A stretch of 64,000 bases of DNA from Thermocoleostomius sinensis A174 (GTDB lineage: Bacteria; Cyanobacteriota; Cyanobacteriia; Elainellales; Elainellaceae), in NCBI RefSeq assembly GCF_026802175.1, contig NZ_CP113797.1, forward strand, positions 620,001 to 684,000, in the 5' to 3' direction. Below are positions 1 through 64,000 of the stretch, in pieces. Made by a program: the position numbers and the translations under genes. The notes beneath the pieces were generated by a model. It was given only the letters and a program-made list of their open reading frames with translations, made no database searches and had not been told where the DNA came from. The first letter of the stretch is position 1, and the number at the start of each line of letters is the position of its first letter.

Positions 1-802
1 TAGTTTCTTGTTGAACCACGTCGAGAATATCATCAACCGTAATAATTCCCACTAAACGGCCTTCAATGTCCACAACAGGAACTGCTAAAAAGTCATAGCG
101 TTGAATGATTCGAGCAACTTCTTCTTGATCAGTATCAGTACGGACTGAGATAATATCACGACTCATTACATCACCAATTCGTTGGTCGGGTGATGCCAAG
201 ACTAAGTCTTTTAGCGACAGAACGCCTCTAAGGTAGCGCCCATCGTCAATCACATATAAGTAGTAAATGGTTTCACGATCGTTTGCCAGTCTACGTAACT
301 GCTCCAGTGCTTGTTCAATCGTCCAGGACTCCCGCAATGACACATACTCTGGTGTCATGATCCGTCCAGCCGTGTCGGGTTTATATCCCAACAACAACGC
401 TGTAGCGTTGCGTTCCTCTGGACTTAGTTGATCAAGCAAGCGACGAACTATTTTGGCAGGTAATTCATCAAACAGCCTGGCTCGATCGTCGGGAGACATC
501 CGATCGACGACATCCAAAAATTCTTGGCGTTTGAATTCAGCAATCAAATCTTGTTGAATGTCAGAGTCTAAATATTCAAAGACTTCGATCGCTTCATCTT
601 TAGACAGCAACCGAAAGGCAATGGCCCGCTGTTCTTCAGGCAGTTCGCTGATGGCTTCGGCAATGTCTACAGGCGGAACCGGAACCAGCAGAGTTTTGGC
701 TCCCTGCAAATTATTTTGATCCAGCAGGGCTTGAAGCTGCGATCGCACCAGAGCACGCAACTCGGTACGGGAAGCTGTCGATTGGGGTGGAGTTGAAGTC
801 AT
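1..802 (-). CDS. mgtE: Magnesium channel/transporter MgtE (3' end outside window)
   Basis: Cytoplasmic part of a MgtE-type Mg2+ channel; the reading frame runs off the left edge, so only about 267 N-terminal residues are present. It starts with MTSTPPQS at 802. Residues about 10-135 form the helical superhelical N-domain (ISELPEEQRAIAFRLL, MSPDDRARLFDELP). Two CBS domains follow, with RIMTPEYVSLRESWT, YYLYVIDDGRYLRG, DVMSRDIISVRTD and GRLVGIITVDDILDV. In the family these domains bind Mg2+ and gate the membrane pore when Mg2+ is replete. The five-helix membrane domain must lie beyond base 1. The order N-domain then CBS pair is diagnostic of MgtE, so the assignment is firm despite truncation. 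Confidence 0.93.
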   Translation of the reverse strand, partial: MTSTPPQSTASRTELRALVRSQLQALLDQNNLQGAKTLLVPVPPVDIAEAISELPEEQRAIAFRLLSKDEAIEVFEYLDSDIQQDLIAEFKRQEFLDVVDRMSPDDRARLFDELPAKIVRRLLDQLSPEERNATALLLGYKPDTAGRIMTPEYVSLRESWTIEQALEQLRRLANDRETIYYLYVIDDGRYLRGVLSLKDLVLASPDQRIGDVMSRDIISVRTDTDQEEVARIIQRYDFLAVPVVDIEGRLVGIITVDDILDVVQQET

Positions 803-1133
803 ACAGTTACTAAACGATCGAAGTTAGGTAAACAAAATAGTCTTAATTGAAAAGCGCAAGATAGCTAACATTTGTACCTCATGGAACGGCATTAGATTAC
901 AGATCTGCTCTTTAGTTTCTCTAGCATAAACGGTTCTGTCGAACAAGAAATAGGAATACAACTCAGAGAGACCGTTACTGAATCCAGCGATTTCGGATGA
1001 TTTAGTCCTAATGTGTGTGTGAAACACTGTGGGCTAGCTTAGAAACGGAATGTGATCACAAGATGATGCTGACCGATTGCTTGCCCGTGATTCATCTAGG
1101 ATAAAGAATAGTTCCAGTTGCTGGCAGTGAATT
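803..1133. other. Intergenic region between divergent mgtE and pepP-like genes
   Basis: This 331 bp stretch separates two divergently transcribed genes and should hold both promoters. TTGCCC at 1081-1086 followed 17 bases later by AAGAAT is a weak sigma-70-like candidate for the peptidase gene. I see no convincing ORF, repeat or RNA structure here. Confidence 0.4.
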
Positions 1134-2558
1134 ATGCAATCTCCCCCTCTTTCTTGCGATCGGGTTTTTCTATCCACTGTGCCCTCTAATGAGCAATCTC
1201 TGGCACAAGCTTTGCAACAACGCCGCCAACGCTTGGCAGAACAAATGGATGCGCCCGTGTTACTGTGGTCGGGTCGCAGCAGTGCCCGTAACTTTCCAGC
1301 GAATACCTATCCCTTTCGTGCCAGTAGCCACTTTTTGTATTTTGCCGGGCTGCCGCTAGACAATGTGGTGATTCGACTAGAAGCAGGTCGCATGGAACTG
1401 TTTATGGATGACCCGACACCCAGCGATCGACTGTGGCATGGGGCGTCGTTTACTCGTGATCGAGTGGCGGAACAAATTGGGGCAGCGGCCGCCTATCCGC
1501 TTTATCGCCTCAAGTCGTTTGCCGAGGGGGTAGCCACCATTCCTGTGCAAGATGCGGCGACTCGGTTGCAGCAATCGCAACTGTTAAACCGCATGATTAC
1601 ACCTGCCAATGCGTTGCAAGGTATGGATCAGGAATTAGCTAGGGCGATCGTCTCACTGAGGCTAACTCATGACGCCGCGGCCATAGGCGAAATGCGCCAA
1701 GCAGCGGCAGTTACCGTTGCGGCTCATCGAGCGGGAATGCAAGCTACCCGTACTGCTAAAACCGAAGCCCAGATCCGGGCCGCAATGGAAAGTGTAATTC
1801 TTTCGCACAATATGACGCCCGCCTACAGCAGTATTGTCACCGTTCACGGCGAGGTGTTGCACAACGATCGCTACCACAACCCGCTGCAATCGGGCGATTT
1901 GCTGCTGGCAGATGTAGGAGCAGAAACGGAATTAGGTTGGGCAGCGGATGTGACACGCACCTGGCCCGTATCTGGGCAGTTCTCCTCGACGCAACGGCAG
2001 ATTTATGAGATTGTACTGGCGGCTCATGATGTATGTATTGAGAAGGCACGATCGGGCGTCGAGTACTACGATTTGCACCAGATGGCGGCTACGGTGATGG
2101 CGGCTGGATTAGTAGACGTAGGCATTTTGCGTGGTCGGGCAGAAGAGTTAGTAGAACAGGATGCTCACACCTTGTTTTTTCCGCACGGCATTGGTCATCT
2201 TTTGGGTCTGGATGTGCACGATATGGAGGATTTAGGCGATCTGGCTGGCTATGAACCCGGACGACACCGCAGCGATCGATTTGGCTGGTGTTATCTACGG
2301 CTGCATCGCCCCCTGCGTCCCGGCATGGTGGTGACGATCGAGCCTGGCTTTTACCAAGTGCCGGCCATTTTAGAAGACCCCGATCGGCGCGAAACCTATC
2401 GAGATTGGGTTAACTGGGAACGGCTAGCAGAATTTGCCGACGTGCGCGGCATTCGCATTGAAGACGATGTGCTGATTACCGAGGCAGAACCGGAGGTGTT
2501 GACGGCTGCTTTGCCAACACACCCAGAGGCGATCGAAGCTTGGGTGAGTGAAATCTAA
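1134..2558 (+). CDS. pepP: Xaa-Pro aminopeptidase (M24B family)
   Basis: Cytoplasmic metallopeptidase that removes an N-terminal residue preceding proline. The 474-residue product has an AMP_N domain (about 20-160; FRASSHFLYFAGLP) and a pita-bread M24 catalytic domain (about 180-460). The five dinuclear-metal ligands are visible: Asp in LLADVGAE (~257), Asp in AADVTRTWPVSG (~270), His in HGIGHLLGLDVHD (~352), Glu in TIEPGFY (~402) and Glu in IRIEDDVLIT (~441). The length fits PepP. The ATG at 1134 is the first in-frame start and follows an A/T-rich leader without a strong ribosome-binding site. It looks monocistronic, ending 21 bp from the convergent gene. Confidence 0.93.
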   Translation: MQSPPLSCDRVFLSTVPSNEQSLAQALQQRRQRLAEQMDAPVLLWSGRSSARNFPANTYPFRASSHFLYFAGLPLDNVVIRLEAGRMELFMDDPTPSDRLWHGASFTRDRVAEQIGAAAAYPLYRLKSFAEGVATIPVQDAATRLQQSQLLNRMITPANALQGMDQELARAIVSLRLTHDAAAIGEMRQAAAVTVAAHRAGMQATRTAKTEAQIRAAMESVILSHNMTPAYSSIVTVHGEVLHNDRYHNPLQSGDLLLADVGAETELGWAADVTRTWPVSGQFSSTQRQIYEIVLAAHDVCIEKARSGVEYYDLHQMAATVMAAGLVDVGILRGRAEELVEQDAHTLFFPHGIGHLLGLDVHDMEDLGDLAGYEPGRHRSDRFGWCYLRLHRPLRPGMVVTIEPGFYQVPAILEDPDRRETYRDWVNWERLAEFADVRGIRIEDDVLITEAEPEVLTAALPTHPEAIEAWVSEI

Positions 2559-2579
2559 CCCTAACCCTGCAAGATAACC

Positions 2580-4535
2580 CTACAAAATAGCGGCAATTTC
2601 TTTCCAATACACCCGCTTAAACGGTTCCTCTTCACCTAGTTCATAGCGATTGACCAAGCCTCGACTGCGTACCGAAATCGTTCTTCCTTGTTTAATTACC
2701 ACCGTACCGTTGTGGCGCAGATTCCGCACCAGCATCCATTCTGTTTCGGTGGGATCGTCCAAAATCACAATATCGCTGAAGTCATAGAAACACCCCTCTT
2801 GTTCCAACACATCTTCCCGGTATTCGGCGATCAGCAGATCGAGCTTAGGATGGCGCAGCAGGCTTTGAATCTTGGTGTTGTATGCTCCACCCATTTGTTT
2901 TTGCGATCGATTAATGAACACAGCATCACGACAAACCGCCCCGATCGTCCACGTAGGATGTTTCATCGTGATCTGATCGATGAGTTCTTCTAGTTCTCGT
3001 ACCGAGACATAGTTGAAGCTGAGAATGGGAATGTGCGCATCTTCAGGGCGAGTAAAGAAGGTTTCAAGAATGCGATCGGTCACGTTGACACTTTTGCCTA
3101 CAGCGGGCTTCAAGTGCATATACACCCCCGGAGCCGCATTAATTTCAACAATGCCAAACTGACCGTCTTTCCACGATCGAGCAATATCAGCCGTCAATAC
3201 ATCAATACCAAGGCAAACTAGATCAAAATGCTGTGCCACATCCTGCGCCAAGATGATGTTATCAGGATGAACACGATCGGTGGCATCAATGCTGAGTCCC
3301 CCCGCCGAGAGGTTGGCAACCTTGCGTAAATAAATCTCTTCACCTGGATCAAGCACTGTAGATAGCGACAGATACTGCTCCGCCAAATAGCGCTCCATCG
3401 CTTCGTCCTTGAGGATTTTTCCCAGCGGTGAAGTGGGTGTATCCAGGCGTTCGGGTTTGGCGTTTTCCCGTTCAATCAATTCCGCGATCGTCGATTTGCC
3501 ATCGCCCACCACCGAGGCCGGACGACGTTCGGTGGCCGCCACGAACTTGCCATCCACACACAGCAGGCGAAAATCAAATCCTGAGATGCTTTGCTCCACA
3601 ATGATCCGAATCGGCTGTCCCTCTGGGTGCGCTTCCAAGGCGCGATCGAAGGCAAATTCCAGGTCTGCATCGGTGTGCACATCTGCCGTTACGCCAATAC
3701 CTTTGTGACCCACCACGGGTTTTACCGCCACCGGATAGCCAATCTGTTCTATCACTTGCAGCGCTTCATCATAGGTTCGGACAATATCGCCTTTGGGAAC
3801 CGGAAATCCCAGCGTTGCCAAAAATGCTTTGCAGTCGTCCTTACGAGTGGTGAAGTCCGAGTCGAGGTGGCTATCGCGGTTAAACGTAGTGGCCACACCG
3901 CGCACTTGATTACGACCATAGCCATACTGCATCAGTCCCTCGTCGGGAAGGTAAAAAGCAGGAATCCCTTTGGCATGAGCCGAGCGCAGCAGTGCATATA
4001 CCGTTGGCCCACCATAGACCGATCGCCGAAAGCGGGTTTGCAGCAGTTCAATTTGCGCTTCAAGTTGAAACGGCACATCCCGATTCAATGATTCCAGCCA
4101 ATCCCACACCGCATATGCTACCCCTCGACTGGTGGATTCATGAATCGACTCGATCGCAATTCGACTCACGGAGCGATGGGAGCGATCGGCTATATCATCA
4201 GAAGGATGGAGGGTGTGCACCGCCCAATGCTCGCCATGCAAATTCATATTCAGCTTGCCTACTTCGATCGCCGTTTGAGCGACTAACTGTGCCAAGGATT
4301 CATAGTGTTGCTCACGGTGCTGCTCCAGAATGTGAGGATAACAGTGTCCGATCGCCTCAACGTAACGCTCTAGTGGCAACGGCTCGCCATAGCCTGAGAG
4401 TGCAAAATCGAACACAAACGCCCCCCGGTCTAGATAGGGATTGGGTCCGGCATAATGCTTGAAGTTGAACAAATCAAACACATCACTGCTTCGAGCATTC
4501 ACCGGAGTTGGGTCGATCGATTGATCTAGAACCAT
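2580..4535 (-). CDS. cphA2: Cyanophycin synthetase-like ATP-grasp enzyme, CphA2 type
   Basis: The 651-residue product matches the N-domain and ATP-grasp domain of cyanophycin synthetase. After an N-terminal domain (1-~200) comes the grasp domain (~220-480) with FPVPKGDIVRTYDEAL, YPVAVKPVVGHKGIGV and a terminal FGIVEINAAPGVYMHL. CphA1 is about 870-900 residues because it carries a full Mur-ligase domain. Here the rest is only ~170 residues: the Mur P-loop expected after IPI is replaced by IPILSFNYVSVRELEEL, while remnants such as LDLLIAEYREDVLEQEG persist. That architecture is described for CphA2, which joins beta-Asp-Arg dipeptides rather than free amino acids. No cphA1, cphB or isoaspartyl dipeptidase gene is nearby. 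The family is firm; the substrate is inferred from CphA2 literature. Confidence 0.85.
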   Translation of the reverse strand: MVLDQSIDPTPVNARSSDVFDLFNFKHYAGPNPYLDRGAFVFDFALSGYGEPLPLERYVEAIGHCYPHILEQHREQHYESLAQLVAQTAIEVGKLNMNLHGEHWAVHTLHPSDDIADRSHRSVSRIAIESIHESTSRGVAYAVWDWLESLNRDVPFQLEAQIELLQTRFRRSVYGGPTVYALLRSAHAKGIPAFYLPDEGLMQYGYGRNQVRGVATTFNRDSHLDSDFTTRKDDCKAFLATLGFPVPKGDIVRTYDEALQVIEQIGYPVAVKPVVGHKGIGVTADVHTDADLEFAFDRALEAHPEGQPIRIIVEQSISGFDFRLLCVDGKFVAATERRPASVVGDGKSTIAELIERENAKPERLDTPTSPLGKILKDEAMERYLAEQYLSLSTVLDPGEEIYLRKVANLSAGGLSIDATDRVHPDNIILAQDVAQHFDLVCLGIDVLTADIARSWKDGQFGIVEINAAPGVYMHLKPAVGKSVNVTDRILETFFTRPEDAHIPILSFNYVSVRELEELIDQITMKHPTWTIGAVCRDAVFINRSQKQMGGAYNTKIQSLLRHPKLDLLIAEYREDVLEQEGCFYDFSDIVILDDPTETEWMLVRNLRHNGTVVIKQGRTISVRSRGLVNRYELGEEEPFKRVYWKEIAAIL

Positions 4536-4709
4536 AAGCCTACTAAATGAATTGCCAACGTTACGTGTACTTTAGGGTATTTTCTTCTAGGATGGCGCTA
4601 AACGGCACCAGGCATCGTGTTGTTAACTACATCGGGGAATCGGGGTTAGGAAACGGGGGTGGAGAGTAGAGGAAATAGGAGCGCAGGGAATTTTACACTC
4701 TCTACTTCC

Positions 4710-5315
4710 TCATCCTTCTCCATCAAACCCTCGTGCATCCAGCGCTTCGCTTAGGTCATCGGCCATGCGCAGCGTTTTAACCAATAGGGGAACCAACAAT
4801 GCTAGACCGTTGCGATCGAGTCCACGCGCTTGTTGGGCTTGCTGAATTTCTTGAAATTGTTGCAGCAGCAGCGGCACGAGGCGGATGGACAGCGCCAGCA
4901 GAAAACTGACCTGCTTGGGACGCACACCGAACCCTTGCAAAGGCTCTAATCCTCGTTCGATTACCTCAATCAAATCAGAAACGCGAGTGGTTAATGTGAC
5001 AATCGTGGCTAACAGGATCAAACTAGCAAACCGTAGCAATGCAACCCATCCGGTGTACCAGCTATCCAGCAGTCCTTGAATGAGCAAAATTGCCAGCAGC
5101 AAGGGCATAACCGGACGTAGCTGTTGCCAAACTGCTTGTAGTGGTAGGCTTGCCAGCCTCAACAGCCCCACTCCAATAAGTAGCATGCCCCCTAGAGCAA
5201 CAAGGTGAGACACTGAAAAGACCAAAACACTGGCGATCGTTAGCCCCAGGAGTTTGGTTGAGGCAGAAAGCGCATGAATGGGTGATTTGCGCGCAATATA
5301 GATTCCAAAGGTCAT
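4710..5315 (-). CDS. ECF transporter transmembrane (T) subunit, BioN/CbiQ-like
   Basis: Membrane coupling subunit of an energy-coupling-factor vitamin or metal importer. The 201 residues contain about five hydrophobic segments (LGLTIASVLVFSVSHLVALG, PLLLAILLIQG, FASLILLATIVTL). Near the C terminus are the two Ala-Arg-Gly signatures that contact the ATPases: QQAQQARGLD and LDARGF. Length resembles BioN rather than the longer EcfT. The ATPase gene lies 42 bp upstream on the same strand, so the pair is probably co-transcribed. The substrate-capture S subunit is not in the window, so biotin is only a guess based on the BioM/BioN-type arrangement. Confidence 0.85.
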   Translation of the reverse strand: MTFGIYIARKSPIHALSASTKLLGLTIASVLVFSVSHLVALGGMLLIGVGLLRLASLPLQAVWQQLRPVMPLLLAILLIQGLLDSWYTGWVALLRFASLILLATIVTLTTRVSDLIEVIERGLEPLQGFGVRPKQVSFLLALSIRLVPLLLQQFQEIQQAQQARGLDRNGLALLVPLLVKTLRMADDLSEALDARGFDGEG

Positions 5316-5357
5316 GGAATTTCAAACGGCAGTCTGTTCAAGGATTCGGTTGAAAGC

Positions 5358-6044
5358 TCAGGTCATTAACTGCACATAATAGGGCAACGCGATCGCTGGT
5401 GGCCCATCCATGACAATTTCCCCAGCTTCAAATACCAATACTCGATCGAAAGCTTGCAGCAGATCGAGGTCATGAGACACCACAATCAACATTTGCTCTA
5501 ATTCTTGTAATACCTGTTGAATGCGATTGCGATTGCGCAGATCGAGTAATGTTGTTGGCTCATCAAAAATAATGATTTGTGGGTTCATCACCACCACAGA
5601 AGCAATGGCCAACAGTTGCTTTTCGCCACCACTTAATAGATATGTAGGTTGATGTCGCAAATGTTCTAGATTATATCGCTTCAGAATCGCATCAATCGTC
5701 CTTGCAATGTCTAGCTTAGATAGATTCAAATATTTTGCTCGATGTTTCAATCCAAACGCCAGATCTTCTTCCACAATGGGAAATACAATTTGATGATCGG
5801 GATTTTGAAAAACGAATCCAACCTGTCGTCGAATTGTCTTGGCGTGCTGGCGTGTGTTCAATCCGTTAATCCATACATTGCCCTGTTCAGGTATCAATAA
5901 TCCATTTAACAATCGCACGAACGAGCTTTTTCCAGAACCATTACTACCAACAATCCCAATGCGTTGCTCGGTCAATGTCAGGGTAATGTGCTTCAGAATT
6001 TCTCGATCGTCCACGCGATGGCAAACGGCAGCAACCTCGATCAT
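5358..6044 (-). CDS. ECF transporter ATP-binding (A) subunit, BioM/CbiO-like
   Basis: ABC ATPase of the ECF module whose membrane partner is encoded just downstream. All nucleotide-binding motifs are visible in 228 residues: Walker A GSNGSGKSS (~34-42), Q-loop FQNPDHQ, signature LSGGEKQ, Walker B IIIFDEPTT and the H-loop VVSHDLDLL. The family couples ATP hydrolysis to toppling of a separate S protein. Only one ATPase and one T protein are present, the BioMN pattern rather than EcfA1-EcfA2-T. The gene follows the S4-domain gene after an 80 bp gap and the three could form one transcript. Confidence 0.9.
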   Translation of the reverse strand: MIEVAAVCHRVDDREILKHITLTLTEQRIGIVGSNGSGKSSFVRLLNGLLIPEQGNVWINGLNTRQHAKTIRRQVGFVFQNPDHQIVFPIVEEDLAFGLKHRAKYLNLSKLDIARTIDAILKRYNLEHLRHQPTYLLSGGEKQLLAIASVVVMNPQIIIFDEPTTLLDLRNRNRIQQVLQELEQMLIVVSHDLDLLQAFDRVLVFEAGEIVMDGPPAIALPYYVQLMT

Positions 6045-6124
6045 GATGGAGTATCACCACGCAAAATGAACGACAGCAATTGAGCAATGGCAAAAAATCA
6101 CCAGACATTAGACAAACCAACCTA

Positions 6125-6904
6125 TCAGACAAGGCGAGTCAATTGAACCCGATAGCGCTCTTTTTTGGTGAGGGCCACGTCGCCAACTTCCAAACGACCT
6201 TTGCCGCGAATGGCAATTAGATCTCCCGATTTAACTTGATAGCTGGATTGGGTAATTTCCTTCCAATTTACCCGCACGTCTCCACCCGTAATCAATTCCG
6301 CCATTTTATTTCGAGACATGCCAAATCCCGCCGAGGCAATCGCATCTAATCGTAGAGACGCTTCTACGGTGGTTAGTTCTTTCTTTTTGGGTTCACGAAT
6401 CTTGAGTTCACTGAAATCAATCCGCTGCGTTTTCACTGGCACCGATCGCACCTGCGTTAAGTTCATCTCCAGAAATTCCACCATCTCTGGAACCACGAGC
6501 GCTTGGGCCCCTCGTTCGCCCAACACTAGAATATCGCCCACCTTCTCGCGCACAATACCTGTACCGAGCATGGCTCCCAAAAAATCGCGATGAGTGGCGG
6601 GGTCAAACAAGAAATTGCCCGCAACGCTGATGGCTGCTATGGCGACCTGTGAGGAATCTAGAGGTAAGTCCGATCGAGCAATCGCGACTCGTTGGCGTTC
6701 TGCCTGAGGATAGCCGCCCCATGCCAGTATTTCCACCTCGGTTAACCGACTAAACATTTGCTGTACATCAGCTAATTCAGGTGGTGACAGAAAATCAGTG
6801 CACACAACCTCCCACGTTTTGATGGCTTGTTCAGCCAAATCCACCACTCGCACAGCAGTGTCTCGATTTTCAATAGACTTCAGTAGATCTTCCCGTGGCA
6901 GCAT
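6125..6904 (-). CDS. Photosystem II S4-domain protein (YlmH-like RNA-binding protein)
   Basis: A 259-residue protein of the cyanobacterial 'photosystem II S4 domain' family, related to YlmH of Gram-positive bacteria. The N-terminal two thirds include LTEVEILAWGGYPQAERQRV and GTGIVREKVGDILVLGERGA. The S4 RNA-binding fold is at the C terminus (~185-240): LRLDAIASAGFGMSRNKMAE, GGDVRVNWKE and KSGDLIAIRGKGRLEVG. The family is linked in plants and cyanobacteria to photosystem II assembly, probably through RNA binding; the exact target is unknown. Start ATG at 6904 gives MLPREDLL, the usual N terminus. Confidence 0.86.
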   Translation of the reverse strand: MLPREDLLKSIENRDTAVRVVDLAEQAIKTWEVVCTDFLSPPELADVQQMFSRLTEVEILAWGGYPQAERQRVAIARSDLPLDSSQVAIAAISVAGNFLFDPATHRDFLGAMLGTGIVREKVGDILVLGERGAQALVVPEMVEFLEMNLTQVRSVPVKTQRIDFSELKIREPKKKELTTVEASLRLDAIASAGFGMSRNKMAELITGGDVRVNWKEITQSSYQVKSGDLIAIRGKGRLEVGDVALTKKERYRVQLTRLV

Positions 6905-7285
6905 GTCTGCGTTCTGACTAAGAGTTCTTGATAGGATGCAATCGCTAGCCTAACGCATCTGCGTCCTGATCAGCCTATTGGCTCTTGGTGAAATTGCCGA
7001 TATGAGTCAGTTAAATTGCATAAACTGCCCTGGTGCTGTTGCGATCGGTGGGTGACAATGAAAAGAAGTTTATAGATAAAGATTGAACAAAACTCACACT
7101 TGATCGCAATCATGATCCGGGTGCATTGGGTCAGCCGTGCTACTAGGTAATATCCCGTTGGGCTGACTAACTTGTAGAACAAGAACTCGTGGCACATGAC
7201 TGATAGAACTCTGCCATTGCTGCATCTAAGTCTGCTATGAGCTAGCTCAAGCCCCCCTGTTGTTCAGTATTACGGTCGGTATCAA
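6905..7285. other. Intergenic region upstream of the PPC/COP23 gene
   Basis: 381 bp between two divergent genes, presumably carrying both promoters. It is A/T-richer than the flanking genes. I find no coding sequence with family resemblance, no tRNA and no clear terminator. Confidence 0.35.
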
Positions 7286-8185
7286 ATGAGACACTCTGAT
7301 TGCTTCCAATGGTTTGCCCTTGTCCCTACTGCTGCGCTGCTTGTGGCGATCGGCAGTACCTCTCCTGCCCAAGCGAATGACCACCCATTGCGACTGGACG
7401 GTGCTCCCGTTCAAGAACAACTGGATTCCAGCGATGATTTTTTGGTGGAAGACAATAGCTATATCGATGTCTATACCTTTACCGGACAAGCAGGGCAACG
7501 GGTGATTATTACCATGACTAGTAATGCCCTAGATTCTTACCTAATTTTGCTAGATCCAGACGGCAACAGCATTGCTCAAGATGACGATAGTGCTGGCAAT
7601 CTTGATGCCCAAATTGATATAGTGCTACCCGTTGATGGGGTGTATCGGGTCTATGCCAACTCCTACAGCGGTGGGCTGCAAGGTCCTTACACGCTACAAG
7701 CGTCAATGGTTGCCGCAGACACGATAGCAGTCACTACAACCAATCAATCGCGCTATTTCTGTCAGCAGGATGGCGAAGTGCCCCTCACCATGGCCCGCTC
7801 TCGTCGCCGCAATGAGACATTTCCATTGATTCAGTGGACTTCTGATTGGGCCCCTGCTCCCTATTCGCCTACAGAACGTTGTCAAGCCGTTTCAACCCGT
7901 TTAGCCGACATTCATGCCCGTCGCGATCGGCTAATTCTCACCGCAGGAACACTTAACAATCAACCCGTTGTCTGTGTAGCGAACAGTCGAGATGAGGCAC
8001 GACAGGGGATTTGTGCCACCGATGGGCTAATTTTGACAACGCGCACTCGTCTCGAGGCAGAAGACCTGATTCGCGGACTACAAATTAGCTTCACCCAAAT
8101 TGTGGCAGGAACATCACCCGATATTGTACCGGCAACTAACACCCGCGAAGATACGACTCCCTATATTGACCTCAGCGATTTCTAG
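7286..8185 (+). CDS. Secreted protein with PPC domain fused to COP23 domain
   Basis: The 299-residue product begins with a Sec-type signal peptide (MRHSDCFQWFALVPTAALLV, likely cleaved after SPAQA). Residues ~35-145 look like a bacterial pre-peptidase C-terminal beta-sandwich (YIDVYTFTGQAGQRVIIT, SYLILLDPDGNSIAQDDDSA, DGVYRVYANSYSGG). Residues ~155-260 resemble the COP23 family named after a circadian-oscillating 23 kDa cyanobacterial protein (RYFCQQDGEVPLTMARS, CQAVSTRLADIHARR, NQPVVCVA) with paired cysteines. The domain order points to an extracytoplasmic location. No enzymatic motif is visible. Monocistronic; function unknown. Confidence 0.75.
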   Translation: MRHSDCFQWFALVPTAALLVAIGSTSPAQANDHPLRLDGAPVQEQLDSSDDFLVEDNSYIDVYTFTGQAGQRVIITMTSNALDSYLILLDPDGNSIAQDDDSAGNLDAQIDIVLPVDGVYRVYANSYSGGLQGPYTLQASMVAADTIAVTTTNQSRYFCQQDGEVPLTMARSRRRNETFPLIQWTSDWAPAPYSPTERCQAVSTRLADIHARRDRLILTAGTLNNQPVVCVANSRDEARQGICATDGLILTTRTRLEAEDLIRGLQISFTQIVAGTSPDIVPATNTREDTTPYIDLSDF

Positions 8186-8332
8186 CCCTTTAGATCTTTT
8201 CTCGCGGCATCTTTAGTTTAATTTCCACTACTGTTGCTCCCAGACCAGTTTAGAATCTGAGTCAATCCTTCACCTGCACGTTCCGACCGTTCGCCCGTTC
8301 GACGAGCCGCCCCTCGATCGAGAGTTCATTGG

Positions 8333-8854
8333 GTGAATGGGAATACTGAAGAAAAGGACTCAGATGCCGTAATGGCTTCGAGCAATCAACCTTCCAGGCA
8401 GTTTATGTGGCATAGAGTCAAAAATCTCTTTATCAGCCTCAATAGTTACGCTGTTTTAAGTCCTGATCTGAAGGTGCGTCAACAGGTGAATAAAGCCTTG
8501 CGCGATCGTCCCGAACTTAGCGCTGAAGACTGGTTCCACCGCTTTTATCAGGCTTACGGTGTTGCTCATCCGGTGGTTATCTTTGCCTACAGCCAGTTGC
8601 AGCACTACTCTGGGCTACAGTTTGGGCGAGTGTTGCCGACCGATCGCTTTCATGAAGACTTGCGCTGGTCGGATGTTTGCTGGTTCGATTGGAATTTGCA
8701 GCTATACGACGACTGTTGGCAAGAATTTGGTGTCGATCTTAGGGGGTGCTTTGATGAATTGCAATGGATCACCGTGCAAGACTTTGTGGTGGGTTTAAAT
8801 CAAGCTATCTACCAAACCATACCCGCAAGGTCTCACCTGGAGATGGAAATTTGA
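8333..8854 (+). CDS. Conserved hypothetical protein, acyl-carrier-like
   Basis: A 173-residue soluble protein rich in aromatic residues (DWFHRFYQAYGVAHPVVIF, LRWSDVCWFDWNLQLYDDCW). The segment PTDRFHEDLRWSDVCWFDW is reminiscent of DUF1493-type, acyl-carrier-like small proteins, but the phosphopantetheine serine motif (DSL) is replaced by WSD, so carrier activity cannot be claimed. The GTG at 8333 opens the frame; an in-frame ATG at 8372 (MASSNQPS) after an AAAAGGA stretch is an equally plausible start. It stands alone between two unrelated secreted-protein genes. I do not recognise a function. Confidence 0.6.
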   Translation: MNGNTEEKDSDAVMASSNQPSRQFMWHRVKNLFISLNSYAVLSPDLKVRQQVNKALRDRPELSAEDWFHRFYQAYGVAHPVVIFAYSQLQHYSGLQFGRVLPTDRFHEDLRWSDVCWFDWNLQLYDDCWQEFGVDLRGCFDELQWITVQDFVVGLNQAIYQTIPARSHLEMEI

Positions 8855-9064
8855 TTCGTCACCTAGAGGCAGTACTAGAGGCAATTGGGGCAGAGCAATT
8901 GAGTCGGAGTTATTCAGTCAGATCGCACGCCGTTTTGAATCAGTGGCAAGATGAAGAAGGGGCAAACTTACGATTTTGCTCAGCACAATAAGTAAGTCAC
9001 ACTACAGGTAAACCACTACAGGTGAACCAATGTGTCTGCCCAAACCACTGATGAAGGATACCCA

Positions 9065-10264
9065 ATGAACCGTCGATCGTTCTTGATGGCCGCCAGTATG
9101 CTGGCCCTTACCCACGGACTGGGATTAACCGGATGCGGCCGTCCAAGTCAGGGGTCGGTACGGGTCAGGCTGTTGAATCGATCGGTGCCTGTCCAGCTTT
9201 TGAGGGAGTTTCAACGGCGTAACGATCCAGCCGAGAATTTGAATTTCCTCAGCAGTGAACAACTTGCAGATTTATACGACCTGCTGCAACGGTGGCAAGG
9301 GGCTGAAACAACCGAGGAGCAACGTCCCACCCCGATCGCAGATTTATTAACACTAGGAGATGTTTGGCTGACTCCTGCCATTCAACAAGGGTTGATTCAG
9401 CCGTTGAATTTGAGTCAGGTAGACGGTTGGCAACCGCTGGCTAATCAAGAAATTTGGCGAACGTTAGTGCAACGCGATCAACAGGGGCAACCCAGCCCAG
9501 AGGGGGAAATTTGGGCAGCGCCCTATCGTTGGGGCACGATGATGATTGCTTATCAAGCAGAATTGTTTGCTGAACAGGGATGGATACTCCCCACCGATTG
9601 GGGCGATCTGTGGCGACCAGAGTTCGCTCGGCGGATTTCGCTTTTGGACAGCCCGCGATCGGTGATTGGACTAACGCTCAAGAAGCTCGGTCAATCGGTG
9701 AATACAGCAGATTTAGCCGCTGTCGCCAATTTGGAACCGGAATTAGCTGCATTGCATCAACAGGTGAAGGTGTATAGTTCGGACGCCTATTTGCAACCAC
9801 TGATATTACAAGACACAGCCCTAGCAGTGGGTTGGTCTACGGAAATTTTGCCGTTGGTGAGGCGCGATCGGCGCATTGCAGCGGTGGTTCCTGCCAGCGG
9901 CACCATTCTGACGGCTGATTTGTGGGTACAGCCCGCCTCAGTGCCTACTTTGACCAGTAATGACACAACGAATGAAGAAACCAATGAAGAAACCGTTGAA
10001 CGATCCACATTGTTACAACAATGGCTAGCCTTTTGTTGGGAACCGAGCATTGCTACCCAGCTTTCGGTGCTCAGTTCGGGCATCTCACCAATTTTCTTCA
10101 ACTCCGATCGCAGTCAGTTACCTGCTGCCCTTCAAGAAAGTGAGCAATTGCTGCCATCCGCCAAAGTATTACAACAGAGCGAGTTTTTGCTGCCGCTGCC
10201 AGAATCGGCTATAGATCAGTACCGCCGTTTGTGGGAAGCGGTGCGTCTGGGGAAGTCCCGCTAA
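9065..10264 (+). CDS. Extracellular solute-binding lipoprotein (PotD/family 1-like)
   Basis: A 399-residue periplasmic binding protein. I chose ATG 9065 because GAAGGA at 9053-9058 gives good spacing and the N terminus becomes a twin-arginine-style signal (MNRRSFLMAASML) followed by a lipobox LTGC, predicting lipid anchoring. The mature part has the two-lobed pattern of spermidine/putrescine-like binding proteins: LLTLGDVWLTPAIQQGLI, EIWAAPYRWGTMMIAYQ and ALAVGWSTEILPLV. A Thr/Asn/Glu-rich insert (TSNDTTNEETNEET) interrupts the C-terminal half. No permease or ATPase genes adjoin it, so its transporter partners and ligand are unknown. Confidence 0.8.
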   Translation: MNRRSFLMAASMLALTHGLGLTGCGRPSQGSVRVRLLNRSVPVQLLREFQRRNDPAENLNFLSSEQLADLYDLLQRWQGAETTEEQRPTPIADLLTLGDVWLTPAIQQGLIQPLNLSQVDGWQPLANQEIWRTLVQRDQQGQPSPEGEIWAAPYRWGTMMIAYQAELFAEQGWILPTDWGDLWRPEFARRISLLDSPRSVIGLTLKKLGQSVNTADLAAVANLEPELAALHQQVKVYSSDAYLQPLILQDTALAVGWSTEILPLVRRDRRIAAVVPASGTILTADLWVQPASVPTLTSNDTTNEETNEETVERSTLLQQWLAFCWEPSIATQLSVLSSGISPIFFNSDRSQLPAALQESEQLLPSAKVLQQSEFLLPLPESAIDQYRRLWEAVRLGKSR

Positions 10265-10886
10265 GCGCTCCCCGGCCAGTAGCATCCAGAAACGTCTGAC
10301 AGCGAGTTGGGATGATGTTCTCAAATTGTCCCTGCTCATGTCCCTGCTCAGATGATCCGACGATCGCTCCTGGCGCAAATTCACAAATGTATGCCCCTAT
10401 TAAATCTCCTCGCCAATTAAACAGGCGCGTGCTATAGCCAAAATCGCTAGCCGCGGCCCCAAATTGGTTCAAGAAAGCATAGCGCTCTAGGTAGTTGAAC
10501 CGCACCCACATTTGCTGATTCACCAATAGATCGACTCGGCGCGGTTCTGCATTATCTGCGCCGGTATATGCGACCCAATAGTCCAACAGTTGACCACCAA
10601 ATTGCTCTACGGTCCACCATAAGCTGGGTAACGTTAACCCCGTCTGTGAAATCGTTCCCTCGGTGATGATTGACTCACCTGCGGGTAAATCGCCCGATCG
10701 CAGGCGTGCTACTTCTACCACATCCAACGGACTTGTCAGCAGCACCACTACTTCATTGAACAACGTAGTAGCCATTGCTCTGGTTGAGAATAGCCCAGCA
10801 CCGACACTCATCAACAGGATTGGCAGCGATCGGTTCAACCGCCATCGCCCATTTCTCTGTCTCCAGTTAATCCGTGTCTGCACCAT
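10209..10886 (-). CDS. Conserved hypothetical secreted protein overlapping gyrA 3' end
   Basis: About 225 residues from ATG 10886 ([13 protein letters not shown]); a longer frame opens at 10946 but lies wholly within the preceding gyrase gene. A basic N terminus followed by [19 protein letters not shown] is a good signal peptide. The mature region ([60 protein letters not shown]) is compact and of unknown fold. It overlaps the gyrA-like gene by about 20 bp and is probably translationally coupled to it. Its 3' end overlaps the convergent solute-binding gene by 56 bp. Confidence 0.7.
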
Positions 10887-13431
10887 CTTCCTCATCGTCT
10901 GCATCCTCATCCGTTTCCTCATCAGACGGTGGCAACAGAATGACACTTAGCTCGGTAATCTTCTCCTTACGACTCAGTTTCAACAAGCGATGGTTACTGC
11001 CATCGCGCCCTTGATAAGCCATATCGTCGATCGCCAACCGTGCCAAATGCTCTTCATTAGTGAGAACCACAATTTCTGTTCCTGGCAGCCCGGGGGCAAG
11101 ACCGACGAGCGCATCGGTTTTCAAGGCAAATTGCATCGGGTAAGTACCAATCTCACCGCGCCGGGTTGGTTTGATCGAACTCACCCGCACTTGCTTAGCA
11201 TAGCCCTGCTCTGTTACCAACACCACCGTATCATTGATATTCACTGCCACACAGCCTACCAAAGACTCTTTCTTCAGCAACCGCAGCGCTGGCTGTCCTT
11301 GGGCGGCTCGTCCCAGAATTGGCACTTGTTCGTCGTTAATTTCAAGTCGCAGTATCCGCCCTCCCGACGTGGCTAAAAGGAGTTGCTCGCCTGCTTCCGT
11401 TAAGGTGACAAACATTAACTCATCATCGTCTTTTAGCTTCAAGGCAGATAGCCCACGTCCGGTGAGGTTGGTGAATTCTGACAGGGGTAGACGTTTGATC
11501 CGCCCCTGCCGCGTTAACATCACTAAATCAAGCGATTCTACATCATTGGGGTAGAGGACAAATTGGGTGACAATCGTCTCTGGATCGCCCTGCATCGTCG
11601 AGGGCAACAAACTCACCAACGGCGTACCTTTCGATTGGCGTCCGGTAATGGGAATATCGCCGATGCGAACGCTGTAAGCCTTACCACTGCGTGTTAGCAC
11701 CAAGACCTCTTGGTCGATTGTCGCCATTTCCACTAATGTCACAAAATCCTCTTGCTCCATCAGGGTGCCGGTGGGAGATGCTGTTTGTTTCGCCTGCCGT
11801 CGCTGGAAGGCTTTAGGAGAAAATCGTCGCACATAGCCGCGTTGGGTAAATTCCAGTACGGCTTCTTGCTCAGACGATCCTTCCTCGGCAGCAATTTCCG
11901 CTAACTCTGCTGATTCCGCGGCTTGTTCCTCAGCACTCAATAAGCGAGTTCGTCGTTCATCCGCAAACCGTCGCTTCAGGGCCCGCAGATCTTTTTTCAA
12001 GGCTTTCAGCAGTTCTTTGCGATGCTCCAATAGTTTTTGCAATTCCTCCATCCGATCGACCAGTTCATCATATTCAGTTTGGAGGTTCTGCCGCTCGAGT
12101 CCGGTTAACCGTCGCAAGGGCATGGCTAAAATGGCATCAGCTTGTCGATCGCTGAAATTAAACCGTTGTTGCATCGTCAGTTTAGCCGTGCCGCCATCTG
12201 GGGCATGCCGCAAAATATCGATGATTTCGTCCAAGTGTTCCAGTGCAGCCAACAATCCTTCTAGGATGTGCGATCGGCTTTCAGCTTTCTCGAATTCGTG
12301 GCGATATTGGCGCGTTAGAGTTTCTTCGCGAAACCGAAGAAATTGCTGTAATAACTCACGCAGTGGCATCTGGCGCGGTTGTCCGTCTGACAAAGCCAGC
12401 ATGATCACCCCAAAGTTGGTTTGCAGTGGCGTGAGCTTGTAGAGCTTATCGAGGACTAGAGCGGGTTGGGCTTCGCGCTTCAGTTCAATCACCACGCGCA
12501 TTCCATCGCGATCGCTTTCATCACGAATGTCAATAATGCCCTCAATCCGCCCTTGGTTCACCAGATCAGCAATTTTCTCAATCCAGGCAGCTTTATTGAC
12601 CTGGAAGGGTAGCTCTGTTACCACAATCGCCAAGCGACGGTGGCGGCCGCGCCCCAGTTGAACTTCTTCTATCTTGGCCACACCGCGAATCGGAATGCTG
12701 CCGCGCCCAGTTTTGTAGGCATCGCGAATTCCAGCCGTATCAATAATTTCGCCACCCGTAGGAAAATCAGGAGCCGGAATCAGCTTAAACAATTCATCAT
12801 CGGGTAAATCCGGGCGATCGATCAGGGCAATGAGTCCATCGATGACTTCACCGGCATTATGGGGCGGCACGTTCGTGGCCATGCCCACAGCAATCCCAGA
12901 ACAGCCGTTCAATAGCAAAAAGGGTAATTGGGCCGGTAGGACGATTGGCTCTTGCTGCGAATTGTCAAAGTTGCCGATGAAATCAACCGTGGCTTCGCCA
13001 ATTTCCGAGAGTAAGCCCTCGTTGCCGATCGCCGCTAATCGGGTTTCGGTATAGCGCATGGCGGCAGGCGGGTCGTCATCCACCGAGCCAAAGTTGCCGT
13101 GTCCTTCCAATAAGGGATAGCGACTGGAAAAGTCTTGGACCATCCGTACCAGCGCATCATAAACCGCCTGATCACCGTGCGGGTGATATTTACCCAGTAC
13201 ATCTCCAACGACGCGGGCGCACTTACGATAGGGGCGATCGGGCGTTAACCCGAGTTCATGCATAGCATAGAGAATGCGACGATGCACAGGCTTTAACCCA
13301 TCTCGCACATCGGGTAGGGCGCGTCCTACAATAACGCTCATGGCATATTCAAGGTAGGAACGCTGCACTTCGGTGTGGAGGGCAGTCGAGATCACCTGTC
13401 CTGAGGTGAGAATGCTCAATTGTTCAGCCAT
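10867..13431 (-). CDS. gyrA: DNA gyrase subunit A / topoisomerase IV subunit A paralogue
   Basis: Type IIA topoisomerase breakage-reunion subunit, 854 residues. The winged-helix/tower region begins [20 protein letters not shown], with [13 protein letters not shown] and the catalytic tyrosine in [10 protein letters not shown] (~Y125). A coiled-coil region (~430-500) precedes the C-terminal beta-pinwheel (~525-830) with blades such as [15 protein letters not shown] and [15 protein letters not shown]. The GyrA-box position reads FQRRQAKQT rather than QRRGG(R/K)G. The N terminus [19 protein letters not shown] is that of the second cyanobacterial GyrA/ParC paralogue. It ends in an acidic [18 protein letters not shown] tail. 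Enzyme class is certain; gyrase versus topo IV role is not. Confidence 0.9.
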
Positions 13432-13621
13432 GAGTTTTCCTTTGGTTGCGTCCTAGCGTAATATCACAAATGGCAAATTTAAATAAATTATTCACAGGCG
13501 GTTCACAGGCGCATCAATGCGCAAAGCACAGCGATGAATCATCTTATGGATTAGTCTGAGAGTAATATCGATCAAACATTAGACTGGCACTAGACTGGCA
13601 TTTAATGATTAGGTAGAGACT

Positions 13622-14020
13622 ATGAAAACGGTTTTGATTGTAGAAGATGACTTGATCAATGCTCGGGTGTTTTCTAAGATTTTGACTAAACGCGGTGGGT
13701 TGGAAGTCAAGCATACCGAGAACGTGGACGAAGTCATGAAAATTGCTCAGGCAGGGGAAGCGGACATCATTTTGATGGATGTTTCGCTCTCTCACAGTGT
13801 TTACCAAGGTAAGCCGGTGGATGGAATCAAGATTACCCAAATGCTGAAAGCCGATCCTCAAACCGCCAACCTCCCGATTATTTTGGTGACAGCCCATGCG
13901 ATGGAAGGCGATCGCGAGAATTTTCTTAAGCAAAGTGGCGCAGATGATTATATCTCCAAGCCGATTGTGGATCACCAGCAATTTGTAGACCAAATTGTGG
14001 CACTGCTGCCTAAGGATTGA
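13622..14020 (+). CDS. Single-domain response regulator (CheY-like)
   Basis: A stand-alone receiver domain of 132 residues with no output domain. The acidic pocket is E8-D9-D10 (LIVEDDLINARVF), the phosphoacceptor is D53 (IILMDVSLS), the conserved Thr lies in ILVTAHAME and the Lys in YISKPI. The loop after the phosphoacceptor is a few residues longer than usual (LSHSVYQGKPVDGI), as in cyanobacterial DivK-like regulators. It probably relays phosphate from a hybrid kinase; none is adjacent, though a large one lies at 25.6 kb. ATG 13622 directly follows GGTAGAGACT. Confidence 0.9.
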   Translation: MKTVLIVEDDLINARVFSKILTKRGGLEVKHTENVDEVMKIAQAGEADIILMDVSLSHSVYQGKPVDGIKITQMLKADPQTANLPIILVTAHAMEGDRENFLKQSGADDYISKPIVDHQQFVDQIVALLPKD

Positions 14021-14490
14021 GCTTTGAGTATAGAGTATATATGTACTATTTCGCCAGAGTTTGCCAGATACGACCCGACGTTACAGATTGCAACAAGTGG
14101 ACAGCGGGCAACTCAGTTCCAATCAAAGCCTTTAATTTTGACTTTATCAAACCGATCGACATTTGTGCCTAATTCTGGAAAGTAGAGCAACGTCGAGGGC
14201 ACGATGCACTTAAATTCTGCTGAACAGATGGCGTCTAAGTAGTGAATAGCCCTAAGCCCGACATTTGCATTCGTTGAAACAACTTGAAACAACTTCTTGT
14301 GTTGATCCATCCCCAATTATGAGCAGGGAATCATCAACAGCTTCCTGCCATTGAATTGGCTAGGGAATCGATCGGACGTACATCCGTTAGATTGGACGAT
14401 CCGATCGGATTGGGCAAACAAGGGGGGTGTCCCTACAGGGGTTGGTCCCCCTATAGGGCACAATGGATTAAGACGATGACGACTTATCAC
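14021..14490. other. Intergenic region with hairpin and unrecognised short frame
   Basis: 470 bp between the convergent response-regulator and ispH genes. It contains a G/C-rich imperfect hairpin at 14425-14461 next to the ispH stop. A 67-codon minus-strand frame at 14113-14316 (ending DRFDKVKIKGFDWN) looks protein-like in composition, but I cannot assign it to a family. Confidence 0.35.
14425..14461 (-). terminator. G/C-rich imperfect hairpin downstream of ispH
   Basis: Arms GGGTGTCCCTACAGGGG and CCCCCTATAGGGCAC can pair with one bulge. It lies 30 bp past the ispH stop codon on the minus strand but lacks a T-tract, so it could be a transcript-end stabiliser or an intergenic repeat copy rather than a true intrinsic terminator. 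Confidence 0.4.
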
Positions 14491-15711
14491 TCATCCGAGG
14501 AATGCAACGCCCACACTGGACGCCTTCAATTCAAAAATTTTCTCAATCACCCGTTCTACAACGCGATCGGGGGTAGAGGCTCCCGAGGTGATGCCCACTA
14601 CAATTGGACCATCGGGCAACCAATTCTCTTGTACCGTCAAGTCTTGGTGAAGTGGCTTGTGTTCAACGCAATTACCCGGACCAATGCGATCGGCACTGTC
14701 AATGTGATAGGAGGGAATACCGCGTTCAATGGCAATTTCTTGTAGGTGGGTTGTGTTAGACGAGTTATAGCCGCCAATCACTACCATGAGATTCAGTGGT
14801 TCATTCACTAGTTGAAACATAGCATCCTGCCGTTCTTGCGTCGCATCGCAGATCGTGTTGAAGGCTAGAAAATGCTCGTTCAGTTGGTCTGGACCATATT
14901 TTTTCATCATGGTGTGCTCAAACAGCTTGCCGATCTGTTCAGTTTCACCCTTCAGCATCGTGGTTTGGTTGGCAATACCCACTCGTTGCAAATCACGATC
15001 GGGGTTAAACCCTTCTGAGCAAGCGCGGCTGAATTTGCTCATAAATTCATCCCGATTGCCGCCATTCAAAATGTAATCGCAGACATACTGGGCCTCTGCC
15101 AGATTTAGCACAATTAGATACGTACCGGCAAAGGAACTGGTCGCGATTGTTTCTTCGTGCTTGTACTTACCGTGAATAATTGAGGTGTGGTTGGTTTTCT
15201 TATGTTTCTCTACGGTATTCCACACTTTTGACACCCAAGGGCAGGTGGTGTCCACAATGGTGCAGCCGCGATCGTTAAGTAGCTGCATTTCCTGGACACT
15301 AGCTCCAAAAGCAGGCAAAATCACGACATCGCCCCGATTGACCACCGAGAAATCTTTCTGACCATTTTCCACGGCAATAAAATTCACCTGCATTTCCCGC
15401 AGTCGTTGATTCACCGACGGATTGTGGATAATTTCATTGGTAATCCAAATGCGTTCATTGGGAAAATGCTGCCGCGTTTCATAGGCCATGGCTACCGCCC
15501 GCTCAACACCCCAGCAAAATCCGAAGGCCTCCGCCAAGCGAATGGTTACTTCACCCTGCTGCAACCGATAGTGGTTTTCGCGAATTTTCTGGATCAGGTG
15601 GCTCTGATATTCTGACTGCATCTGCCCAGACACTTCCACATCATGGCCAAATCCCTTACGGTGATAGTTGGCAGAGCTATTGAGCGATCGCTTAAAGGCT
15701 TTCGTGTCCAT
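14491..15711 (-). CDS. ispH: 4-hydroxy-3-methylbut-2-enyl diphosphate reductase
   Basis: Last enzyme of the MEP isoprenoid pathway; its [4Fe-4S] cluster reduces HMBPP to IPP and DMAPP. The 406-residue length and N-terminal extension ([20 protein letters not shown]) match the cyanobacterial/plastid type. The three cluster cysteines are visible in [23 protein letters not shown] and [11 protein letters not shown]. Other conserved stretches are [21 protein letters not shown] and [14 protein letters not shown]. It is transcribed alone and should be supplied with electrons by ferredoxin. Start ATG 15711 is the standard one for the family. Confidence 0.96.
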
Positions 15712-15859
15712 GCCTATTTTTCTCTATACATTTATAAAAACGATGTCTCTATCCAGCCTACCAAATGATGAAAGCATGAAGAACAAGGGATAGCAGGCAA
15801 AAAAAATTATGCTTGAAGTAGGAGTTCGCTGATAAATCCACTGAAGTCACTTATTGATA

Positions 15860-17944
15860 ATGGGTAGCATGTTCCAATCATCTTACGCTGGTGTTACTGA
15901 TATCTCTGCCCCACCTATTGCAGAACAACGATCGCATACGCATTCCTTGCATGGAGATGATCGCCCCGATCCCTATTTTTGGATGCGCGATCGCCACGAT
16001 CCAGCCGTATTGGCTTATCTAGAAGCAGAAAATGCCTATACAGCCGCGATTATGCAGCCTACAGAACCGCTGCAAGCGACGCTGTACCAGGAAATGCTAG
16101 CTCGCATTCAGGAAACGGACTTGTCGGTTCCAGTGCAAAAAGATGGCTATTTCTATTACACCCGTACTGAAGCGGGAAAACCCTACACCATCCATTGCCG
16201 CAAACAGGGCAGCTTGGAGGCAGAAGAAGAAGTGCTACTGGATCAAAACCTCTTAGCAGCAGGTCAGGAATATTTTGCGCTGGGCGTGTTTCAAGTTAGT
16301 CCCAACCATCAAATTCTGGCTTACTCAACGGATACGACAGGATCTGAGCGCTATACCCTGTTTTTCTTAGACTTAGCCACACGGCAACTGTATTCTGAAA
16401 GCATTCCCGACACAAGTTACTCGTTTGCGTGGGCGAATGATAGCCAAACCGTGTTCTATACCCAGGTGGATGAAGCTCATCGTCCCTATAAACTGCTGCG
16501 CCACCAGTTGGGACAAACGATCGCCAGCGATACCTTAATCTATGAAGAACCCGACGAAGCCTATTACCTCAGTGTCTACGAAACACGCAGTCAGGCGTAT
16601 ATTTTGCTGGAGTTGAGCAGCAAAGTTACTACCGAAATCCATTTTCTCGATGCCAATCAGCCCACCGGAAACTTTCAGGTGATTCAACCTCGAGCGCCCG
16701 GCATTGAATATTCCGTAGAGCATCACAGCGATCGGTTCTACATTGTCACAAACGAAGACGCTATCAATTTCAAACTCATGCAAACGTCTGTCAGCGCTCC
16801 TTCCAAAGATCATTGGCAAACGGTAATTGCTCATCGTGATGATGTTCTGTTGTCAGGAGTCAGTGCATTCGCTAATCATCTGGTGATTTACGAGCGGGAA
16901 GCCGGGCTATCCAAAATTCGAGTACGCCATCTTACGAACCAACAAGAGCACTACATCGCATTTCCAGAACCCACCTATGAAGTTTATGAAGATGCTAATC
17001 CTGAATTCAATACTTCGATTTTGCGTTTCAGCTATACATCCCTAATTACACCCCGATCGATTTTTGATTATCACTTGGATACCCAAATCCAAGAATTAAA
17101 AAAAGAAACACCGGTACTTGGTGGCTACGATCGATCGCACTATATCAGCGAACGATTACAAGCGATTGCCCCTGATGGAACGGCAATTCCGCTATCGCTG
17201 GTCTATAAAAAAGGAACTGAACGCAACGGACGAAACCCTCTCCTGTTAGTAGGTTACGGCTCCTATGGCTACAGCTATCCCGATGCTTTTTCTTCCACAC
17301 GTCTGTCGTTGCTCGATCGCGGTGTTGTGTATGCAATTGCTCACATTCGCGGTGGCTCGGAAATGGGGCGTAAATGGTATGAAGACGGCAAGTTCCTGAA
17401 CAAAAAGAACACCTTTACGGACTTCATCGCCTGTGCGGAATACCTGATTGAACAGCAGTGGACTTCGCCGCAACAGTTGTCCATCTCAGGTGGCAGCGCT
17501 GGAGGGCTTCTCATAGGGGCCGTGATTAATCTCCGCCCAGAATTATTCAAAGCGGCTGTGGCTCAAGTTCCGTTTGTCGATGTTGTCACCACCATCCTTG
17601 ATACTTCGCTGCCGCTGTCGGCCATGGAATGGGAAGAATGGGGCAACCCCAATGACAAAATCTACTATGACTACATTAAGTCTTACTCTCCTTATGACAA
17701 TGTCGCCGCGCAACATTATCCGGCTCTACTCATTACCGCTGGTTTCAATGATCCTCGCGTTTCCTACTGGGAACCTGCCAAATGGACAGCAAAGCTGCGC
17801 ATCCTCAAACAAGACAAGAATGTGTTGCTGCTGAAGACTAATATGGGCGCTGGACACGCTGGCGCATCAGACCGCTACGAGAAGCTGAAGGAGATCGCCT
17901 TTGAATATGCATTCCTGCTACAACAATGGCAGTTAGATCGCTAG
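15860..17944 (+). CDS. ptrB: Oligopeptidase B (protease II), prolyl oligopeptidase family S9A
   Basis: Cytosolic serine peptidase of 694 residues that in the family cleaves short peptides after Arg/Lys. The first part (~70-400) is a seven-blade propeller that filters substrate; the start includes RPDPYFWMRDRHDPAVLAYL. The C-terminal alpha/beta hydrolase domain carries the nucleophile S546 in SGGSAGGLLIG, the Asp in FNDPRVSYWEPAKW and the His in NMGAGHAGASD. The upstream TTG at 15854 is in frame, but ATG 15860 (MGSMFQSS) is preferred. Monocistronic with convergent neighbour 250 bp away. Confidence 0.93.
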   Translation: MGSMFQSSYAGVTDISAPPIAEQRSHTHSLHGDDRPDPYFWMRDRHDPAVLAYLEAENAYTAAIMQPTEPLQATLYQEMLARIQETDLSVPVQKDGYFYYTRTEAGKPYTIHCRKQGSLEAEEEVLLDQNLLAAGQEYFALGVFQVSPNHQILAYSTDTTGSERYTLFFLDLATRQLYSESIPDTSYSFAWANDSQTVFYTQVDEAHRPYKLLRHQLGQTIASDTLIYEEPDEAYYLSVYETRSQAYILLELSSKVTTEIHFLDANQPTGNFQVIQPRAPGIEYSVEHHSDRFYIVTNEDAINFKLMQTSVSAPSKDHWQTVIAHRDDVLLSGVSAFANHLVIYEREAGLSKIRVRHLTNQQEHYIAFPEPTYEVYEDANPEFNTSILRFSYTSLITPRSIFDYHLDTQIQELKKETPVLGGYDRSHYISERLQAIAPDGTAIPLSLVYKKGTERNGRNPLLLVGYGSYGYSYPDAFSSTRLSLLDRGVVYAIAHIRGGSEMGRKWYEDGKFLNKKNTFTDFIACAEYLIEQQWTSPQQLSISGGSAGGLLIGAVINLRPELFKAAVAQVPFVDVVTTILDTSLPLSAMEWEEWGNPNDKIYYDYIKSYSPYDNVAAQHYPALLITAGFNDPRVSYWEPAKWTAKLRILKQDKNVLLLKTNMGAGHAGASDRYEKLKEIAFEYAFLLQQWQLDR

Positions 17945-18110
17945 GCTCTGTCACACCTAATCACCTAGTCCTCCATCTTTGAACGGGTGCTACACGTAGC
18001 TTGTCAGCATCCGTCGAAGCTTGAGAACAGTCGTTGGGGGACATCAACCTGAGCTGCCGGTAGAGCCAGTGATCTGGACTAATTAGTGTATTAGTGTATT
18101 AACGTTAGGT

Positions 18111-18169
18111 CTCCGTAGTTTGGTTGCTTAACGGAGTGTAACTCAGTTATGGCTCGAAGGGTTCGAGCC
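18111..18169. repeat. Two tandem stem-loops between convergent genes
   Basis: CTCCGT at 18111-18116 pairs with ACGGAG at 18131-18136. GGCTCGAA at 18151-18158 pairs perfectly with TTCGAGCC at 18162-18169 around a three-base loop. They sit between the ends of ptrB and the EamA gene and could form a bidirectional transcript end, although no T-run follows either arm. Confidence 0.45.
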
Positions 18170-18197
18170 GCTAGGCATCATGCCAATTTGTTTCAAG

Positions 18198-19187
18198 TTA
18201 TTCGGTTTCTACCGAGTAAGGAGATTCGGATGGTTGGGTAGGCGATCGATCGTATCCCAAGGCAACAATGCTAACGATCACCAACAACACCCCTAACACC
18301 TGCCGCCATTGCAAATCTTCTTGCAGCCCCACCCAAGCAAGGACAACTGTAAAGACTGGATTACTAACTGCCACAATTGCCATGGACGCTGCACTCACTA
18401 AATGAATGCCAATGTTATAGAGCAGTTGACCTAACAGGGTCAGCACCGATGCCAGGATGCTGATGATCCAGAGCGGTTCCCATGCACCGGCTGGAACATC
18501 GATCGTGAGTAACGGCAAAAGCAGGGTAGAGAGCAGCGCCATCACAATGAAATTGATCAACGTGAAGGGTATGGGATGAATGCTGCCAAAACAACTTTGT
18601 GCCAAAAGCCCTTGTATGGAATAGGCTACACTCGCTCCTAGGGCGGCTCCTACTCCTAGCAGCACATTACCGTTCTCTCCAGAAAATCCCGGTGTCACCA
18701 AAACACTACCCAATAACACTCCCCCGGTGACAATTCCGCGCAATCGGGTTGGACGGTTGCCAAAAAACTTCCAGGCCAGTAATCCAGTAATAGCAGGGTG
18801 AATAAAGAACAGTACGGTGGCAACACCGGCTGGAATTGTGGCGATCGCTAAAAATAACAGCGCCAATGCCAAAAACAAGAAACTACTGCTGATGATTGTC
18901 CGCATTAGGAGGGGACGTTGTTGAGACTGGAACAACTTTTGCAGAGCCTCGCCTGTAGTTGGATAGAGCCGCCAAGCAAGCAACGCCATCGCTGGCAACA
19001 CTAGCACCGATCGAATTTGTAAAATGAGCAATGAATGATCTGGGGTAGGAGCTAACAAACCGCCCCACACAAACTGCCCAGCAATCAAACTTTCAGAAAA
19101 AATGACTCGTAGCAACACGTTTTGAAACGCCAAGCACAAAGAGCCAAGGATAACTATCAAAAATCCGTGCATGGTTGCGTTCCTCAA
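18198..19187 (-). CDS. EamA/DMT-family membrane permease
   Basis: A 329-residue inner-membrane protein with about ten hydrophobic segments arranged as two EamA repeats. Examples are GFLIVILGSLCLAFQNVLLR, LPAMALLAWRLYP, PAGVATVLFFIHPAITGLLA and in the second repeat LLGQLLYNIGIHLVSAA and SNPVFTVVLAWVGLQEDLQ. The segment ending GIHLVSAASMAIVAVSNPVF has the drug/metabolite-transporter signature in the second repeat. The family exports amino acids, nucleotides or drugs; no substrate can be deduced. Start ATG 19187 encodes MRNATMHGFL; an internal Met six residues on is an alternative. It is transcribed alone. Confidence 0.86.
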   Translation of the reverse strand: MRNATMHGFLIVILGSLCLAFQNVLLRVIFSESLIAGQFVWGGLLAPTPDHSLLILQIRSVLVLPAMALLAWRLYPTTGEALQKLFQSQQRPLLMRTIISSSFLFLALALLFLAIATIPAGVATVLFFIHPAITGLLAWKFFGNRPTRLRGIVTGGVLLGSVLVTPGFSGENGNVLLGVGAALGASVAYSIQGLLAQSCFGSIHPIPFTLINFIVMALLSTLLLPLLTIDVPAGAWEPLWIISILASVLTLLGQLLYNIGIHLVSAASMAIVAVSNPVFTVVLAWVGLQEDLQWRQVLGVLLVIVSIVALGYDRSPTQPSESPYSVETE

Positions 19188-19840
19188 ACGATGGAATCGT
19201 GTTCTACGCCAATTTATTTACATTCATCAATGACTGATTGTAACAATTTCATAAGATTGAAACTGGATAAAGCTCAGAAGTATTGAATCTAGCCATAAAA
19301 CCTCATACTTGATCAGACAAGCATGTTCGGCAGCAAATCATAATTAGAATCAAATGCACAATCAATACCATGTAGACTTGCATTGCCACTTTGTTGAGAT
19401 TTGTCTAATCAAGGAGTCAAGCTTGAGATGTATCTTCAAACACTTCCACAAAAGCTCAATTTGCTAGCGATATTAGAAACCAATACCTGAATTGTTACCT
19501 AGTACGCTTTTCGTACCTCTAGCATCGAGAATTGCCAACCAAAAAACGATCGGGTCCTATACTCCTGATCAAAAAATAGTAGGAGAGGTAGAAGTCAAGA
19601 AGATTAAAGAGACTCAGAGAGAAGGACAAACTAAGATCATTGTAAAGGATGAATAAAGTGCACACTTGTATACCACACAAGTGACACAGCGCTGTTGGCT
19701 CTATTGCCAAGCTAGAGTAGGTCATAACCGCATCTGGACCAACGATCGATACCTATTCCAAGGAAACTAGTCACTGAAGCAATCCTCGCTGTTAGTTGAC
19801 GCTGTCTCAAGGAGAACACCTCGCCCCTACGATCGCTCGA
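19188..19840. other. A/T-rich intergenic region
   Basis: 653 bp between two minus-strand genes. It is distinctly A/T-rich and contains frames of fewer than 70 codons without protein-like composition. I see no tRNA, repeat or defined promoter; it probably includes the promoter of the EamA gene. Confidence 0.35.
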
Positions 19841-20083
19841 TCAATCTACTTGCCAGATTGGTAACTCGGTTGGTGGGGTCGGCTCTAAAGGGGGACTATA
19901 GCGAGCGGCGTTCATCCAAATGACTGAAAGCAATAAACCGACGACACAACCGATCAGAAAAATCCAAGCGTGGGAGGGTTCCAAGACACAGAGTAAACGG
20001 CGATTACTGCCATACACCTGCACCACCCACCCCTCATCCGTATCCAACTTTAGCTGTGACTGCCTCGACTCAAACTTACTCAT
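19841..20083 (-). CDS. Small single-pass membrane protein, unknown function
   Basis: An 80-residue product from ATG 20083 (MSKFESRQSQLKLD); an upstream in-frame ATG at 20125 would add 14 poorly structured residues. A soluble N-terminal part (GWVVQVYGSNRRLLCVLEPS) is followed by one transmembrane helix (WIFLIGCVVGLLLSVIWMNA) and a short Pro-rich tail ending ELPIWQVD. The pattern looks like a cyanobacterial conserved hypothetical. It is divergent from sbtB with 498 bp between the starts. No function can be proposed. Confidence 0.55.
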   Translation of the reverse strand: MSKFESRQSQLKLDTDEGWVVQVYGSNRRLLCVLEPSHAWIFLIGCVVGLLLSVIWMNAARYSPPLEPTPPTELPIWQVD

Positions 20084-20896
<813 letters not shown>

Positions 20897-21468
20897 CTCA
20901 AAACCTCTTAGGGGGCAGAAAATTCCGTCGTCTACGATGATTAGTCTCATCATAAGAGCATCACTACCTTCGCGACCTCAATTTGAGAGCCTCGGAACGG
21001 CTGATAGCGCTTTAGGGCATAAGCTTTTGGAGAATGGAACAGTGGGGTGAGGGTGAATTAAGTTCAATTCATTGATGACACCACCGATGACACCACCGGG
21101 CAATTTCTTGCGTCCCCAGTTGCAAAAAGCTCACCCCCGGCTCTCCGCGTTACTAGCCAAGTGGTGACCAGTTTCTGTTTTGAGCTAGCAGTATCCCCAC
21201 CGTGTGTAGTAGATCAAGCCGAATCTAACAGAGGAAAGTTAGCGGAGACTGACAAGAGATGTTGGATTGATCTCATTTACCTCTCTTTTCTTTCCGCTCC
21301 TTTGTTATTTCGTGTTCTTCCTCTCGTCTTCAACTTCATCCTCATACTATCTCTTCAGTATCTTTTGCACTATTTTTCTGTTATCCCGAAAGATTTGCAC
21401 CGATTTCTTGCCATAGCAGCTTCACCCGGAGTAGAGACGGGGGTTTGTGCTGAGTTTATTAGCCGCGT
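20897..21468. other. Intergenic region between convergent sbtB and argG-like genes
   Basis: 572 bp. It contains a 12-base perfect tandem duplication GATGACACCACC at 21074-21085 and 21086-21097. The 107-codon plus-strand frame at 21161-21484 has no recognisable family and a hydrophobic, low-information composition; I treat it as chance. No clear terminator is seen. Confidence 0.35.
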
Positions 21469-22731
21469 TCAGAGCAAGTCCTGACTATTACGTTCCAATG
21501 TAACCTGACCACTGGTGGCTAAAACTCGAGCACTGACGCCAAACACTCGCAGCAGTCCTTCCGAGTCGGAGTGATTATACTCGCCCACCCCTTCCATAGA
21601 TGCATTTTCTTCTGAATAGAGAATGTGAGGCACGTCCACTGCTGAGAGGAAGGAAATGGTGCCTTTGTAAACCAAAATGGTGATTGTTCCAGTCGCTAGT
21701 TCAGCTGTGCGTGCGATCGCCCGTAACGCCATCTGCGTTGCCAGATCGTACCAGTAGCCTTGATAGATTTGCTTGGCAATCAGCAGTGACAGTTGGTCAT
21801 AAAACTCACGAGCCCGGCGATCGAGAATCAATTGCAGCAGATAAGCATAGCAGGTTCCCAAAATTTCCACCCCAGGGCTTTCATAGACCCCGCGTGATTT
21901 AATTCCTACAAAGCGATTCTCTACCAAATGGGTACCAATGCCAATCCCGTGCTTACCGCCGATCGCATTCGTTTGCAAGAATGCCTCAACCAAGCTGACG
22001 GTTTGACCGTTAATCGCCACTGGGCGACCCTGCTCAAAGCGAATGCTCAGTTCTTCCGCTTGATCGGGTGCATCTTGGGGATAGCATCCCATGATTGGCT
22101 TAACGAACTGTGCTGGTGTTTTTAAGTCTTCTAGCAAGCCGGATTCATGCGTCAACCCCAACAAGTTGGCATCCGTGGAATAGGGCTTGTCTTTCGAAGC
22201 GGTAATGGCCAGCCCCTTCGCTTGACAGAAATCAATCATTTCGCTGCGTCCCGGAAATTGGGCTAAAAAGCTTTCATCGCGCCAGGGGGCATACACATCA
22301 AATTCGGGAGCCAGCATATTGGTAATCAGTTGAAACCGCACTTGGTCATTGCCGCGCCCGGTGGCCCCGTGGCTAAACACCGTTAGGCCGCGCTGTTTCA
22401 TCTCTTCGATCATAGCTTTTGCCAATACACAACGAGCAATTCCTGTAGTGTTCCAATAACGTCCTTCATAGCAGGCTTGAGCTTGAATCACATCCACCCC
22501 GATCGCAGCAATGGCATCTCGGCAAGGTAGCATGACGAAATCGACGGCTCCGGCAGCCAACATGCGCGATCGAATCGCTTCAATGTCATCTTCATCGGGC
22601 TGTCCCAGATCCGCCGTGAAGCATACGACCTTCACACCTTGGTCAGTCAGCCACCGAGTAATGGTGCAGCTATCCAACCCGCCCGAACCAGCAAAGGCGA
22701 TCGTTTTTCCTTTCAGGTCTTGCGCTTTCAT
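21469..22731 (-). CDS. argG: Argininosuccinate synthase, E. coli-type subfamily
   Basis: Joins citrulline and aspartate with ATP to form argininosuccinate in arginine synthesis. The PP-loop is SGGLDS at residues 16-21. Several stretches match the long E. coli-type enzyme rather than the ~400-residue form usual in cyanobacteria: FTADLGQPDEDDIEAI, GRYWNTTGIARCVLAKAM, FPGRSEMIDFCQAKG, DKPYSTDANLLGLTHES and FVKPIMGCYPQDAP. The 420-residue length is between the two. Start ATG 22731 follows GGACTTGAA. A second, canonical argG probably exists elsewhere; this copy may be a paralogue with a distinct or conditional role. Enzyme family is sure, physiological role less so. Confidence 0.85.
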   Translation of the reverse strand: MKAQDLKGKTIAFAGSGGLDSCTITRWLTDQGVKVVCFTADLGQPDEDDIEAIRSRMLAAGAVDFVMLPCRDAIAAIGVDVIQAQACYEGRYWNTTGIARCVLAKAMIEEMKQRGLTVFSHGATGRGNDQVRFQLITNMLAPEFDVYAPWRDESFLAQFPGRSEMIDFCQAKGLAITASKDKPYSTDANLLGLTHESGLLEDLKTPAQFVKPIMGCYPQDAPDQAEELSIRFEQGRPVAINGQTVSLVEAFLQTNAIGGKHGIGIGTHLVENRFVGIKSRGVYESPGVEILGTCYAYLLQLILDRRAREFYDQLSLLIAKQIYQGYWYDLATQMALRAIARTAELATGTITILVYKGTISFLSAVDVPHILYSEENASMEGVGEYNHSDSEGLLRVFGVSARVLATSGQVTLERNSQDLL

Positions 22732-22876
22732 TTCAAGTCCTCCTTACCACCCATCGATCACTAAAGTCCTCATTATCTAGCGAAACTTGAGCACAATCCT
22801 GTCAGCAACGGTACAGATCGGAACGCGCTCCTCGTTTAAGGCAAACCGTAACCTTGCTACGGCTCCTTACCCTCGG

Positions 22877-22905
22877 CTGGCAGGAATGGTGAATCGCGCT
22901 ATAAT
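22877..22905 (+). promoter_or_regulatory. Candidate sigma-70 promoter of ssrA
   Basis: A consensus TATAAT at 22900-22905 lies 17 bases after CTGGCA (22877-22882, four of six matches to TTGACA) and about 18 bases before the first base of tmRNA. This would give a short precursor to be trimmed by RNase P. Confidence 0.6.
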
Positions 22906-22923
22906 TAGGAAAGCACAACGCGG

Positions 22924-23310
22924 GGCTGTAACGGTTTCGACGTTTTGGTGAACGCTATTTCGTGATACAGGCCGAGAGCGAGCTAACTCTCGAAAATCAA
23001 TGGCTCAAAACAACGTACATGCGAACAACATCGTACCTTTTGCTCGTAAGCAAGCTGCTGTTGCAGTTGCCTAAAAACCTCTAATTGGTTCGAGCGTCTG
23101 TAGTTTGACTCCGTTAAGGACTATGGACCAACCCCCAACGGATGCGCTAGTTGATTGCCTCTGGTCGATCGCTAGCTAAGACTTCACCAGAGCATCCCAC
23201 CGTTCGGGATAAGGAACGGTTCCCGCTTCGAGGATGAGAGAAGCTAAGCCTGTGAATGAGCGGAGTACTAATAACCAGAGCGGACACGGGTTCGACTCCC
23301 GTCAGCTCCA
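22924..23310 (+). ncRNA. ssrA: Transfer-messenger RNA (tmRNA)
   Basis: Rescues stalled ribosomes by trans-translation. The 5' end GGGGCTG pairs with CAGCTCC at the 3' end (one G-U pair), and TTCGACTCC near the 3' end is the T-loop; a 3' CCA is not encoded. The tag frame begins at GCG 23021 and reads ANNIVPFARKQAAVAVA before TAA at 23072-23074. The ANNIVPFARK core is typical of cyanobacteria. At 387 nt the size is normal, with one continuous (unpermuted) molecule. SmpB is not in the window. Confidence 0.97.
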
Positions 23311-23514
23311 TTTTGCTAAGGTTTTTATGGCACGGCTGAATTGAGATAAGGTTTGTCAAATTCAGTCCTTGCACAAGCACCATGAGAACAGACGGGGATT
23401 TAAGCTGCTGAATCAAGGAAGCAGACAGTAGGAAATCCTGTCTAGGCGATCGATGTCTGCCATCAACTGTCAAGCCGCATACCAACGGCTCAGGAACATG
23501 AACAATACCAAAAA

Positions 23515-23588
23515 TCGGGATGACTGGATTCGAACCAGCGGCCCCTTCGTCCCGAACGAAGTGCGCTACCAAGCTGCGCTACATCCCG
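23515..23588 (-). tRNA. tRNA-Pro (anticodon CGG)
   Basis: 74 nt cloverleaf: acceptor CGGGATG/CATCCCG, D-arm GCGC/GCGC, anticodon stem CTTCG/CGAAG with loop TTCGGGA, T-arm GCTGG/CCAGT with TTCGAAT. Anticodon CGG reads CCG. The discriminator is A and CCA is not encoded. No variable-arm extension or intron. Confidence 0.95.
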
Positions 23589-23745
23589 TAACGAAGTCCT
23601 GAACCTTGCCTGTTGAGGCTGACCGGACATCGTAGCCATTATAGCTGATCTTGAGAGCCCTTGTGAGAAGAGAGTGCTTCAACAGGTCAACTCACATATT
23701 CTTATTCGTTGTGTAGTAATGTAGCCAAAATTTGGAAGCTTGGTA

Positions 23746-24915
23746 CTAGAAGAAGTCCGGCAGCCAAGGACAGCTACCTGTAAACAGTTGGGTAGCTATC
23801 GTCAGAACAGAGTCAGAAGCGTCGAGTAAGCCTGTCCATTTCAACTGAAGCGGCGTCAACCATCCGCTGTATAGCGGTGCTAGTCCTCGAATAGTTAACT
23901 TCAGATCGCCTCGACCACCGGGGGAAACATCTCCCTTACCCTCGGATACCGATAGAACGAACTTACCGTTATTTTCTGTAAGCCAATCATCCTGAAGTTC
24001 AACGTGCAATTCAGTTTCAAGTTCAACCGGATAGCCGCGCTTTTCCAACGCCGATCGCGCATTGACTATTCGCAGCATCCAACTCATGCTTGACACCTGC
24101 TTGGCGGATTGCTCTGGTAGTAGTAATAGCAACGGATCGATTGCCGCCCCAGTCCAACCAATTTTGTCAATTTGCGACCGATGATCGGACCAAAACGTTA
24201 AAAGACTGCGCCCCGCTTCAGCCGAAGTCACTGCCCAATCGCGCACCTGTAACGTTGACTGCTCCACCGATCGTCGTTGAGTAAAGATCACGTACCCCTG
24301 TGGCGGCTCGCCAATCAGATAGGCATAAAGCGGGGTTTTATCGTCAGTCTTCAATCGTTCTTGCCAAATGGCAACATGACGATCGAGATGCCCATTTTGA
24401 CGTTGAGCAAAGGCTTGCTGAAGTTCAACAAAACGGTTGATTTCGATCGACTCCACGGATTGAATCGGCAACAATCGATCGCGCAATTGAATTGCTGATG
24501 TTGGCATCGACCAACTAACGCGGCTTCCTCCCTGCTCATAGCCAGCTTTGCGATAGAGTCGTTGAGTTGCAGGATAGAGCACCGAAATGGGCACACCTGT
24601 GTCGTGTAACTCTCTCAGCATCTGTTGCAACAGAGTAATCGCAGCCCCGCCTCCACGATATTCTGGCGCAATTCCAACCGCTGCAATGCCGGTCATAGTG
24701 ACTCGTTGCCCGCCCCACCACTGTCCCATCGGAATCAGCGCCAAGCCGCCTACTAACTGTTTATTGATGCCGATCGTGCGAAAGTTAGAAGCTCCAATCT
24801 GATTAATATAATCAAGGCTTTCGCTGGGCGAGCCAATGAAGCATTGGGACAAAATTTGGCTCAAGTGTTTAATCTCGTTATCCCCGGTAGCTGCTTGATA
24901 GTGAAACTGAGCCAT
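23746..24915 (-). CDS. Eis-like GNAT N-acetyltransferase
   Basis: A 389-residue protein with the tripartite Eis architecture: an N-terminal GNAT domain (~1-145), a second degenerate GNAT domain (~150-290) and a C-terminal sterol-carrier-like domain (~295-389). The acetyl-CoA loop is visible in IAAVGIAPEYRGGGAAITLL followed by ISVLYPATQRLYRKAGYEQG. The C-terminal part has LHVELQDDWLTENNGKFVLS and the end SGSCPWLPDFF-type tail (FTGSCPWLPDFF), whose terminal carboxylate often serves catalysis in Eis proteins. Family members acetylate amines such as aminoglycosides; the natural substrate here is unknown. Monocistronic. Confidence 0.85.
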   Translation of the reverse strand: MAQFHYQAATGDNEIKHLSQILSQCFIGSPSESLDYINQIGASNFRTIGINKQLVGGLALIPMGQWWGGQRVTMTGIAAVGIAPEYRGGGAAITLLQQMLRELHDTGVPISVLYPATQRLYRKAGYEQGGSRVSWSMPTSAIQLRDRLLPIQSVESIEINRFVELQQAFAQRQNGHLDRHVAIWQERLKTDDKTPLYAYLIGEPPQGYVIFTQRRSVEQSTLQVRDWAVTSAEAGRSLLTFWSDHRSQIDKIGWTGAAIDPLLLLLPEQSAKQVSSMSWMLRIVNARSALEKRGYPVELETELHVELQDDWLTENNGKFVLSVSEGKGDVSPGGRGDLKLTIRGLAPLYSGWLTPLQLKWTGLLDASDSVLTIATQLFTGSCPWLPDFF

Positions 24916-25600
24916 AAATGTTATACATCTTGACGACGTGCCCTTTCAGCATAAATCAGACACGATCGTTCGGCTTCACCAACTTGATTCACCAGACTGG
25001 AGGATGCAATGGATTCTATCAATGCGTCATCTAGTGCATGGGAAGTATCGTTTTTGGCTTTATCTTTAACTCATTAACTTCTACTACCAAATTAGCTGTT
25101 AGGTTGTTGTTCTTTCTTAGTAAAATTTCTCCTCAACAAGCGGGTTGTTGCAAAGATTATATTGTTGTCGATGGTCATTGAGTTCAGTGTTTTTGAGCGA
25201 TCGAGTTTGCGAAAAGATTTCGCGAAAAATCCTGAAATGGTTGATTTTATGTCACTAAAAAGTTTTATTTTCATCACTACCTGATTTGTTCCCGTTTCAA
25301 GCAGGTGTTGCTGAGCAGAACCATGAAACGTGAAGTCAATGTAACTGTGCTCTACACAGTGTTTAATTGCTTTCATTAAAGCGATAGTCAAGTTATTAAG
25401 GATTGTGACCTATAGTTGCTTCCTAAACCACTCATGCTTCATTACTTGTTGCAAATCTACCTCGAGCTAGAAGACAATGCATGTAAATTTTTGAACAGTA
25501 CAAGTAAAGAAAAGTTTACATTTCTACGCGATCAACAGCGCAGTCTCGCAATCAATCCTGGTCATAATCAGTACAGTCAGCCTCAACGTGCAATGCTGCA
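24916..25600. other. Intergenic region upstream of the hybrid kinase
   Basis: 685 bp between divergent genes. A 62-codon frame at 25416-25604 (MLPKPLMLHYLLQIYLELED) ends with an ATGA overlap onto the kinase start, so it could be a coupled leader peptide, but there is no family evidence. A 99-codon minus-strand frame at 25092-25391 looks like chance coding. No structured RNA recognised. Confidence 0.35.
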
Positions 25601-28600
25601 ATGATTCAGATTCTGCTTATTGATGACAATCCAACTGATCGAGCATTGGCAATTCGCGCCCTAGAGCAGAGTTTGTCCGATTTGCAGGTTCAACCGATCA
25701 TGCAAGCAGAGGCTCTTGATCAAGCGATCGCACAGGGGCGATTTGACTTAGTGATCACCGAGTACAATTTGGGTTGGACAAATGGCTTAGCGGTTTTGCG
25801 TACCATCAAATCTCACTATTCAACCTGTCCGGTCATTATGCTAACCAGCAGCGGCTCCCAGGAAATTGCGGTCGAAGCCATGAAGGCAGGGCTAGATGAT
25901 TATGTGATTAAGTCTCCACCGCGCATAGCCCGATTGCCAACTGCGGTTAGTCGAGCGCTTGATAATGTCACTAGTCAGCGTCGTGCCGATGAACTGGAGT
26001 CGCGGCTGCACTCCTTGCTAAATGACTTAGAAGTGGGGGTGTATCGTCTGCTATCCGACGGTAGCCTTCTAGAAGGAAACCCAGCCTTCTGGCGATTGTT
26101 GAATGTAGACTGGGCGGCCGAGGCCATGCCAATCGCACAGTTGACTAACTATTTTCCCTCAGACTTCTATACCGACTTGCTGGCGCAACTAGGACAACCT
26201 GATTGCTCTATCAAAGACACTGGCTCGAATCACATTCACGAGGTGCAACTATATCAATCTGGGGGCGGCGCGTGCTGGGTGCGGATTAATAAACGCTGTA
26301 AAACGATCCAAGGTAAGCCAGTCATAGCGGGCATTATTGAAGATATTAGCGATCGCAAACAAGCAGAAGCCAAGCTATATCAACGAGAACAAGCTTTCCG
26401 AGCGCTGGTAGAAAACTCACCCGATATCGTCGCTCGGCAAAATCGGCACTTGCAGTTTGTGTATGTCAATCCTACCGTTGAAGCAGCGATCGGGCTGTTG
26501 CCAGAGCAATTGCAACACAAAACCCTACTGGAACTTGGCTTTCCTACAACCATGGCAAATAACTGGAATCGCATGGTGGAACAGGTGTTTGCAACCGGAC
26601 AAAGCGGAGCCACCGAGTTCAAATATCTGTCTCCCCACGATGGGCTGCGATTTTACCAAACGCGGTTTGTGCCAGAGTTTGCCCAAGACGGATCTATCTC
26701 AACCGTGCTCTCAATTTCGCGAGATGTCACCGACTATAAGCGGGCTGAAATGACGGTCCGGGAAAATGAGTCCCGATTACGGCTGATCTTAGAAAGTGCT
26801 AAAGACTATGCCATTCTCACGCTGGATATGTCTGGACGCATCACCAGTTGGAACTCTGGAGCACAGCGCCTATTGGGGTACGAAGAAGCGGAAATTTTGG
26901 GGCAGACGGTACACATCATTTTTACCCGTGAAGACAATGACCAGGGTCAAGCTGATAAGGAATTGCAGGTTGCCGCTACTGAAGGGCGAGCCAACGATGA
27001 ACGCTGGCATGTGCGCAAGGACGGCAGTTTGTTTTGGGCCAGTGGGTTGGTGATGGCGCTGCGAGATGAAGCCAACCAAGTGCACGGTTTTCTCAAGATC
27101 ATGCAAGATCGAACAGAGCAACAACGCACCCAAGAAGCACTGCGGTTGAGTGAGAGCCGCTATCGCACATTGGCGAATGCGGTATCGCTGTTGATGTGGG
27201 TGAATGATGCCAAAGGCAATATCCAGTTTTTCAATCAGCGCTGGCAAGCCTATACGGGCAAAACTACCTTAGAGTTGAATGTGGGGCTATGGCGCGATCT
27301 CATTCACCCCGATGACTTTCAACGCACCTTTGATACGCGAGTAACGGCCATTCAGCGCGGCGAACCCTATGAAGTGAAATGTCGCTTGAAGCGATTTGAC
27401 CAAACCTATCGCTGGCATTTGGCGCGGGTTGTGCCCTTGAAAGACGATCGCGGTGAAGTTATATCCTGGTTTGGCACGGCAACGGATATTGAAGATTTAC
27501 AGCGCCTCGAGGCAGAGCAACGGTTTTTGGCGGAAACGAGTTCAACGCTGGCGGCTTCGCTCGATTATCAAACTACGTTAAGGACGATCGCCCAATTAGC
27601 GGTTCCGTTCCTTGCTGATTATTGCTTTTTTGACATTGTGGCGGTAGACAACAAAATTGAGCGCATCACTTGGTATCACGTTAATGCTGAAACTCAGGAG
27701 TGGTTTGCGCAAGCACCGCAGCATGTGCCGCAAATGACCGATACCCATCCCGTTGCCCAAGTCTTGATGAGCGGTGACGCTATCTTGGTGCCGCAGGTGA
27801 CAGATCAATGGATGCAATCGATCGCCACCAGTCCAGACCATTTGCAGTTTATGCGTACGGCTCGGTTGCAATCAACCATGACTGTGCCGCTGATTGCCCG
27901 CGATCGACGCTTGGGAGCCTTAACGGTTTGCTATACTGCCGAGTCTGGCCGCACGTATTCAGAAGCAGAGCTAGCCTTAGCCAAGGAGCTAGCTCACCGG
28001 GCGGCCCTGGCCCTCGACAATGCCCAACTTTATTACCAAGCGCAAGAAGCCAATCGAATTAAGGACGAGTTTTTAGCCGTTCTATCGCATGAATTACGAT
28101 CTCCACTAAACCCAATTTTGGGCTGGACAAAACTGCTGCGCACACGCAAATTTGATGCGGCTGCTACCGATCGTGCCCTAGCTACCATTGAACGCAACGC
28201 CAAAGTCCAAATTCAATTGATTGACGATTTGTTAGACGTAGCACGAATTCTGCGCGGCAAGCTGTCTTTACAAATCACTGCTGTTGATCTAGCCACCACC
28301 ATTGAAGCTGCGATCGAGACTGTGCGACTGGCCGCCGACGCCAAATCAATCCAAATTCAAACCCACTTTACCCCCGATGTGGGCCCCATCGCGGGAGATG
28401 CCGGACGACTTCAGCAGGTAGTTTGGAATTTGCTGTCAAATGCGGTCAAGTTCACCCCTGTAGAAGGCCAAATCGAAGTACGGTTAGAACAAGGCCTGGG
28501 CAATTTGGCAGTGAGCACGGGTTGGGAAACACGCAATCCTATCTCCGAATCGCTAACCGCCACTTCGTCACCCTCTGCCATTCACTATGTAGAAATCACC

Positions 28601-29323
28601 GTCACCGATACGGGCAAGGGCATTACTCCGGACGTGATTCCCTACATTTTTGATTATTTCCGCCAGGCAGATAGTTCCACGACACGCAACTTTGGAGGAT
28701 TGGGATTAGGACTGGCAATCGTTCGCCACATTGTCGAAATTCACGGCGGCACTGTTCATGCTAGCAGCCGTGGAGAGGGACAAGGGTCTACCTTTGTGGT
28801 GCGACTACCACAGCGAAAGTTTGCACATAGCGACGAAAATCGAGAAGCCGATCGATCGCTCCTAGTTTCAAATTCGTTACCCTTAGCCGGAATTCGGGCA
28901 TTGGTGGTGGATGATGAAGCAGATGCCCGCGAATTACTGACCGTGACGCTGCAACAAGCTGGGGCAATTGTGGTTACGGCCGCTTCAGCCATGGAGGCAT
29001 TAGAAATTCTCAACCAATTTGCTTCTCCACCCACTTCTCAGTCTGTTTCTCAATCCGATACTGATTCCAAACTTGATATTTTGATTAGTGACATCGGGAT
29101 GCCCGATGTAGACGGCTATATGTTAATGCAACGGGTTCGCTCTTTGTCTACTGAGCAAGCCAAGCTACCAGCGATTGCCCTCACTGCCTATGCTGGAGAG
29201 TCGAACCAAAAAAAGGCAATAGCCGCAGGATTCTATCACCATTTGGCGAAACCGATCGAACCAGACGTATTGGTACAAATCGTTGAAATGCTGGTTGGAA
29301 GAAAAGACAAAGGCAGAGGGTAA
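25601..29323 (+). CDS. Hybrid sensor histidine kinase: REC-PAS(x4)-GAF-HisKA-HATPase-REC
   Basis: A 1240-residue soluble signalling kinase without membrane segments. Order: receiver 1 (~3-120); four PAS/PAC units (~130-260, 265-385, 390-510, 515-635; NRHLQFVYVNPTVEAAIGLL, SGRITSWNSGAQRLLGYEEA, GNIQFFNQRWQAYTG); GAF (~640-810); HisKA with phosphorylated H830 (FLAVLSHELRSPLNPILGW); HATPase (WNLLSNAVKFTPVEG, DTGKGITPDVIPYIFD, GGLGLGLAIVRHIVE); receiver 2 with acceptor D1164 (ISDIGMPDVDGY). In receiver 1 the acceptor position is Glu54 (VITEYNLG, codon GAG), so that domain likely cannot be phosphorylated normally. The signal is unknown; the CheY-like protein at 13.6 kb is only one possible partner. 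Confidence 0.92.
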   Translation: MIQILLIDDNPTDRALAIRALEQSLSDLQVQPIMQAEALDQAIAQGRFDLVITEYNLGWTNGLAVLRTIKSHYSTCPVIMLTSSGSQEIAVEAMKAGLDDYVIKSPPRIARLPTAVSRALDNVTSQRRADELESRLHSLLNDLEVGVYRLLSDGSLLEGNPAFWRLLNVDWAAEAMPIAQLTNYFPSDFYTDLLAQLGQPDCSIKDTGSNHIHEVQLYQSGGGACWVRINKRCKTIQGKPVIAGIIEDISDRKQAEAKLYQREQAFRALVENSPDIVARQNRHLQFVYVNPTVEAAIGLLPEQLQHKTLLELGFPTTMANNWNRMVEQVFATGQSGATEFKYLSPHDGLRFYQTRFVPEFAQDGSISTVLSISRDVTDYKRAEMTVRENESRLRLILESAKDYAILTLDMSGRITSWNSGAQRLLGYEEAEILGQTVHIIFTREDNDQGQADKELQVAATEGRANDERWHVRKDGSLFWASGLVMALRDEANQVHGFLKIMQDRTEQQRTQEALRLSESRYRTLANAVSLLMWVNDAKGNIQFFNQRWQAYTGKTTLELNVGLWRDLIHPDDFQRTFDTRVTAIQRGEPYEVKCRLKRFDQTYRWHLARVVPLKDDRGEVISWFGTATDIEDLQRLEAEQRFLAETSSTLAASLDYQTTLRTIAQLAVPFLADYCFFDIVAVDNKIERITWYHVNAETQEWFAQAPQHVPQMTDTHPVAQVLMSGDAILVPQVTDQWMQSIATSPDHLQFMRTARLQSTMTVPLIARDRRLGALTVCYTAESGRTYSEAELALAKELAHRAALALDNAQLYYQAQEANRIKDEFLAVLSHELRSPLNPILGWTKLLRTRKFDAAATDRALATIERNAKVQIQLIDDLLDVARILRGKLSLQITAVDLATTIEAAIETVRLAADAKSIQIQTHFTPDVGPIAGDAGRLQQVVWNLLSNAVKFTPVEGQIEVRLEQGLGNLAVSTGWETRNPISESLTATSSPSAIHYVEITVTDTGKGITPDVIPYIFDYFRQADSSTTRNFGGLGLGLAIVRHIVEIHGGTVHASSRGEGQGSTFVVRLPQRKFAHSDENREADRSLLVSNSLPLAGIRALVVDDEADARELLTVTLQQAGAIVVTAASAMEALEILNQFASPPTSQSVSQSDTDSKLDILISDIGMPDVDGYMLMQRVRSLSTEQAKLPAIALTAYAGESNQKKAIAAGFYHHLAKPIEPDVLVQIVEMLVGRKDKGRG

Positions 29324-29363
29324 AAGCGAAAAGCAATGCCTATTTCATGTTGAGTGCAAGTTT

Positions 29364-30284
29364 TTACGGCAATTGGGCCAACTGCGATCGAGTCATTCCT
29401 GCGTCTTGAATGGCAGCAAATGCAGCCTCTCCTAAAACCTGATGGGCGGCCGTAGTTGGATGAATCCCATCCCAAAACAAAAACTGTTCGGGTTGATCGC
29501 AACGCTGAGATTCGGTTAAACAGGCTTGGGTAACGTTGGTCAAGCCATACTTGGCGGGATTGGTAATGGCATGGCGATACAGTGCGTTGACATCTAAAAC
29601 AGCTAGCTTTAACTTGGCTGTGTGTTGATTTTCTTGACTCAGTGATTGATTGAGTTGGTTCAACGATCGCTGTAGACGCCGATTGTAAGCTTTGGATAAG
29701 GAATTGAGCGTGTCTGCTTGAGTGCTGTTCTGTGTTGCTGGTAGTTGTCCCAAATTGGGTAAATTAGCGACCAAAATTCGAGTCGCTCCTGCCCGAACCA
29801 AAGTATCGATCGACTCGATGACTACATTAGCCGGGGCGTCGGTGCGAGCACTGCCCTGCAAGTAATCATTGGCTCCTATCCAAATAACATAAAGTGCTTG
29901 AGTATTGATTTGAGTACTTACTTGAGAGTAAGAGGACAGAAAAGACTGAACTTGGCTGTGAAGGCTGGGAACTAGCGCATTGGGGGTATCGGCCGCAGTA
30001 GCCCCTCCATAGGCAAAATTGGTCATATCTGTAGATGACAACTCGAGTCGATCGCTCAAATATTCAACCCAAACTCGTCCATTCGAGTAACGTCCTTGAA
30101 AATATGGCGAAGGTGGATGCAGTCCTCCAGTTGCCTGAAATACATTCCCCACATCTGAAAGACTATCCCCAAATACAACCAGTTCAGCGATGGGTGCCAA
30201 GGGTTGCAACAATGGGGTCGAAACAGTCAGAGCCATCGTAAACCCCAAAAGCACAAAAACAAGGACTAAAACACGATGTTTCAC
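29364..30284 (-). CDS. Secreted GDSL/SGNH-family lipase or esterase
   Basis: A 306-residue hydrolase. An N-terminal hydrophobic signal (VLVLVFVLLGFTMALTVSTP) predicts export. Block I is VVFGDSLSDVGN with the nucleophilic serine, block III is WIGANDYLQ (GxND oxyanion residues), and block V DGIHPTTAAHQVLGE supplies the Asp and His. The catalytic glycine block II is visible in FAYGGATAAD. Plant-like GDSL esterases share this pattern (SPYFQGRYSNGRVWVEYLSD). It lies 40 bp from the convergent kinase gene. Substrate unknown; probably a periplasmic or outer-membrane lipid ester. Confidence 0.88.
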   Translation of the reverse strand: MKHRVLVLVFVLLGFTMALTVSTPLLQPLAPIAELVVFGDSLSDVGNVFQATGGLHPPSPYFQGRYSNGRVWVEYLSDRLELSSTDMTNFAYGGATAADTPNALVPSLHSQVQSFLSSYSQVSTQINTQALYVIWIGANDYLQGSARTDAPANVVIESIDTLVRAGATRILVANLPNLGQLPATQNSTQADTLNSLSKAYNRRLQRSLNQLNQSLSQENQHTAKLKLAVLDVNALYRHAITNPAKYGLTNVTQACLTESQRCDQPEQFLFWDGIHPTTAAHQVLGEAAFAAIQDAGMTRSQLAQLP

Positions 30285-30783
30285 AAAAACCAGTCAGATT
30301 GAGAGCAATTTGAGATCAATGGCAATCTAATAAGATTGATTTGACGAAGTTCTACTTGTTTAGCTAGTTGCCATTCCGAGTGTAACAATTGCCTTGAAAT
30401 TTAGCTGGCGGTGGTTGCGGAGTCTTGCTGGGAAGCCCTCTGCCACACAAACTCCCTCTAGTCAAGATCGTGATAAACTACATGCCTCTGCAAAGAGGCG
30501 GACAACCCCATGAAGTTGCAGCAGCGATTGTGTGGCTACTGTTCGAGGAAGCATCCTCCACAGGCTCGTTGAGCGATATCGCTGGAGGCAACTAACAGCG
30601 ATCGGCTGGTGTTGGAATCTCTGATCGAAATCTCCTTTTGAGATTTCCCCCAAATGGCTGATCAGCCGAAACTACATACATTAAAAATCATATAAAACTG
30701 CATCATATGATACAAAACTATTGCTTATAAATTAAAATAGAGGCGTAGAAAGCGAATTTAATTTAACTGAAGAGGGTGCAATT
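30285..30783. other. Intergenic region with a gene relic and A/T-rich promoter zone
   Basis: 499 bp between divergent genes. The middle holds a short-chain dehydrogenase C-terminal relic (listed separately). The last 120 bp are very A/T-rich and include the palindrome ATCATATGAT at 30702-30711 and TAAAAT at 30733-30738, a plausible promoter zone for the downstream small gene. Confidence 0.45.
30457..30595 (+). pseudogene. C-terminal relic of a short-chain dehydrogenase/reductase
   Basis: From 30482 the frame reads MPLQRGGQPHEVAAAIVWLL then FEEASSTGSLSDIAGGN and a TAA at 30593-30595. This is the unmistakable C terminus of SDR oxidoreductases (P-x-x-R-G-G-x-P-x-E-V-A ... E-A-S ... D-I-A-G-G). 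The preceding frame (about 30457-30486, SSQDRDKLHA) looks like the adjoining SDR segment shifted by one frame. The NAD-binding Rossmann part and the YxxxK site are missing. It is a decayed remnant, not a functional gene. Confidence 0.65.
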
Positions 30784-31128
30784 ATGGAGCAAAATCAACT
30801 CGATCGGCTCCGCAAGGAATTTGAGCGATTATACCGACAAGCAGATTTTGAGCAACCGGGTGGGTTCAATGAAGTAGAAAGCTCACAGGCTGGATCGGAG
30901 CATCTACAGGGATGGCGGCAACGACTGCAACAAATCTGGCAGTCAGTTAGTCGATTTTTCACCGAAGAAATTGACGACTCAACACACAGCGATCCGTTTT
31001 GGTGGCAGGTTCATAGTTGGCGCACGGGTGTTTATGCTCCAATTTTTCACGATGAAACGTCGCATGAAGCCAAAGCTTGGCTAGAAGGGTTATATCAGCG
31101 CTCGTCAAATGAGTCCGATCGGCATTAG
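30784..31128 (+). CDS. Conserved hypothetical protein, 114 residues
   Basis: A small soluble protein with a charged helical start (MEQNQLDRLRKEFERLYRQA), a middle helix (WRQRLQQIWQSVSRFFTEE) and a Trp-rich C-terminal half (SDPFWWQVHSWRTGVYAPIF). No signal peptide or membrane segment. ATG 30784 follows GAGGGTGCAATT, a good ribosome-binding site. The preceding A/T-rich stretch with the palindrome at 30702-30711 may regulate it. I recognise no function. Confidence 0.65.
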   Translation: MEQNQLDRLRKEFERLYRQADFEQPGGFNEVESSQAGSEHLQGWRQRLQQIWQSVSRFFTEEIDDSTHSDPFWWQVHSWRTGVYAPIFHDETSHEAKAWLEGLYQRSSNESDRH

Positions 31129-31312
31129 CGAGTACAACGAACTATGGACTGCCATTACCCTGGTTCACCAGGGTTCACTATTGTTCGATCGGAGGTGCTG
31201 AAGGGCTGATTCAGATAATTTCAGTTCTAGCAACTTGAATTGATATTAGTCTGTATACAGAATTCAGCATACAATTTAGGAGAAATTGTTTTCATCATCT
31301 CCTTGGATCAGC

Positions 31313-31993
31313 ATGACAAGCCGTTGGTTTGCACCCGAAACTGAATCTGTTTCCCAAGCTAGCCTCGTCTTTGAGCATATTGTTCCCAACGGCAAAGGGC
31401 TGGCTTTTCGGCTTTGGCATCTTCGGCTGGCAAATAGCGCCCGTCGTTGCGATGGCTGTATTCGAGTCGATTTATGCGCGCCAGTGAAAGGCGATCATTT
31501 AAGTTGGTACTCAATTATTCATTTTGATTCGCCAGACCATCTGAATCAATGGCTGAAGTCGAAACAGCGAGAAGCCTTAATAGAAGAGGGGCGAAAAATT
31601 TTTGAATTGTATCAATTCAAGTCTTTTAGTACTGGACTAGAGGGATGGTTTTCGCGCAGTAGCAAAGTAGAACAATTTGGGTTAGGGCCGTCTGCTTGGA
31701 AGCAAAATTTGGCGGTAGTTTTGGGACTCTATCCCTTGGTAATGGTGCAGACGTTCTTATTTACCAGTCTGCATTTCATGCATTCCTGGTCACACGCTAG
31801 TTCTATGCTGGTGAATAATCTGATTTCGTCTTCTATTTTGACGTGGATAGTCATGCCGCTAGTGACAAAAGGATTAAGCTTTTGGTTAACGCCCGATCGA
31901 CACGCTTCGGTCAAGCTCAATGTGCTTGGAACCTGTGTGGTGGCGATCGCTCTGGTTGCCATGCTGAGCCTTTTTAATTACTTGGAGCTTTGA
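31313..31993 (+). CDS. Membrane protein with ABM-like N-terminal domain
   Basis: About 226 residues from ATG 31313 (MTSRWFAPETES); a TTG at 31286 sits too close to the AGGAGA at 31279-31284 to be a clear choice. The N-terminal ~110 residues resemble the dimeric alpha+beta antibiotic-biosynthesis-monooxygenase fold (SLVFEHIVPNGKGLAFRLWH, YSIIHFDSPDHLNQWLKS). The C-terminal half has three hydrophobic segments (LAVVLGLYPLVMVQTFLF, LISSSILTWIVMPLVTKGLS, LGTCVVAIALVAMLSLFN). This ABM-plus-three-helix architecture is found in bacterial proteins of unknown role. No enzymatic residues can be assigned. Confidence 0.72.
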   Translation: MTSRWFAPETESVSQASLVFEHIVPNGKGLAFRLWHLRLANSARRCDGCIRVDLCAPVKGDHLSWYSIIHFDSPDHLNQWLKSKQREALIEEGRKIFELYQFKSFSTGLEGWFSRSSKVEQFGLGPSAWKQNLAVVLGLYPLVMVQTFLFTSLHFMHSWSHASSMLVNNLISSSILTWIVMPLVTKGLSFWLTPDRHASVKLNVLGTCVVAIALVAMLSLFNYLEL

Positions 31994-32055
31994 CCTGACA
32001 GAACCGAGGCTTCTGCACAAAAGGCAAGATCAAACTATGGACAGGTTAATATACT

Positions 32056-33438
32056 CTAGAATAAGTCAGCTAATCCAATAGCTCGAATTGAAGCATCCAA
32101 CAACCGAATGGGATGAATGACAGGGACTGTTCGGTTTTGTTGATGCAAATGTTTGAGAATTTGTAGCGAACAACCCGGATTAGACGAGGCAATCAGCGTT
32201 GCACCGGTATTGAGCAAATTGGCAACTTTCTGTTGTCCCAATTCTTCGGCAACATCGGGTTGCAGCATGTTGTATACGCCAGCGCTGCCACAGCAAAGGG
32301 CTGCATCGATCGGCTCTCGTAATGTGACACCGGGAATTTGCCGCAGCAACTGACGAGGTTGCAGACTGATTTTTTGCCCGTGTAGCAAATGGCAGGCATC
32401 CTGATACACGATCGTCAGCGGTTCTGCTTGCAGAGGATGCAGTGTTGCGGTTAATCCAATGGCACTGAGAAATTCCTGGACATCTTTGACTTTGGGGGCA
32501 AATTCGGCAGCTTTGTCACGATAGTTTGGGTCGTTTTGCAGGATGCGATCGTATTCCTTGAGCGTATGTCCACAGCCAGCCGCATTGATAATCACTGCAT
32601 CTACGTTGGTTCCCTCGAAGGCATCGATCATTTGACGAGCCAGTGCTTGCCCTTGGGCTTCCTGCCCTTGGTGGTATGGCAAGGCAGCGCAACATCCTTG
32701 CGACTTGGGAATGACAACCTCGCAGCCGTTGGCGCTCAACACGCGAGCCGTGGCTTCGTTCACTTCGCTAAACAGCAAGCGCTGTACACAGCCTAGAATC
32801 ATCCCCACCCGATAGCGTTTCTCGCCTTGAGCCGGGATCACCGTGGGTAAGGAGTCCTGAAACGATTTTGCGGTGATGTTGGGCAACAGCGATTCCATTG
32901 CCGCTAACCGAGGTGCAAGTCGTTGCAGCAGCCCAGTCGATCGCACTAGGTTTGACACGCCCAATTTCTGGTATAGGGCCAATGGAGCCAGCATCAGCCG
33001 CAGCCGATTTGGGTAAGGGAACAGCGAGAAGATGAGTTTCCGGAATAGCCGATCGCCCAAACCTCTGAGATGATTACGCTCAATTTGAGGACGAGTGGCG
33101 GCAATTAGCTTGTCATATTGCACCCCAGATGGACAGGTGGTAACACAGGCCAAACAGCCAAGACAAGAATCAAAATGTTGAACACTGGCAGAGGAAAGGG
33201 GAGCGTCTCCTTCGTTGATTGCATCCATAAGGTAAATGCGACCGCGGGGTGAATCAGTCTCTTTGCCAATAACGCGATAGCTGGGGCATGTAGATAGACA
33301 AAACCCACAGTGGACACAAGCATCAATCAACTTTGGATCAGGTGGATGATTATGATCAAATCCGTTCGCAAACGTAGTTTGAATATCGGTAAAATCAATT
33401 GAAACGGAAGAGATTTCTGACGGTAAATTGGTGGTCAT
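32056..33438 (-). CDS. glcF: Glycolate oxidase iron-sulfur subunit (GlcF-like)
   Basis: A 460-residue electron-transfer subunit with two [4Fe-4S] motifs at the N terminus, CVHCGFCLSTCPSY and CLGCLACVTTCPSG, and two CCG domains (GCVQRLLFSEV with QGCCAALPYHQGQ; YQDACHLLHGQ with ALCCGSAGVYNML). This is the GlcF/lactate-utilisation subunit architecture. It follows the FAD-binding subunit gene by 9 bp, so they form an operon. Together with a GlcD they would oxidise photorespiratory glycolate or another 2-hydroxyacid; glcD is not adjacent. Some related CCG proteins serve other hydroxyacid dehydrogenases, so substrate remains inferred. Confidence 0.88.
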   Translation of the reverse strand: MTTNLPSEISSVSIDFTDIQTTFANGFDHNHPPDPKLIDACVHCGFCLSTCPSYRVIGKETDSPRGRIYLMDAINEGDAPLSSASVQHFDSCLGCLACVTTCPSGVQYDKLIAATRPQIERNHLRGLGDRLFRKLIFSLFPYPNRLRLMLAPLALYQKLGVSNLVRSTGLLQRLAPRLAAMESLLPNITAKSFQDSLPTVIPAQGEKRYRVGMILGCVQRLLFSEVNEATARVLSANGCEVVIPKSQGCCAALPYHQGQEAQGQALARQMIDAFEGTNVDAVIINAAGCGHTLKEYDRILQNDPNYRDKAAEFAPKVKDVQEFLSAIGLTATLHPLQAEPLTIVYQDACHLLHGQKISLQPRQLLRQIPGVTLREPIDAALCCGSAGVYNMLQPDVAEELGQQKVANLLNTGATLIASSNPGCSLQILKHLHQQNRTVPVIHPIRLLDASIRAIGLADLF

Positions 33439-33447
33439 CGCTGTTGA

Positions 33448-34755
33448 CTAAATTCCGTTGACAAATCGATGCGGGCTGAATAAATTCTCTGGATCAAATT
33501 GCTGCTTCAGGTTTTTCATTGTCGCGAAGGCATTCCCCACGTAGCCCCAAACATCGATCGACTGTTTGAACGCAACCGGAGCCGCCAATACACTCAAGAA
33601 ACCACCTTCAACTTGACACAATGCACGAGCTTGTGCCAATTGTTCTAGTGATAAAGTGTCAAACCGCAGCAACCCTAGCCCACTGGCGGCATGAATCAGT
33701 CCAAAGCTTAAAGGAGCTAGATGGCCAAGCTTGCTGAGCATATCGACCGCATTTGACGGTAACACTCCTATTTTGCAAGTAATTTCGGTTTCTTGGGGAT
33801 AAGCCTGCATCTGTTCTTGCAATTGTTGCCATAGAGGTTGTTCATCGCTTCCAGGGAAGACTTGGCTATGTAAACCGATCGTCTGACCAAGCTGTTGCAA
33901 GTATTCCGTTTGTTCAGCAACGCTCACATCCAAGCTTTGGAACCGCACAATCAGCCCCATTGCCTGCTTGTTGATTAATACTGACGCTACTTCCGGCGTG
34001 ACTAGCTCGATCGCCACTGGTGATAATCCCGATGCCAATAGGGTTGCTGTCGCGTTAGCAATGGACTCTGGTTTACCCGTTAGGAATACCGTTTGCGAGG
34101 CAGGGGGCAGCGGATAAATCCGAAACGATACCTGCGCGATTGCGCCTAACGTGCCATAGGAGCCAGTGAATAACTTCATCAGATCATAGCCCGCTACGTT
34201 CTTCACGACTCGCCCGCCGGCCTTAGCGATTTGACCGTCTGAACGGACGATCGATAAACCAATCAACATATCGCGGACGCTGCCATATCGTTGGCGTAGC
34301 GCCCCTGTGTCGGCTGTGGCCACAATCCCACCCAACGTTGCAGTGTCGGGATAAGCCGGATCGATCGCCAAAAATTGCCCGGCTGTGGCTAGCTGAGCTT
34401 GTAGATCTGAGAGTTTCATTCCAGCTTCGGCCGTCACGGTCAAATCCCCCACAGCATGATCTACTAAGCGATTGAGGCGAGCCGTGCTGATCACCAATTG
34501 AATGCCAGTTGCCAATCCACCCCAGTGGAGCTTGCTAGCACTGCCGCAGATCAACACAGGACACCGATGGCGATCGACCCATGCTATCACCTCCCCGAGC
34601 ATTTCTTGCGTTTCAGGGTAAACCACCCCTTCCACGGTAGAATTTGGGGCTACCGCTTGAGTGATTTGGTGTTTCAGACTCGGTTCCAGAGCCTCCCAAG
34701 GGCAAAGGGCATCGGTGCCAACGATAGACTCTAGCTGGTGTGTGATCGAATTCAT
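33448..34755 (-). CDS. glcE: FAD-binding oxidoreductase, glycolate oxidase subunit GlcE-like
   Basis: FAD-linked subunit with a PCMH-type FAD domain. The pyrophosphate-binding region is visible in GGLATGIQLVISTARLNRLV and the characteristic YPDTATLGGIVATADTGALR with RYGSVRDMLIGLSIVRSDG and KAGGRVVKNVAGYDLMKLFT. The C-terminal FDPENLFSPHRFV is the family end. ATG 34755 (MNSITHQLESIVG) is preferred over 34785 because the preceding ten residues are encoded by a simple G/C-rich linker. It is the first gene of a two-gene operon with the iron-sulfur subunit. GlcE differs from GlcD by being shorter, as here (435 residues). Confidence 0.86.
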   Translation of the reverse strand: MNSITHQLESIVGTDALCPWEALEPSLKHQITQAVAPNSTVEGVVYPETQEMLGEVIAWVDRHRCPVLICGSASKLHWGGLATGIQLVISTARLNRLVDHAVGDLTVTAEAGMKLSDLQAQLATAGQFLAIDPAYPDTATLGGIVATADTGALRQRYGSVRDMLIGLSIVRSDGQIAKAGGRVVKNVAGYDLMKLFTGSYGTLGAIAQVSFRIYPLPPASQTVFLTGKPESIANATATLLASGLSPVAIELVTPEVASVLINKQAMGLIVRFQSLDVSVAEQTEYLQQLGQTIGLHSQVFPGSDEQPLWQQLQEQMQAYPQETEITCKIGVLPSNAVDMLSKLGHLAPLSFGLIHAASGLGLLRFDTLSLEQLAQARALCQVEGGFLSVLAAPVAFKQSIDVWGYVGNAFATMKNLKQQFDPENLFSPHRFVNGI

Positions 34756-35003
34756 GGGAGTGGGGAGTCGGGGGTTGGGAATCACGATAGTCTTTACGCA
34801 TTATCCATCACCTACCACCCATTCCCCCATCGTGCCAGGTTAAATGGCTGGGCTTCGCGATGACTTGGTTGTTTTCACTTGGTTGTTCACTTGAGGCGAT
34901 TGAGGCTGCCTAGCTCTGTTACGATCGCCCAACCCTAATTCCCTTGTCTAAGACCCCCTTCACCATCGAAAATAGAGCAGAGGATTACCCAGAGGGGGAA
35001 ATT

Positions 35004-36437
35004 GTGAGTCACGGATTCGATTACGATTTAGTCATTATTGGAGCAGGTGTAGGCGGGCATGGAGCGGCTCTACATGCTGTACGGTGTGGCTTGAAAACCG
35101 CCATTATTGAAGCAGCGGATATGGGCGGCACGTGTGTCAACCGAGGCTGTATTCCCTCTAAGGCATTGCTGGCAGCCTCCGGTCGAGTGCGAGAACTTCG
35201 CGACACGCACCATCTAAAAGCGTTGGGTATTCATGTTCCAGATGTTTCTTTCGAGCGAGAAGCAATCGCCAATCATGCCAATAGTTTGGTGAAAAAAATC
35301 CGCGACGATTTGACCAATAGCCTCAAGCGCCTCAACGTCGAAACGATTCACGGACGTGGCAAGTTGGCAGGGCCCCAAAAAGTGACTGTAATGACGGAAA
35401 CAGGGGAAAAAACAATCACTGCCCAAGATGTAATGATCTCATCCGGGTCAGTGCCGTTTGTGCCACCGGGAATTGAACTCGATGGCAAAACTGTGTTCAC
35501 CAGTGATGATGGTGTGAAGTTGGATTGGTTGCCGTCCTGGCTGGCGATCGTCGGTAGTGGCTACATTGGGCTAGAGTTTGCCGATATCTACACGGCGCTT
35601 GGCTCGGAAGTAACGATGATTGAAGCGTTGGATCAGTTAATGCCAGGGTTTGATCCAGATATTGCCAAACAGGCCCAGCGAGTATTAATTGCGCCTCGCG
35701 ATATCGAGACCAAGGTGGGAATGTTAGCCAAGAAAGTGACACCCGGCTCCCCCGTGGTGATTGAACTCGCCGACGCCAAAACTAAGGAAACTGTGGAAAT
35801 TTTGGAAGTTGATGCCTGTCTGGTCGCGACGGGACGGATTCCTGCAACTAGCGATCTGGGGCTGGAAACAGTGGGCGTGGAGGTCGATCGCCGGGGCTTC
35901 ATTCCCGTCAACGATCAAATGGCCGTACTGGCAGAAGGACAACCTGTGCCGCATCTGTGGGCAATCGGAGATGCTACAGGCAAAATGATGTTGGCTCATG
36001 CGGCCTCGGCCCAAGGCATGGTAGCAGTCGATAATATCTGTGGTCGATCGCGCACGGTAGACTATCGCAGCATTCCTGCCGCTGCGTTCACTCATCCTGA
36101 AGTGAGCTTTGTGGGGTTGACGGAACCTGCGGCCCAAGAACTGGCCCAAGCAGAAGGCTTCAACGTGGCCACTGTGCGATCGTACTTTAAGGGCAACTCC
36201 AAAGCCATTGCTGAAGGCGAAACCGACGGACTGGCTAAAGTCATCTACCGTGAAGATACCGGCGAGGTATTAGGCGTTCACATTTTAGGGTTTCATGCGT
36301 CGGATTTGATTCAGGAAGCCGCCAACGCTATTGCTGAACGCCGATCGGTGCACGATCTTGCTTACTTTGTCCACACTCACCCCACCCTGTCGGAAGTGCT
36401 AGACGAAGCCTATAAGCGAGCGATCGAAAAAGGATAA
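35004..36437 (+). CDS. lpdA: Dihydrolipoyl dehydrogenase (E3 subunit)
   Basis: Flavoprotein that reoxidises dihydrolipoamide in the pyruvate dehydrogenase and glycine cleavage complexes. I chose GTG 35004 because GAGGGGG at 34992-34998 is well placed and it yields the family N terminus [20 protein letters not shown]; a TTG at 34944 would add 20 atypical residues. Visible: FAD GxGxxG ([11 protein letters not shown]), redox disulfide [17 protein letters not shown]-binding [15 protein letters not shown], second FAD motif [15 protein letters not shown] and the C-terminal HTHPTLSE with the catalytic His-Glu. Length 477. It is near glcEF but on the other strand; both belong to photorespiratory carbon flow. 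Confidence 0.95.
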
Positions 36438-36453
36438 AGTTTATCAAGATATA

Positions 36454-36483
36454 AGGATAGATAAAGGATATTTATTCTTATCC
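36454..36483 (+). terminator. Imperfect hairpin after lpdA
   Basis: AAGGATAGATAAA and TTTATTCTTATCC can pair with a two-base bulge around GGATA, 17 bp past the lpdA stop. It is followed by a pyrimidine-rich rather than pure T stretch, so termination is plausible but not certain. Confidence 0.35.
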
Positions 36484-36627
36484 TCCTCGCTCCTTCCCCT
36501 AACGCTGGGGGACTTTAATTTGATTCCCCCTTAATCTGGTGGACTAGGGAAGCAAAAGTCGCTGAACCGCGTTAGTCCTGTGTCTTTTACATTCGCCTTC
36601 ATACTCTAGCCTTTACCCTTTCTACTC

Positions 36628-37509
36628 ATGCAGATTCGTCGTCGTTCCCCCGGGCCCGCTGTAGCGGTTGAAAGTTTGCGTTATCAAGTCCAGATCGAGG
36701 GTGCAGAGCCGCAGCATATTCTGGAGGAAATTGTTTGGTACAAGGAAAAAGAAGTTGACAAAATGCGGGAACAAGTACCGCTGATGGAGTTGCAACACAA
36801 AGCTTTAGAAGCACCCGCGACGCGAGATTTTGTGGCAGCACTGCGGCAGGGCAAAACTCAACCTGCCCTCATTGCTGAAGTGAAGAAAGCATCTCCCAGT
36901 AAGGGCGTGATTCGGGAAGAGTTTGATCCGATCGCCATTGCTCAGGCCTATGAAGCTGGCGGTGCATCGTGTGTGTCGGTGCTGACGGATGAAAAATTCT
37001 TTCAGGGCAGTTTCAGCTATTTGCGCCAAATTCGCCAGACGATCGACTGCCCACTGTTGTGCAAAGATTTTGTGATTTATCCCTACCAATTGTATTTGGC
37101 CCGCGTCAATGGGGCCGATGCGGTCCTGCTGATTGCTGCCATTCTACCCGATCGCGATTTGCAGTATTTTCTCAAAATTATTAAGGCACTGGGAATGTCT
37201 GCCCTGATTGAAGTCCATACGCTAGAAGAACTAGATCGGGTGCTGACGTTGCAAGACGTAGCCTTAGTTGGCATCAACAACCGCAACTTAAAGGATTTCT
37301 CGGTGAATTTAGACACGACGCGGCAGATTTTGGCAGCTAGAGGCGATCAACTGCAAGCCCGCAATATTTTAGTGGTTAGCGAATCCGGGTTGCATACCGC
37401 TGCCGATCTACAGCAAGTTCACCAAGCGGGAGCTAGTGCGGTATTAATCGGGGAATCGCTGATGAAGCAACCCCATCCAGGTGTCGCTATTGGTGCACTG
37501 TTTGTGTAA
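36628..37509 (+). CDS. trpC: Indole-3-glycerol-phosphate synthase
   Basis: Tryptophan pathway TIM-barrel enzyme that closes the indole ring of CdRP. The 293-residue length includes the ~30-residue N-terminal extension usual in cyanobacteria ([20 protein letters not shown]). Active-site stretches are [19 protein letters not shown] (catalytic Lys), [19 protein letters not shown] (general acid Lys), [32 protein letters not shown] and [16 protein letters not shown]. It lies 190 bp after lpdA on the same strand. Other trp genes are not nearby, as expected for dispersed cyanobacterial trp genes. Confidence 0.96.
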
Positions 37510-37622
37510 GCTCATCATGGTAACTTCATGAGAAGTAGCTCCTGTACCTAACAGAAGGTCAGGTTTAGGTGCATACTGAAGTCAGACTGAAACAAATTCA
37601 CAATGAGTGAACCACGGGCTGC

Positions 37623-37955
37623 ATGGAACCTATCCCTCTTCCATCTCACATTCATTACGAGTTGCTTCTGCAATTGCTAGAGCGACAAACAATGTTAGCC
37701 GTGGGACGCAAGTCCCCGCAACAGGAGCAAGTCCATGAATTAATTGTGACGTTGCGTAAAGCATTAACTCAGCAAAAACAGTTGGAAGAGAGTTGCCAGC
37801 GCGCCAATGTGCCCATTGACTATCGCTGGTCGTTGAATCATACGGCATCAGAACCATCTGTGCTCAATGCGATCGCGTCCCCACCAGCGGAGCCAGTAGA
37901 ATCTGAACCAATTCAGCCTGAGCCAGTCCCGTCCTCTGAATCTTGCCATCCCTAG
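37623..37955 (+). CDS. DUF5340-type small cyanobacterial protein
   Basis: A 110-residue soluble protein. The first ~75 residues (PLPSHIHYELLLQLLERQT, LAVGRKSPQQEQVHELIVT, RANVPIDYRWSLN) match a small helical domain I associate with DUF5340, found only in cyanobacteria. The rest is a Pro/Glu-rich tail (PPAEPVESEPIQPEPVPSSE). It follows trpC by 113 bp on the same strand. Function unknown. Confidence 0.7.
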   Translation: MEPIPLPSHIHYELLLQLLERQTMLAVGRKSPQQEQVHELIVTLRKALTQQKQLEESCQRANVPIDYRWSLNHTASEPSVLNAIASPPAEPVESEPIQPEPVPSSESCHP

Positions 37956-38125
37956 ATTCTCCAAATTGATATCAATTTGAAGTTCCTTCGGTAGACTGTA
38001 AGCCAGCACAACTCGCTTCTGCAACATATCGCCCGCTGGTGTATGGAGCTAGAGCAACCATACAGGTATGTTGAGTGGTAATGTGGCATGACAGGATAGC
38101 GTTGGTAGGGTTTTGGAGGTTACGA

Positions 38126-39454
38126 GTGGTACAGTCAGGTTCTAGACATCGTGATGACATCGTGAATGATCCCTGTTTCCAGCCTCAAGATTGTGAAGAC
38201 GCCCGTAATTTGAGCTTGACGCTAGTTCCGGCCGACTACCAAGTGTTATTGGAAGAGTTGCAACAAGCCCAGACGCTCGATCGAGAAAGAGTCGATCGCA
38301 TTCAGCAACTTGAGCAAGCATTAGATCAAGCCTTGGTTTGGCTGAATGATTTACGGGCGCAACTCACTGATCAAGCCCTGCTGGAAACACAGCTTGCTAA
38401 TACGGAAGAATATGCTCACGTACAGCAACAGGCCATTGCTCGCCTGAAGCTACAACTGGCAGATCAACAGCAAACACTTGATGTGCAACTGCTGGAAACT
38501 CAACAACGTGATCAAGCGATCCAAGAACTGATGGCTACGATCGAGACGATGACGCACACGCAGCAACAAGAATTGGAGCGCTTACGCTCGTTTATCACTC
38601 AAGATCAAGTTGAGGTTCAAACGCATCGCAGCCTGCTGACACAGCAAATTCAAGACCTTCAAACTACCTTGGAAACTCGACAGCAGCGCATTGCCGATCT
38701 AGAATCTGAGACCCTTTCTGCCCGCACCTTGGCAGCCACCCTGCGCGAACAACTGGCAACAGCCCAGCAACAAATCAAAGATCTCTCTGTCCGACTTCAG
38801 CAGTATCAGGCCGATTGGGCGCAATTAGAATCTCAACTGGCAGAAGTGCAGTCCGATCGCCAAACTGCTGTAAAGCTGCAATCGAGCATCAGCTTACCGA
38901 TCAACTTACCACTCCAGCGCTTATCTGCGAGTGAAGCTAACACCCTATTGGTTTCACTGCAACACGATCTGACGCGGGCGCATCGCCGAATTGAGATGTT
39001 GGAAAATCAACTAGCGCAGCAAACCCGGCTTCAGGCCCATTGGCAACAAAGCCATCAACAGCTAGAAGAGGAACGCGATCGGCTGCAAACCCGTACAGGA
39101 ATCTTGGAGCGGCAAACCGCAGAACTGCAAGAGCAAATTCTGCATCAAGCGCAACAGGCAACCGAGTATGAAACCGCTGTACAGTACTGGAAAGATCGCT
39201 ATCTAGCACAGCAACATCAACTCTCACAGTTGCATGAACTAGCTGAGCAAGTCTCATCGGAATTAGAACCAGACACAATCCCTTCAGCCTTGACAGACCT
39301 CCTGAACTCGCTGCTTACTCTAACCGCCAATACCGGCGAAACATTGCCACCTCCATCCATTCCCCTACCCAAATTCCCAACTCCCGAACTTCCCGACTTT
39401 TTGGTGCGTCGGCGCGATCGGGTCAAAGGACAGCGGCTTGGCTTGCGAGGCTAA
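38126..39454 (+). CDS. Long coiled-coil protein, unknown function
   Basis: GTG 38126 is preferred because GGAGG at 38115-38119 lies six bases upstream, giving 442 residues (MVQSGSRHRDDIV). From residue ~40 to ~390 the protein is almost continuous heptad coiled coil rich in Gln, Leu and Glu (QLEQALDQALVWLNDLRAQL, QQQIKDLSVRLQQYQADWAQ). The tail has PPPSIPLPKFPTPELPDFLV and ends in a basic KGQRLGLRG. No transmembrane or enzymatic motif. Such proteins often act as scaffolds or cytoskeletal-like elements; nothing in the neighbourhood narrows this. Confidence 0.75.
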   Translation: MVQSGSRHRDDIVNDPCFQPQDCEDARNLSLTLVPADYQVLLEELQQAQTLDRERVDRIQQLEQALDQALVWLNDLRAQLTDQALLETQLANTEEYAHVQQQAIARLKLQLADQQQTLDVQLLETQQRDQAIQELMATIETMTHTQQQELERLRSFITQDQVEVQTHRSLLTQQIQDLQTTLETRQQRIADLESETLSARTLAATLREQLATAQQQIKDLSVRLQQYQADWAQLESQLAEVQSDRQTAVKLQSSISLPINLPLQRLSASEANTLLVSLQHDLTRAHRRIEMLENQLAQQTRLQAHWQQSHQQLEEERDRLQTRTGILERQTAELQEQILHQAQQATEYETAVQYWKDRYLAQQHQLSQLHELAEQVSSELEPDTIPSALTDLLNSLLTLTANTGETLPPPSIPLPKFPTPELPDFLVRRRDRVKGQRLGLRG

Positions 39455-39477
39455 GTGCCTTGGGAAGCAGGAATTGG

Positions 39478-39560
39478 CGGTAAGAGTTGACAATGGGTAA
39501 TGGGTAATCGAAGTAAACCTGTCCTCTGTTCCTTACTCCCTACTCCCTATTCCCTAATTC
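39478..39560. repeat. Short degenerate tandem repeats
   Basis: Contains AATGGGTAATGGGTAAT and a run of ACTCCCT-like units (CTTACTCCCTACTCCCTATT) between two convergent genes. This resembles the short tandemly repeated repetitive sequences common in cyanobacterial intergenic DNA. Confidence 0.5.
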
Positions 39561-40145
39561 CTACCCACCAACTCGCAGGAGTTCTACATCAAAAATCAAG
39601 GTAGCGTTAGGAGGAATCACTCCACCGGCTCCTCGTGCTCCGTAGCCCAGTTCAGGGGGAATAATCAGCCGTCGCTGACCACCGACTTTCATGGTACTTA
39701 GCCCCTCATCCCACCCGCGAATCACTTGTCCGGCACCTAAGCGAAACGAGAAGGGGCGATTGCGATCGCGAGAACTGTCAAATTTGGTACCGTCTTCCAA
39801 CGTGCCGGTATAGTGAACTGTTACATTCTGTCCCGATTGCGGCATGGCTCCATCCCCTTCCTGAAGGTCGATGTAGCGCAATCCAGAGGGGGTAGTGATA
39901 ATCTCCTGATTTTCTTCCTGCATGAGATCTGTGGCATCAGTGCTAGAGGCTTGAGCAATTAGGGTGGAATTAGCTGCGGTGGTGGTGGAGATAGACGGAG
40001 GCTCAGCAAGCTGAGCAGCAATCGCCTCGCTGCCTCGCTGAGTCAGTTGCGCCACCACTAGAAAGACTGCACATGCCAGCATGATCCCAAAGCTAATTAG
40101 AATTTCCCGCAAAATCGACCTCCTTCGATCAAACTTGAAACCCAA
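39561..40145 (-). CDS. FKBP-type peptidyl-prolyl cis-trans isomerase
   Basis: A 194-residue isomerase exported or anchored by an N-terminal hydrophobic segment ([20 protein letters not shown]). After a Ser/Thr/Ala linker, residues ~85-194 form a complete FKBP domain: [78 protein letters not shown] and [10 protein letters not shown]. The aromatic pocket residues (Y, F, D, W, Y) are retained, so it should be active. Related proteins act in the thylakoid lumen or periplasm. It follows the phasin-like gene by 53 bp on the same strand. Confidence 0.93.
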
Positions 40146-40198
40146 CCCTCAGTGTATATCAGCTAGGAGGCTTCAAGGCGATCGCTTAGGCTGATTGA

Positions 40199-40522
40199 CT
40201 ATCGCCACAGGCGGTTTTCTAGGTCACGAACTTGGCGCTCTAGGCGATCGATGCGTCCCCGCAGTTCATCCATCTCGTTTTGGCGTGGTACCCCTAATTC
40301 TTGTAGAACCGTCCGAAGCTGGCGGCGAAATTGAGCTTCCCAGTTGCTTTGCTCAGACTTCAACTGCTGCATCAGATCGTTAGCAAAATGAGAAGCTTGC
40401 TCTGGGTCGAGTTTGCCGTCTTTTACCCACTGATCGCTGACTTCTTTCATCTTTTCAGCAACCAAGGAGGTTGTGCCAATGCCAAGCATCAATAGCTGTT
40501 GAAGAAAATTGTTGTTGTCCAT
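40199..40522 (-). CDS. Phasin-like helical protein
   Basis: A 107-residue all-helical protein. It starts with a moderately hydrophobic helix (FLQQLLMLGIGTTSLVAEKM) and ends in a leucine-zipper-like coiled coil (MDELRGRIDRLERQVRDLEN). This is the pattern of small phasin / polyhydroxyalkanoate-granule-associated (PhaF-like) proteins. ATG 40522 follows GGAATCATT. It may be co-transcribed with the FKBP gene. No phaC/phaE genes are present in the window, so a granule role is only a family-based suggestion. Confidence 0.65.
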   Translation of the reverse strand: MDNNNFLQQLLMLGIGTTSLVAEKMKEVSDQWVKDGKLDPEQASHFANDLMQQLKSEQSNWEAQFRRQLRTVLQELGVPRQNEMDELRGRIDRLERQVRDLENRLWR

Positions 40523-40701
40523 AATGATTCCTTATTCTCTGCCTCCTGCTAGCCAAGATGATCGAACCCAGGCATGATAAAACTGAACGGCTTGCAGTTT
40601 ACAGTCTTATTCTGGCAAATGTTCTGCGAAATAATGCCGAGATGGAATTCTTGATAACCGATCGTTTGTTGTAGAGCAGTGATACACGAGATACACAATC
40701 T

Positions 40702-41061
40702 ATGGAAATTGAATGGTTGAAATTCCGGGTAAATCCCGATCGGCGCGAGGAGTTTGTGCAAAAGGATGCGGAGATTTGGACAGCGGCACTGTCGCAATAT
40801 CCCGGCTTCATTAGTAAGGAAGTCTGGATCAGCCCTGATGATTTAGCAGAGGTGGTACAGGTCATTCGCTGGGAAACGTTTGAGCAGTGGCAGGCCATTC
40901 CGCCTCAAGCGTTAGAACAAATCGAAGCCCAATTTAGACAGTCCATGGGCGATAGTTATGAGCTACTAGAATCCTCTCGCTATCAAATTCGCAAATTCTC
41001 GAATGAGACTGAACATCAATCTTTGAGACAAGCGCACCACCCCTATGGGCGAGGACGATAG
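40702..41061 (+). CDS. TIGR03792-type ABM-fold protein
   Basis: A 119-residue protein of the dimeric alpha/beta barrel (antibiotic biosynthesis monooxygenase-like) fold. Matches include MEIEWLKFRVNPDRREEFVQ, WTAALSQYPGFISKEVWI and VVQVIRWETFEQWQAIP. The family is conserved in cyanobacteria and has no proven reaction. It is followed 42 bp later by the zinc-ribbon gene on the same strand. The last ~15 residues (QAHHPYGRGR) are poorly conserved-looking. Confidence 0.75.
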   Translation: MEIEWLKFRVNPDRREEFVQKDAEIWTAALSQYPGFISKEVWISPDDLAEVVQVIRWETFEQWQAIPPQALEQIEAQFRQSMGDSYELLESSRYQIRKFSNETEHQSLRQAHHPYGRGR

Positions 41062-41102
41062 TGCAATAGGCTAGGATTGAGAAAACTGCGGTTAGATGTG
41101 CG

Positions 41103-41453
41103 ATGCCAGTTTGTCCTCGTTGTCAGCAATTTGTCGAATCCCAAGCGATCGTTTGTCCTACGTGTCGCCTCATGCTTAAAGCCCATGGGCATCCCGGTAT
41201 TCCCCTGTTTCGAGCCGAGGAGGATGAATACCTTTGCCAAACCTGTACCTATCATGAGGATGACACTTGTAACTTTCCGCAGCGACCCTTTGCTAAAGAA
41301 TGTACGCTGTATCATAATCCGCAGACTTCAACACAAGTATTGACCTATCGCCCTAGTCGGCAAGCGCTAGTGAAGCATTGGCTGCGGCGCAACGCCCCGC
41401 TGTTGATTGTGGTAGCGCTGTTGCTGATTAGCTTGTTGATTGCATTAAGTTAA
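41103..41453 (+). CDS. Zinc-ribbon membrane-anchored protein
   Basis: A 116-residue protein. Two cysteine pairs near the N terminus (CPRCQQFVESQAIVCPTC) form a zinc ribbon, and a second Cys/His cluster follows (CQTCTYHEDDTCNFPQRPF then KECTLYH). A C-terminal transmembrane helix (PLLIVVALLLISLLIALS) would anchor it with the zinc domain in the cytoplasm or stroma side. Conserved cyanobacterial hypothetical; possible redox or metal sensing is speculation. Confidence 0.72.
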   Translation: MPVCPRCQQFVESQAIVCPTCRLMLKAHGHPGIPLFRAEEDEYLCQTCTYHEDDTCNFPQRPFAKECTLYHNPQTSTQVLTYRPSRQALVKHWLRRNAPLLIVVALLLISLLIALS

Positions 41454-41490
41454 TGAAAACGACCTGATTGACAAATTGATTGACAAATTG

Positions 41491-41601
41491 CTGCCCCCTC
41501 ATCCCCCACCTCCTGCTCCCAGATGGGGCGACGGGAAGTCGAAACGATTGAGGGATTTTCAACGTCACTCTTCTTGAGAAGAGAGAGATGGGGTAAGGGT
41601 C
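41491..41601. repeat. Palindromic intergenic repeat, copy 1
   Basis: Diverged copy of a cyanobacterial G/C-rich intergenic palindrome: starts CCCCCTCATCCCCCACCTCC, carries GGGGCGACGGGAAG in the middle and ends GAGAGATGGGGTAAGGG. The end arms are complementary. It shares this order of words with the copy at 50652-50748. Confidence 0.55.
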
Positions 41602-41673
41602 ATCGAAGCTTGTCAGTCAATCAATGAAAACGGTTGAAATTCTTGATAAAATCACTTACTAATGCAGTTTAGA

Positions 41674-41747
41674 CGGGGCGTAGCGCAGCTTGGTAGCGCA
41701 CCACTTTGGGGTAGTGGGGGTCGTGGGTTCAAATCCCGCTGCTCCGA
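41674..41747 (+). tRNA. tRNA-Pro (anticodon GGG)
   Basis: 74 nt cloverleaf: acceptor CGGGGCG/TGCTCCG with G-U pairs, D-arm GCGC/GCGC, anticodon stem CCACT/AGTGG with loop TTGGGGT, T-arm GTGGG/CCCGC with TTCAAAT. Anticodon GGG reads CCC and CCU. Discriminator A; CCA is not encoded. Confidence 0.95.
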
Positions 41748-41839
41748 TGTGTCTGATTGAAGGCTTGATTCACCAGGTAGGTTGATTGATCGGGGCGATC
41801 GCCGATCGCCCTTCGATTGTTGTACAGCTTGTTACACGC

Positions 41840-42766
41840 TCAGGACTTGGTGCCCTCGTCCTCACCAATGATCGATCGAATGCCTTCCACAGTGGCGGGA
41901 ATGCTGCGCGGGTCCATGAACATGACCTTGCTGCTAGCGCTCGTGCCAATTTTGGAACCCATGTCGATGTAGTTCTGCGCCATCAAAAATTGCAGCGCTT
42001 CTCGCGCCCCCGGATCGGATTTCAGCATTTTGGCAATAATCTGAATCGCTTCGGCTGTGGCCTGAGCCTTCAGTACTTGCTCTTGTCGAGCCGCTTGGGC
42101 CCGCAGAATGGTGGCTTTTTGCTCAGCTTCAGCCTGTAAAATCTGGGCATCGGCACGCCCTCTAGCAGAGTTCACGGCTGAGTCTCGTTCACCTTCGGAG
42201 GTGAGAATAGCGGCCCGTTTGCGGCGTTCTGCCGACATCTGCAATTCCATCGACTCTTGCACAGCCTTGGAGGGAATAATATCGCGCAGTTCCACCCGCG
42301 TTACCTTAACGCCCCACGGGTCGGTGGCTATATCGAGTTCGCGCAATAAAACTTCGTTGATTTCCGATCGGGCAGTGAAGGTTTGATCGAGTTCCAGCTT
42401 GCCCATCTCGGCACGAATCTGCGTTAAGACCAAATTCACCATCGCCGATTGCAAATTTTGCACTTTGTAGAAAGCCTTCTCTAGATCAACAATCCGCCAG
42501 TAAACCACCGCATCAACTGAAATGGCAACATTATCGCGGGTGATGCACTGTTGTGGTGGCACATCCAAAACCTTTTCTCGAACCGTTTCGGAATAAGCAA
42601 TCCGTTCAACAAACGGCACCGTAAACCGTAGCCCTGGTTCCAACTTGCGGTTATAGCTGCCCAAGCGCTCAACCAAAGCTTCGTTTCCCTGATTAATGAT
42701 TCGGACGGAACCTGCCAAACTGGTGCCGCCCAGAACCAAAACAATAAGGGCAAAAATAAAGTCCAT
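41840..42766 (-). CDS. SPFH/Band-7 (stomatin-like) membrane protein
   Basis: A 308-residue stomatin/paraslipin-type scaffold. An N-terminal membrane helix ([20 protein letters not shown]) precedes the Band-7 domain ([76 protein letters not shown]). A long Ala/Glu/Gln-rich coiled coil follows ([40 protein letters not shown]). It forms large oligomers in membranes and is paired with NfeD in many bacteria; the NfeD gene lies 158 bp upstream on the same strand. GGAGG is well placed before ATG 42766. Confidence 0.92.
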
Positions 42767-42924
42767 CTTAGACCTCCAAAGTGTGGATGTAGACCGCTAA
42801 TGCAACATCTTCTAACGTCTTCTAAAGTTCTTAGGTTGCCCCGATCGATCGGCTAGACCCTCAGCCGCAAACAAACGTTGAGTTGAATGCACCTACAGAT
42901 AGGATTCTTATCTAATCAAATGCT

Positions 42925-43356
42925 TCAGTGGTGCAGCAAATTGGCAGGCAAGACAATCAGCGTAGTGCCGCGTCGCTCCAAAACATACACTCGTTGATTT
43001 GCGGCAATGGTTAGATCGTCATCCTCACATCGAGCCTGCCACGAATTGCCTTCATACAGGACTCGCCCGGTTTGTCCCGGAAGAATTTCTGTTAATGTTT
43101 GTGCTTCTTTAGAATCTTCAATTTGACGATGTTTTCTGGGGGGAACCAGGCGACGCAGTAGGATAGTCAACACAATAGACAAGACGAGCCAAAGCGCAAC
43201 TTGTACTGAAAAAATCGGCACAGATAGGGCAAAAATTGCCACAATAATAGCGCTAAGGCCCATTGTCAATTCGATAAATGCCGTTGGTAGAACAAGTTCC
43301 AACATGCAAAGACTCACCCCTGCAATAATCCAGAATAATGGAGTGCCAAGCGACAT
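42925..43356 (-). CDS. NfeD-family membrane protein
   Basis: A 143-residue protein with three or four membrane helices (WIIAGVSLCMLELVLPTAFI, LSAIIVAIFALSVPIFSV, ALWLVLSIVLTILLRRLVPP). A C-terminal OB-fold (~75-143) includes LPGQTGRVLYEGNSWQARCE and ANQRVYVLERRGTTLIVLP. This is the short NfeD form, without the ClpP-like protease domain. It is encoded just upstream of the SPFH protein, its usual partner, which supports a shared membrane-microdomain role. Confidence 0.9.
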   Translation of the reverse strand: MSLGTPLFWIIAGVSLCMLELVLPTAFIELTMGLSAIIVAIFALSVPIFSVQVALWLVLSIVLTILLRRLVPPRKHRQIEDSKEAQTLTEILPGQTGRVLYEGNSWQARCEDDDLTIAANQRVYVLERRGTTLIVLPANLLHH

Positions 43357-43625
43357 AGCGAAACCTCGATCAACGTTTGTAAATTGAAGGCGTTAGGATG
43401 CAACCTGGGATATGCCTGTGTCATAACCAATGTGCCGCAGAGTTCGTCTTAAAAAAGGTTGCAGAATGCTGGCTACCAGTCCATCACCAGATTGTTGGTT
43501 GCCATTGGTTGTGAAGACACAGAGTTGCCAGAATATCGTTGCAGGCGGTATACCTAGTCCCAATCTAGCTTAGCCTTCTGTGATTTCGGTGCTCTGTCAG
43601 CTTATCTTTAGGGTAAGTATCCTAG

Positions 43626-45728
43626 ATGCGTATGAGCAGTTCCCCCATTTATCTTCAGTGTTCCAATCCCACCTGTCTGCACCCGGTTAATCCGATCGGT
43701 CAATCGGTCTGCGAGCGCTGTCAAGTTCCCCTGGTCTATCGCCATCTTTGGGCAATTGGGGACGGTGTGCGGCAAATTCCCGTCAATACCGTAGTGGGAG
43801 AGCGCTATCTGGTCAAGGCTCCTCAGATTTGGCTAGACACCAACCCAGGCACCGTGCCAGAAGTGCCAGAAGTGCTGCCAGGACGAATACTGCCCTATTT
43901 GCATTTGTATCCCCATCGCCTGCACATTCCCGAACTACATGGACTTTGTCCGCTGAGCGACAAATCGATCGCCTTACTCCTAGACAATGTGCCGATCGAC
44001 GAGACGGGAGCACTGCTACCATCGCTGGAATCAGTTTGGCCCACTGTTCCACCTGTACGGCAGGTGTACTGGCTCTGGCAACTTTTTCAACTGTGGGAAC
44101 CGCTTAATCACTATGGGGTGGCGTTAAGTTTGCTGCTGCCAGAAAATGTGCGGGTTCAAGGATGGCGGGTTCGGCTGCATCAGCTTTTGCGCAACCGCCA
44201 AGAACTGGAAATGCCGCTGGCTATTCGTCGGGAAGATTTAGACGATCGAGAACCGCCACCTACCCTGCCGCCGTCTTTTCCGCCGCCTGATCCTGCTGCC
44301 TCGCGAGATGTAAAAGCCCAAACGTTTCTACTGAAGGACTTGGCTGAGGTATGGTTACCGTGGATAGAACAGGCTCATGCGACCGTCAAAGCTCCTCTCC
44401 GTGCCATCTGCGCTGCGATGCAAACGGCCGCAGACACCGAACTTGGGCTACAGACGATTGCCACTCAACTGAACCATCTGCTGTTAGAGCAATCGGCCCA
44501 GTTGCCCGTGCACATTGAAGTAGTAGGTAAAACCGACACTGGTCCCCAACGATCGCATAACGAAGATGCCTGCTATCCTGATTCCCGCTATCCCGATCAG
44601 AACGACACGCTGCGGCCCCGCGTAGGGATTATTTGCGATGGCATTGGGGGGCATGAAGGTGGAGAAGTGGCGAGTCGGCGTGCCCTTGACGATCTCAAAC
44701 GGCTGACAGAGTATCTGCTAGCTGACTTTCAACATCAAACCAATCCCACCTTACCCAGCGAGGTTGCTGAACAGTTAGAGAGTCGCGTGCGGGTGGTCAA
44801 TAATGTTATTGCTGAACAAAACGATGCCCAAGGACGAGCGATGCGCCAACGCATGGGCACAACGTTGGTGATGGCTGTCCAGTTGCCGCAACAAGTGGAA
44901 ACTCCCTCAGGCGTGCGATCGGCCCATGAATTATATCTAGTGCATGTGGGCGATAGTCGGGCGTACTGGTTAACTCCTAACTATTGCCATTTGCTAACGC
45001 TGGATGATGATGTGGCCACCCGTGAAGTGCGGCTAGGACGGAGTGTTTACCAAGAAGCCCTTGAACGACCGGATGGAGGAGCCTTAACCCAGGCTTTAGG
45101 AACCCGCGATGCCGATGCCCTGCAACCGACGGTGCAACGGTTCATGGTGGAAGAAGATGGGCTGTTGTTGTTGTGCTCGGATGGACTGAGCGATAACGAT
45201 CGAGTGGAGCAAGCTTGGCAACAATTAACCCTACCGGTCTTTAGTGGCAAATGGTCCCTTGAAGAGGCGGTACAAGCTTGGATTGATGTGGCTAATCAAC
45301 GCAACGGACATGACAATACATCGGTCGTACTCATGCGGTTTGTTGTGACCCCCGCTTCAACCTTACCAGACTTAGAACCAGACTTAGATCGAGAAGCAGA
45401 GCCAAGCGCCACACCCGCTCCATCGATGCCACCAGCTCCAGCAAGTCCCGCCTCTGAAGCAGAGTTTGAGTTAACAGAAGCCTCGCGGGCCTTACTGTAC
45501 GATGAAGATGAGCCAACTCCGTCTCCTCCGTTTAGACCAAACCCTGGGCCATCACCCGAGTTCTTGTCGCCCCAAAAACCTTGGATACTAGGAGCGATCG
45601 TCGCTGTGATTGCAGGATTGTTGGGCTTTTTACTGTGGAGCCTTGTGAATTCTACAACTGTGACCCCTAGCGGCGAGTCTCCATCACTGCCCTTGCCAGA
45701 GACCGTATCGCCGCCGCCAAACCCCTAG
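43626..45728 (+). CDS. PP2C-type protein phosphatase with N-terminal zinc ribbon and C-terminal TM helix
   Basis: A 700-residue protein. Residues ~8-40 form a four-cysteine ribbon (CSNPTCLHPVNPIGQSVCER then CQ) like the CxNPxCxxPxNP heads of cyanobacterial Ser/Thr kinases. Residues ~45-270 are a poorly defined domain that may be a degenerate kinase-like lobe (VVGERYLVKAPQIWLD, GVALSLLLPENVRVQG). The PP2C catalytic domain (~300-580) is complete: SHNEDACYPDS, IICDGIGGHEGGEVAS, VHVGDSRAYWL, LLLCSDGLSDNDRV and GHDNTSVVL, so it should be an active Mn/Mg phosphatase. A Pro-rich linker leads to one TM helix (WILGAIVAVIAGLLGFLLWS). Confidence 0.88.
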   Translation: MRMSSSPIYLQCSNPTCLHPVNPIGQSVCERCQVPLVYRHLWAIGDGVRQIPVNTVVGERYLVKAPQIWLDTNPGTVPEVPEVLPGRILPYLHLYPHRLHIPELHGLCPLSDKSIALLLDNVPIDETGALLPSLESVWPTVPPVRQVYWLWQLFQLWEPLNHYGVALSLLLPENVRVQGWRVRLHQLLRNRQELEMPLAIRREDLDDREPPPTLPPSFPPPDPAASRDVKAQTFLLKDLAEVWLPWIEQAHATVKAPLRAICAAMQTAADTELGLQTIATQLNHLLLEQSAQLPVHIEVVGKTDTGPQRSHNEDACYPDSRYPDQNDTLRPRVGIICDGIGGHEGGEVASRRALDDLKRLTEYLLADFQHQTNPTLPSEVAEQLESRVRVVNNVIAEQNDAQGRAMRQRMGTTLVMAVQLPQQVETPSGVRSAHELYLVHVGDSRAYWLTPNYCHLLTLDDDVATREVRLGRSVYQEALERPDGGALTQALGTRDADALQPTVQRFMVEEDGLLLLCSDGLSDNDRVEQAWQQLTLPVFSGKWSLEEAVQAWIDVANQRNGHDNTSVVLMRFVVTPASTLPDLEPDLDREAEPSATPAPSMPPAPASPASEAEFELTEASRALLYDEDEPTPSPPFRPNPGPSPEFLSPQKPWILGAIVAVIAGLLGFLLWSLVNSTTVTPSGESPSLPLPETVSPPPNP

Positions 45729-45910
45729 CAGATCCACCGCTGCCCCTTTACCATCACCGATGGTTGAGGGTGAATGCGGTTGCCCGATCGCGAGTGAAAC
45801 ATCATGTGCAAAGATAATGAATGTCGTAAAACTGAATGTCGCAATCATCGCGATTGAGCAAAAACCTGCATAGCGATAAAGCAGATTGTTAAGGTTGTAA
45901 TGAAAAAATT

Positions 45911-46132
45911 ATGAAAGTTGGCGATCGTGTTCGTGTTAAAGAATCTGTTGTGGTTTATCACCACCCTCAGCACCGCAACGAAGCCTTTGATATCAAAGGA
46001 CTAGAAGGCGAAGTCATGGCGTTGGTGAATGAGTGGCAAGGAACGCCTATTAGTGCAAATTTTCCGGTTCTTGTTAAATTTGACGCCAAATTTAAAGCAC
46101 ATCTGCGAGAAAGCGAGCTGGAACTGATTTGA
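45911..46132 (+). CDS. ftrV: Ferredoxin-thioredoxin reductase variable chain
   Basis: The 73-residue non-catalytic subunit of FTR, which relays electrons from photosystem I ferredoxin to thioredoxin. It has the SH3-like barrel signature KVGDRVRVKESVVVYHHP, GLEGEVMALVNEWQGTPIS and FPVLVKFDAKFKAHLRESEL. It caps the catalytic chain, encoded elsewhere (ftrC not in window). Present only in oxygenic phototrophs, so it is also a lineage marker. Monocistronic. Confidence 0.93.
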   Translation: MKVGDRVRVKESVVVYHHPQHRNEAFDIKGLEGEVMALVNEWQGTPISANFPVLVKFDAKFKAHLRESELELI

Positions 46133-46518
46133 CGAATGGCAATGTGTTGATAGTGCTAGTCGTCAAGTATTCATCAAAAAGACAGGCGTTGCGGAGTGGA
46201 TGGATCGTCTCGTCAGGGTGTTTTGCGAAACGCTTTGACAATTGGGATCAAAATCGCTCAATCAAGCTTGAATTCAGCAACGCAGAAAGCAGAGCTTGAG
46301 GAACTAGGTCTAGTTGCAAATCTGGAATTAGAACAAGTCAGCAAAACAAAGAAGATCTCACCGCTTCTATGTAGGGGATGTCTATTCGGAAGCATCCGGT
46401 GAGATCTGTTCTCTTTTCTTGAATTTTTTCTAGATTGCCAACGCCGTATTTTGCCCTGAGCGATCAATTCGTATAGGTTACAGGTACTTGCGTAATTTGA
46501 AATTGATCTGAGAGGCAA
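46133..46518. other. Intergenic region with large inverted repeat
   Basis: 386 bp between ftrV and the convergent RHH-like gene. Its main feature is a perfect 11 bp inverted repeat at 46353-46407 (listed separately). A 68-codon plus-strand frame (46196-46402) runs into that repeat and has no recognisable family. Confidence 0.4.
46353..46407. repeat. Perfect 11 bp inverted repeat with structured loop
   Basis: AGATCTCACCG (46353-46363) and CGGTGAGATCT (46397-46407) are exact complements separated by 33 bases. Within the loop GGATG (46376-46380) can pair with CATCC (46393-46397 region). A T-rich stretch (TTCTCTTTTCTT) follows on the plus strand, so it may end transcription of ftrV or of an unannotated RNA. 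Confidence 0.5.
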
Positions 46519-46794
46519 CTAGTCATTGGAGCAGTGCACGGTGGTATCATCCTTGGCGATCGCTGGCTGATAATCGGTTCGTTCAGAGACTTGATTGTTA
46601 GAATGCACGAGTTCGCGTTGAGCCGCCTCAACAATAACGCGGCGCAGCCATTCAGTGCGATTCGGCAACGTTTGAATTAAGGCATGAATGGATGCCGGTA
46701 AACGGACTCCTACCACTTGTTTGGATAGGGGTTCGTCTCCCACTTGTGTGAAGGTTCCACCTTGAGATTTTTGCTTCGGATTCAACAGAGGCAT
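46519..46794 (-). CDS. Ribbon-helix-helix-like DNA-binding protein
   Basis: About 91 residues from ATG 46794 (MPLLNPKQKSQGG); an in-frame ATG at 46824 overlaps the first GTTAAC operator copy and is less likely. The core (~25-62) reads SKQVVGVRLPASIHALIQTL then PNRTEWLRRVIVEAAQREL: one beta strand followed by two helices, the ribbon-helix-helix pattern of small repressors. The tail is polar (HSNNQVSERTDYQPAIAKDD). It is divergent from two small genes, with three GTTAACNCGCT motifs between them, which fits autoregulation. Fold assignment is from pattern only. Confidence 0.6.
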   Translation of the reverse strand: MPLLNPKQKSQGGTFTQVGDEPLSKQVVGVRLPASIHALIQTLPNRTEWLRRVIVEAAQRELVHSNNQVSERTDYQPAIAKDDTTVHCSND

Positions 46795-46823
46795 AGGGTT
46801 TTCCCATCGTAGTACCCCTACCA

Positions 46824-46935
46824 TGTTAACCCGCTTTTGTTGATATAGTACACTTAGTTTGTTAACGCGCTAGTTTTCGTAAGATTAATTTGTATAAAAA
46901 GACTATTTTTCTTCAAAAAAGCGTGTTAACCAATA
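46824..46935. promoter_or_regulatory. Triple GTTAACNCGCT operator-like array
   Basis: Three related words lie between divergent genes: GTTAACCCGCTTTT from 46825, GTTAACGCGCTAGTTTT from 46861, and, on the opposite strand, GTTAACACGCTTTTTT ending at 46930. Shared consensus is GTTAACNCGCT plus T-run; spacings are 36 and about 64 bp. One copy touches the minus-strand gene start. The third lies 28 bp upstream of TATAAT 46959-46964. Confidence 0.6.
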
Positions 46936-46958
46936 AAGCCAATTTGTACTAGTCTTGC

Positions 46959-46964
46959 TATAAT
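46959..46964 (+). promoter_or_regulatory. Consensus -10 box of the small-gene pair
   Basis: TATAAT 28 bp upstream of ATG 46992, with GGAG at 46981-46984 as ribosome-binding site. No good -35 box is seen at the expected position, while operator copy 3 lies just upstream, suggesting regulated or activator-dependent transcription. Confidence 0.5.
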
Positions 46965-46991
46965 AAAAAGGCATAGAGATGGAGTTGCTCG

Positions 46992-47375
46992 ATGATCAGT
47001 AACCTTCCCTCCGTTCATTCATTCAATCCAATGGCTACCCCTCGCTCTACCCGTGTTTGGTCTGCAAGTTCTGATTTAGATGCCTCTCCCCAATCGGCTT
47101 TACAAGATGCCGCGATCGAATTACAGGCTTATTTTTATCAACAAGAGGGCGAGATCTATCGGGTAGAGGATTTGCAGCGGGCCTTAGAGAATTGGCTAGA
47201 GCTTTCGATGGAAGCCTTGGTTGAAGATGCGTTGTTTCATGTGGTTGAGGGCGATCGATCGAGTGCATTTAATCGGTCTGCGTTCGAGTCGCAGATGAAG
47301 CGCCTCCGTCCTCTTGACCGTCCCGACGCAGCTACGGATGTTTGCCAGCCGATCTCAGCAGTGCATGCTGCATAA
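46992..47375 (+). CDS. Small hypothetical protein opposite the RHH-like gene
   Basis: A 127-residue soluble protein. The N-terminal ~35 residues look unstructured (Ser/Thr/Pro-rich). Residues ~36-100 are acidic helices (SALQDAAIELQAYFYQQEGE, YRVEDLQRALENWLELSMEA, LVEDALFHVVEGDRSSAFNR). The C terminus is polar. No motif is recognised. Position next to a TATAAT and the GTTAAC array suggests control by the divergent RHH-like protein. The next small gene starts 71 bp downstream. Confidence 0.6.
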   Translation: MISNLPSVHSFNPMATPRSTRVWSASSDLDASPQSALQDAAIELQAYFYQQEGEIYRVEDLQRALENWLELSMEALVEDALFHVVEGDRSSAFNRSAFESQMKRLRPLDRPDAATDVCQPISAVHAA

Positions 47376-47446
47376 TGGCTCATAGCTGTTCGATTGTCTA
47401 ACGAGTTCTACCCTCCTCTAAATCCCTTTCTTTGCGAGAGACTCCT

Positions 47447-47800
47447 ATGAAACTGATTGACTATCCAGCGGCGATCGCTGAACGGCAACGAGATTTACTG
47501 CAAGCGGACCAACGTATCCGTCGGTTGCAGGACACCTTAAATCGACATACGGCTGAGATTGATACTGCCATTGCATTTGATACAGAATTGCGCAACGATG
47601 CTCAGCGTAAAGCTAAACGCTTGGAACTGATGAATACCGCTGAATATCGGAAGGCTGTGGCAACACTGCAAATGGCTCAAGATGAACGGGCCGAAATTGA
47701 GATTGACTTAAGCCTGTTGCGCAACCAGTTTTCGGTATTGAAACTAGAAAAACGAGAAGCAATTGCCATCCGCGAATTGCAACTGGTGGATGCTGCTTAG
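47447..47800 (+). CDS. Small coiled-coil hypothetical protein
   Basis: A 117-residue protein from ATG 47447 (MKLIDYPAAIAERQRDLLQA); an in-frame TTG at 47432 is less likely. It is predicted to be almost all helix with heptad character (QRIRRLQDTLNRHTAEIDTA, QMAQDERAEIEIDLSLLRNQ, FSVLKLEKREAIAIRELQL). It contains no cysteine and no membrane segment. It probably shares a transcript with the preceding small gene. No function known; coiled-coil length would suit an oligomer or tape-like adaptor. Confidence 0.62.
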   Translation: MKLIDYPAAIAERQRDLLQADQRIRRLQDTLNRHTAEIDTAIAFDTELRNDAQRKAKRLELMNTAEYRKAVATLQMAQDERAEIEIDLSLLRNQFSVLKLEKREAIAIRELQLVDAA

Positions 47801-47948
47801 CTAAAGCCAAGCTGAAAGGCAGGTATTGAGCACCGTTGAAACGCCCGTTTTGCAAGAACGAGCAGAGACCCAGTGAGACGATCTATCATTTATCCTTAGT
47901 ACCCGATCGCTGTGTTGCACAGTGGGAAAGCGATATTGATTTTCACTA

Positions 47949-50597
47949 ATGTCACTGGGTTGGTTCTCAATGCAAAACTTTTATTTTGATGATGATAATG
48001 GCCGCAAGTCGTTCGAGCTTCCAGGTGCTCGTCCTCACTATAATCCCGATCGTCCAGGACAAGTAGAGCATATTTTTCTGGATTTAGCCCTCGACTTGCC
48101 CACCCAAAGCTACTGCGGCAGTTGCACCACTCGAATTACCCCAGTGTGCAATGGCATCGAGACCTTAATGCTGGATGCTGTCAATTTACACATCGATTCG
48201 GTACAGGTAAATAATCTCAATCAAGCGTTTGATTACGATGATGAACGACTGTCTGTTCACCTGAGTCAACCAACTCAAGCCCATCAATCGATCGAATTGC
48301 GCATCGAGTACCACGTTGAACAACCTCAACGTGGACTTTATTTTATTGCCCCCACTCCCGATTATCCTCACAAACCCGTTCAGGTGTGGACTCAGGGCGA
48401 AGATGAAGACTCTCGCTACTGGTTCCCCTGTTTCGATTATCCTGGACAGTTGGCCACCTCTGAAATTCGCCTGCGCGTACCCAAACCATACGTTGCGATT
48501 TCTAATGGCGAATTGATTGCAACGCACGATGAAGGTGATGCCAAAATTTACCACTGGTTGCAGAAACAAGTGCATCCTACCTATTTGATGGCGATCGCCG
48601 TCGGAGATTTTGCCGAACTACGCGATGATTGGCAGGGGATTCCCGTTACGTATTATGTGGAAAAGGGACGTGAAGCCGATGCTCGTCGCACGATGGGCAA
48701 AACACCAGAAATGCTCGAGTTTTTCAGCCAAACCTTCGGCTATGCTTATCCCTTTCCCAAATATGCACAGGTGTGTGTTGAAGATTTCATCTTTGGCGGC
48801 ATGGAGAACACGTCCACTACGTTGCTGACCGATCGCTGCCTTTTAGATGAACGTGCTGCCTTGGACAACCGCGCCGCTGAAGCGTTGGTCGCTCATGAAT
48901 TAGCTCATCAATGGTTTGGCGATTTAGTGGTGATTAAGCACTGGTCTCATGCTTGGATTAAAGAAGGCATGGCTACCTATTCAGAGGTGTTGTGGACAGA
49001 TCATCAGTATGGTGCTGAAGAAGCCGCCTACTATCGCCTCAACGAAACCCGCAACTATTTGTCTGAAGATGCATCTCGCTATCGTCGCCCCATTGTTACC
49101 CATATTTATCGTGAAGCCATCGAACTGTACGATCGTCATCTGTACGAAAAGGGGGCCTGTGTTTATCACATGATTCGGGCTGTTTTAGGTGATGAGTTAT
49201 TCTTCAAAGCGATTCATACCTTTGTTCAAGATAATGCTCATAAAACTGTGGAAACTGTAGATTTGTTGCGAGCGATCGACAAAGCCACGGGCCGCAACTT
49301 GCAATTTTTGTTTGATCAATTTGTCTTTCGGGGCGGACACCCCGACTACAAAGTCGCCTATTCCTGGGATAGTGACAGCAACCTGGCGAAAATTACCGTC
49401 ACACAAACCCAAGTCAAGGACAGCAAAAACGGCAGTAGCAGCAGTAACAGCGGCTTGTTTGATTTGAAAATTCCGATCGGTTTTGGGAAACATGAAAACG
49501 GAGATCTGCACACAAATCAGATTCGATCGTCAAGCTCATCCCTTCAGTGCTTCACTGTTCGTATTCATGAGCGAGAACAAACTTTCTATTTCCCATTGAC
49601 CGAAAAGCCAACGTTTATCAGCTTTGATGTTGGCAATCATACGCTTAAGACGGTGGTACTGGAATATCCGATCGCAGAACTAAAAGCTCAACTTCAGCAT
49701 GATCCCGATCCAATTTCGCGCATCTATGCCGCCGAAGCCTTGGCCAAGAAAGGAGGATTAGAGGCAGTCAAAACCCTGTCCGCTGCGTTGAAAGAAGACC
49801 CATTTTGGGGAGTGCGGGCAGAAGTCGCAAAACAACTGGCAGCAGTCAAACTCGACCAAGCGCTAGATGGACTGCTAGCAGGCTTGTCTGATCCCCATCC
49901 TAAAGTGCGGCGATCGGTGGTAGAAGCACTATCAGGACTTAAAACAGCAGCTAGCTATGCAGCCCTGAAACCCATCGCCGAACAGGGTGATGCCAGTTAT
50001 TATGTGGAAGCGGCGGCCATTACTGGACTATGTGCAGTGGCTTCGATACAGCTAGACAACCCATCGCAAGAAGAAGAAGTGCTGACACTAGTGCGATCGA
50101 TTTTGCAAACCCGATCGGGCTGGAATGAAACAGTACGCAGCGGTGCCATCAGCGGTCTCAGCAAACTAAAAACCTCTGAAGCAGCGCTGAACCTCATCTT
50201 GGAATACACTGTCTCCGGCACACCCCAAGCGCTACGGCTTGCTGCCATTCGCGCACTGGGTGCCATTTCTACTGGGCAAAACAACGTCAACCTGGAACGG
50301 ATTTTAGTACGGTTAGAAGAACTGTCGCGTGAATCCCTTTTCCTGACACAAGTCTCGGTGGTTACAGCCTTGGGGCAAATGGAAACCAGCAAAGCGATTG
50401 GTATTTTGCAAGCCCTGGCAGATCAAACCCCCGATGGCCGAGTGCGTCGCTTGGCCGAAGAGGCAGTGCAACGGGTACAAAAGAGGATCGGCAAAGACCA
50501 AGCTGTAAAAAAACTCCAAGATGAATTAGAGCAGTTGAAAAAGGACAATCAGGAGTTAAAAAGCCGCCTAGAAACGCTGGAAGCCAAAAGTAAATAA
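47949..50597 (+). CDS. M1-family aminopeptidase with HEAT-repeat and coiled-coil C terminus
   Basis: An 882-residue zinc aminopeptidase. The exopeptidase motif is GGMENTSTT and the zinc site is H316-E317-L-A-H320 with E339 eighteen residues later (HELAHQWFGDL ... IKEGMATYSE); the catalytic Tyr lies near YEKGACVYHM. The bacterial/human-like M1 core ends near residue 570. Residues ~575-840 form HEAT-type repeats (ISRIYAAEALAKKGGLEAVK, LSDPHPKVRRSVVEALSGLK, VRRLAEEAVQRVQKRIG). The final ~40 residues are coiled coil (KKLQDELEQLKKDNQELKSR). The M1-plus-HEAT architecture occurs in cyanobacteria. ATG 47949 or 47970 could be the start. Confidence 0.93.
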   Translation: MSLGWFSMQNFYFDDDNGRKSFELPGARPHYNPDRPGQVEHIFLDLALDLPTQSYCGSCTTRITPVCNGIETLMLDAVNLHIDSVQVNNLNQAFDYDDERLSVHLSQPTQAHQSIELRIEYHVEQPQRGLYFIAPTPDYPHKPVQVWTQGEDEDSRYWFPCFDYPGQLATSEIRLRVPKPYVAISNGELIATHDEGDAKIYHWLQKQVHPTYLMAIAVGDFAELRDDWQGIPVTYYVEKGREADARRTMGKTPEMLEFFSQTFGYAYPFPKYAQVCVEDFIFGGMENTSTTLLTDRCLLDERAALDNRAAEALVAHELAHQWFGDLVVIKHWSHAWIKEGMATYSEVLWTDHQYGAEEAAYYRLNETRNYLSEDASRYRRPIVTHIYREAIELYDRHLYEKGACVYHMIRAVLGDELFFKAIHTFVQDNAHKTVETVDLLRAIDKATGRNLQFLFDQFVFRGGHPDYKVAYSWDSDSNLAKITVTQTQVKDSKNGSSSSNSGLFDLKIPIGFGKHENGDLHTNQIRSSSSSLQCFTVRIHEREQTFYFPLTEKPTFISFDVGNHTLKTVVLEYPIAELKAQLQHDPDPISRIYAAEALAKKGGLEAVKTLSAALKEDPFWGVRAEVAKQLAAVKLDQALDGLLAGLSDPHPKVRRSVVEALSGLKTAASYAALKPIAEQGDASYYVEAAAITGLCAVASIQLDNPSQEEEVLTLVRSILQTRSGWNETVRSGAISGLSKLKTSEAALNLILEYTVSGTPQALRLAAIRALGAISTGQNNVNLERILVRLEELSRESLFLTQVSVVTALGQMETSKAIGILQALADQTPDGRVRRLAEEAVQRVQKRIGKDQAVKKLQDELEQLKKDNQELKSRLETLEAKSK

Positions 50598-50651
50598 CCT
50601 ACAATTTAATAAGTAGTTCAATGCAATCAGCCCAGACACTTTAACCCTAAA

Positions 50652-50748
50652 CTGCCCTCCTCCCCCAACCCCTCCTCCCAAACCGAGCGACGGGGAGCCA
50701 GATTAACGTCCCGCTCTCAACGTAGGAGAGGGATTGAGGGTGAGGACT
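50652..50748. repeat. Palindromic intergenic repeat, copy 2
   Basis: Begins GCCCTCCTCCCCCAACCCCT, contains CCGAGCGACGGGGAGCC and ends GGAGAGGGATTGAGGGTGAG. The ends are inverted complements. Same organisation as the repeat at 41491-41601 and similar to the widespread C/T-rich intergenic palindromes of cyanobacteria. Confidence 0.6.
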
Positions 50749-50824
50749 AAAGGGATTCAGCGGTCTCACAACAACTGTCCGAAGAATTGTTAATGAAGGT
50801 TGTTAATGAAGCTTCACCGTTGCG

Positions 50825-51169
50825 CTAAAGCGACGATCGAGACGGGAGAACAGTAGGCGTCCGATTGCTGGAAAGCGTTGCCCGGGATAGTTGATTCCGA
50901 GAAGCCGCTTGTTTCGACGGTAACGCTTCAGATGAAGCCCTCAGATCTGGAAACGCTTGCACTTGAGCAGGAACTGTCCGAGGCGAGATCGGCGAAATGA
51001 ACCGCGCCATCAGCGGCACACAGCCAAAAATTGCAAATGTTCCACCGATCGACACCATGAAGAGTCCTGCCGCGAATAATCGCGATTGAATGGTTTGAGC
51101 TTTAGCCATGTGTGGGCTAGCAACGGGTAAGGGTTGGATTTGATTAGCACCAATTCGTTGAGGATTCAT
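50825..51169 (-). CDS. Small hypothetical membrane protein
   Basis: A 114-residue protein with one or two hydrophobic stretches (LFAAGLFMVSIGGTFAIFGC) preceded by a Pro/Gln-rich cytoplasmic head (MNPQRIGANQIQPLPVASP). The C-terminal half is low-complexity (Ser/Arg/Pro). A cyanobacterial pattern of a single-pass protein with a disordered outer tail. No function can be assigned. Confidence 0.5.
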   Translation of the reverse strand: MNPQRIGANQIQPLPVASPHMAKAQTIQSRLFAAGLFMVSIGGTFAIFGCVPLMARFISPISPRTVPAQVQAFPDLRASSEALPSKQAASRNQLSRATLSSNRTPTVLPSRSSL

Positions 51170-51608
51170 AAAACGATTGCCCCCTATCCTTGCATCTCTT
51201 CTAGTCTACCGTTTTATTAAGTTATGTATATGGCTTGGATCACTTTTTGGCGAGCTATCGGTTGAGCCTGTTACAGTCCTTTACTGCGCATTCACGTGAG
51301 CAAAGTATTCAGTAAAGTCTGGGTAAATTCACGGCTCTGGCGCTGCTTTTGATACATAGTTCTGTAACAATCAGGAAAACCAAAACATCAAGTCCTAGCG
51401 ATAATTCGTTTTCAGGTTAGCGAGAGGACATGGACTAGACCCGATCGATCGGTAGCCTTTGTTCTGGATCTGAATAATTCTGGATCAACCTGTGAGCTAA
51501 CCCCCAATGTGTCGGGCAACGAGAACCTGCGTTCATTCACCTCAGTGTATTCACTGGCACAGAACGCTAAATCGTTTCGTTGACTTTGTAATAGTGTGGA
51601 AGCCATCT
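51170..51608. other. Intergenic region between divergent small genes
   Basis: 439 bp. Frames here lack protein-like composition. I see no tRNA, repeat or strong promoter; the stretch should include the promoters for both flanking genes. Confidence 0.3.
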
Positions 51609-52220
51609 ATGGAAAAAGAAATTGCAATGGGCTTTGGAGTCAGTGTTATCTGCCTACTAGCGTCTTCGTTTGTTGCTCCGCCTCGAGAGAGTTTACCCAG
51701 TTCTTACCGATCGCTGTATCCAGTTCCCTCAGCACTCGCTGAAACATCAATCGATCGGTTGCCAGACGGTCACTACCATTTTTGCCAATCCGTGACCTTG
51801 GAAGCGACCACCGCTGATCGCTGTTTTCTCTTTCAAAAAGAAAATGATCGGATCATTGGGCAGTACCAGTCTACGGTTCCTTCAGATCCTAGTCAGACTC
51901 GTTTATGTCTAGAGGGGCAGGTGCGGGGCAATGTGATCAGTGGCAAAGCCACATATTTTTCCAACGATTTTGCCGACCTGATTCAGCAGCGTCCTGAACT
52001 GCAAGCCTCTGAATTAACTGCTTGGGATGTGACCGGTAACAGCGATGATTTACAAGTAGCCGCCGGACAGACCATTAGCTTAAAGTCTGTCAATCAGGAT
52101 TCTACGGCGATCGAGTCGGTGCAGGCGATTCTTTTCAGCAAAGCCACGTTAGACCTCAGCGATTTTCAGCAGAACAGCACGGTGCCAGTGTCAGCTCCAA
52201 CAAGTTGTGATGCTTCTTAA
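51609..52220 (+). CDS. Secreted hypothetical protein
   Basis: A 203-residue protein from ATG 51609 (MEKEIAMGFGVSVICLLASS); the frame extends upstream, but the signal peptide favours this start, with ATG 51627 as alternative. After the signal the mature domain contains DGHYHFCQSVTLEATTADRC, YQSTVPSDPSQTRLCLEGQ and GNVISGKATYFSNDFADLI. Three cysteines could form disulfides outside the cytoplasm. The pattern 'LEGxVxGNxISGxA' recurs in cyanobacterial secreted hypotheticals. Function unknown. Confidence 0.65.
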   Translation: MEKEIAMGFGVSVICLLASSFVAPPRESLPSSYRSLYPVPSALAETSIDRLPDGHYHFCQSVTLEATTADRCFLFQKENDRIIGQYQSTVPSDPSQTRLCLEGQVRGNVISGKATYFSNDFADLIQQRPELQASELTAWDVTGNSDDLQVAAGQTISLKSVNQDSTAIESVQAILFSKATLDLSDFQQNSTVPVSAPTSCDAS

Positions 52221-52301
52221 TTTGTAGTGCTTAATTTGTGATGCTGGCGCGAAGGGCAGTGGTCTGTTCATGCCCCCATTCCTGCATCCTTGCCTACTTA
52301 T

Positions 52302-52997
52302 CTACTTACTATCTCGCCTGCCCTGCCCAAATAAAATGGCTTTGGCTGCATCGCTCATGTCATTGACTTGATTAACCTCTTTGGCCTTGGCGTAGGCTCG
52401 CTGCACCGCTGGACGTGCTTGCATCGACTTGAACCAGCGCTGAACATTGGGAAACTCATCCAAGTTAATTTGTTGCCGCTCATGGGGCACAGTCCAGGGA
52501 TAGCACGCCATATCTGCGATCGAATATTCTCCGGCAATGAAGGGGCGATCGATCAGTTGCGTGTCGAGCACTCCATAAAGCCGCTCGGTTTCTTTGACAT
52601 AACGGTCAATAGCATAGGGAATTTTCTCAGGGGCATATTGGCTGAAATGATGATTTTGCCCCAACATCGGCCCCAATCCGCCCATCTGCCAAAATAACCA
52701 CTCCATGACCTTGACGCGCTGCCGTACATCTGTGGGCAGAAACTTTCCGGTCTTCTCCGCCAGGTATTGCAAAATCGCGCCTGACTCGAACACGCTGATC
52801 GGTGCACCACCATCTGTCGGAGCACGATCGACGATCGCCGGAATGCGATTATTAGGGGAAATCTTGAGAAATTCTGGCGCAAACTGATCGCCCTTGCCGA
52901 TGTCGATTGGATGAATGATGTAGGGCAATTCGGCTTCTTCCAGGAAAATCGTAATTTTGTGGCCGTTGGGCGTTGTCCAGTAATACAGGTCAATCAT
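52302..52997 (-). CDS. Glutathione S-transferase, Ure2p/YfcG-like (Nu-class type)
   Basis: A 231-residue cytosolic GST. The thioredoxin-like N-terminal domain has MIDLYYWTTPNGHKITIFLE, ISPNNRIPAIVDRAPTDGG and VFESGAILQYLAEKTG (glutathione-binding Glu-Ser). The helical C-terminal domain has WLFWQMGGLGPMLGQNHHFS, IAGEYSIADMACYPWTVPH and RWFKSMQARPAVQRAY. The NGHKITIFLEE stretch is the Ure2p/YfcG/YghU signature; such enzymes reduce disulfides of glutathione rather than conjugate xenobiotics. It lies 29 bp downstream of the coiled-coil gene on the same strand. Confidence 0.92.
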   Translation of the reverse strand: MIDLYYWTTPNGHKITIFLEEAELPYIIHPIDIGKGDQFAPEFLKISPNNRIPAIVDRAPTDGGAPISVFESGAILQYLAEKTGKFLPTDVRQRVKVMEWLFWQMGGLGPMLGQNHHFSQYAPEKIPYAIDRYVKETERLYGVLDTQLIDRPFIAGEYSIADMACYPWTVPHERQQINLDEFPNVQRWFKSMQARPAVQRAYAKAKEVNQVNDMSDAAKAILFGQGRRDSK

Positions 52998-53026
52998 GAC
53001 AGTTCCTCTAGATTTTCAGCTAGAAT

Positions 53027-53746
53027 TCAGCGTCCTGGTCCTGGATAGCGATCGGCGGATGGCAATCGATTGGGGGTGAAGTTTGCCGCCGCTCGGTTGG
53101 TTGAGGGTTGATTCATTTGAATCTGCTGACGTCCGTTGCGCACCACTCGCATCATCTCGGCAAGCTGTTGTTCCATATCTTGCAGGACGCTGTCGGCATA
53201 TTCGTCGGCTCCGCGTTGAATTTCTTCGCATTCGGCGATCGCCATTCGGTGCATCTCTTCTAAATCTTGCTGGGCTTGGCGGCGAATTTGTTCGATTTCA
53301 ATCAGCGTTTGCTGTTGCATCTGCTCGCAATCTTGCTGCACCTGCTGACGAATGTGCTGAGCTTCCAATTCAGCTTGACGCACTAGACCCATTTCATCCA
53401 AAATTTGAGCAGCCCGCCGTTCTGCATCGGCAATAATTTCTTGGGCATATTGCTCTGCTTCTAGCAATACTTCCTCTTTGTGAAGAAGAATCTCGGTGGC
53501 TTCTTGAAACGCAGATGGCAAATTCAACCGCACCAAGTCAAGCTGGTCTAGCAACTGTTCTTCGTCTACCAGCGTGCGCCGACTCAGCGGAATCCGGGGA
53601 CTGTCTAGAATTAATTCTTCTAGCTTGTTTAGCTCTTGCTGAATGTCGATTCCCCCGGTTCGGGTTGCCTCTCCGTAGATGGATCGATTGGGCGACCCTC
53701 CAGCATTGGGGCTGAGTTTTTGGTGGTTTGGGTCTTGGCGTAGCAT
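53027..53746 (-). CDS. Coiled-coil protein, DivIVA/ATPase-b-like
   Basis: A 239-residue soluble protein whose middle (~85-205) is a long charged coiled coil ([60 protein letters not shown]), resembling DivIVA-like proteins. A conserved-looking block ahead of it reads [20 protein letters not shown] then [20 protein letters not shown]. The C-terminal tail is Asn/Pro/Arg-rich and disordered. Its start at 53746 lies 118 bp inside coaD, implying translational coupling. A role in polar or septal organisation is family-based speculation. Confidence 0.72.
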
Positions 53747-54207
53747 CGGTAAATATCCAGGGCAACAGGTTGAGGAACGAGATGATCGATCGGGCCACCA
53801 AATCTAGCAATTTCCTTGACAACACTACTGCTTAGAAAGCTGTGTTCAGTCGAAGTGGCTAGAAAAACGGTTTCAATATCGTCGGAAAGGGTTTTATTGA
53901 TATGGGCCATTTGCAGTTCCATTTCAAAATCGGACACTGCCCGCAGCCCTCTTAATAAAACCGTGGCGTTGCGCATTCGAGCGTAGGTGACGGTCAAACC
54001 ATCGAAACAATCTACTTCCACATTGGTGAGATGCTGAGTAGACTGACGAATTTGCTCAGTTCGCTGCTGTACCGTGAACAACGGATTTTTGTTGGGATTG
54101 CGGAATACTACCACAATCACTCGTTCAAACAGCCGACATCCTCGTTCGATGATATCGAGATGCCCCAATGTAATGGGATCAAAACTGCCAGGGTAGAGTG
54201 CAATCAC
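53629..54207 (-). CDS. coaD: Phosphopantetheine adenylyltransferase
   Basis: Penultimate coenzyme A enzyme; transfers AMP from ATP to 4'-phosphopantetheine. Nucleotidyltransferase motifs are [19 protein letters not shown] ((T/H)xGH) and [39 protein letters not shown] is the family core. At 192 residues it is about 30 longer than the usual ~160; the extra tail ([20 protein letters not shown]) is exactly the part that overlaps the next gene. Start ATG 54207. Core function is certain. Confidence 0.95.
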
Positions 54208-54438
54208 AGTTCAGCTAGCCATACTACTTTAAACAACACAGTTCAAACAACATGCTCGGCACAACAGGACACACCAGGACAAATTCGAGGACAAACCGCA
54301 AACGAGTCATCAAACGCCCAAGGTTAATGAGGGGATTATATCGGAGAGCTTTGCGATCGTCATGAGAACTCAAGCAATATATAAACAGACTGGCACATCT
54401 GTTGAAAGCCCCAATTTATCCGGGTTGCGAGCAATGGC

Positions 54439-55308
54439 CTAGACAATCTGACGGCGCAAAAATGTCAACAAGGCCTCATTGACTTTTTCGTGCCAATCTT
54501 CTTGAGGATAATGCCCCACCTCCTCCAATTCCACAAATTCAGCCGTTGGCAGCGATGACACAACTGCTTGAGCCGTTGCCACCGGAAGCCACGGATCGCG
54601 ACTCCCCCAAGCAATCAGAGTCGGCTGTTGCCAAGTCGCTAACCCCGATTGAATTTCGCTCAAGGCGTTTGTCAGTTGTAGATTTTTCACCACGGCCAAC
54701 AAAGCTCGTCCGGCGTCTGAACTTTTCAAGAATGGACGACGATAGACATCCAGATCTTTGTCTTCCACTTGGTAGCCGCCGCCACCTTCAAGCGTGCGAT
54801 CGACCAACAGCGGATCTTGAGTTAGCATATCGCCAAGCAGGGGCAAGCCCAGTTGCTTCATTTTCCAGGGTAACTTGGCATCCGGAGACAGGGGCGCATT
54901 GAAGATGGCTAAGCGTTCTATCTGGTCTGGATGCCGCAGCGCATACTGTAATCCCACGGAGCCAACAAACCCTTGTACCACCAGCGAAAACCGATCGAGC
55001 TTTAAAGCCTGTAACCAGTCAGCGAGAGCCGTGATATAGGCATCAGGAGTATAAGCAAAGTCGCGGCGATCGGGTTTATCTGAAAACCCAAAGCCAATCC
55101 AGTCGGGAGCAATGGCCCGAAAACCTTGGTTTGCCAAGGCCGGTAACACATGGCGCCAACTGTAGCTTTGTGACGGTAAACCATGCAGCAACACAACAGG
55201 CGGCTTATCGCTGGCGTTAAGTGGCTCTGCTTCTCGATAAAACCACTGAAGGGAGCCGACTGCAATTGTTTTCTCCTGACTTGTCATTTGACTTGCCATT
55301 GACTTCAC
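54439..55308 (-). CDS. Alpha/beta hydrolase-fold protein lacking the catalytic nucleophile
   Basis: A 289-residue protein like haloalkane dehalogenase / epoxide hydrolase relatives: PVVLLHGLPSQSYSWRHVLP (oxyanion HG), FRAIAPDWIGFGFSDKPDRR, LIAWGSRDPWLPVATAQA (acid D) and EEVGHYPQEDW (His). At the nucleophile elbow, however, the sequence is SLVVQGFVGSVGLQYALRHP. Where relatives have QDWGG or GHSMG, this has QGFVG, so the nucleophilic Asp/Ser is Gly. The other triad residues remain. Similar QGF(L/V)G proteins occur in cyanobacteria and chloroplasts. It may bind rather than hydrolyse a ligand. Start ATG 55308; ATG 55287 is possible. Confidence 0.85.
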   Translation of the reverse strand: MKSMASQMTSQEKTIAVGSLQWFYREAEPLNASDKPPVVLLHGLPSQSYSWRHVLPALANQGFRAIAPDWIGFGFSDKPDRRDFAYTPDAYITALADWLQALKLDRFSLVVQGFVGSVGLQYALRHPDQIERLAIFNAPLSPDAKLPWKMKQLGLPLLGDMLTQDPLLVDRTLEGGGGYQVEDKDLDVYRRPFLKSSDAGRALLAVVKNLQLTNALSEIQSGLATWQQPTLIAWGSRDPWLPVATAQAVVSSLPTAEFVELEEVGHYPQEDWHEKVNEALLTFLRRQIV

Positions 55309-55590
55309 CCATGCGATCGTTGTTTGAGCTTACTGCTGTTAGAGGCGTTGAGCAAGCGGGAAGGGTGGGGAATCGGGAATCGGGAAATAATTTCATAGAG
55401 ACAATCAAATCTGATTGTTCAGACAAATAAAATAAGTTTTCTATCAAGTTTTGTTACAAAGTTCATTTTGTAAATTTAGATACAGAATTTTCTGTTATAT
55501 TTGATATGTGGAGGTTGATGACGCAGATCAGCGCGCCCTCTGAAATCAGTTCAGGACGTTCAAATCAGCTAATAAACAGAGAGGTTCACT

Positions 55591-55779
55591 ATGTCTACGA
55601 GAGATCAGGCCCGGGCATTAATGATTCGCCATCATCAGATGATCAAGAATCGTCATCAGGCAATGTTGACTCGTGCAGCCGCTGAAGTTGGGTTAGATAC
55701 GGTTGACTACGAAAGCCACATTCAAGGAAAGCCTTTGAATCGAGATGATTACGATCGCAGCAATGCCTCGCTCAGCTAG
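55591..55779 (+). CDS. Small basic protein, 62 residues, unknown function
   Basis: MSTRDQARALMIRHHQMIKN followed by RHQAMLTRAAAEVGLDTVDY and a C-terminal SHIQGKPLNRDDYDRSNASL. The first half is a basic amphipathic helix with several His and Arg. ATG 55591 follows AGAGAGGTTCACT, a good ribosome-binding site. It has a long A/T-rich leader, and a terminator-like hairpin lies 303 bp downstream. The composition and ribosome site suggest a real gene; no family is recognised. Confidence 0.62.
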   Translation: MSTRDQARALMIRHHQMIKNRHQAMLTRAAAEVGLDTVDYESHIQGKPLNRDDYDRSNASLS

Positions 55780-56231
55780 ATGATTGATTGCTGAGTCTAG
55801 GTCAATGTTTCTTGAGATATGTCAAGAGTTATTAAAGCTTACAAATTTTGTAATGGTGGATGAGAGTGATATCGGGTGACACCTAGACTCTAAGTCATGG
55901 CTAGGTTTGGATGAATCGGCAAACCCTAATCATCATTGGGTGAATGGTTAGGCTAGCTCCCTTAGTGACTCGCTTAACATGACGCATCAACACCCGCTCT
56001 CTACATTCCGTTTAACCGTTCAGGTTCTAACCATTCAATCGTTCTAAGGTTAACGTCAGCTTGAATAGCACCGAGCAAGGGCGCTTCTTCAGCAGGAGGC
56101 GTTCTTTTTACTATGGGGCTTTTTACTATGGGGCTTTTCTGATGGGTTTTCCTAGCAGGGTTGCGCGAAACACCAAAGATTGACGTACACTAGGCTTCAC
56201 GTCAGTCGATCGCAAAAGAGGGAATTGGTTT
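55780..56231. other. Intergenic region with strong hairpin-T-tract
   Basis: 452 bp between two plus-strand genes. It contains the intrinsic terminator at 56082-56109 and, just after it, a direct repeat of TTTTTACTATGGGGCTTTT. The part from about 55800 to the terminator has no protein-like frame and could be a 3' UTR or a small RNA. Confidence 0.45.
56082..56109 (+). terminator. Rho-independent terminator-like hairpin
   Basis: CGCTTCTT (56082-56089) pairs with AGGAGGCG (56094-56101), two G-U pairs, loop CAGC, followed immediately by TTCTTTTT. It lies 303 bp after the 62-residue gene and 123 bp before the cyclophilin start, so it could end the former's transcript or attenuate the latter. Confidence 0.65.
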
Positions 56232-56651
56232 ATGACTCGCGCCATTATGGAAACCGACAAGGGAACGATTCATCTTGATCTCTTTGACAACGATGCCCCC
56301 AACACTGTCAAAAATTTTGTTGACCTGTCCCAAAAGGGGTTTTATGATGGCTTGACGTTTCATCGGGTGATCTCTGATTTCATGATTCAGGGAGGTTGTC
56401 CACGAGGTGACGGACGGGGCGGCCCAGGCTACACCATTAAGTGTGAAATTAATCCGAATAAGCACGTGGCTGGTAGTTTGTCTATGGCTCATGCTGGTCG
56501 AGATACGGGCGGGAGCCAATTTTTCATTTGCCACTCACCACAGCCTCATCTGGATGGAGTCCACACAGTGTTTGGCCATACGGATGACATGGATGTGGTC
56601 AATGCCATTCGCAAAGGCGACAAGATTGTATCGGTGAAGATTGAGCAATAA
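56232..56651 (+). CDS. Cyclophilin-type peptidyl-prolyl cis-trans isomerase
   Basis: A compact 139-residue cytosolic cyclophilin. Active-site stretches: [20 protein letters not shown] (catalytic Arg in FHR), [40 protein letters not shown] and [18 protein letters not shown]. The small bacterial PpiB-like form lacks extra domains or a signal peptide. It is followed 44 bp later by argJ on the same strand, probably co-transcribed, though functionally unrelated. Confidence 0.95.
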
Positions 56652-56695
56652 GTGAGCAGTAAGACCGTTTAGAAGCAGTAGAGGAGTAAAGCACA

Positions 56696-57937
56696 ATGGC
56701 GGACTGGCAGGTTGTTTCGGGAGGCATCACTGCACCGAAGGGGTTCAAAGCGGGTGGGATTGCCGCCGGGCTAAAACCTTCTGGTTCGCCCGATCTAGCG
56801 CTAATCGTGTCGGATGTGGATGCGATCGCGGCAGGAGTGTTCACCACCAGTCAGGTGAAGGCGGCTTGCGTCGATTATTGCCGTCAACGCCTGCAAGCGA
56901 AACCATCGGCCCGGGCAATTTTGTGTAATGCTGGACAAGCCAATGCGGCAACCGGGGCCCAAGGTTGGGCGGATGCGGTAGAAAGCGCCCAACTGACCGG
57001 ACAAGCTTTGGGAATTTCACCGGAGTTGGTGCTGGTTGCGTCTACGGGGGTGATTGGGCAACGCATCAAAATGGAACAGATGCGCTCGGGAATTCCTAAG
57101 CTGGTGGAAACACTCTCAGATAATGGTTCTGATGCAGCGGCTAAAGCGATCATTACGACCGATTTGGTGACGAAATCAATCGCGCTGGAATTGATGCTGG
57201 ATGGTCGTCCGGTGCGGGTGGGAGGGATTTGCAAAGGCTCTGGCATGATTCACCCAAATATGGCCACGATGCTGGCGTTCGTCACCTGCGATGCCGCAAT
57301 TTCTCCGCACTTGTGGCAGGAAATGGTCAGCCGGGCCGCCGACAAGAGCTTTAACCAAATTACTGTAGACGGAGATACCAGTACCAATGATTCCTTGATT
57401 GCGTTGGCGAATGGTGAATCTCGCACACCAGCCATTACCGAATCGGGAGCGGAGTCCGATAAACTGGAAGCCGCTCTGACCGAGGTATGTATGCATTTGG
57501 CAAAGGCGATCGCCCGCGATGGTGAAGGCGCAACGTGCTTGATTGAAGTGCAGGTCTCTGGTGCACCCGATGATGCATCAGCCCGGCAAATTGCCCGAAC
57601 GGTCGCGGGTTCGTCTCTGTTTAAGTCGGCGGTGTTTGGTCGTGATCCCAACTGGGGACGGATTGCTGCCGCTGCGGGGCGGGCGGGTGTGCCGTTTGAG
57701 CAAGACCATTTGCGTGTGCAGTTGGGCACGTTTTTGCTGATGGAACGCGGACAACCGTTACCGTTCGATCGGGCGGCAGCTAGTGCTTATATGAAACAAG
57801 CGGCGGCTGGGGCGTATCTGCAAGACGATACGGTGCTAGTAGCGATCGATATTGGCAGTGGTTCTGGATCAGGCATGGCCTGGGGCTGCGACCTCAGCTA
57901 TGACTATGTCAAGATCAATGCAGAATATACAACCTAG
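56696..57937 (+). CDS. argJ: Glutamate N-acetyltransferase / amino-acid acetyltransferase
   Basis: Arginine-pathway enzyme that transfers acetyl from N-acetylornithine to glutamate (and in bifunctional forms uses acetyl-CoA). The 413-residue precursor has the self-cleavage site HPNMATMLAFVTCD; Thr191 becomes the N-terminal nucleophile of the beta chain. Other conserved parts are TTSQVKAACVDYCRQRL, LCNAGQANAATGAQGW, STGVIGQRIKME and the C-terminal GCDLSYDYVKINAEYTT. Start ATG 56696 follows GAGGAGTAAAGCACA. It and the ArgG-like enzyme at 21.5 kb are the window's arginine genes. Confidence 0.96.
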   Translation: MADWQVVSGGITAPKGFKAGGIAAGLKPSGSPDLALIVSDVDAIAAGVFTTSQVKAACVDYCRQRLQAKPSARAILCNAGQANAATGAQGWADAVESAQLTGQALGISPELVLVASTGVIGQRIKMEQMRSGIPKLVETLSDNGSDAAAKAIITTDLVTKSIALELMLDGRPVRVGGICKGSGMIHPNMATMLAFVTCDAAISPHLWQEMVSRAADKSFNQITVDGDTSTNDSLIALANGESRTPAITESGAESDKLEAALTEVCMHLAKAIARDGEGATCLIEVQVSGAPDDASARQIARTVAGSSLFKSAVFGRDPNWGRIAAAAGRAGVPFEQDHLRVQLGTFLLMERGQPLPFDRAAASAYMKQAAAGAYLQDDTVLVAIDIGSGSGSGMAWGCDLSYDYVKINAEYTT

Positions 57938-57978
57938 CTTTCTGAAGTTTGCACAGACTGGCCTGAAGGAGCGATGTG

Positions 57979-58494
57979 ATGCTGACTTATCTGCTGGCGA
58001 TCGGGGTTGCGCTTGGTAGTTTTACCTTCTATATGATCGCCTTTTTTTTTCCAGAGCTTTACCGCAAACATGACTTGATTTGGAGCGGCGTGGGGCTATT
58101 TTATGCCTATGTACTTTGGAACTATGCCGAACGGATTCGTGGAGCCGTGCTGTTAGGGCAAATGAGTGCGATCGCCCTGATTGGCTGGTTTGGTTGGCAA
58201 ACATTAGCCTTGCGCTGGGAACAAACCCCCGTAGAGCAACGGACTCATGTGCCGTTCTATCAAGATTCTTTCGGTAAAGTGGTACAAACCCAAACCGAGC
58301 AACTAATTACCTACCTGCAATCTGACGAATTTAAGTCAAAATTGCCCCAGAACTCTCAAGAGTTTTCGCAGCAAGCAACCCGCTTCTTGAAAACCGCCAA
58401 AGAATGGACGATCGCAGCCGTTGCTGCCGTTAAATCATCATTCAACTCTAAATCGATTGATTCAGCGAAATCAACCCTAGATGAGTATGAGTAG
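57979..58494 (+). CDS. Ycf66-family membrane protein
   Basis: A 171-residue protein; ATG 57979 is favoured by GAAGGA at 57965-57970, though GTG 57976 is also in frame. Three membrane segments (LLAIGVALGSFTFYMIAFFF, GLFYAYVLWNYAERIRGAVL, LLGQMSAIALIGWFGWQTLA) followed by a soluble helical tail (QTQTEQLITYLQSDEFKSKL). GAVLLGQ...GWFGWQTLxLRW is the Ycf66 signature, a family found in cyanobacteria and some plastid genomes, of unknown function. It lies 41 bp after argJ. Confidence 0.85.
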   Translation: MLTYLLAIGVALGSFTFYMIAFFFPELYRKHDLIWSGVGLFYAYVLWNYAERIRGAVLLGQMSAIALIGWFGWQTLALRWEQTPVEQRTHVPFYQDSFGKVVQTQTEQLITYLQSDEFKSKLPQNSQEFSQQATRFLKTAKEWTIAAVAAVKSSFNSKSIDSAKSTLDEYE

Positions 58495-58560
58495 AGGATG
58501 AATAGCGGTGTGAGGATAGGGATAAAGGCAACGCTCAGGGTAGTTCCCAACCCCTAATCC

Positions 58561-60240
58561 CTACGCTCCGCCAAACCTCGATCGCAACTCGGCAATTTGA
58601 TCATCGTCTAGTTTTTGAAACAGCGGCGGTGGCACATCAAAGGGACGATCGGGCAGCAGCGCCTGGAAATTAACGACATCCGTGAAAGAACTGCGGCGTT
58701 CAGACTCGTTCAAGTGAAGGGCTGCGCAGATGATGTCGCAAGTAAACGGAATGAACGGACTGGAGACGATCGCATAGATCCGAATTAGATTGATGCAGGT
58801 GCGGATGACAACCGCCGCTTCATCTTGGTCTTGCTTGAACAACGCCCACGGAGCACGATCGTCAATATATTGGTTGCCCACTGTCCATAAGGCGCAGAGC
58901 GTATCAGCCGCTTTGCGGAACTCCATATGATGCAGGTGATGACGCAGGGTTTCTACCATATCTCGGCAAGTTGCTTCTAGTTGCTGTTCGGCTGCGCCCG
59001 GTGTGCCACCCGCTGGAATTTTGCCATCAAAGCGCGAAGCGGCAAATTTGAGAATGCGGTTGATGAAATTTCCCAAATTATCTGCTAAATCTTTATTGAC
59101 CTTGGTTTGCAATTGCTCCCAGGTAAAGGCCGAATCGGACGACTCAGGGGCAGAAGCCATTAGAGTATAGCGCCAATAGTCAGCAGGTAGCACTTCCAGT
59201 GCCTGATCGAGAAATACACCGCGTTTGCTGCTGGTAGAAAACTTGCCGCCATAGTAGTTGAGCCAGTTAAAGCCTTTGATATAGTCTGCCAGTTTCCAGG
59301 GTTCTCGGGTGCCCAAAATCATAGCAGGCCACATGATGGTGTGAAACGGCAAATTATCTTTGGCCATAAACTGCACATATCGCACATCATCATGGGGTTG
59401 CCACCAACTCAGCCAGTCGCGATCGTCTGCTTGCTGTCCCCAGGCTTTGCTCGCTGCCAAATAGCCGATTGGTGCATCGAACCAAACATAGAACACTTTG
59501 GTTTCAAAACCGGGTTTCGGAACCGGAACGCCCCAGCTAAGATCGCGGGTAATACAACGGCTTTGCAGCCCTTCATTGAGCCACTTTAACGCGATCGACT
59601 TGGTTAATATGGGCCAGTTGGTTTGCTGCTCTACCCAGCGGCGCACGGCGTCACTCAACTCATTCAGCTTCAAGAACAAATGCTTACTCTGCCGTACTTC
59701 TAGCTGAGTACTGCCGGAAACCGCCGATCGGGGTTCGATTAAATCAGTGGGGTTCAAGACAGAGGTACAGTTTTCACACTGATCACCTCTAGCGGCTGTA
59801 TAGCCACACTTCGGACAGGTGCCAACGACATAGCGATCGGGCAAAAACCGTCCGTCCTCTGGCGAATACATCTGGCTAATTTCCCGCTCCTCAATAAAGC
59901 CGTTTTCGTCAAGCCGCTGATAAAAATGCTGCGTGAGTTCGTGGTTTTCTGGCGACGAGGTACGACCAAAATAGTCGAACGATAATCCAAAGCGGCTATA
60001 CACATCGGCTTGGCGATCGTATTGCCGTTTGCAATAGTCTGCTACCTCTAAGCCTGCTTCCAGGGCAGCCAGTTCTGCGGGTGTGCCGTGCTCATCTGTG
60101 CCGCAAATGTAAAGCACCGTTTCGCCCTCTTGCCGCAAAAACCGAGCATACACATCGGCGGGCAACATTGAACCAACCAGGTTTCCCAAGTGTTTGATGC
60201 CATTAATATAGGGCAACGCACTGGTGATCAAATATCGCAT
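58561..60240 (-). CDS. metG: Methionyl-tRNA synthetase
   Basis: Class I synthetase charging tRNA-Met, 559 residues. HIGH-type motif is HLGN at residues 17-20 (YINGIKHLGNLVGSMLPADV); KMSKS-type motif is in GGKFSTSSKRGVFLDQAL. A zinc knuckle CPKCGYTAARGDQCENC sits in the connective domain. The C-terminal anticodon-binding helices start near FGNFINRILKF-like NLGNFINRILKFAASR. It lacks the C-terminal EMAP/Trbp111-like domain seen in longer MetRS forms. Start ATG 60240 encodes MRYLITSALPYING. Transcribed alone. Confidence 0.96.
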   Translation of the reverse strand: MRYLITSALPYINGIKHLGNLVGSMLPADVYARFLRQEGETVLYICGTDEHGTPAELAALEAGLEVADYCKRQYDRQADVYSRFGLSFDYFGRTSSPENHELTQHFYQRLDENGFIEEREISQMYSPEDGRFLPDRYVVGTCPKCGYTAARGDQCENCTSVLNPTDLIEPRSAVSGSTQLEVRQSKHLFLKLNELSDAVRRWVEQQTNWPILTKSIALKWLNEGLQSRCITRDLSWGVPVPKPGFETKVFYVWFDAPIGYLAASKAWGQQADDRDWLSWWQPHDDVRYVQFMAKDNLPFHTIMWPAMILGTREPWKLADYIKGFNWLNYYGGKFSTSSKRGVFLDQALEVLPADYWRYTLMASAPESSDSAFTWEQLQTKVNKDLADNLGNFINRILKFAASRFDGKIPAGGTPGAAEQQLEATCRDMVETLRHHLHHMEFRKAADTLCALWTVGNQYIDDRAPWALFKQDQDEAAVVIRTCINLIRIYAIVSSPFIPFTCDIICAALHLNESERRSSFTDVVNFQALLPDRPFDVPPPLFQKLDDDQIAELRSRFGGA

Positions 60241-60349
60241 ACCTTTTTCCTTTACCTGACTGCTTCCATTTACATATCCGCTATCTTAGGGTAGCGCGGC
60301 AGGAACCAGAAGCAGTTATCTGAAGTCCGCAATCATTTCGGCAATCATC

Positions 60350-60910
60350 TCAGGCAGCGATCGATTCTTTACCCTGAGCCAAGTCAATATTGGCAATGGC
60401 ACGCTGGGCCACGTTGCGCCAATCGGTTTGGGTGTCCCACGGGGCAAACACCAATTCCCCGCCGTCGGCATATACTCGACAAAACAGTACTTCTTCGGAT
60501 TCAGCCGCTTGTACCTCAATCGTGATTGATCGCTGCAACTGTTGGGGGGTCATGGTGGCTAAGGCACTCAGCAACGATCGGCTGAAGTTAGAGTCGTAGC
60601 CAGCTTCCAAAATATAGGGGCGATCGGCTTGCACATGCAACTGCGTTTTCCAGGTATCCCGCCCCCGTCGTTCTACTTGTTTTAACTCCAGTTTTTCCAC
60701 CACACAGGTCAACGCCGAATGAGGAATTAGCTGTGGCGATCGGTGCCCATCTTCGGACAGAAAATACCACAGGCCACCCTGCGATCGATTGCAGTAGATA
60801 TACTTAGGACGCGGAGACTCCCCAAACCCTAGCTGACGCTTTTGCTGTAGTACATCAATGAGTTGCTGCAACAAGTCATTTTGCTGCGCAATCAAGTGCT
60901 CTAGGGACAT
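60350..60910 (-). CDS. Conserved hypothetical protein, 186 residues
   Basis: A soluble alpha/beta protein: helix MSLEHLIAQQNDLLQQLIDV, then KYIYCNRSQGGLWYFLSED, a strand-rich centre (SALTCVVEKLELKQVERRGR, TWKTQLHVQADRPYILEAGY) and a C-terminal ITIEVQAAESEEVLFCRVYA. GAGAGG is well placed before ATG 60910. An A/T-rich inverted/direct repeat lies 27 bp upstream. It looks like a cyanobacterial conserved protein but I cannot name the family; an OB-like or nucleic-acid-binding role is possible, not shown. Confidence 0.65.
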   Translation of the reverse strand: MSLEHLIAQQNDLLQQLIDVLQQKRQLGFGESPRPKYIYCNRSQGGLWYFLSEDGHRSPQLIPHSALTCVVEKLELKQVERRGRDTWKTQLHVQADRPYILEAGYDSNFSRSLLSALATMTPQQLQRSITIEVQAAESEEVLFCRVYADGGELVFAPWDTQTDWRNVAQRAIANIDLAQGKESIAA

Positions 60911-60930
60911 AGGGTAGCCTCTCTAAGGAT

Positions 60931-60954
60931 ATTAATATAGTACATTAATACTAT
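60931..60954. promoter_or_regulatory. A/T-rich repeat upstream of the 186-residue gene
   Basis: ATTAATATAGTAC is followed by ATTAATACTATC; ATAGTA (60937-60942) and TACTAT (60949-60954) are inverted complements. Just 27 bp from the minus-strand start, it likely overlaps the promoter and could be an operator. Confidence 0.4.
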
Positions 60955-61158
60955 CATTTGGCGATCGTCAAGAGTCCGGTCAATCTACAAACCTGCCACA
61001 TGGCTTGCAAGTTTATGGGCCGAATACCTGTAAAATGACGGTTTGTCGTCAGTTAGCTCGGGACTGGTCAGTGAGGAACTCGCGGAAAGAACTGACCCAA
61101 TCGCGGCTGCCACTGACGCAGATATTCAACGGTATGCAATGAAAGTGGAGAGGAGCGC

Positions 61159-61929
61159 ATGAAGCGGCGTCAATTTATCCAATATGCTGGCGCAGGCGTG
61201 CTGGCCACCGTGGGATTGAGTTTGGTCGATCGCCCATTGGCGCAGGCTCAGACTGGCTCAGTTACCCTTCAATTTTTGGGTCATACAAGTTTTCTGTTCA
61301 CGGGTGACGGGCGACGAATTTTGACCAATCCCTTTCGACCGATCGGCTGTACGGCGGGCTATCGCGCCCCTCAAGTAGCGGCAGATTTGGTGATGATTAG
61401 TAGCCGTTTGCTTGATGAAGGCGTGACCGACGGGTTGCCCAATGATCCGCAAGTGCTCTCAGAACCAGGAATTTACGAATTTCCGGGAATGCAAGTGCAA
61501 GGTATCGCTACCGACCATGATGACATTGGTGGTCGCCGCTTTGGCATAAATGTGGTGTGGCGTTGGAATCAAGGCGGGCTGAATATTGTGCATTTGGGCG
61601 GAGCCGCCGCGCCAATCACGGTTGAGCAGCAGATTTTGATTGGTCGCCCTGATGTGCTATTGGTTCCCGTTGGCAATGGTCCTAAAGCCTTCACTCCGGA
61701 AGAAGCCAGAGGGGCGATTCAAACGCTGAATCCTCGCCTCATCATTCCAACCCACTATCGTACCCAAGCCGCAGATGACGCCACTTGTGACATTGAGCCG
61801 ATCGACAATTTCCTCGCTCTGATGCAAGGCACGCCGATTGACCCCGTGAGCAGCGATACAATTACCCTCAGTTCTGCCAGTTTGCCGGAATCAGGCGCGG
61901 TGATTCGGGTATTGAGCTACGCTTTTTAG
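61159..61929 (+). CDS. Exported metallo-beta-lactamase-fold protein with degenerate metal site
   Basis: A 256-residue protein with a twin-arginine-style leader (MKRRQFIQYAGAGVLATVGL) predicting export. The fold matches UlaG-like metallo-beta-lactamase proteins: VTLQFLGHTSFLFTGDG, ILTNPFRPIGC, FPGMQVQGIATDHDD and IVHLGGAAAPITVEQQI, LNPRLIIPTHYRTQA. The metal-binding HxHxDH after 'DLVMI' reads SSRLLDE, so most zinc ligands are lost, while later His residues (ATDHDD, PTHY) remain. ATG 61159 follows GGAGAGGAGCGC. It may be a binding or structural protein rather than a hydrolase. Confidence 0.82.
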   Translation: MKRRQFIQYAGAGVLATVGLSLVDRPLAQAQTGSVTLQFLGHTSFLFTGDGRRILTNPFRPIGCTAGYRAPQVAADLVMISSRLLDEGVTDGLPNDPQVLSEPGIYEFPGMQVQGIATDHDDIGGRRFGINVVWRWNQGGLNIVHLGGAAAPITVEQQILIGRPDVLLVPVGNGPKAFTPEEARGAIQTLNPRLIIPTHYRTQAADDATCDIEPIDNFLALMQGTPIDPVSSDTITLSSASLPESGAVIRVLSYAF

Positions 61930-62014
61930 CGAGAGAAGATCTAGTAATTCAATTCGTTACGCTAAAATTGGGTATCAATCGGCGATCGGGTTTCATTGTC
62001 CAGAACGCCGGATT

Positions 62015-62088
62015 GGGGCTGTAGCTCAGCAGGATAGAGCGACCGCCTCCTAAGCGGTAGGCCGCGCGTTCGAATCGCGCCAGTCCCG
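62015..62088 (+). tRNA. tRNA-Arg (anticodon CCT)
   Basis: 74 nt cloverleaf: acceptor GGGGCTG/CAGTCCC with one G-U pair, D-arm GCTC/GAGC, anticodon stem ACCGC/GCGGT with loop CTCCTAA, T-arm GCGCG/CGCGC with TTCGAAT. Anticodon CCT reads AGG. Discriminator G; CCA not encoded. Confidence 0.95.
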
Positions 62089-62602
62089 TACCTTGTTTCT
62101 GCCAAAAGAATTTATGTAAGCCGTGGGAACGTAGAAGAAACCACTCAACCCACTCTCCCACAATCAGCCAACCCCATAAACGACGTAAATTGCTCATCGA
62201 TTGCCACTTTTTCTAAAACTTGAGTGGCAAGGCGGCGCAACACCTCTTCCAGTTCACCTTGCAAGCAATAGGGAGCATTCGATCTCAAAATAATCTAAGC
62301 CGTCTGTAAATTCTCAATCATCTCGCTCGGTAATCTCGTAATGAGCAACCCATCACAATAGGAGACACTTTTTTCGCAACTTCTGGGGAAAAGCAGAGGG
62401 GGAGAGAGCAAATTGTTCTGAATTCAGCAACGCTTAATTGTTCCATAAACTTCTAGAAAAACGCCAATAATTCACGCTATAGAGCAAATAAAGCGCCTGC
62501 TTGTAAAGAACTTAGACCAATCTGAACCATCCTCTGCATCTTCCTCCAAGATGGTTCTCAAGAGAGCTTTATTTATTATTAATTCTAAGGAGTTTATTTA
62601 GT
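62089..62602. other. Intergenic region after tRNA-Arg with gene relic
   Basis: 514 bp between tRNA-Arg and the solute-binding lipoprotein gene. The first ~300 bp on the minus strand look like decayed coding sequence (listed as a possible pseudogene); the rest is A/T-rich promoter DNA ending in TTCTAAGGAGTTTATTTAGT, a strong ribosome-binding site for the next gene. Confidence 0.45.
62145..62390 (-). pseudogene. Possible decayed coding fragment
   Basis: On the minus strand the frame reads ITRLPSEMIENLQTA, hits TAG at 62295-62297, then continues LRSNAPYCLQGELEEVLRRL and ATQVLEKVAIDEQFTSFMG before TGA at 62145. Both pieces have protein-like composition, and an alternative reading LDYFEIECSLLLAR across the stop suggests a frameshift. 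I cannot name the parent family. It may equally be a chance pair of frames. Confidence 0.3.
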
Positions 62603-63451
62603 ATGCTACCTTTTACTCGATCGCGGTTCTTGCGACAACTTTTATTTGGAGTCGTCGGTTTTCTGGGAGTTCTCGTCGTAGGGGCTTGTAGCGCCAATAC
62701 CCTTGATGGAGGAGCCATCAAATTAGCCGATGCAACTGGCAATGCGGGCAACTTACCCGTCATGCGTGTGGCAACGGCTCCATATTTCCCTCCCTTTACC
62801 TTTTTGGCAGAAGACGGTTCTATACAGGGCTTTGATATTGATTTAATGAATGCGATTGGCCAGGCTTCTAACTTTGTTGTGGAGTTTGAAAACCAAAATG
62901 GAATCGATCAGGTGATTCGCAGTTTACACACTTCAACCATTGATGCGGCCATTTATGGTTTGACTATCACCCCCGATCGTGCCAGAGTTGTAGATTTCTC
63001 TCATCCCTATTTCAGGTCTGGTTTGGCAATCGCAACGCAGGCAAGCGATACGGAAATTACTTCGATTGACACGTTACCAGGCAAGCGAGTTGGAGTTGAA
63101 TCAGGTTCTACAGGTGAAGCGAAAGCTAGAATGATTTCTGGAGTAAAAGTAAAGCCATTTGAAACGGTGATTCGGGCGCTTGAAATGTTGCAGGATGGCA
63201 AGGTGGATGCGGTTATCAATGACGCACCTGTTACAGCTTATCTCATCAATCAAGGAGAAGCGATCGGCGTGAAGGTTGTGGGTCGCTTGCTAAACGAAGA
63301 GTTGTATGGCATTGCTGTTCCTAAAAATGCTTCTAGTTTGGAAACGATTAATGAAGGATTGTCAACCATTTTGAAGAATGGTCAATACGAAACAATCTAC
63401 AGAAAATGGTTTGCAGCTGATCCGCCTGTGTTGCCTGAAACGGTTCCTTAG
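62603..63451 (+). CDS. Amino-acid ABC transporter substrate-binding lipoprotein
   Basis: A 282-residue SBP_bac_3 protein. A signal sequence (RQLLFGVVGFLGVLVVGACS) with lipobox VGAC predicts a lipid-anchored periplasmic protein. The mature two-lobe fold has MRVATAPYFPPFTFLAEDGS, GFDIDLMNAIGQASNFVVEF, AAIYGLTITPDRARVVDFSH (ligand carboxylate Arg) and KRVGVESGSTGEAKARMISG. This pattern is typical of glutamine/polar-amino-acid binding proteins. GGAGT at 62587-62591 supports ATG 62603. No permease or ATPase gene follows within the remaining 548 bp. Confidence 0.9.
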   Translation: MLPFTRSRFLRQLLFGVVGFLGVLVVGACSANTLDGGAIKLADATGNAGNLPVMRVATAPYFPPFTFLAEDGSIQGFDIDLMNAIGQASNFVVEFENQNGIDQVIRSLHTSTIDAAIYGLTITPDRARVVDFSHPYFRSGLAIATQASDTEITSIDTLPGKRVGVESGSTGEAKARMISGVKVKPFETVIRALEMLQDGKVDAVINDAPVTAYLINQGEAIGVKVVGRLLNEELYGIAVPKNASSLETINEGLSTILKNGQYETIYRKWFAADPPVLPETVP

Positions 63452-64000
63452 GAGTGTAAAGGGTCGCATTGTGGATACTTCTGCTTGTATGTAGCAAAAT
63501 GCCTGAGAGCTATTTAATCAAATTACCTTTACAGTCCTAAAACGTTGACAGGGTTTTCTCCCTCTAACCCTCATAAAGATAGGAACTTGACGCCGCATTT
63601 AGATTTCGCTTGCCAAGGTAGGATCGAGGGAAATCAAAACGATTCAAGAAGACTAGATTTTTACTGCAAATGATGGAATGAAACACAACACTTGGTTTGA
63701 TTAAGCAATAATTTTGTTGTTTATTTCACCCTGTTAATTCTGAGTATATAAACTCATTAAAGGCTGATATTATATAGTCAAGGGGAAAGGAGCACGCTTC
63801 AAAACAGCATTCATCGTATCTCCCTATTCGACAGTAATTTCGACCAATTTAGGTGATTTTAGGCTATTGAAGGATGATTATCGAACCATAGATTTTGTTT
63901 CTCAAATTCGCATTCATTCAATTTTCTTTGTATTTTTGATCTTTAACTATTTATCAAAAAACTGTCTCAGTATTTCTCATACTGATTCTTCCAGATTTCT
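63452..64000. other. A/T-rich tail of the window without a gene
   Basis: 549 bp, strongly A/T-rich toward the end. It includes a partial CCCTCTAACCCTCATAAAG word resembling the C/T-rich intergenic repeat. I see no frame with family resemblance and no transporter partner of the preceding lipoprotein. Confidence 0.35.

Follow-up and report, generated by a model that had tools for sequence, protein, structure and literature searches.

A probable ribbon-helix-helix repressor with candidate GTTAAC operators at a phage- and plasmid-shared gene pair that looks LexA-controlled in cyanobacterial relatives

Repressors of the phage Arc/Mnt type are small ribbon-helix-helix (RHH) proteins in which residues of the strand set the choice of operator. 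The gene described here appears to encode a small RHH repressor as well, a likeness drawn without a sequence match, and it differs from that type in its gene context. CopASO, the RHH antitoxin of the ParESO-CopASO system of prophage CP4So in Shewanella oneidensis, represses its own promoter through GTANTAC repeats, according to the cited passages of that report (PMC8706911). Our locus resembles CopASO, as far as those passages describe it, in an RHH assignment by profile match, in apparent autoregulation via repeated palindromic sites and in a likely mobile-element origin; CopASO, however, is an antitoxin in an operon with its toxin and uses GTANTAC, whereas the gene studied here is divergent from its neighbours, has no recognised toxin beside it and is associated with GTTAAC. 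For the neighbouring pair of small genes, P0002 and P0003, the nearest described counterpart is all4790-all4789 of Nostoc PCC 7120, which is listed in the excerpts cited here as an operon with a cyanobacterial LexA box (RGTACNNNDGTWCB; PMC3091678) and shares with the P0002-P0003 type the character of a short operon of unnamed genes behind such a box. Among the open-access matches listed, we noticed no published report on this RHH family or on cyanobacterial GTTAAC operators.

The window analysed is a stretch of 64,000 nucleotides (positions 620001-684000 of contig C1) from the 5.81 Mb genome of Thermocoleostomius sinensis A174. Between the minus-strand RHH gene and the plus-strand genes P0002 and P0003, three exact copies of GTTAACNCGCT lie at 46825-46835 (+), 46861-46871 (+) and 46920-46930 (-), just where a preliminary description of this DNA had read them, namely at 46825, at 46861 and inverted with its end at 46930. 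The genome-wide count which that description had proposed gave 9 exact copies, 3 of them clustered here in 106 bp, and 9 randomly placed sites would be expected to give 8e-8 such triples. When up to one mismatch was allowed, 5 sites were found in the window versus 2.7 expected and 12 of 100 shuffles reached 5; since this count is not unusual, the signal is the clustering of the copies and not their number. The remaining 6 genomic copies are all single and 4 of them lie inside open reading frames of at least 100 aa, so that a wider regulon is not evident, and we rejected the idea of a genome-wide GTTAACNCGCT regulon.

The RHH gene probably starts at 46794 and not at 46824, because its relatives begin with MPLLN or a similar sequence, and this would place the first GTTAACNCGCT copy upstream of the gene. 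Read from the start shared with close relatives, the putative repressor (P0001) is encoded at 46519-46794 on the minus strand. As a single sequence it has no Pfam match, and its family profile matches CopASO (6iya/7etr, E 0.0019 and 0.0059) from the strand through the helices; alphaRep repeat proteins reach equal scores in that search, though only by scattered fragments. The strand, KQVVGVRLP, is followed by two helices predicted by the family match, and this agreement of a strand and two helices with a solved RHH protein fits the RHH (CopG-type) transcription regulators and bears out, at the level of profiles, the RHH-like assignment that had been made from the letters. Upstream of the module, at 45911-46132, lies a gene for the variable chain of ferredoxin-thioredoxin reductase (FeThRed_A; Pfam E 6e-36).

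A set of 60 related genomes, counting the window's own, has P0002 relatives in 24, P0003 relatives in 32 and relatives of the RHH protein in 14. In 31 of the 32 P0002 loci (L010-L041, including two duplicates) the stretch also contains a relative of P0003, mostly just downstream and once in reversed order (L039). The divergent arrangement of RHH gene, P0002 and P0003 was found at six distinct loci, i.e. the window (L010), Drouetiella hepatica (L011), a groundwater cyanobacterial MAG (L012), L013, L017 and L028, after L029 and L021 had been dropped as coming from the same genomes as L011 and L012; these six loci are related to one another and are not six independent events.

Comparison of these loci suggests that the palindrome CGTGTTAACACG is a better way to write the operator conserved among the relatives. 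In the window, putative operator O1 (CATGTTAACCCG, 46822-46833) lies beside the RHH start and putative operator O2 (CGTGTTAACCAA, 46922-46933) lies 100 bp away on the P0002 side; both positions are occupied at all six RHH loci, with 2-4 mismatches to CGTGTTAACACG at O1 and 0-3 at O2, and the distances between them are 99, 100, 101, 101, 103 and 116 bp. A putative middle operator (TTTGTTAACGCG, 46858-46869), 36 bp from O1, recurs at the same distance in L013 and was not seen in the other four RHH loci. The T-runs that had been described as following the GTTAACNCGCT copies are not kept in relatives (by eye). As previously read, TATAAT is present at 46959-46964 (+), where it could be the -10 element of a P0002-P0003 operon; our scan found no -35 partner for it and gave no sigma-70 pair for the P0002 promoter, and a minus-strand promoter hit overlapping O2 was close to what chance would give (the region has 3 hits vs 1.8 in shuffles).

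The proposed check that genes and motif co-occur across relatives came out positive, and the outcome named as refuting the module, a motif that is not kept between corresponding intergenic regions, did not arise. GTTAAC is found in all six RHH-bearing upstream stretches (420 bp; shuffled mean 0.86, maximum 4), in the same two places, and in only 1 of the 12 close P0002 loci that have no RHH gene (shuffled mean 0.85, maximum 4), where the sole exception, L023, carries it over 400 bp away from P0002's conserved core. In total 29 loci were read for GTTAAC; those outside the 12 include L030, which has none, and ten distant loci, of which L033, L038 and L041 have one copy each, two of these at the P0002 start codon. 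The link between the RHH protein and GTTAAC is a comparative one, and the sites might instead serve another host-encoded regulator, for which the RHH gene would be just one more target. We consider this quite improbable, since loci without the RHH gene lack the GTTAAC sites too, since these recur before RHH paralogues elsewhere, and since the longer word has only 9 exact copies in the genome, 3 of them here. The paralogues in question stand without P0002 and carry GTTAAC arrays before their own start, two copies in L048 and four in L049. The L048 homologue (L048:1507-2037), the one with two GTTAAC sites before its start, shows in its C-terminal part a weak, sub-threshold Pfam match to the C-terminal domain of the RNA polymerase alpha subunit (E 0.0044).

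The association extends to the RHH family as a whole. Two or more sites of a single GTNNAC class within 250 bp were found upstream of 33 of 78 RHH homologues and downstream of 4 of 78, and in 200 dinucleotide shuffles of the 78 upstream regions the mean number bearing repeats was 2.1, with a maximum of 7. The 33 comprise 12 loci with GTTAAC, 13 with GTATAC, 3 with GTAGAC, 2 with GTAAAC, one each with GTCAAC and GTACAC, and one tie. Within this set the RHH loci L012 and L017 hold only one exact GTTAAC each, and L028 has more copies of another GTNNAC class than of GTTAAC. Because the pattern was picked after 20 of the 78 upstream regions had been read, the cleaner counts are 17 upstream versus 3 downstream among the 49 homologues unread at that time (a set that leaves out the 20 read upstreams, the module loci, L095 and L099) and 9 versus 1 in a held-out set of 50, an enrichment weaker than in the first set (9/50 vs 33/78). 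Taken by the residue at strand position +1, repeats accompany 42 of 101 homologues with R or K and 0 of 24 with another residue, the 3 of 128 homologues with gaps there having been dropped. Autoregulation by the predicted RHH repressor is thus well supported by comparison.

The repeats also suggested a candidate strand-to-operator code, in which the DNA-facing strand would spell out the operator half-site across this cyanobacterial RHH family: V or I at -3 with G or A at -1 would go with GTT/AAC (GTTAAC), P (or A or Q) at -3 with Q, S, C or A at -1 with GTA/TAC (GTATAC), and strands with neither R nor K at +1 with no GTNNAC repeats; by this proposal, phage and plasmid repressors may have been re-aimed repeatedly through a few residues, one of them governing, in the lineage of the window, a pair that seems LexA-controlled in relatives. 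We put this forward tentatively and hold it to be somewhat doubtful. Residues -3 and -1 split the 12 GTTAAC from the 13 GTATAC loci perfectly in the first 78 homologues, the very set that suggested the code, and the CopASO strand KPVSVKL with its GTANTAC repeats, as given in the cited passages, fits a GTA/TAC class (PMC8706911). The rule was fixed before the held-out upstream regions were read, and the test on them was mixed: 7 of the 9 repeat-bearing loci among the 50 received a prediction, with 4 right, 1 in the wrong class (L242) and 2 carrying GTAGAC (L209 and L213), and of the four correct cases L229 nearly duplicates a first-set protein and L252 is closely related to one. With single copies counted, homologues predicted as GTTAAC have GTTAAC in 5 of 8 cases and GTATAC in 0 of 8, and those predicted as GTATAC have GTATAC in 8 of 19 and GTTAAC in 3 of 19; the rule gave no prediction for 15 of the 50. 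A combined Fisher test set V, I or L at -3 in 16 of 17 GTTAAC loci against 0 of 15 GTATAC loci, with L counted as hydrophobic by a choice made after L246 had been seen. In a tree built without the strand columns there are 6 operator-class changes; well-supported branches force only one of them and hold one independent pair, so that relatedness may account for the strand-operator association. With 4 of 7 held-out predictions right and tree support from one pair, we rejected the code as a finished rule, as unproven, and regard it as suggestive.

An RHH-type protein beside small genes, with a distant match to the antitoxin CopASO, could also serve as the antitoxin in an addiction module of the type II toxin-antitoxin or a similar kind, one of the module types named in the preliminary description. 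The RHH gene is, however, divergent and outside the operon, no toxin family match was found, and in 18 of the 24 genomes with P0002 no RHH match lies next to it (one of the 18 is G223, whose contig starts within P0002), which together make this reading very improbable indeed. Both toxin-antitoxin and defence readings were discarded after searches of Pfam, NCBIfam and PADLOC gave no convincing match. Of the autoregulated module that had been proposed, the operator array (6/6 RHH-bearing loci), the divergent genes and the probable autoregulation are retained, and the toxin-antitoxin type is not. Three loci without the RHH gene (L116, L117 and L122) have a small gene divergent from P0002, which is of the Cro/C1 helix-turn-helix type by Pfam in L116 and L117 and by similarity in L122; it is another type of regulator at the place of the RHH gene.

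The preliminary description had missed the LexA boxes that occur at most of the relatives without the RHH gene, as well as a third operon gene at 60350-60910. Scoring the box RGTACNNNDGTWCB (the cyanobacterial LexA box in the cited part of PMC3091678) with at most one mismatch, we found it before the pair at 9 of the 12 close loci lacking the RHH gene, six of them perfect (shuffled mean 0.96, maximum 4). L015, L023 and L026 have no box within one mismatch, the site counted in L018 is off the usual place, and L018 and L015 have two-mismatch sites at the usual place. Among the six RHH loci, 2 (L013 and L017) have a LexA-like site with one mismatch (shuffled mean 0.5, maximum 2), and LexA may also act there; P0002 of the window has no LexA box within one mismatch, its best site having two. 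In a second, distant lineage of P0003 a small MTKHY-type gene comes first; of the 13 loci (among 15 tried) in which this small gene was found, 10 have a LexA box (shuffled mean 0.73, maximum 4) and L084, L085 and L089 have none. These distributions suggest that the pair in relatives without the RHH gene looks like a LexA-controlled, SOS-type operon.

MTKHY-type and P0003-type genes stand in tandem with LexA boxes in L262, L265, L266, L267, L268, L270, L271, L272, L088 and L090, and this tandem is possibly the all4790-all4789 type of LexA target, judging by the excerpts cited (PMC3091678). By eye, TAGTAC/GTACTA words are also present near the operators, in the window at 46844-46850 and 46944-46951 and in the same regions of L011, L012, L013, L017 and L028; at these RHH loci they could be vestiges of LexA sites.

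At 7 of the 12 loci lacking the RHH gene, the next gene after P0003 encodes about 200 aa, and the homologue of that gene in the window is the third gene, 60350-60910 on the minus strand (G000:C1:680371-680910, 71% identity), about 12.5 kb from the pair. On the same strand, at 60939-60952, the LexA-box-like sequence AGTATTAATGTACT lies 42 to 29 bp before its ATG with one mismatch, a single site that may be due to chance. Among the six genomes with RHH loci the third gene is present in G000 and G202; at E 1e-5 nothing matched it in G199, G203, G209 or G217. A single-protein search of viral contigs returned no relative, although inspection by eye and alignment showed relatives close to P0003 in two of them, L098 and L105. 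For the third gene, comparison with families and solved chains gave nothing convincing (best solved E 1.4), and a DNA-handling role therefore rests on the LexA boxes and the neighbours. A Lactamase_B_3-type gene at 61159-61929 adjoins the third gene and, by eye, resembles a gene found some 2.7 kb past P0003 in L012 and L125, a possible trace of shared gene order.

P0002 (46992-47375, +) encodes 127 aa with a conserved WLELSIExLVEDALFH stretch, and P0003 (47447-47800, +) encodes 117 aa with LKNDxQRKAxR and LRNxFSVxKLExR conserved in the alignment. Both had been described as matching nothing; no match to any named family was found for either, and relatives nevertheless exist in the related genomes counted above and in viral contigs. 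In an even draw of the phylum P0002 occurs only in the window's own genome (1/194), and P0003 is sporadic in a spread draw (13/278 genomes). The model of P0003, a long helical hairpin, is of high confidence at a pLDDT of 95.9, and that of P0002, at a pLDDT of 71, is confident for its helical core alone. A fold search gave no match that stands out for P0002 and no PDB match below E 0.001 for P0003, which has no solved relatives by sequence; among viral models, most of the best matches of P0003 are to proteins that have not been characterised (TM about 0.8, E no better than 0.006). PHROGs gave weak hits only. The best family match of P0003, HAUS1 (E 0.006), is under the cut-off, as expected of a coiled coil. 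The P0003 model aligns with the T4 recombination mediator UvsY (Z 10.2, rmsd 2.5 over 101 residues in VIA-align), but at 7% identity, with a Foldseek TM of about 0.45 and at a Z that unrelated coiled coils share.

The suggested link to phages and plasmids holds for P0003, which has relatives on both. Three plasmids carry it, two of Scytonema HK-05 and one of Stanieria, and a search of plasmids for P0002 gave none. Against phage records P0003 has one weak match (E 4e-3), and in IMG/VR it has 13 loci on 12 contigs, with viral status as assigned by IMG/VR and with some contigs matching stretches of genomes in this set; P0002 relatives lie on viral contigs L225-L227. Beside P0003 in viral contigs stands a divergent small regulator, of the RHH type in L099 and of the helix-turn-helix type in L096, L098 and L100, an arrangement in keeping with prophage early control. 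Downstream of P0003, two plasmids (L091 and L092) and two viral contigs (L096 and L103) carry DdrB-like genes, which recalls Deinococcus DdrB (PMC3834827); in the window, by contrast, the pair is followed by the M1 peptidase gene. From the LexA boxes and these neighbours, the operon likely has a role in handling single-stranded or damaged DNA.

The same relatives could mean that the trio is left over from a decayed prophage or plasmid, as a control region that survived by chance and has no host function, since genes of the P0002-P0003 type stand with a divergent small regulator in viral contigs L099, L096, L098 and L100 and P0003 occurs on cyanobacterial plasmids. Across 18 loci in other genomes of the family, P0003 nevertheless keeps 71-81% identity and is free of internal stops, and the operators and LexA boxes are conserved. 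The module's direct neighbours in the window are ordinary (M1 peptidase and FeThRed_A; other loci were viewed by eye only), and next to the module we found no other phage genes, the nearest large ones being a weak PP2C-like gene, FeThRed_A and Peptidase_M1. This explanation is in our view rather unlikely.

We regard it as probable that the RHH repressor acts on GTTAAC operators to control both divergent transcription units, the small gene pair being shared with phages and plasmids, under SOS-type LexA control in relatives and likely concerned with DNA handling. In this model, the RHH protein encoded from 46794 on the minus strand would bind as dimers to O1, the middle operator and O2, and the bound dimers would repress both units until a derepressing signal relieves repression. 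In relatives that have no RHH gene, the P0002-P0003 pair, with the third gene in 7 of 12 loci, would instead be under LexA as an SOS-type operon; in the window the pair has no LexA box and would be under the RHH repressor instead, and the separate third gene carries a LexA-like box. Comparison with the relatives suggests that the regulator changed between LexA and RHH, in either direction.

An unannotated corner of the genome thus becomes a testable switch, with a pair that is apparently SOS-controlled in most close relatives and under what would be a private repressor here. P0003, one conserved helical-hairpin protein, ties together viral contigs, plasmids and SOS-type operons. The RHH family would offer dozens of natural repressor-operator pairs for learning a specificity code, and may be a source for developing small repressors for cyanobacterial work.
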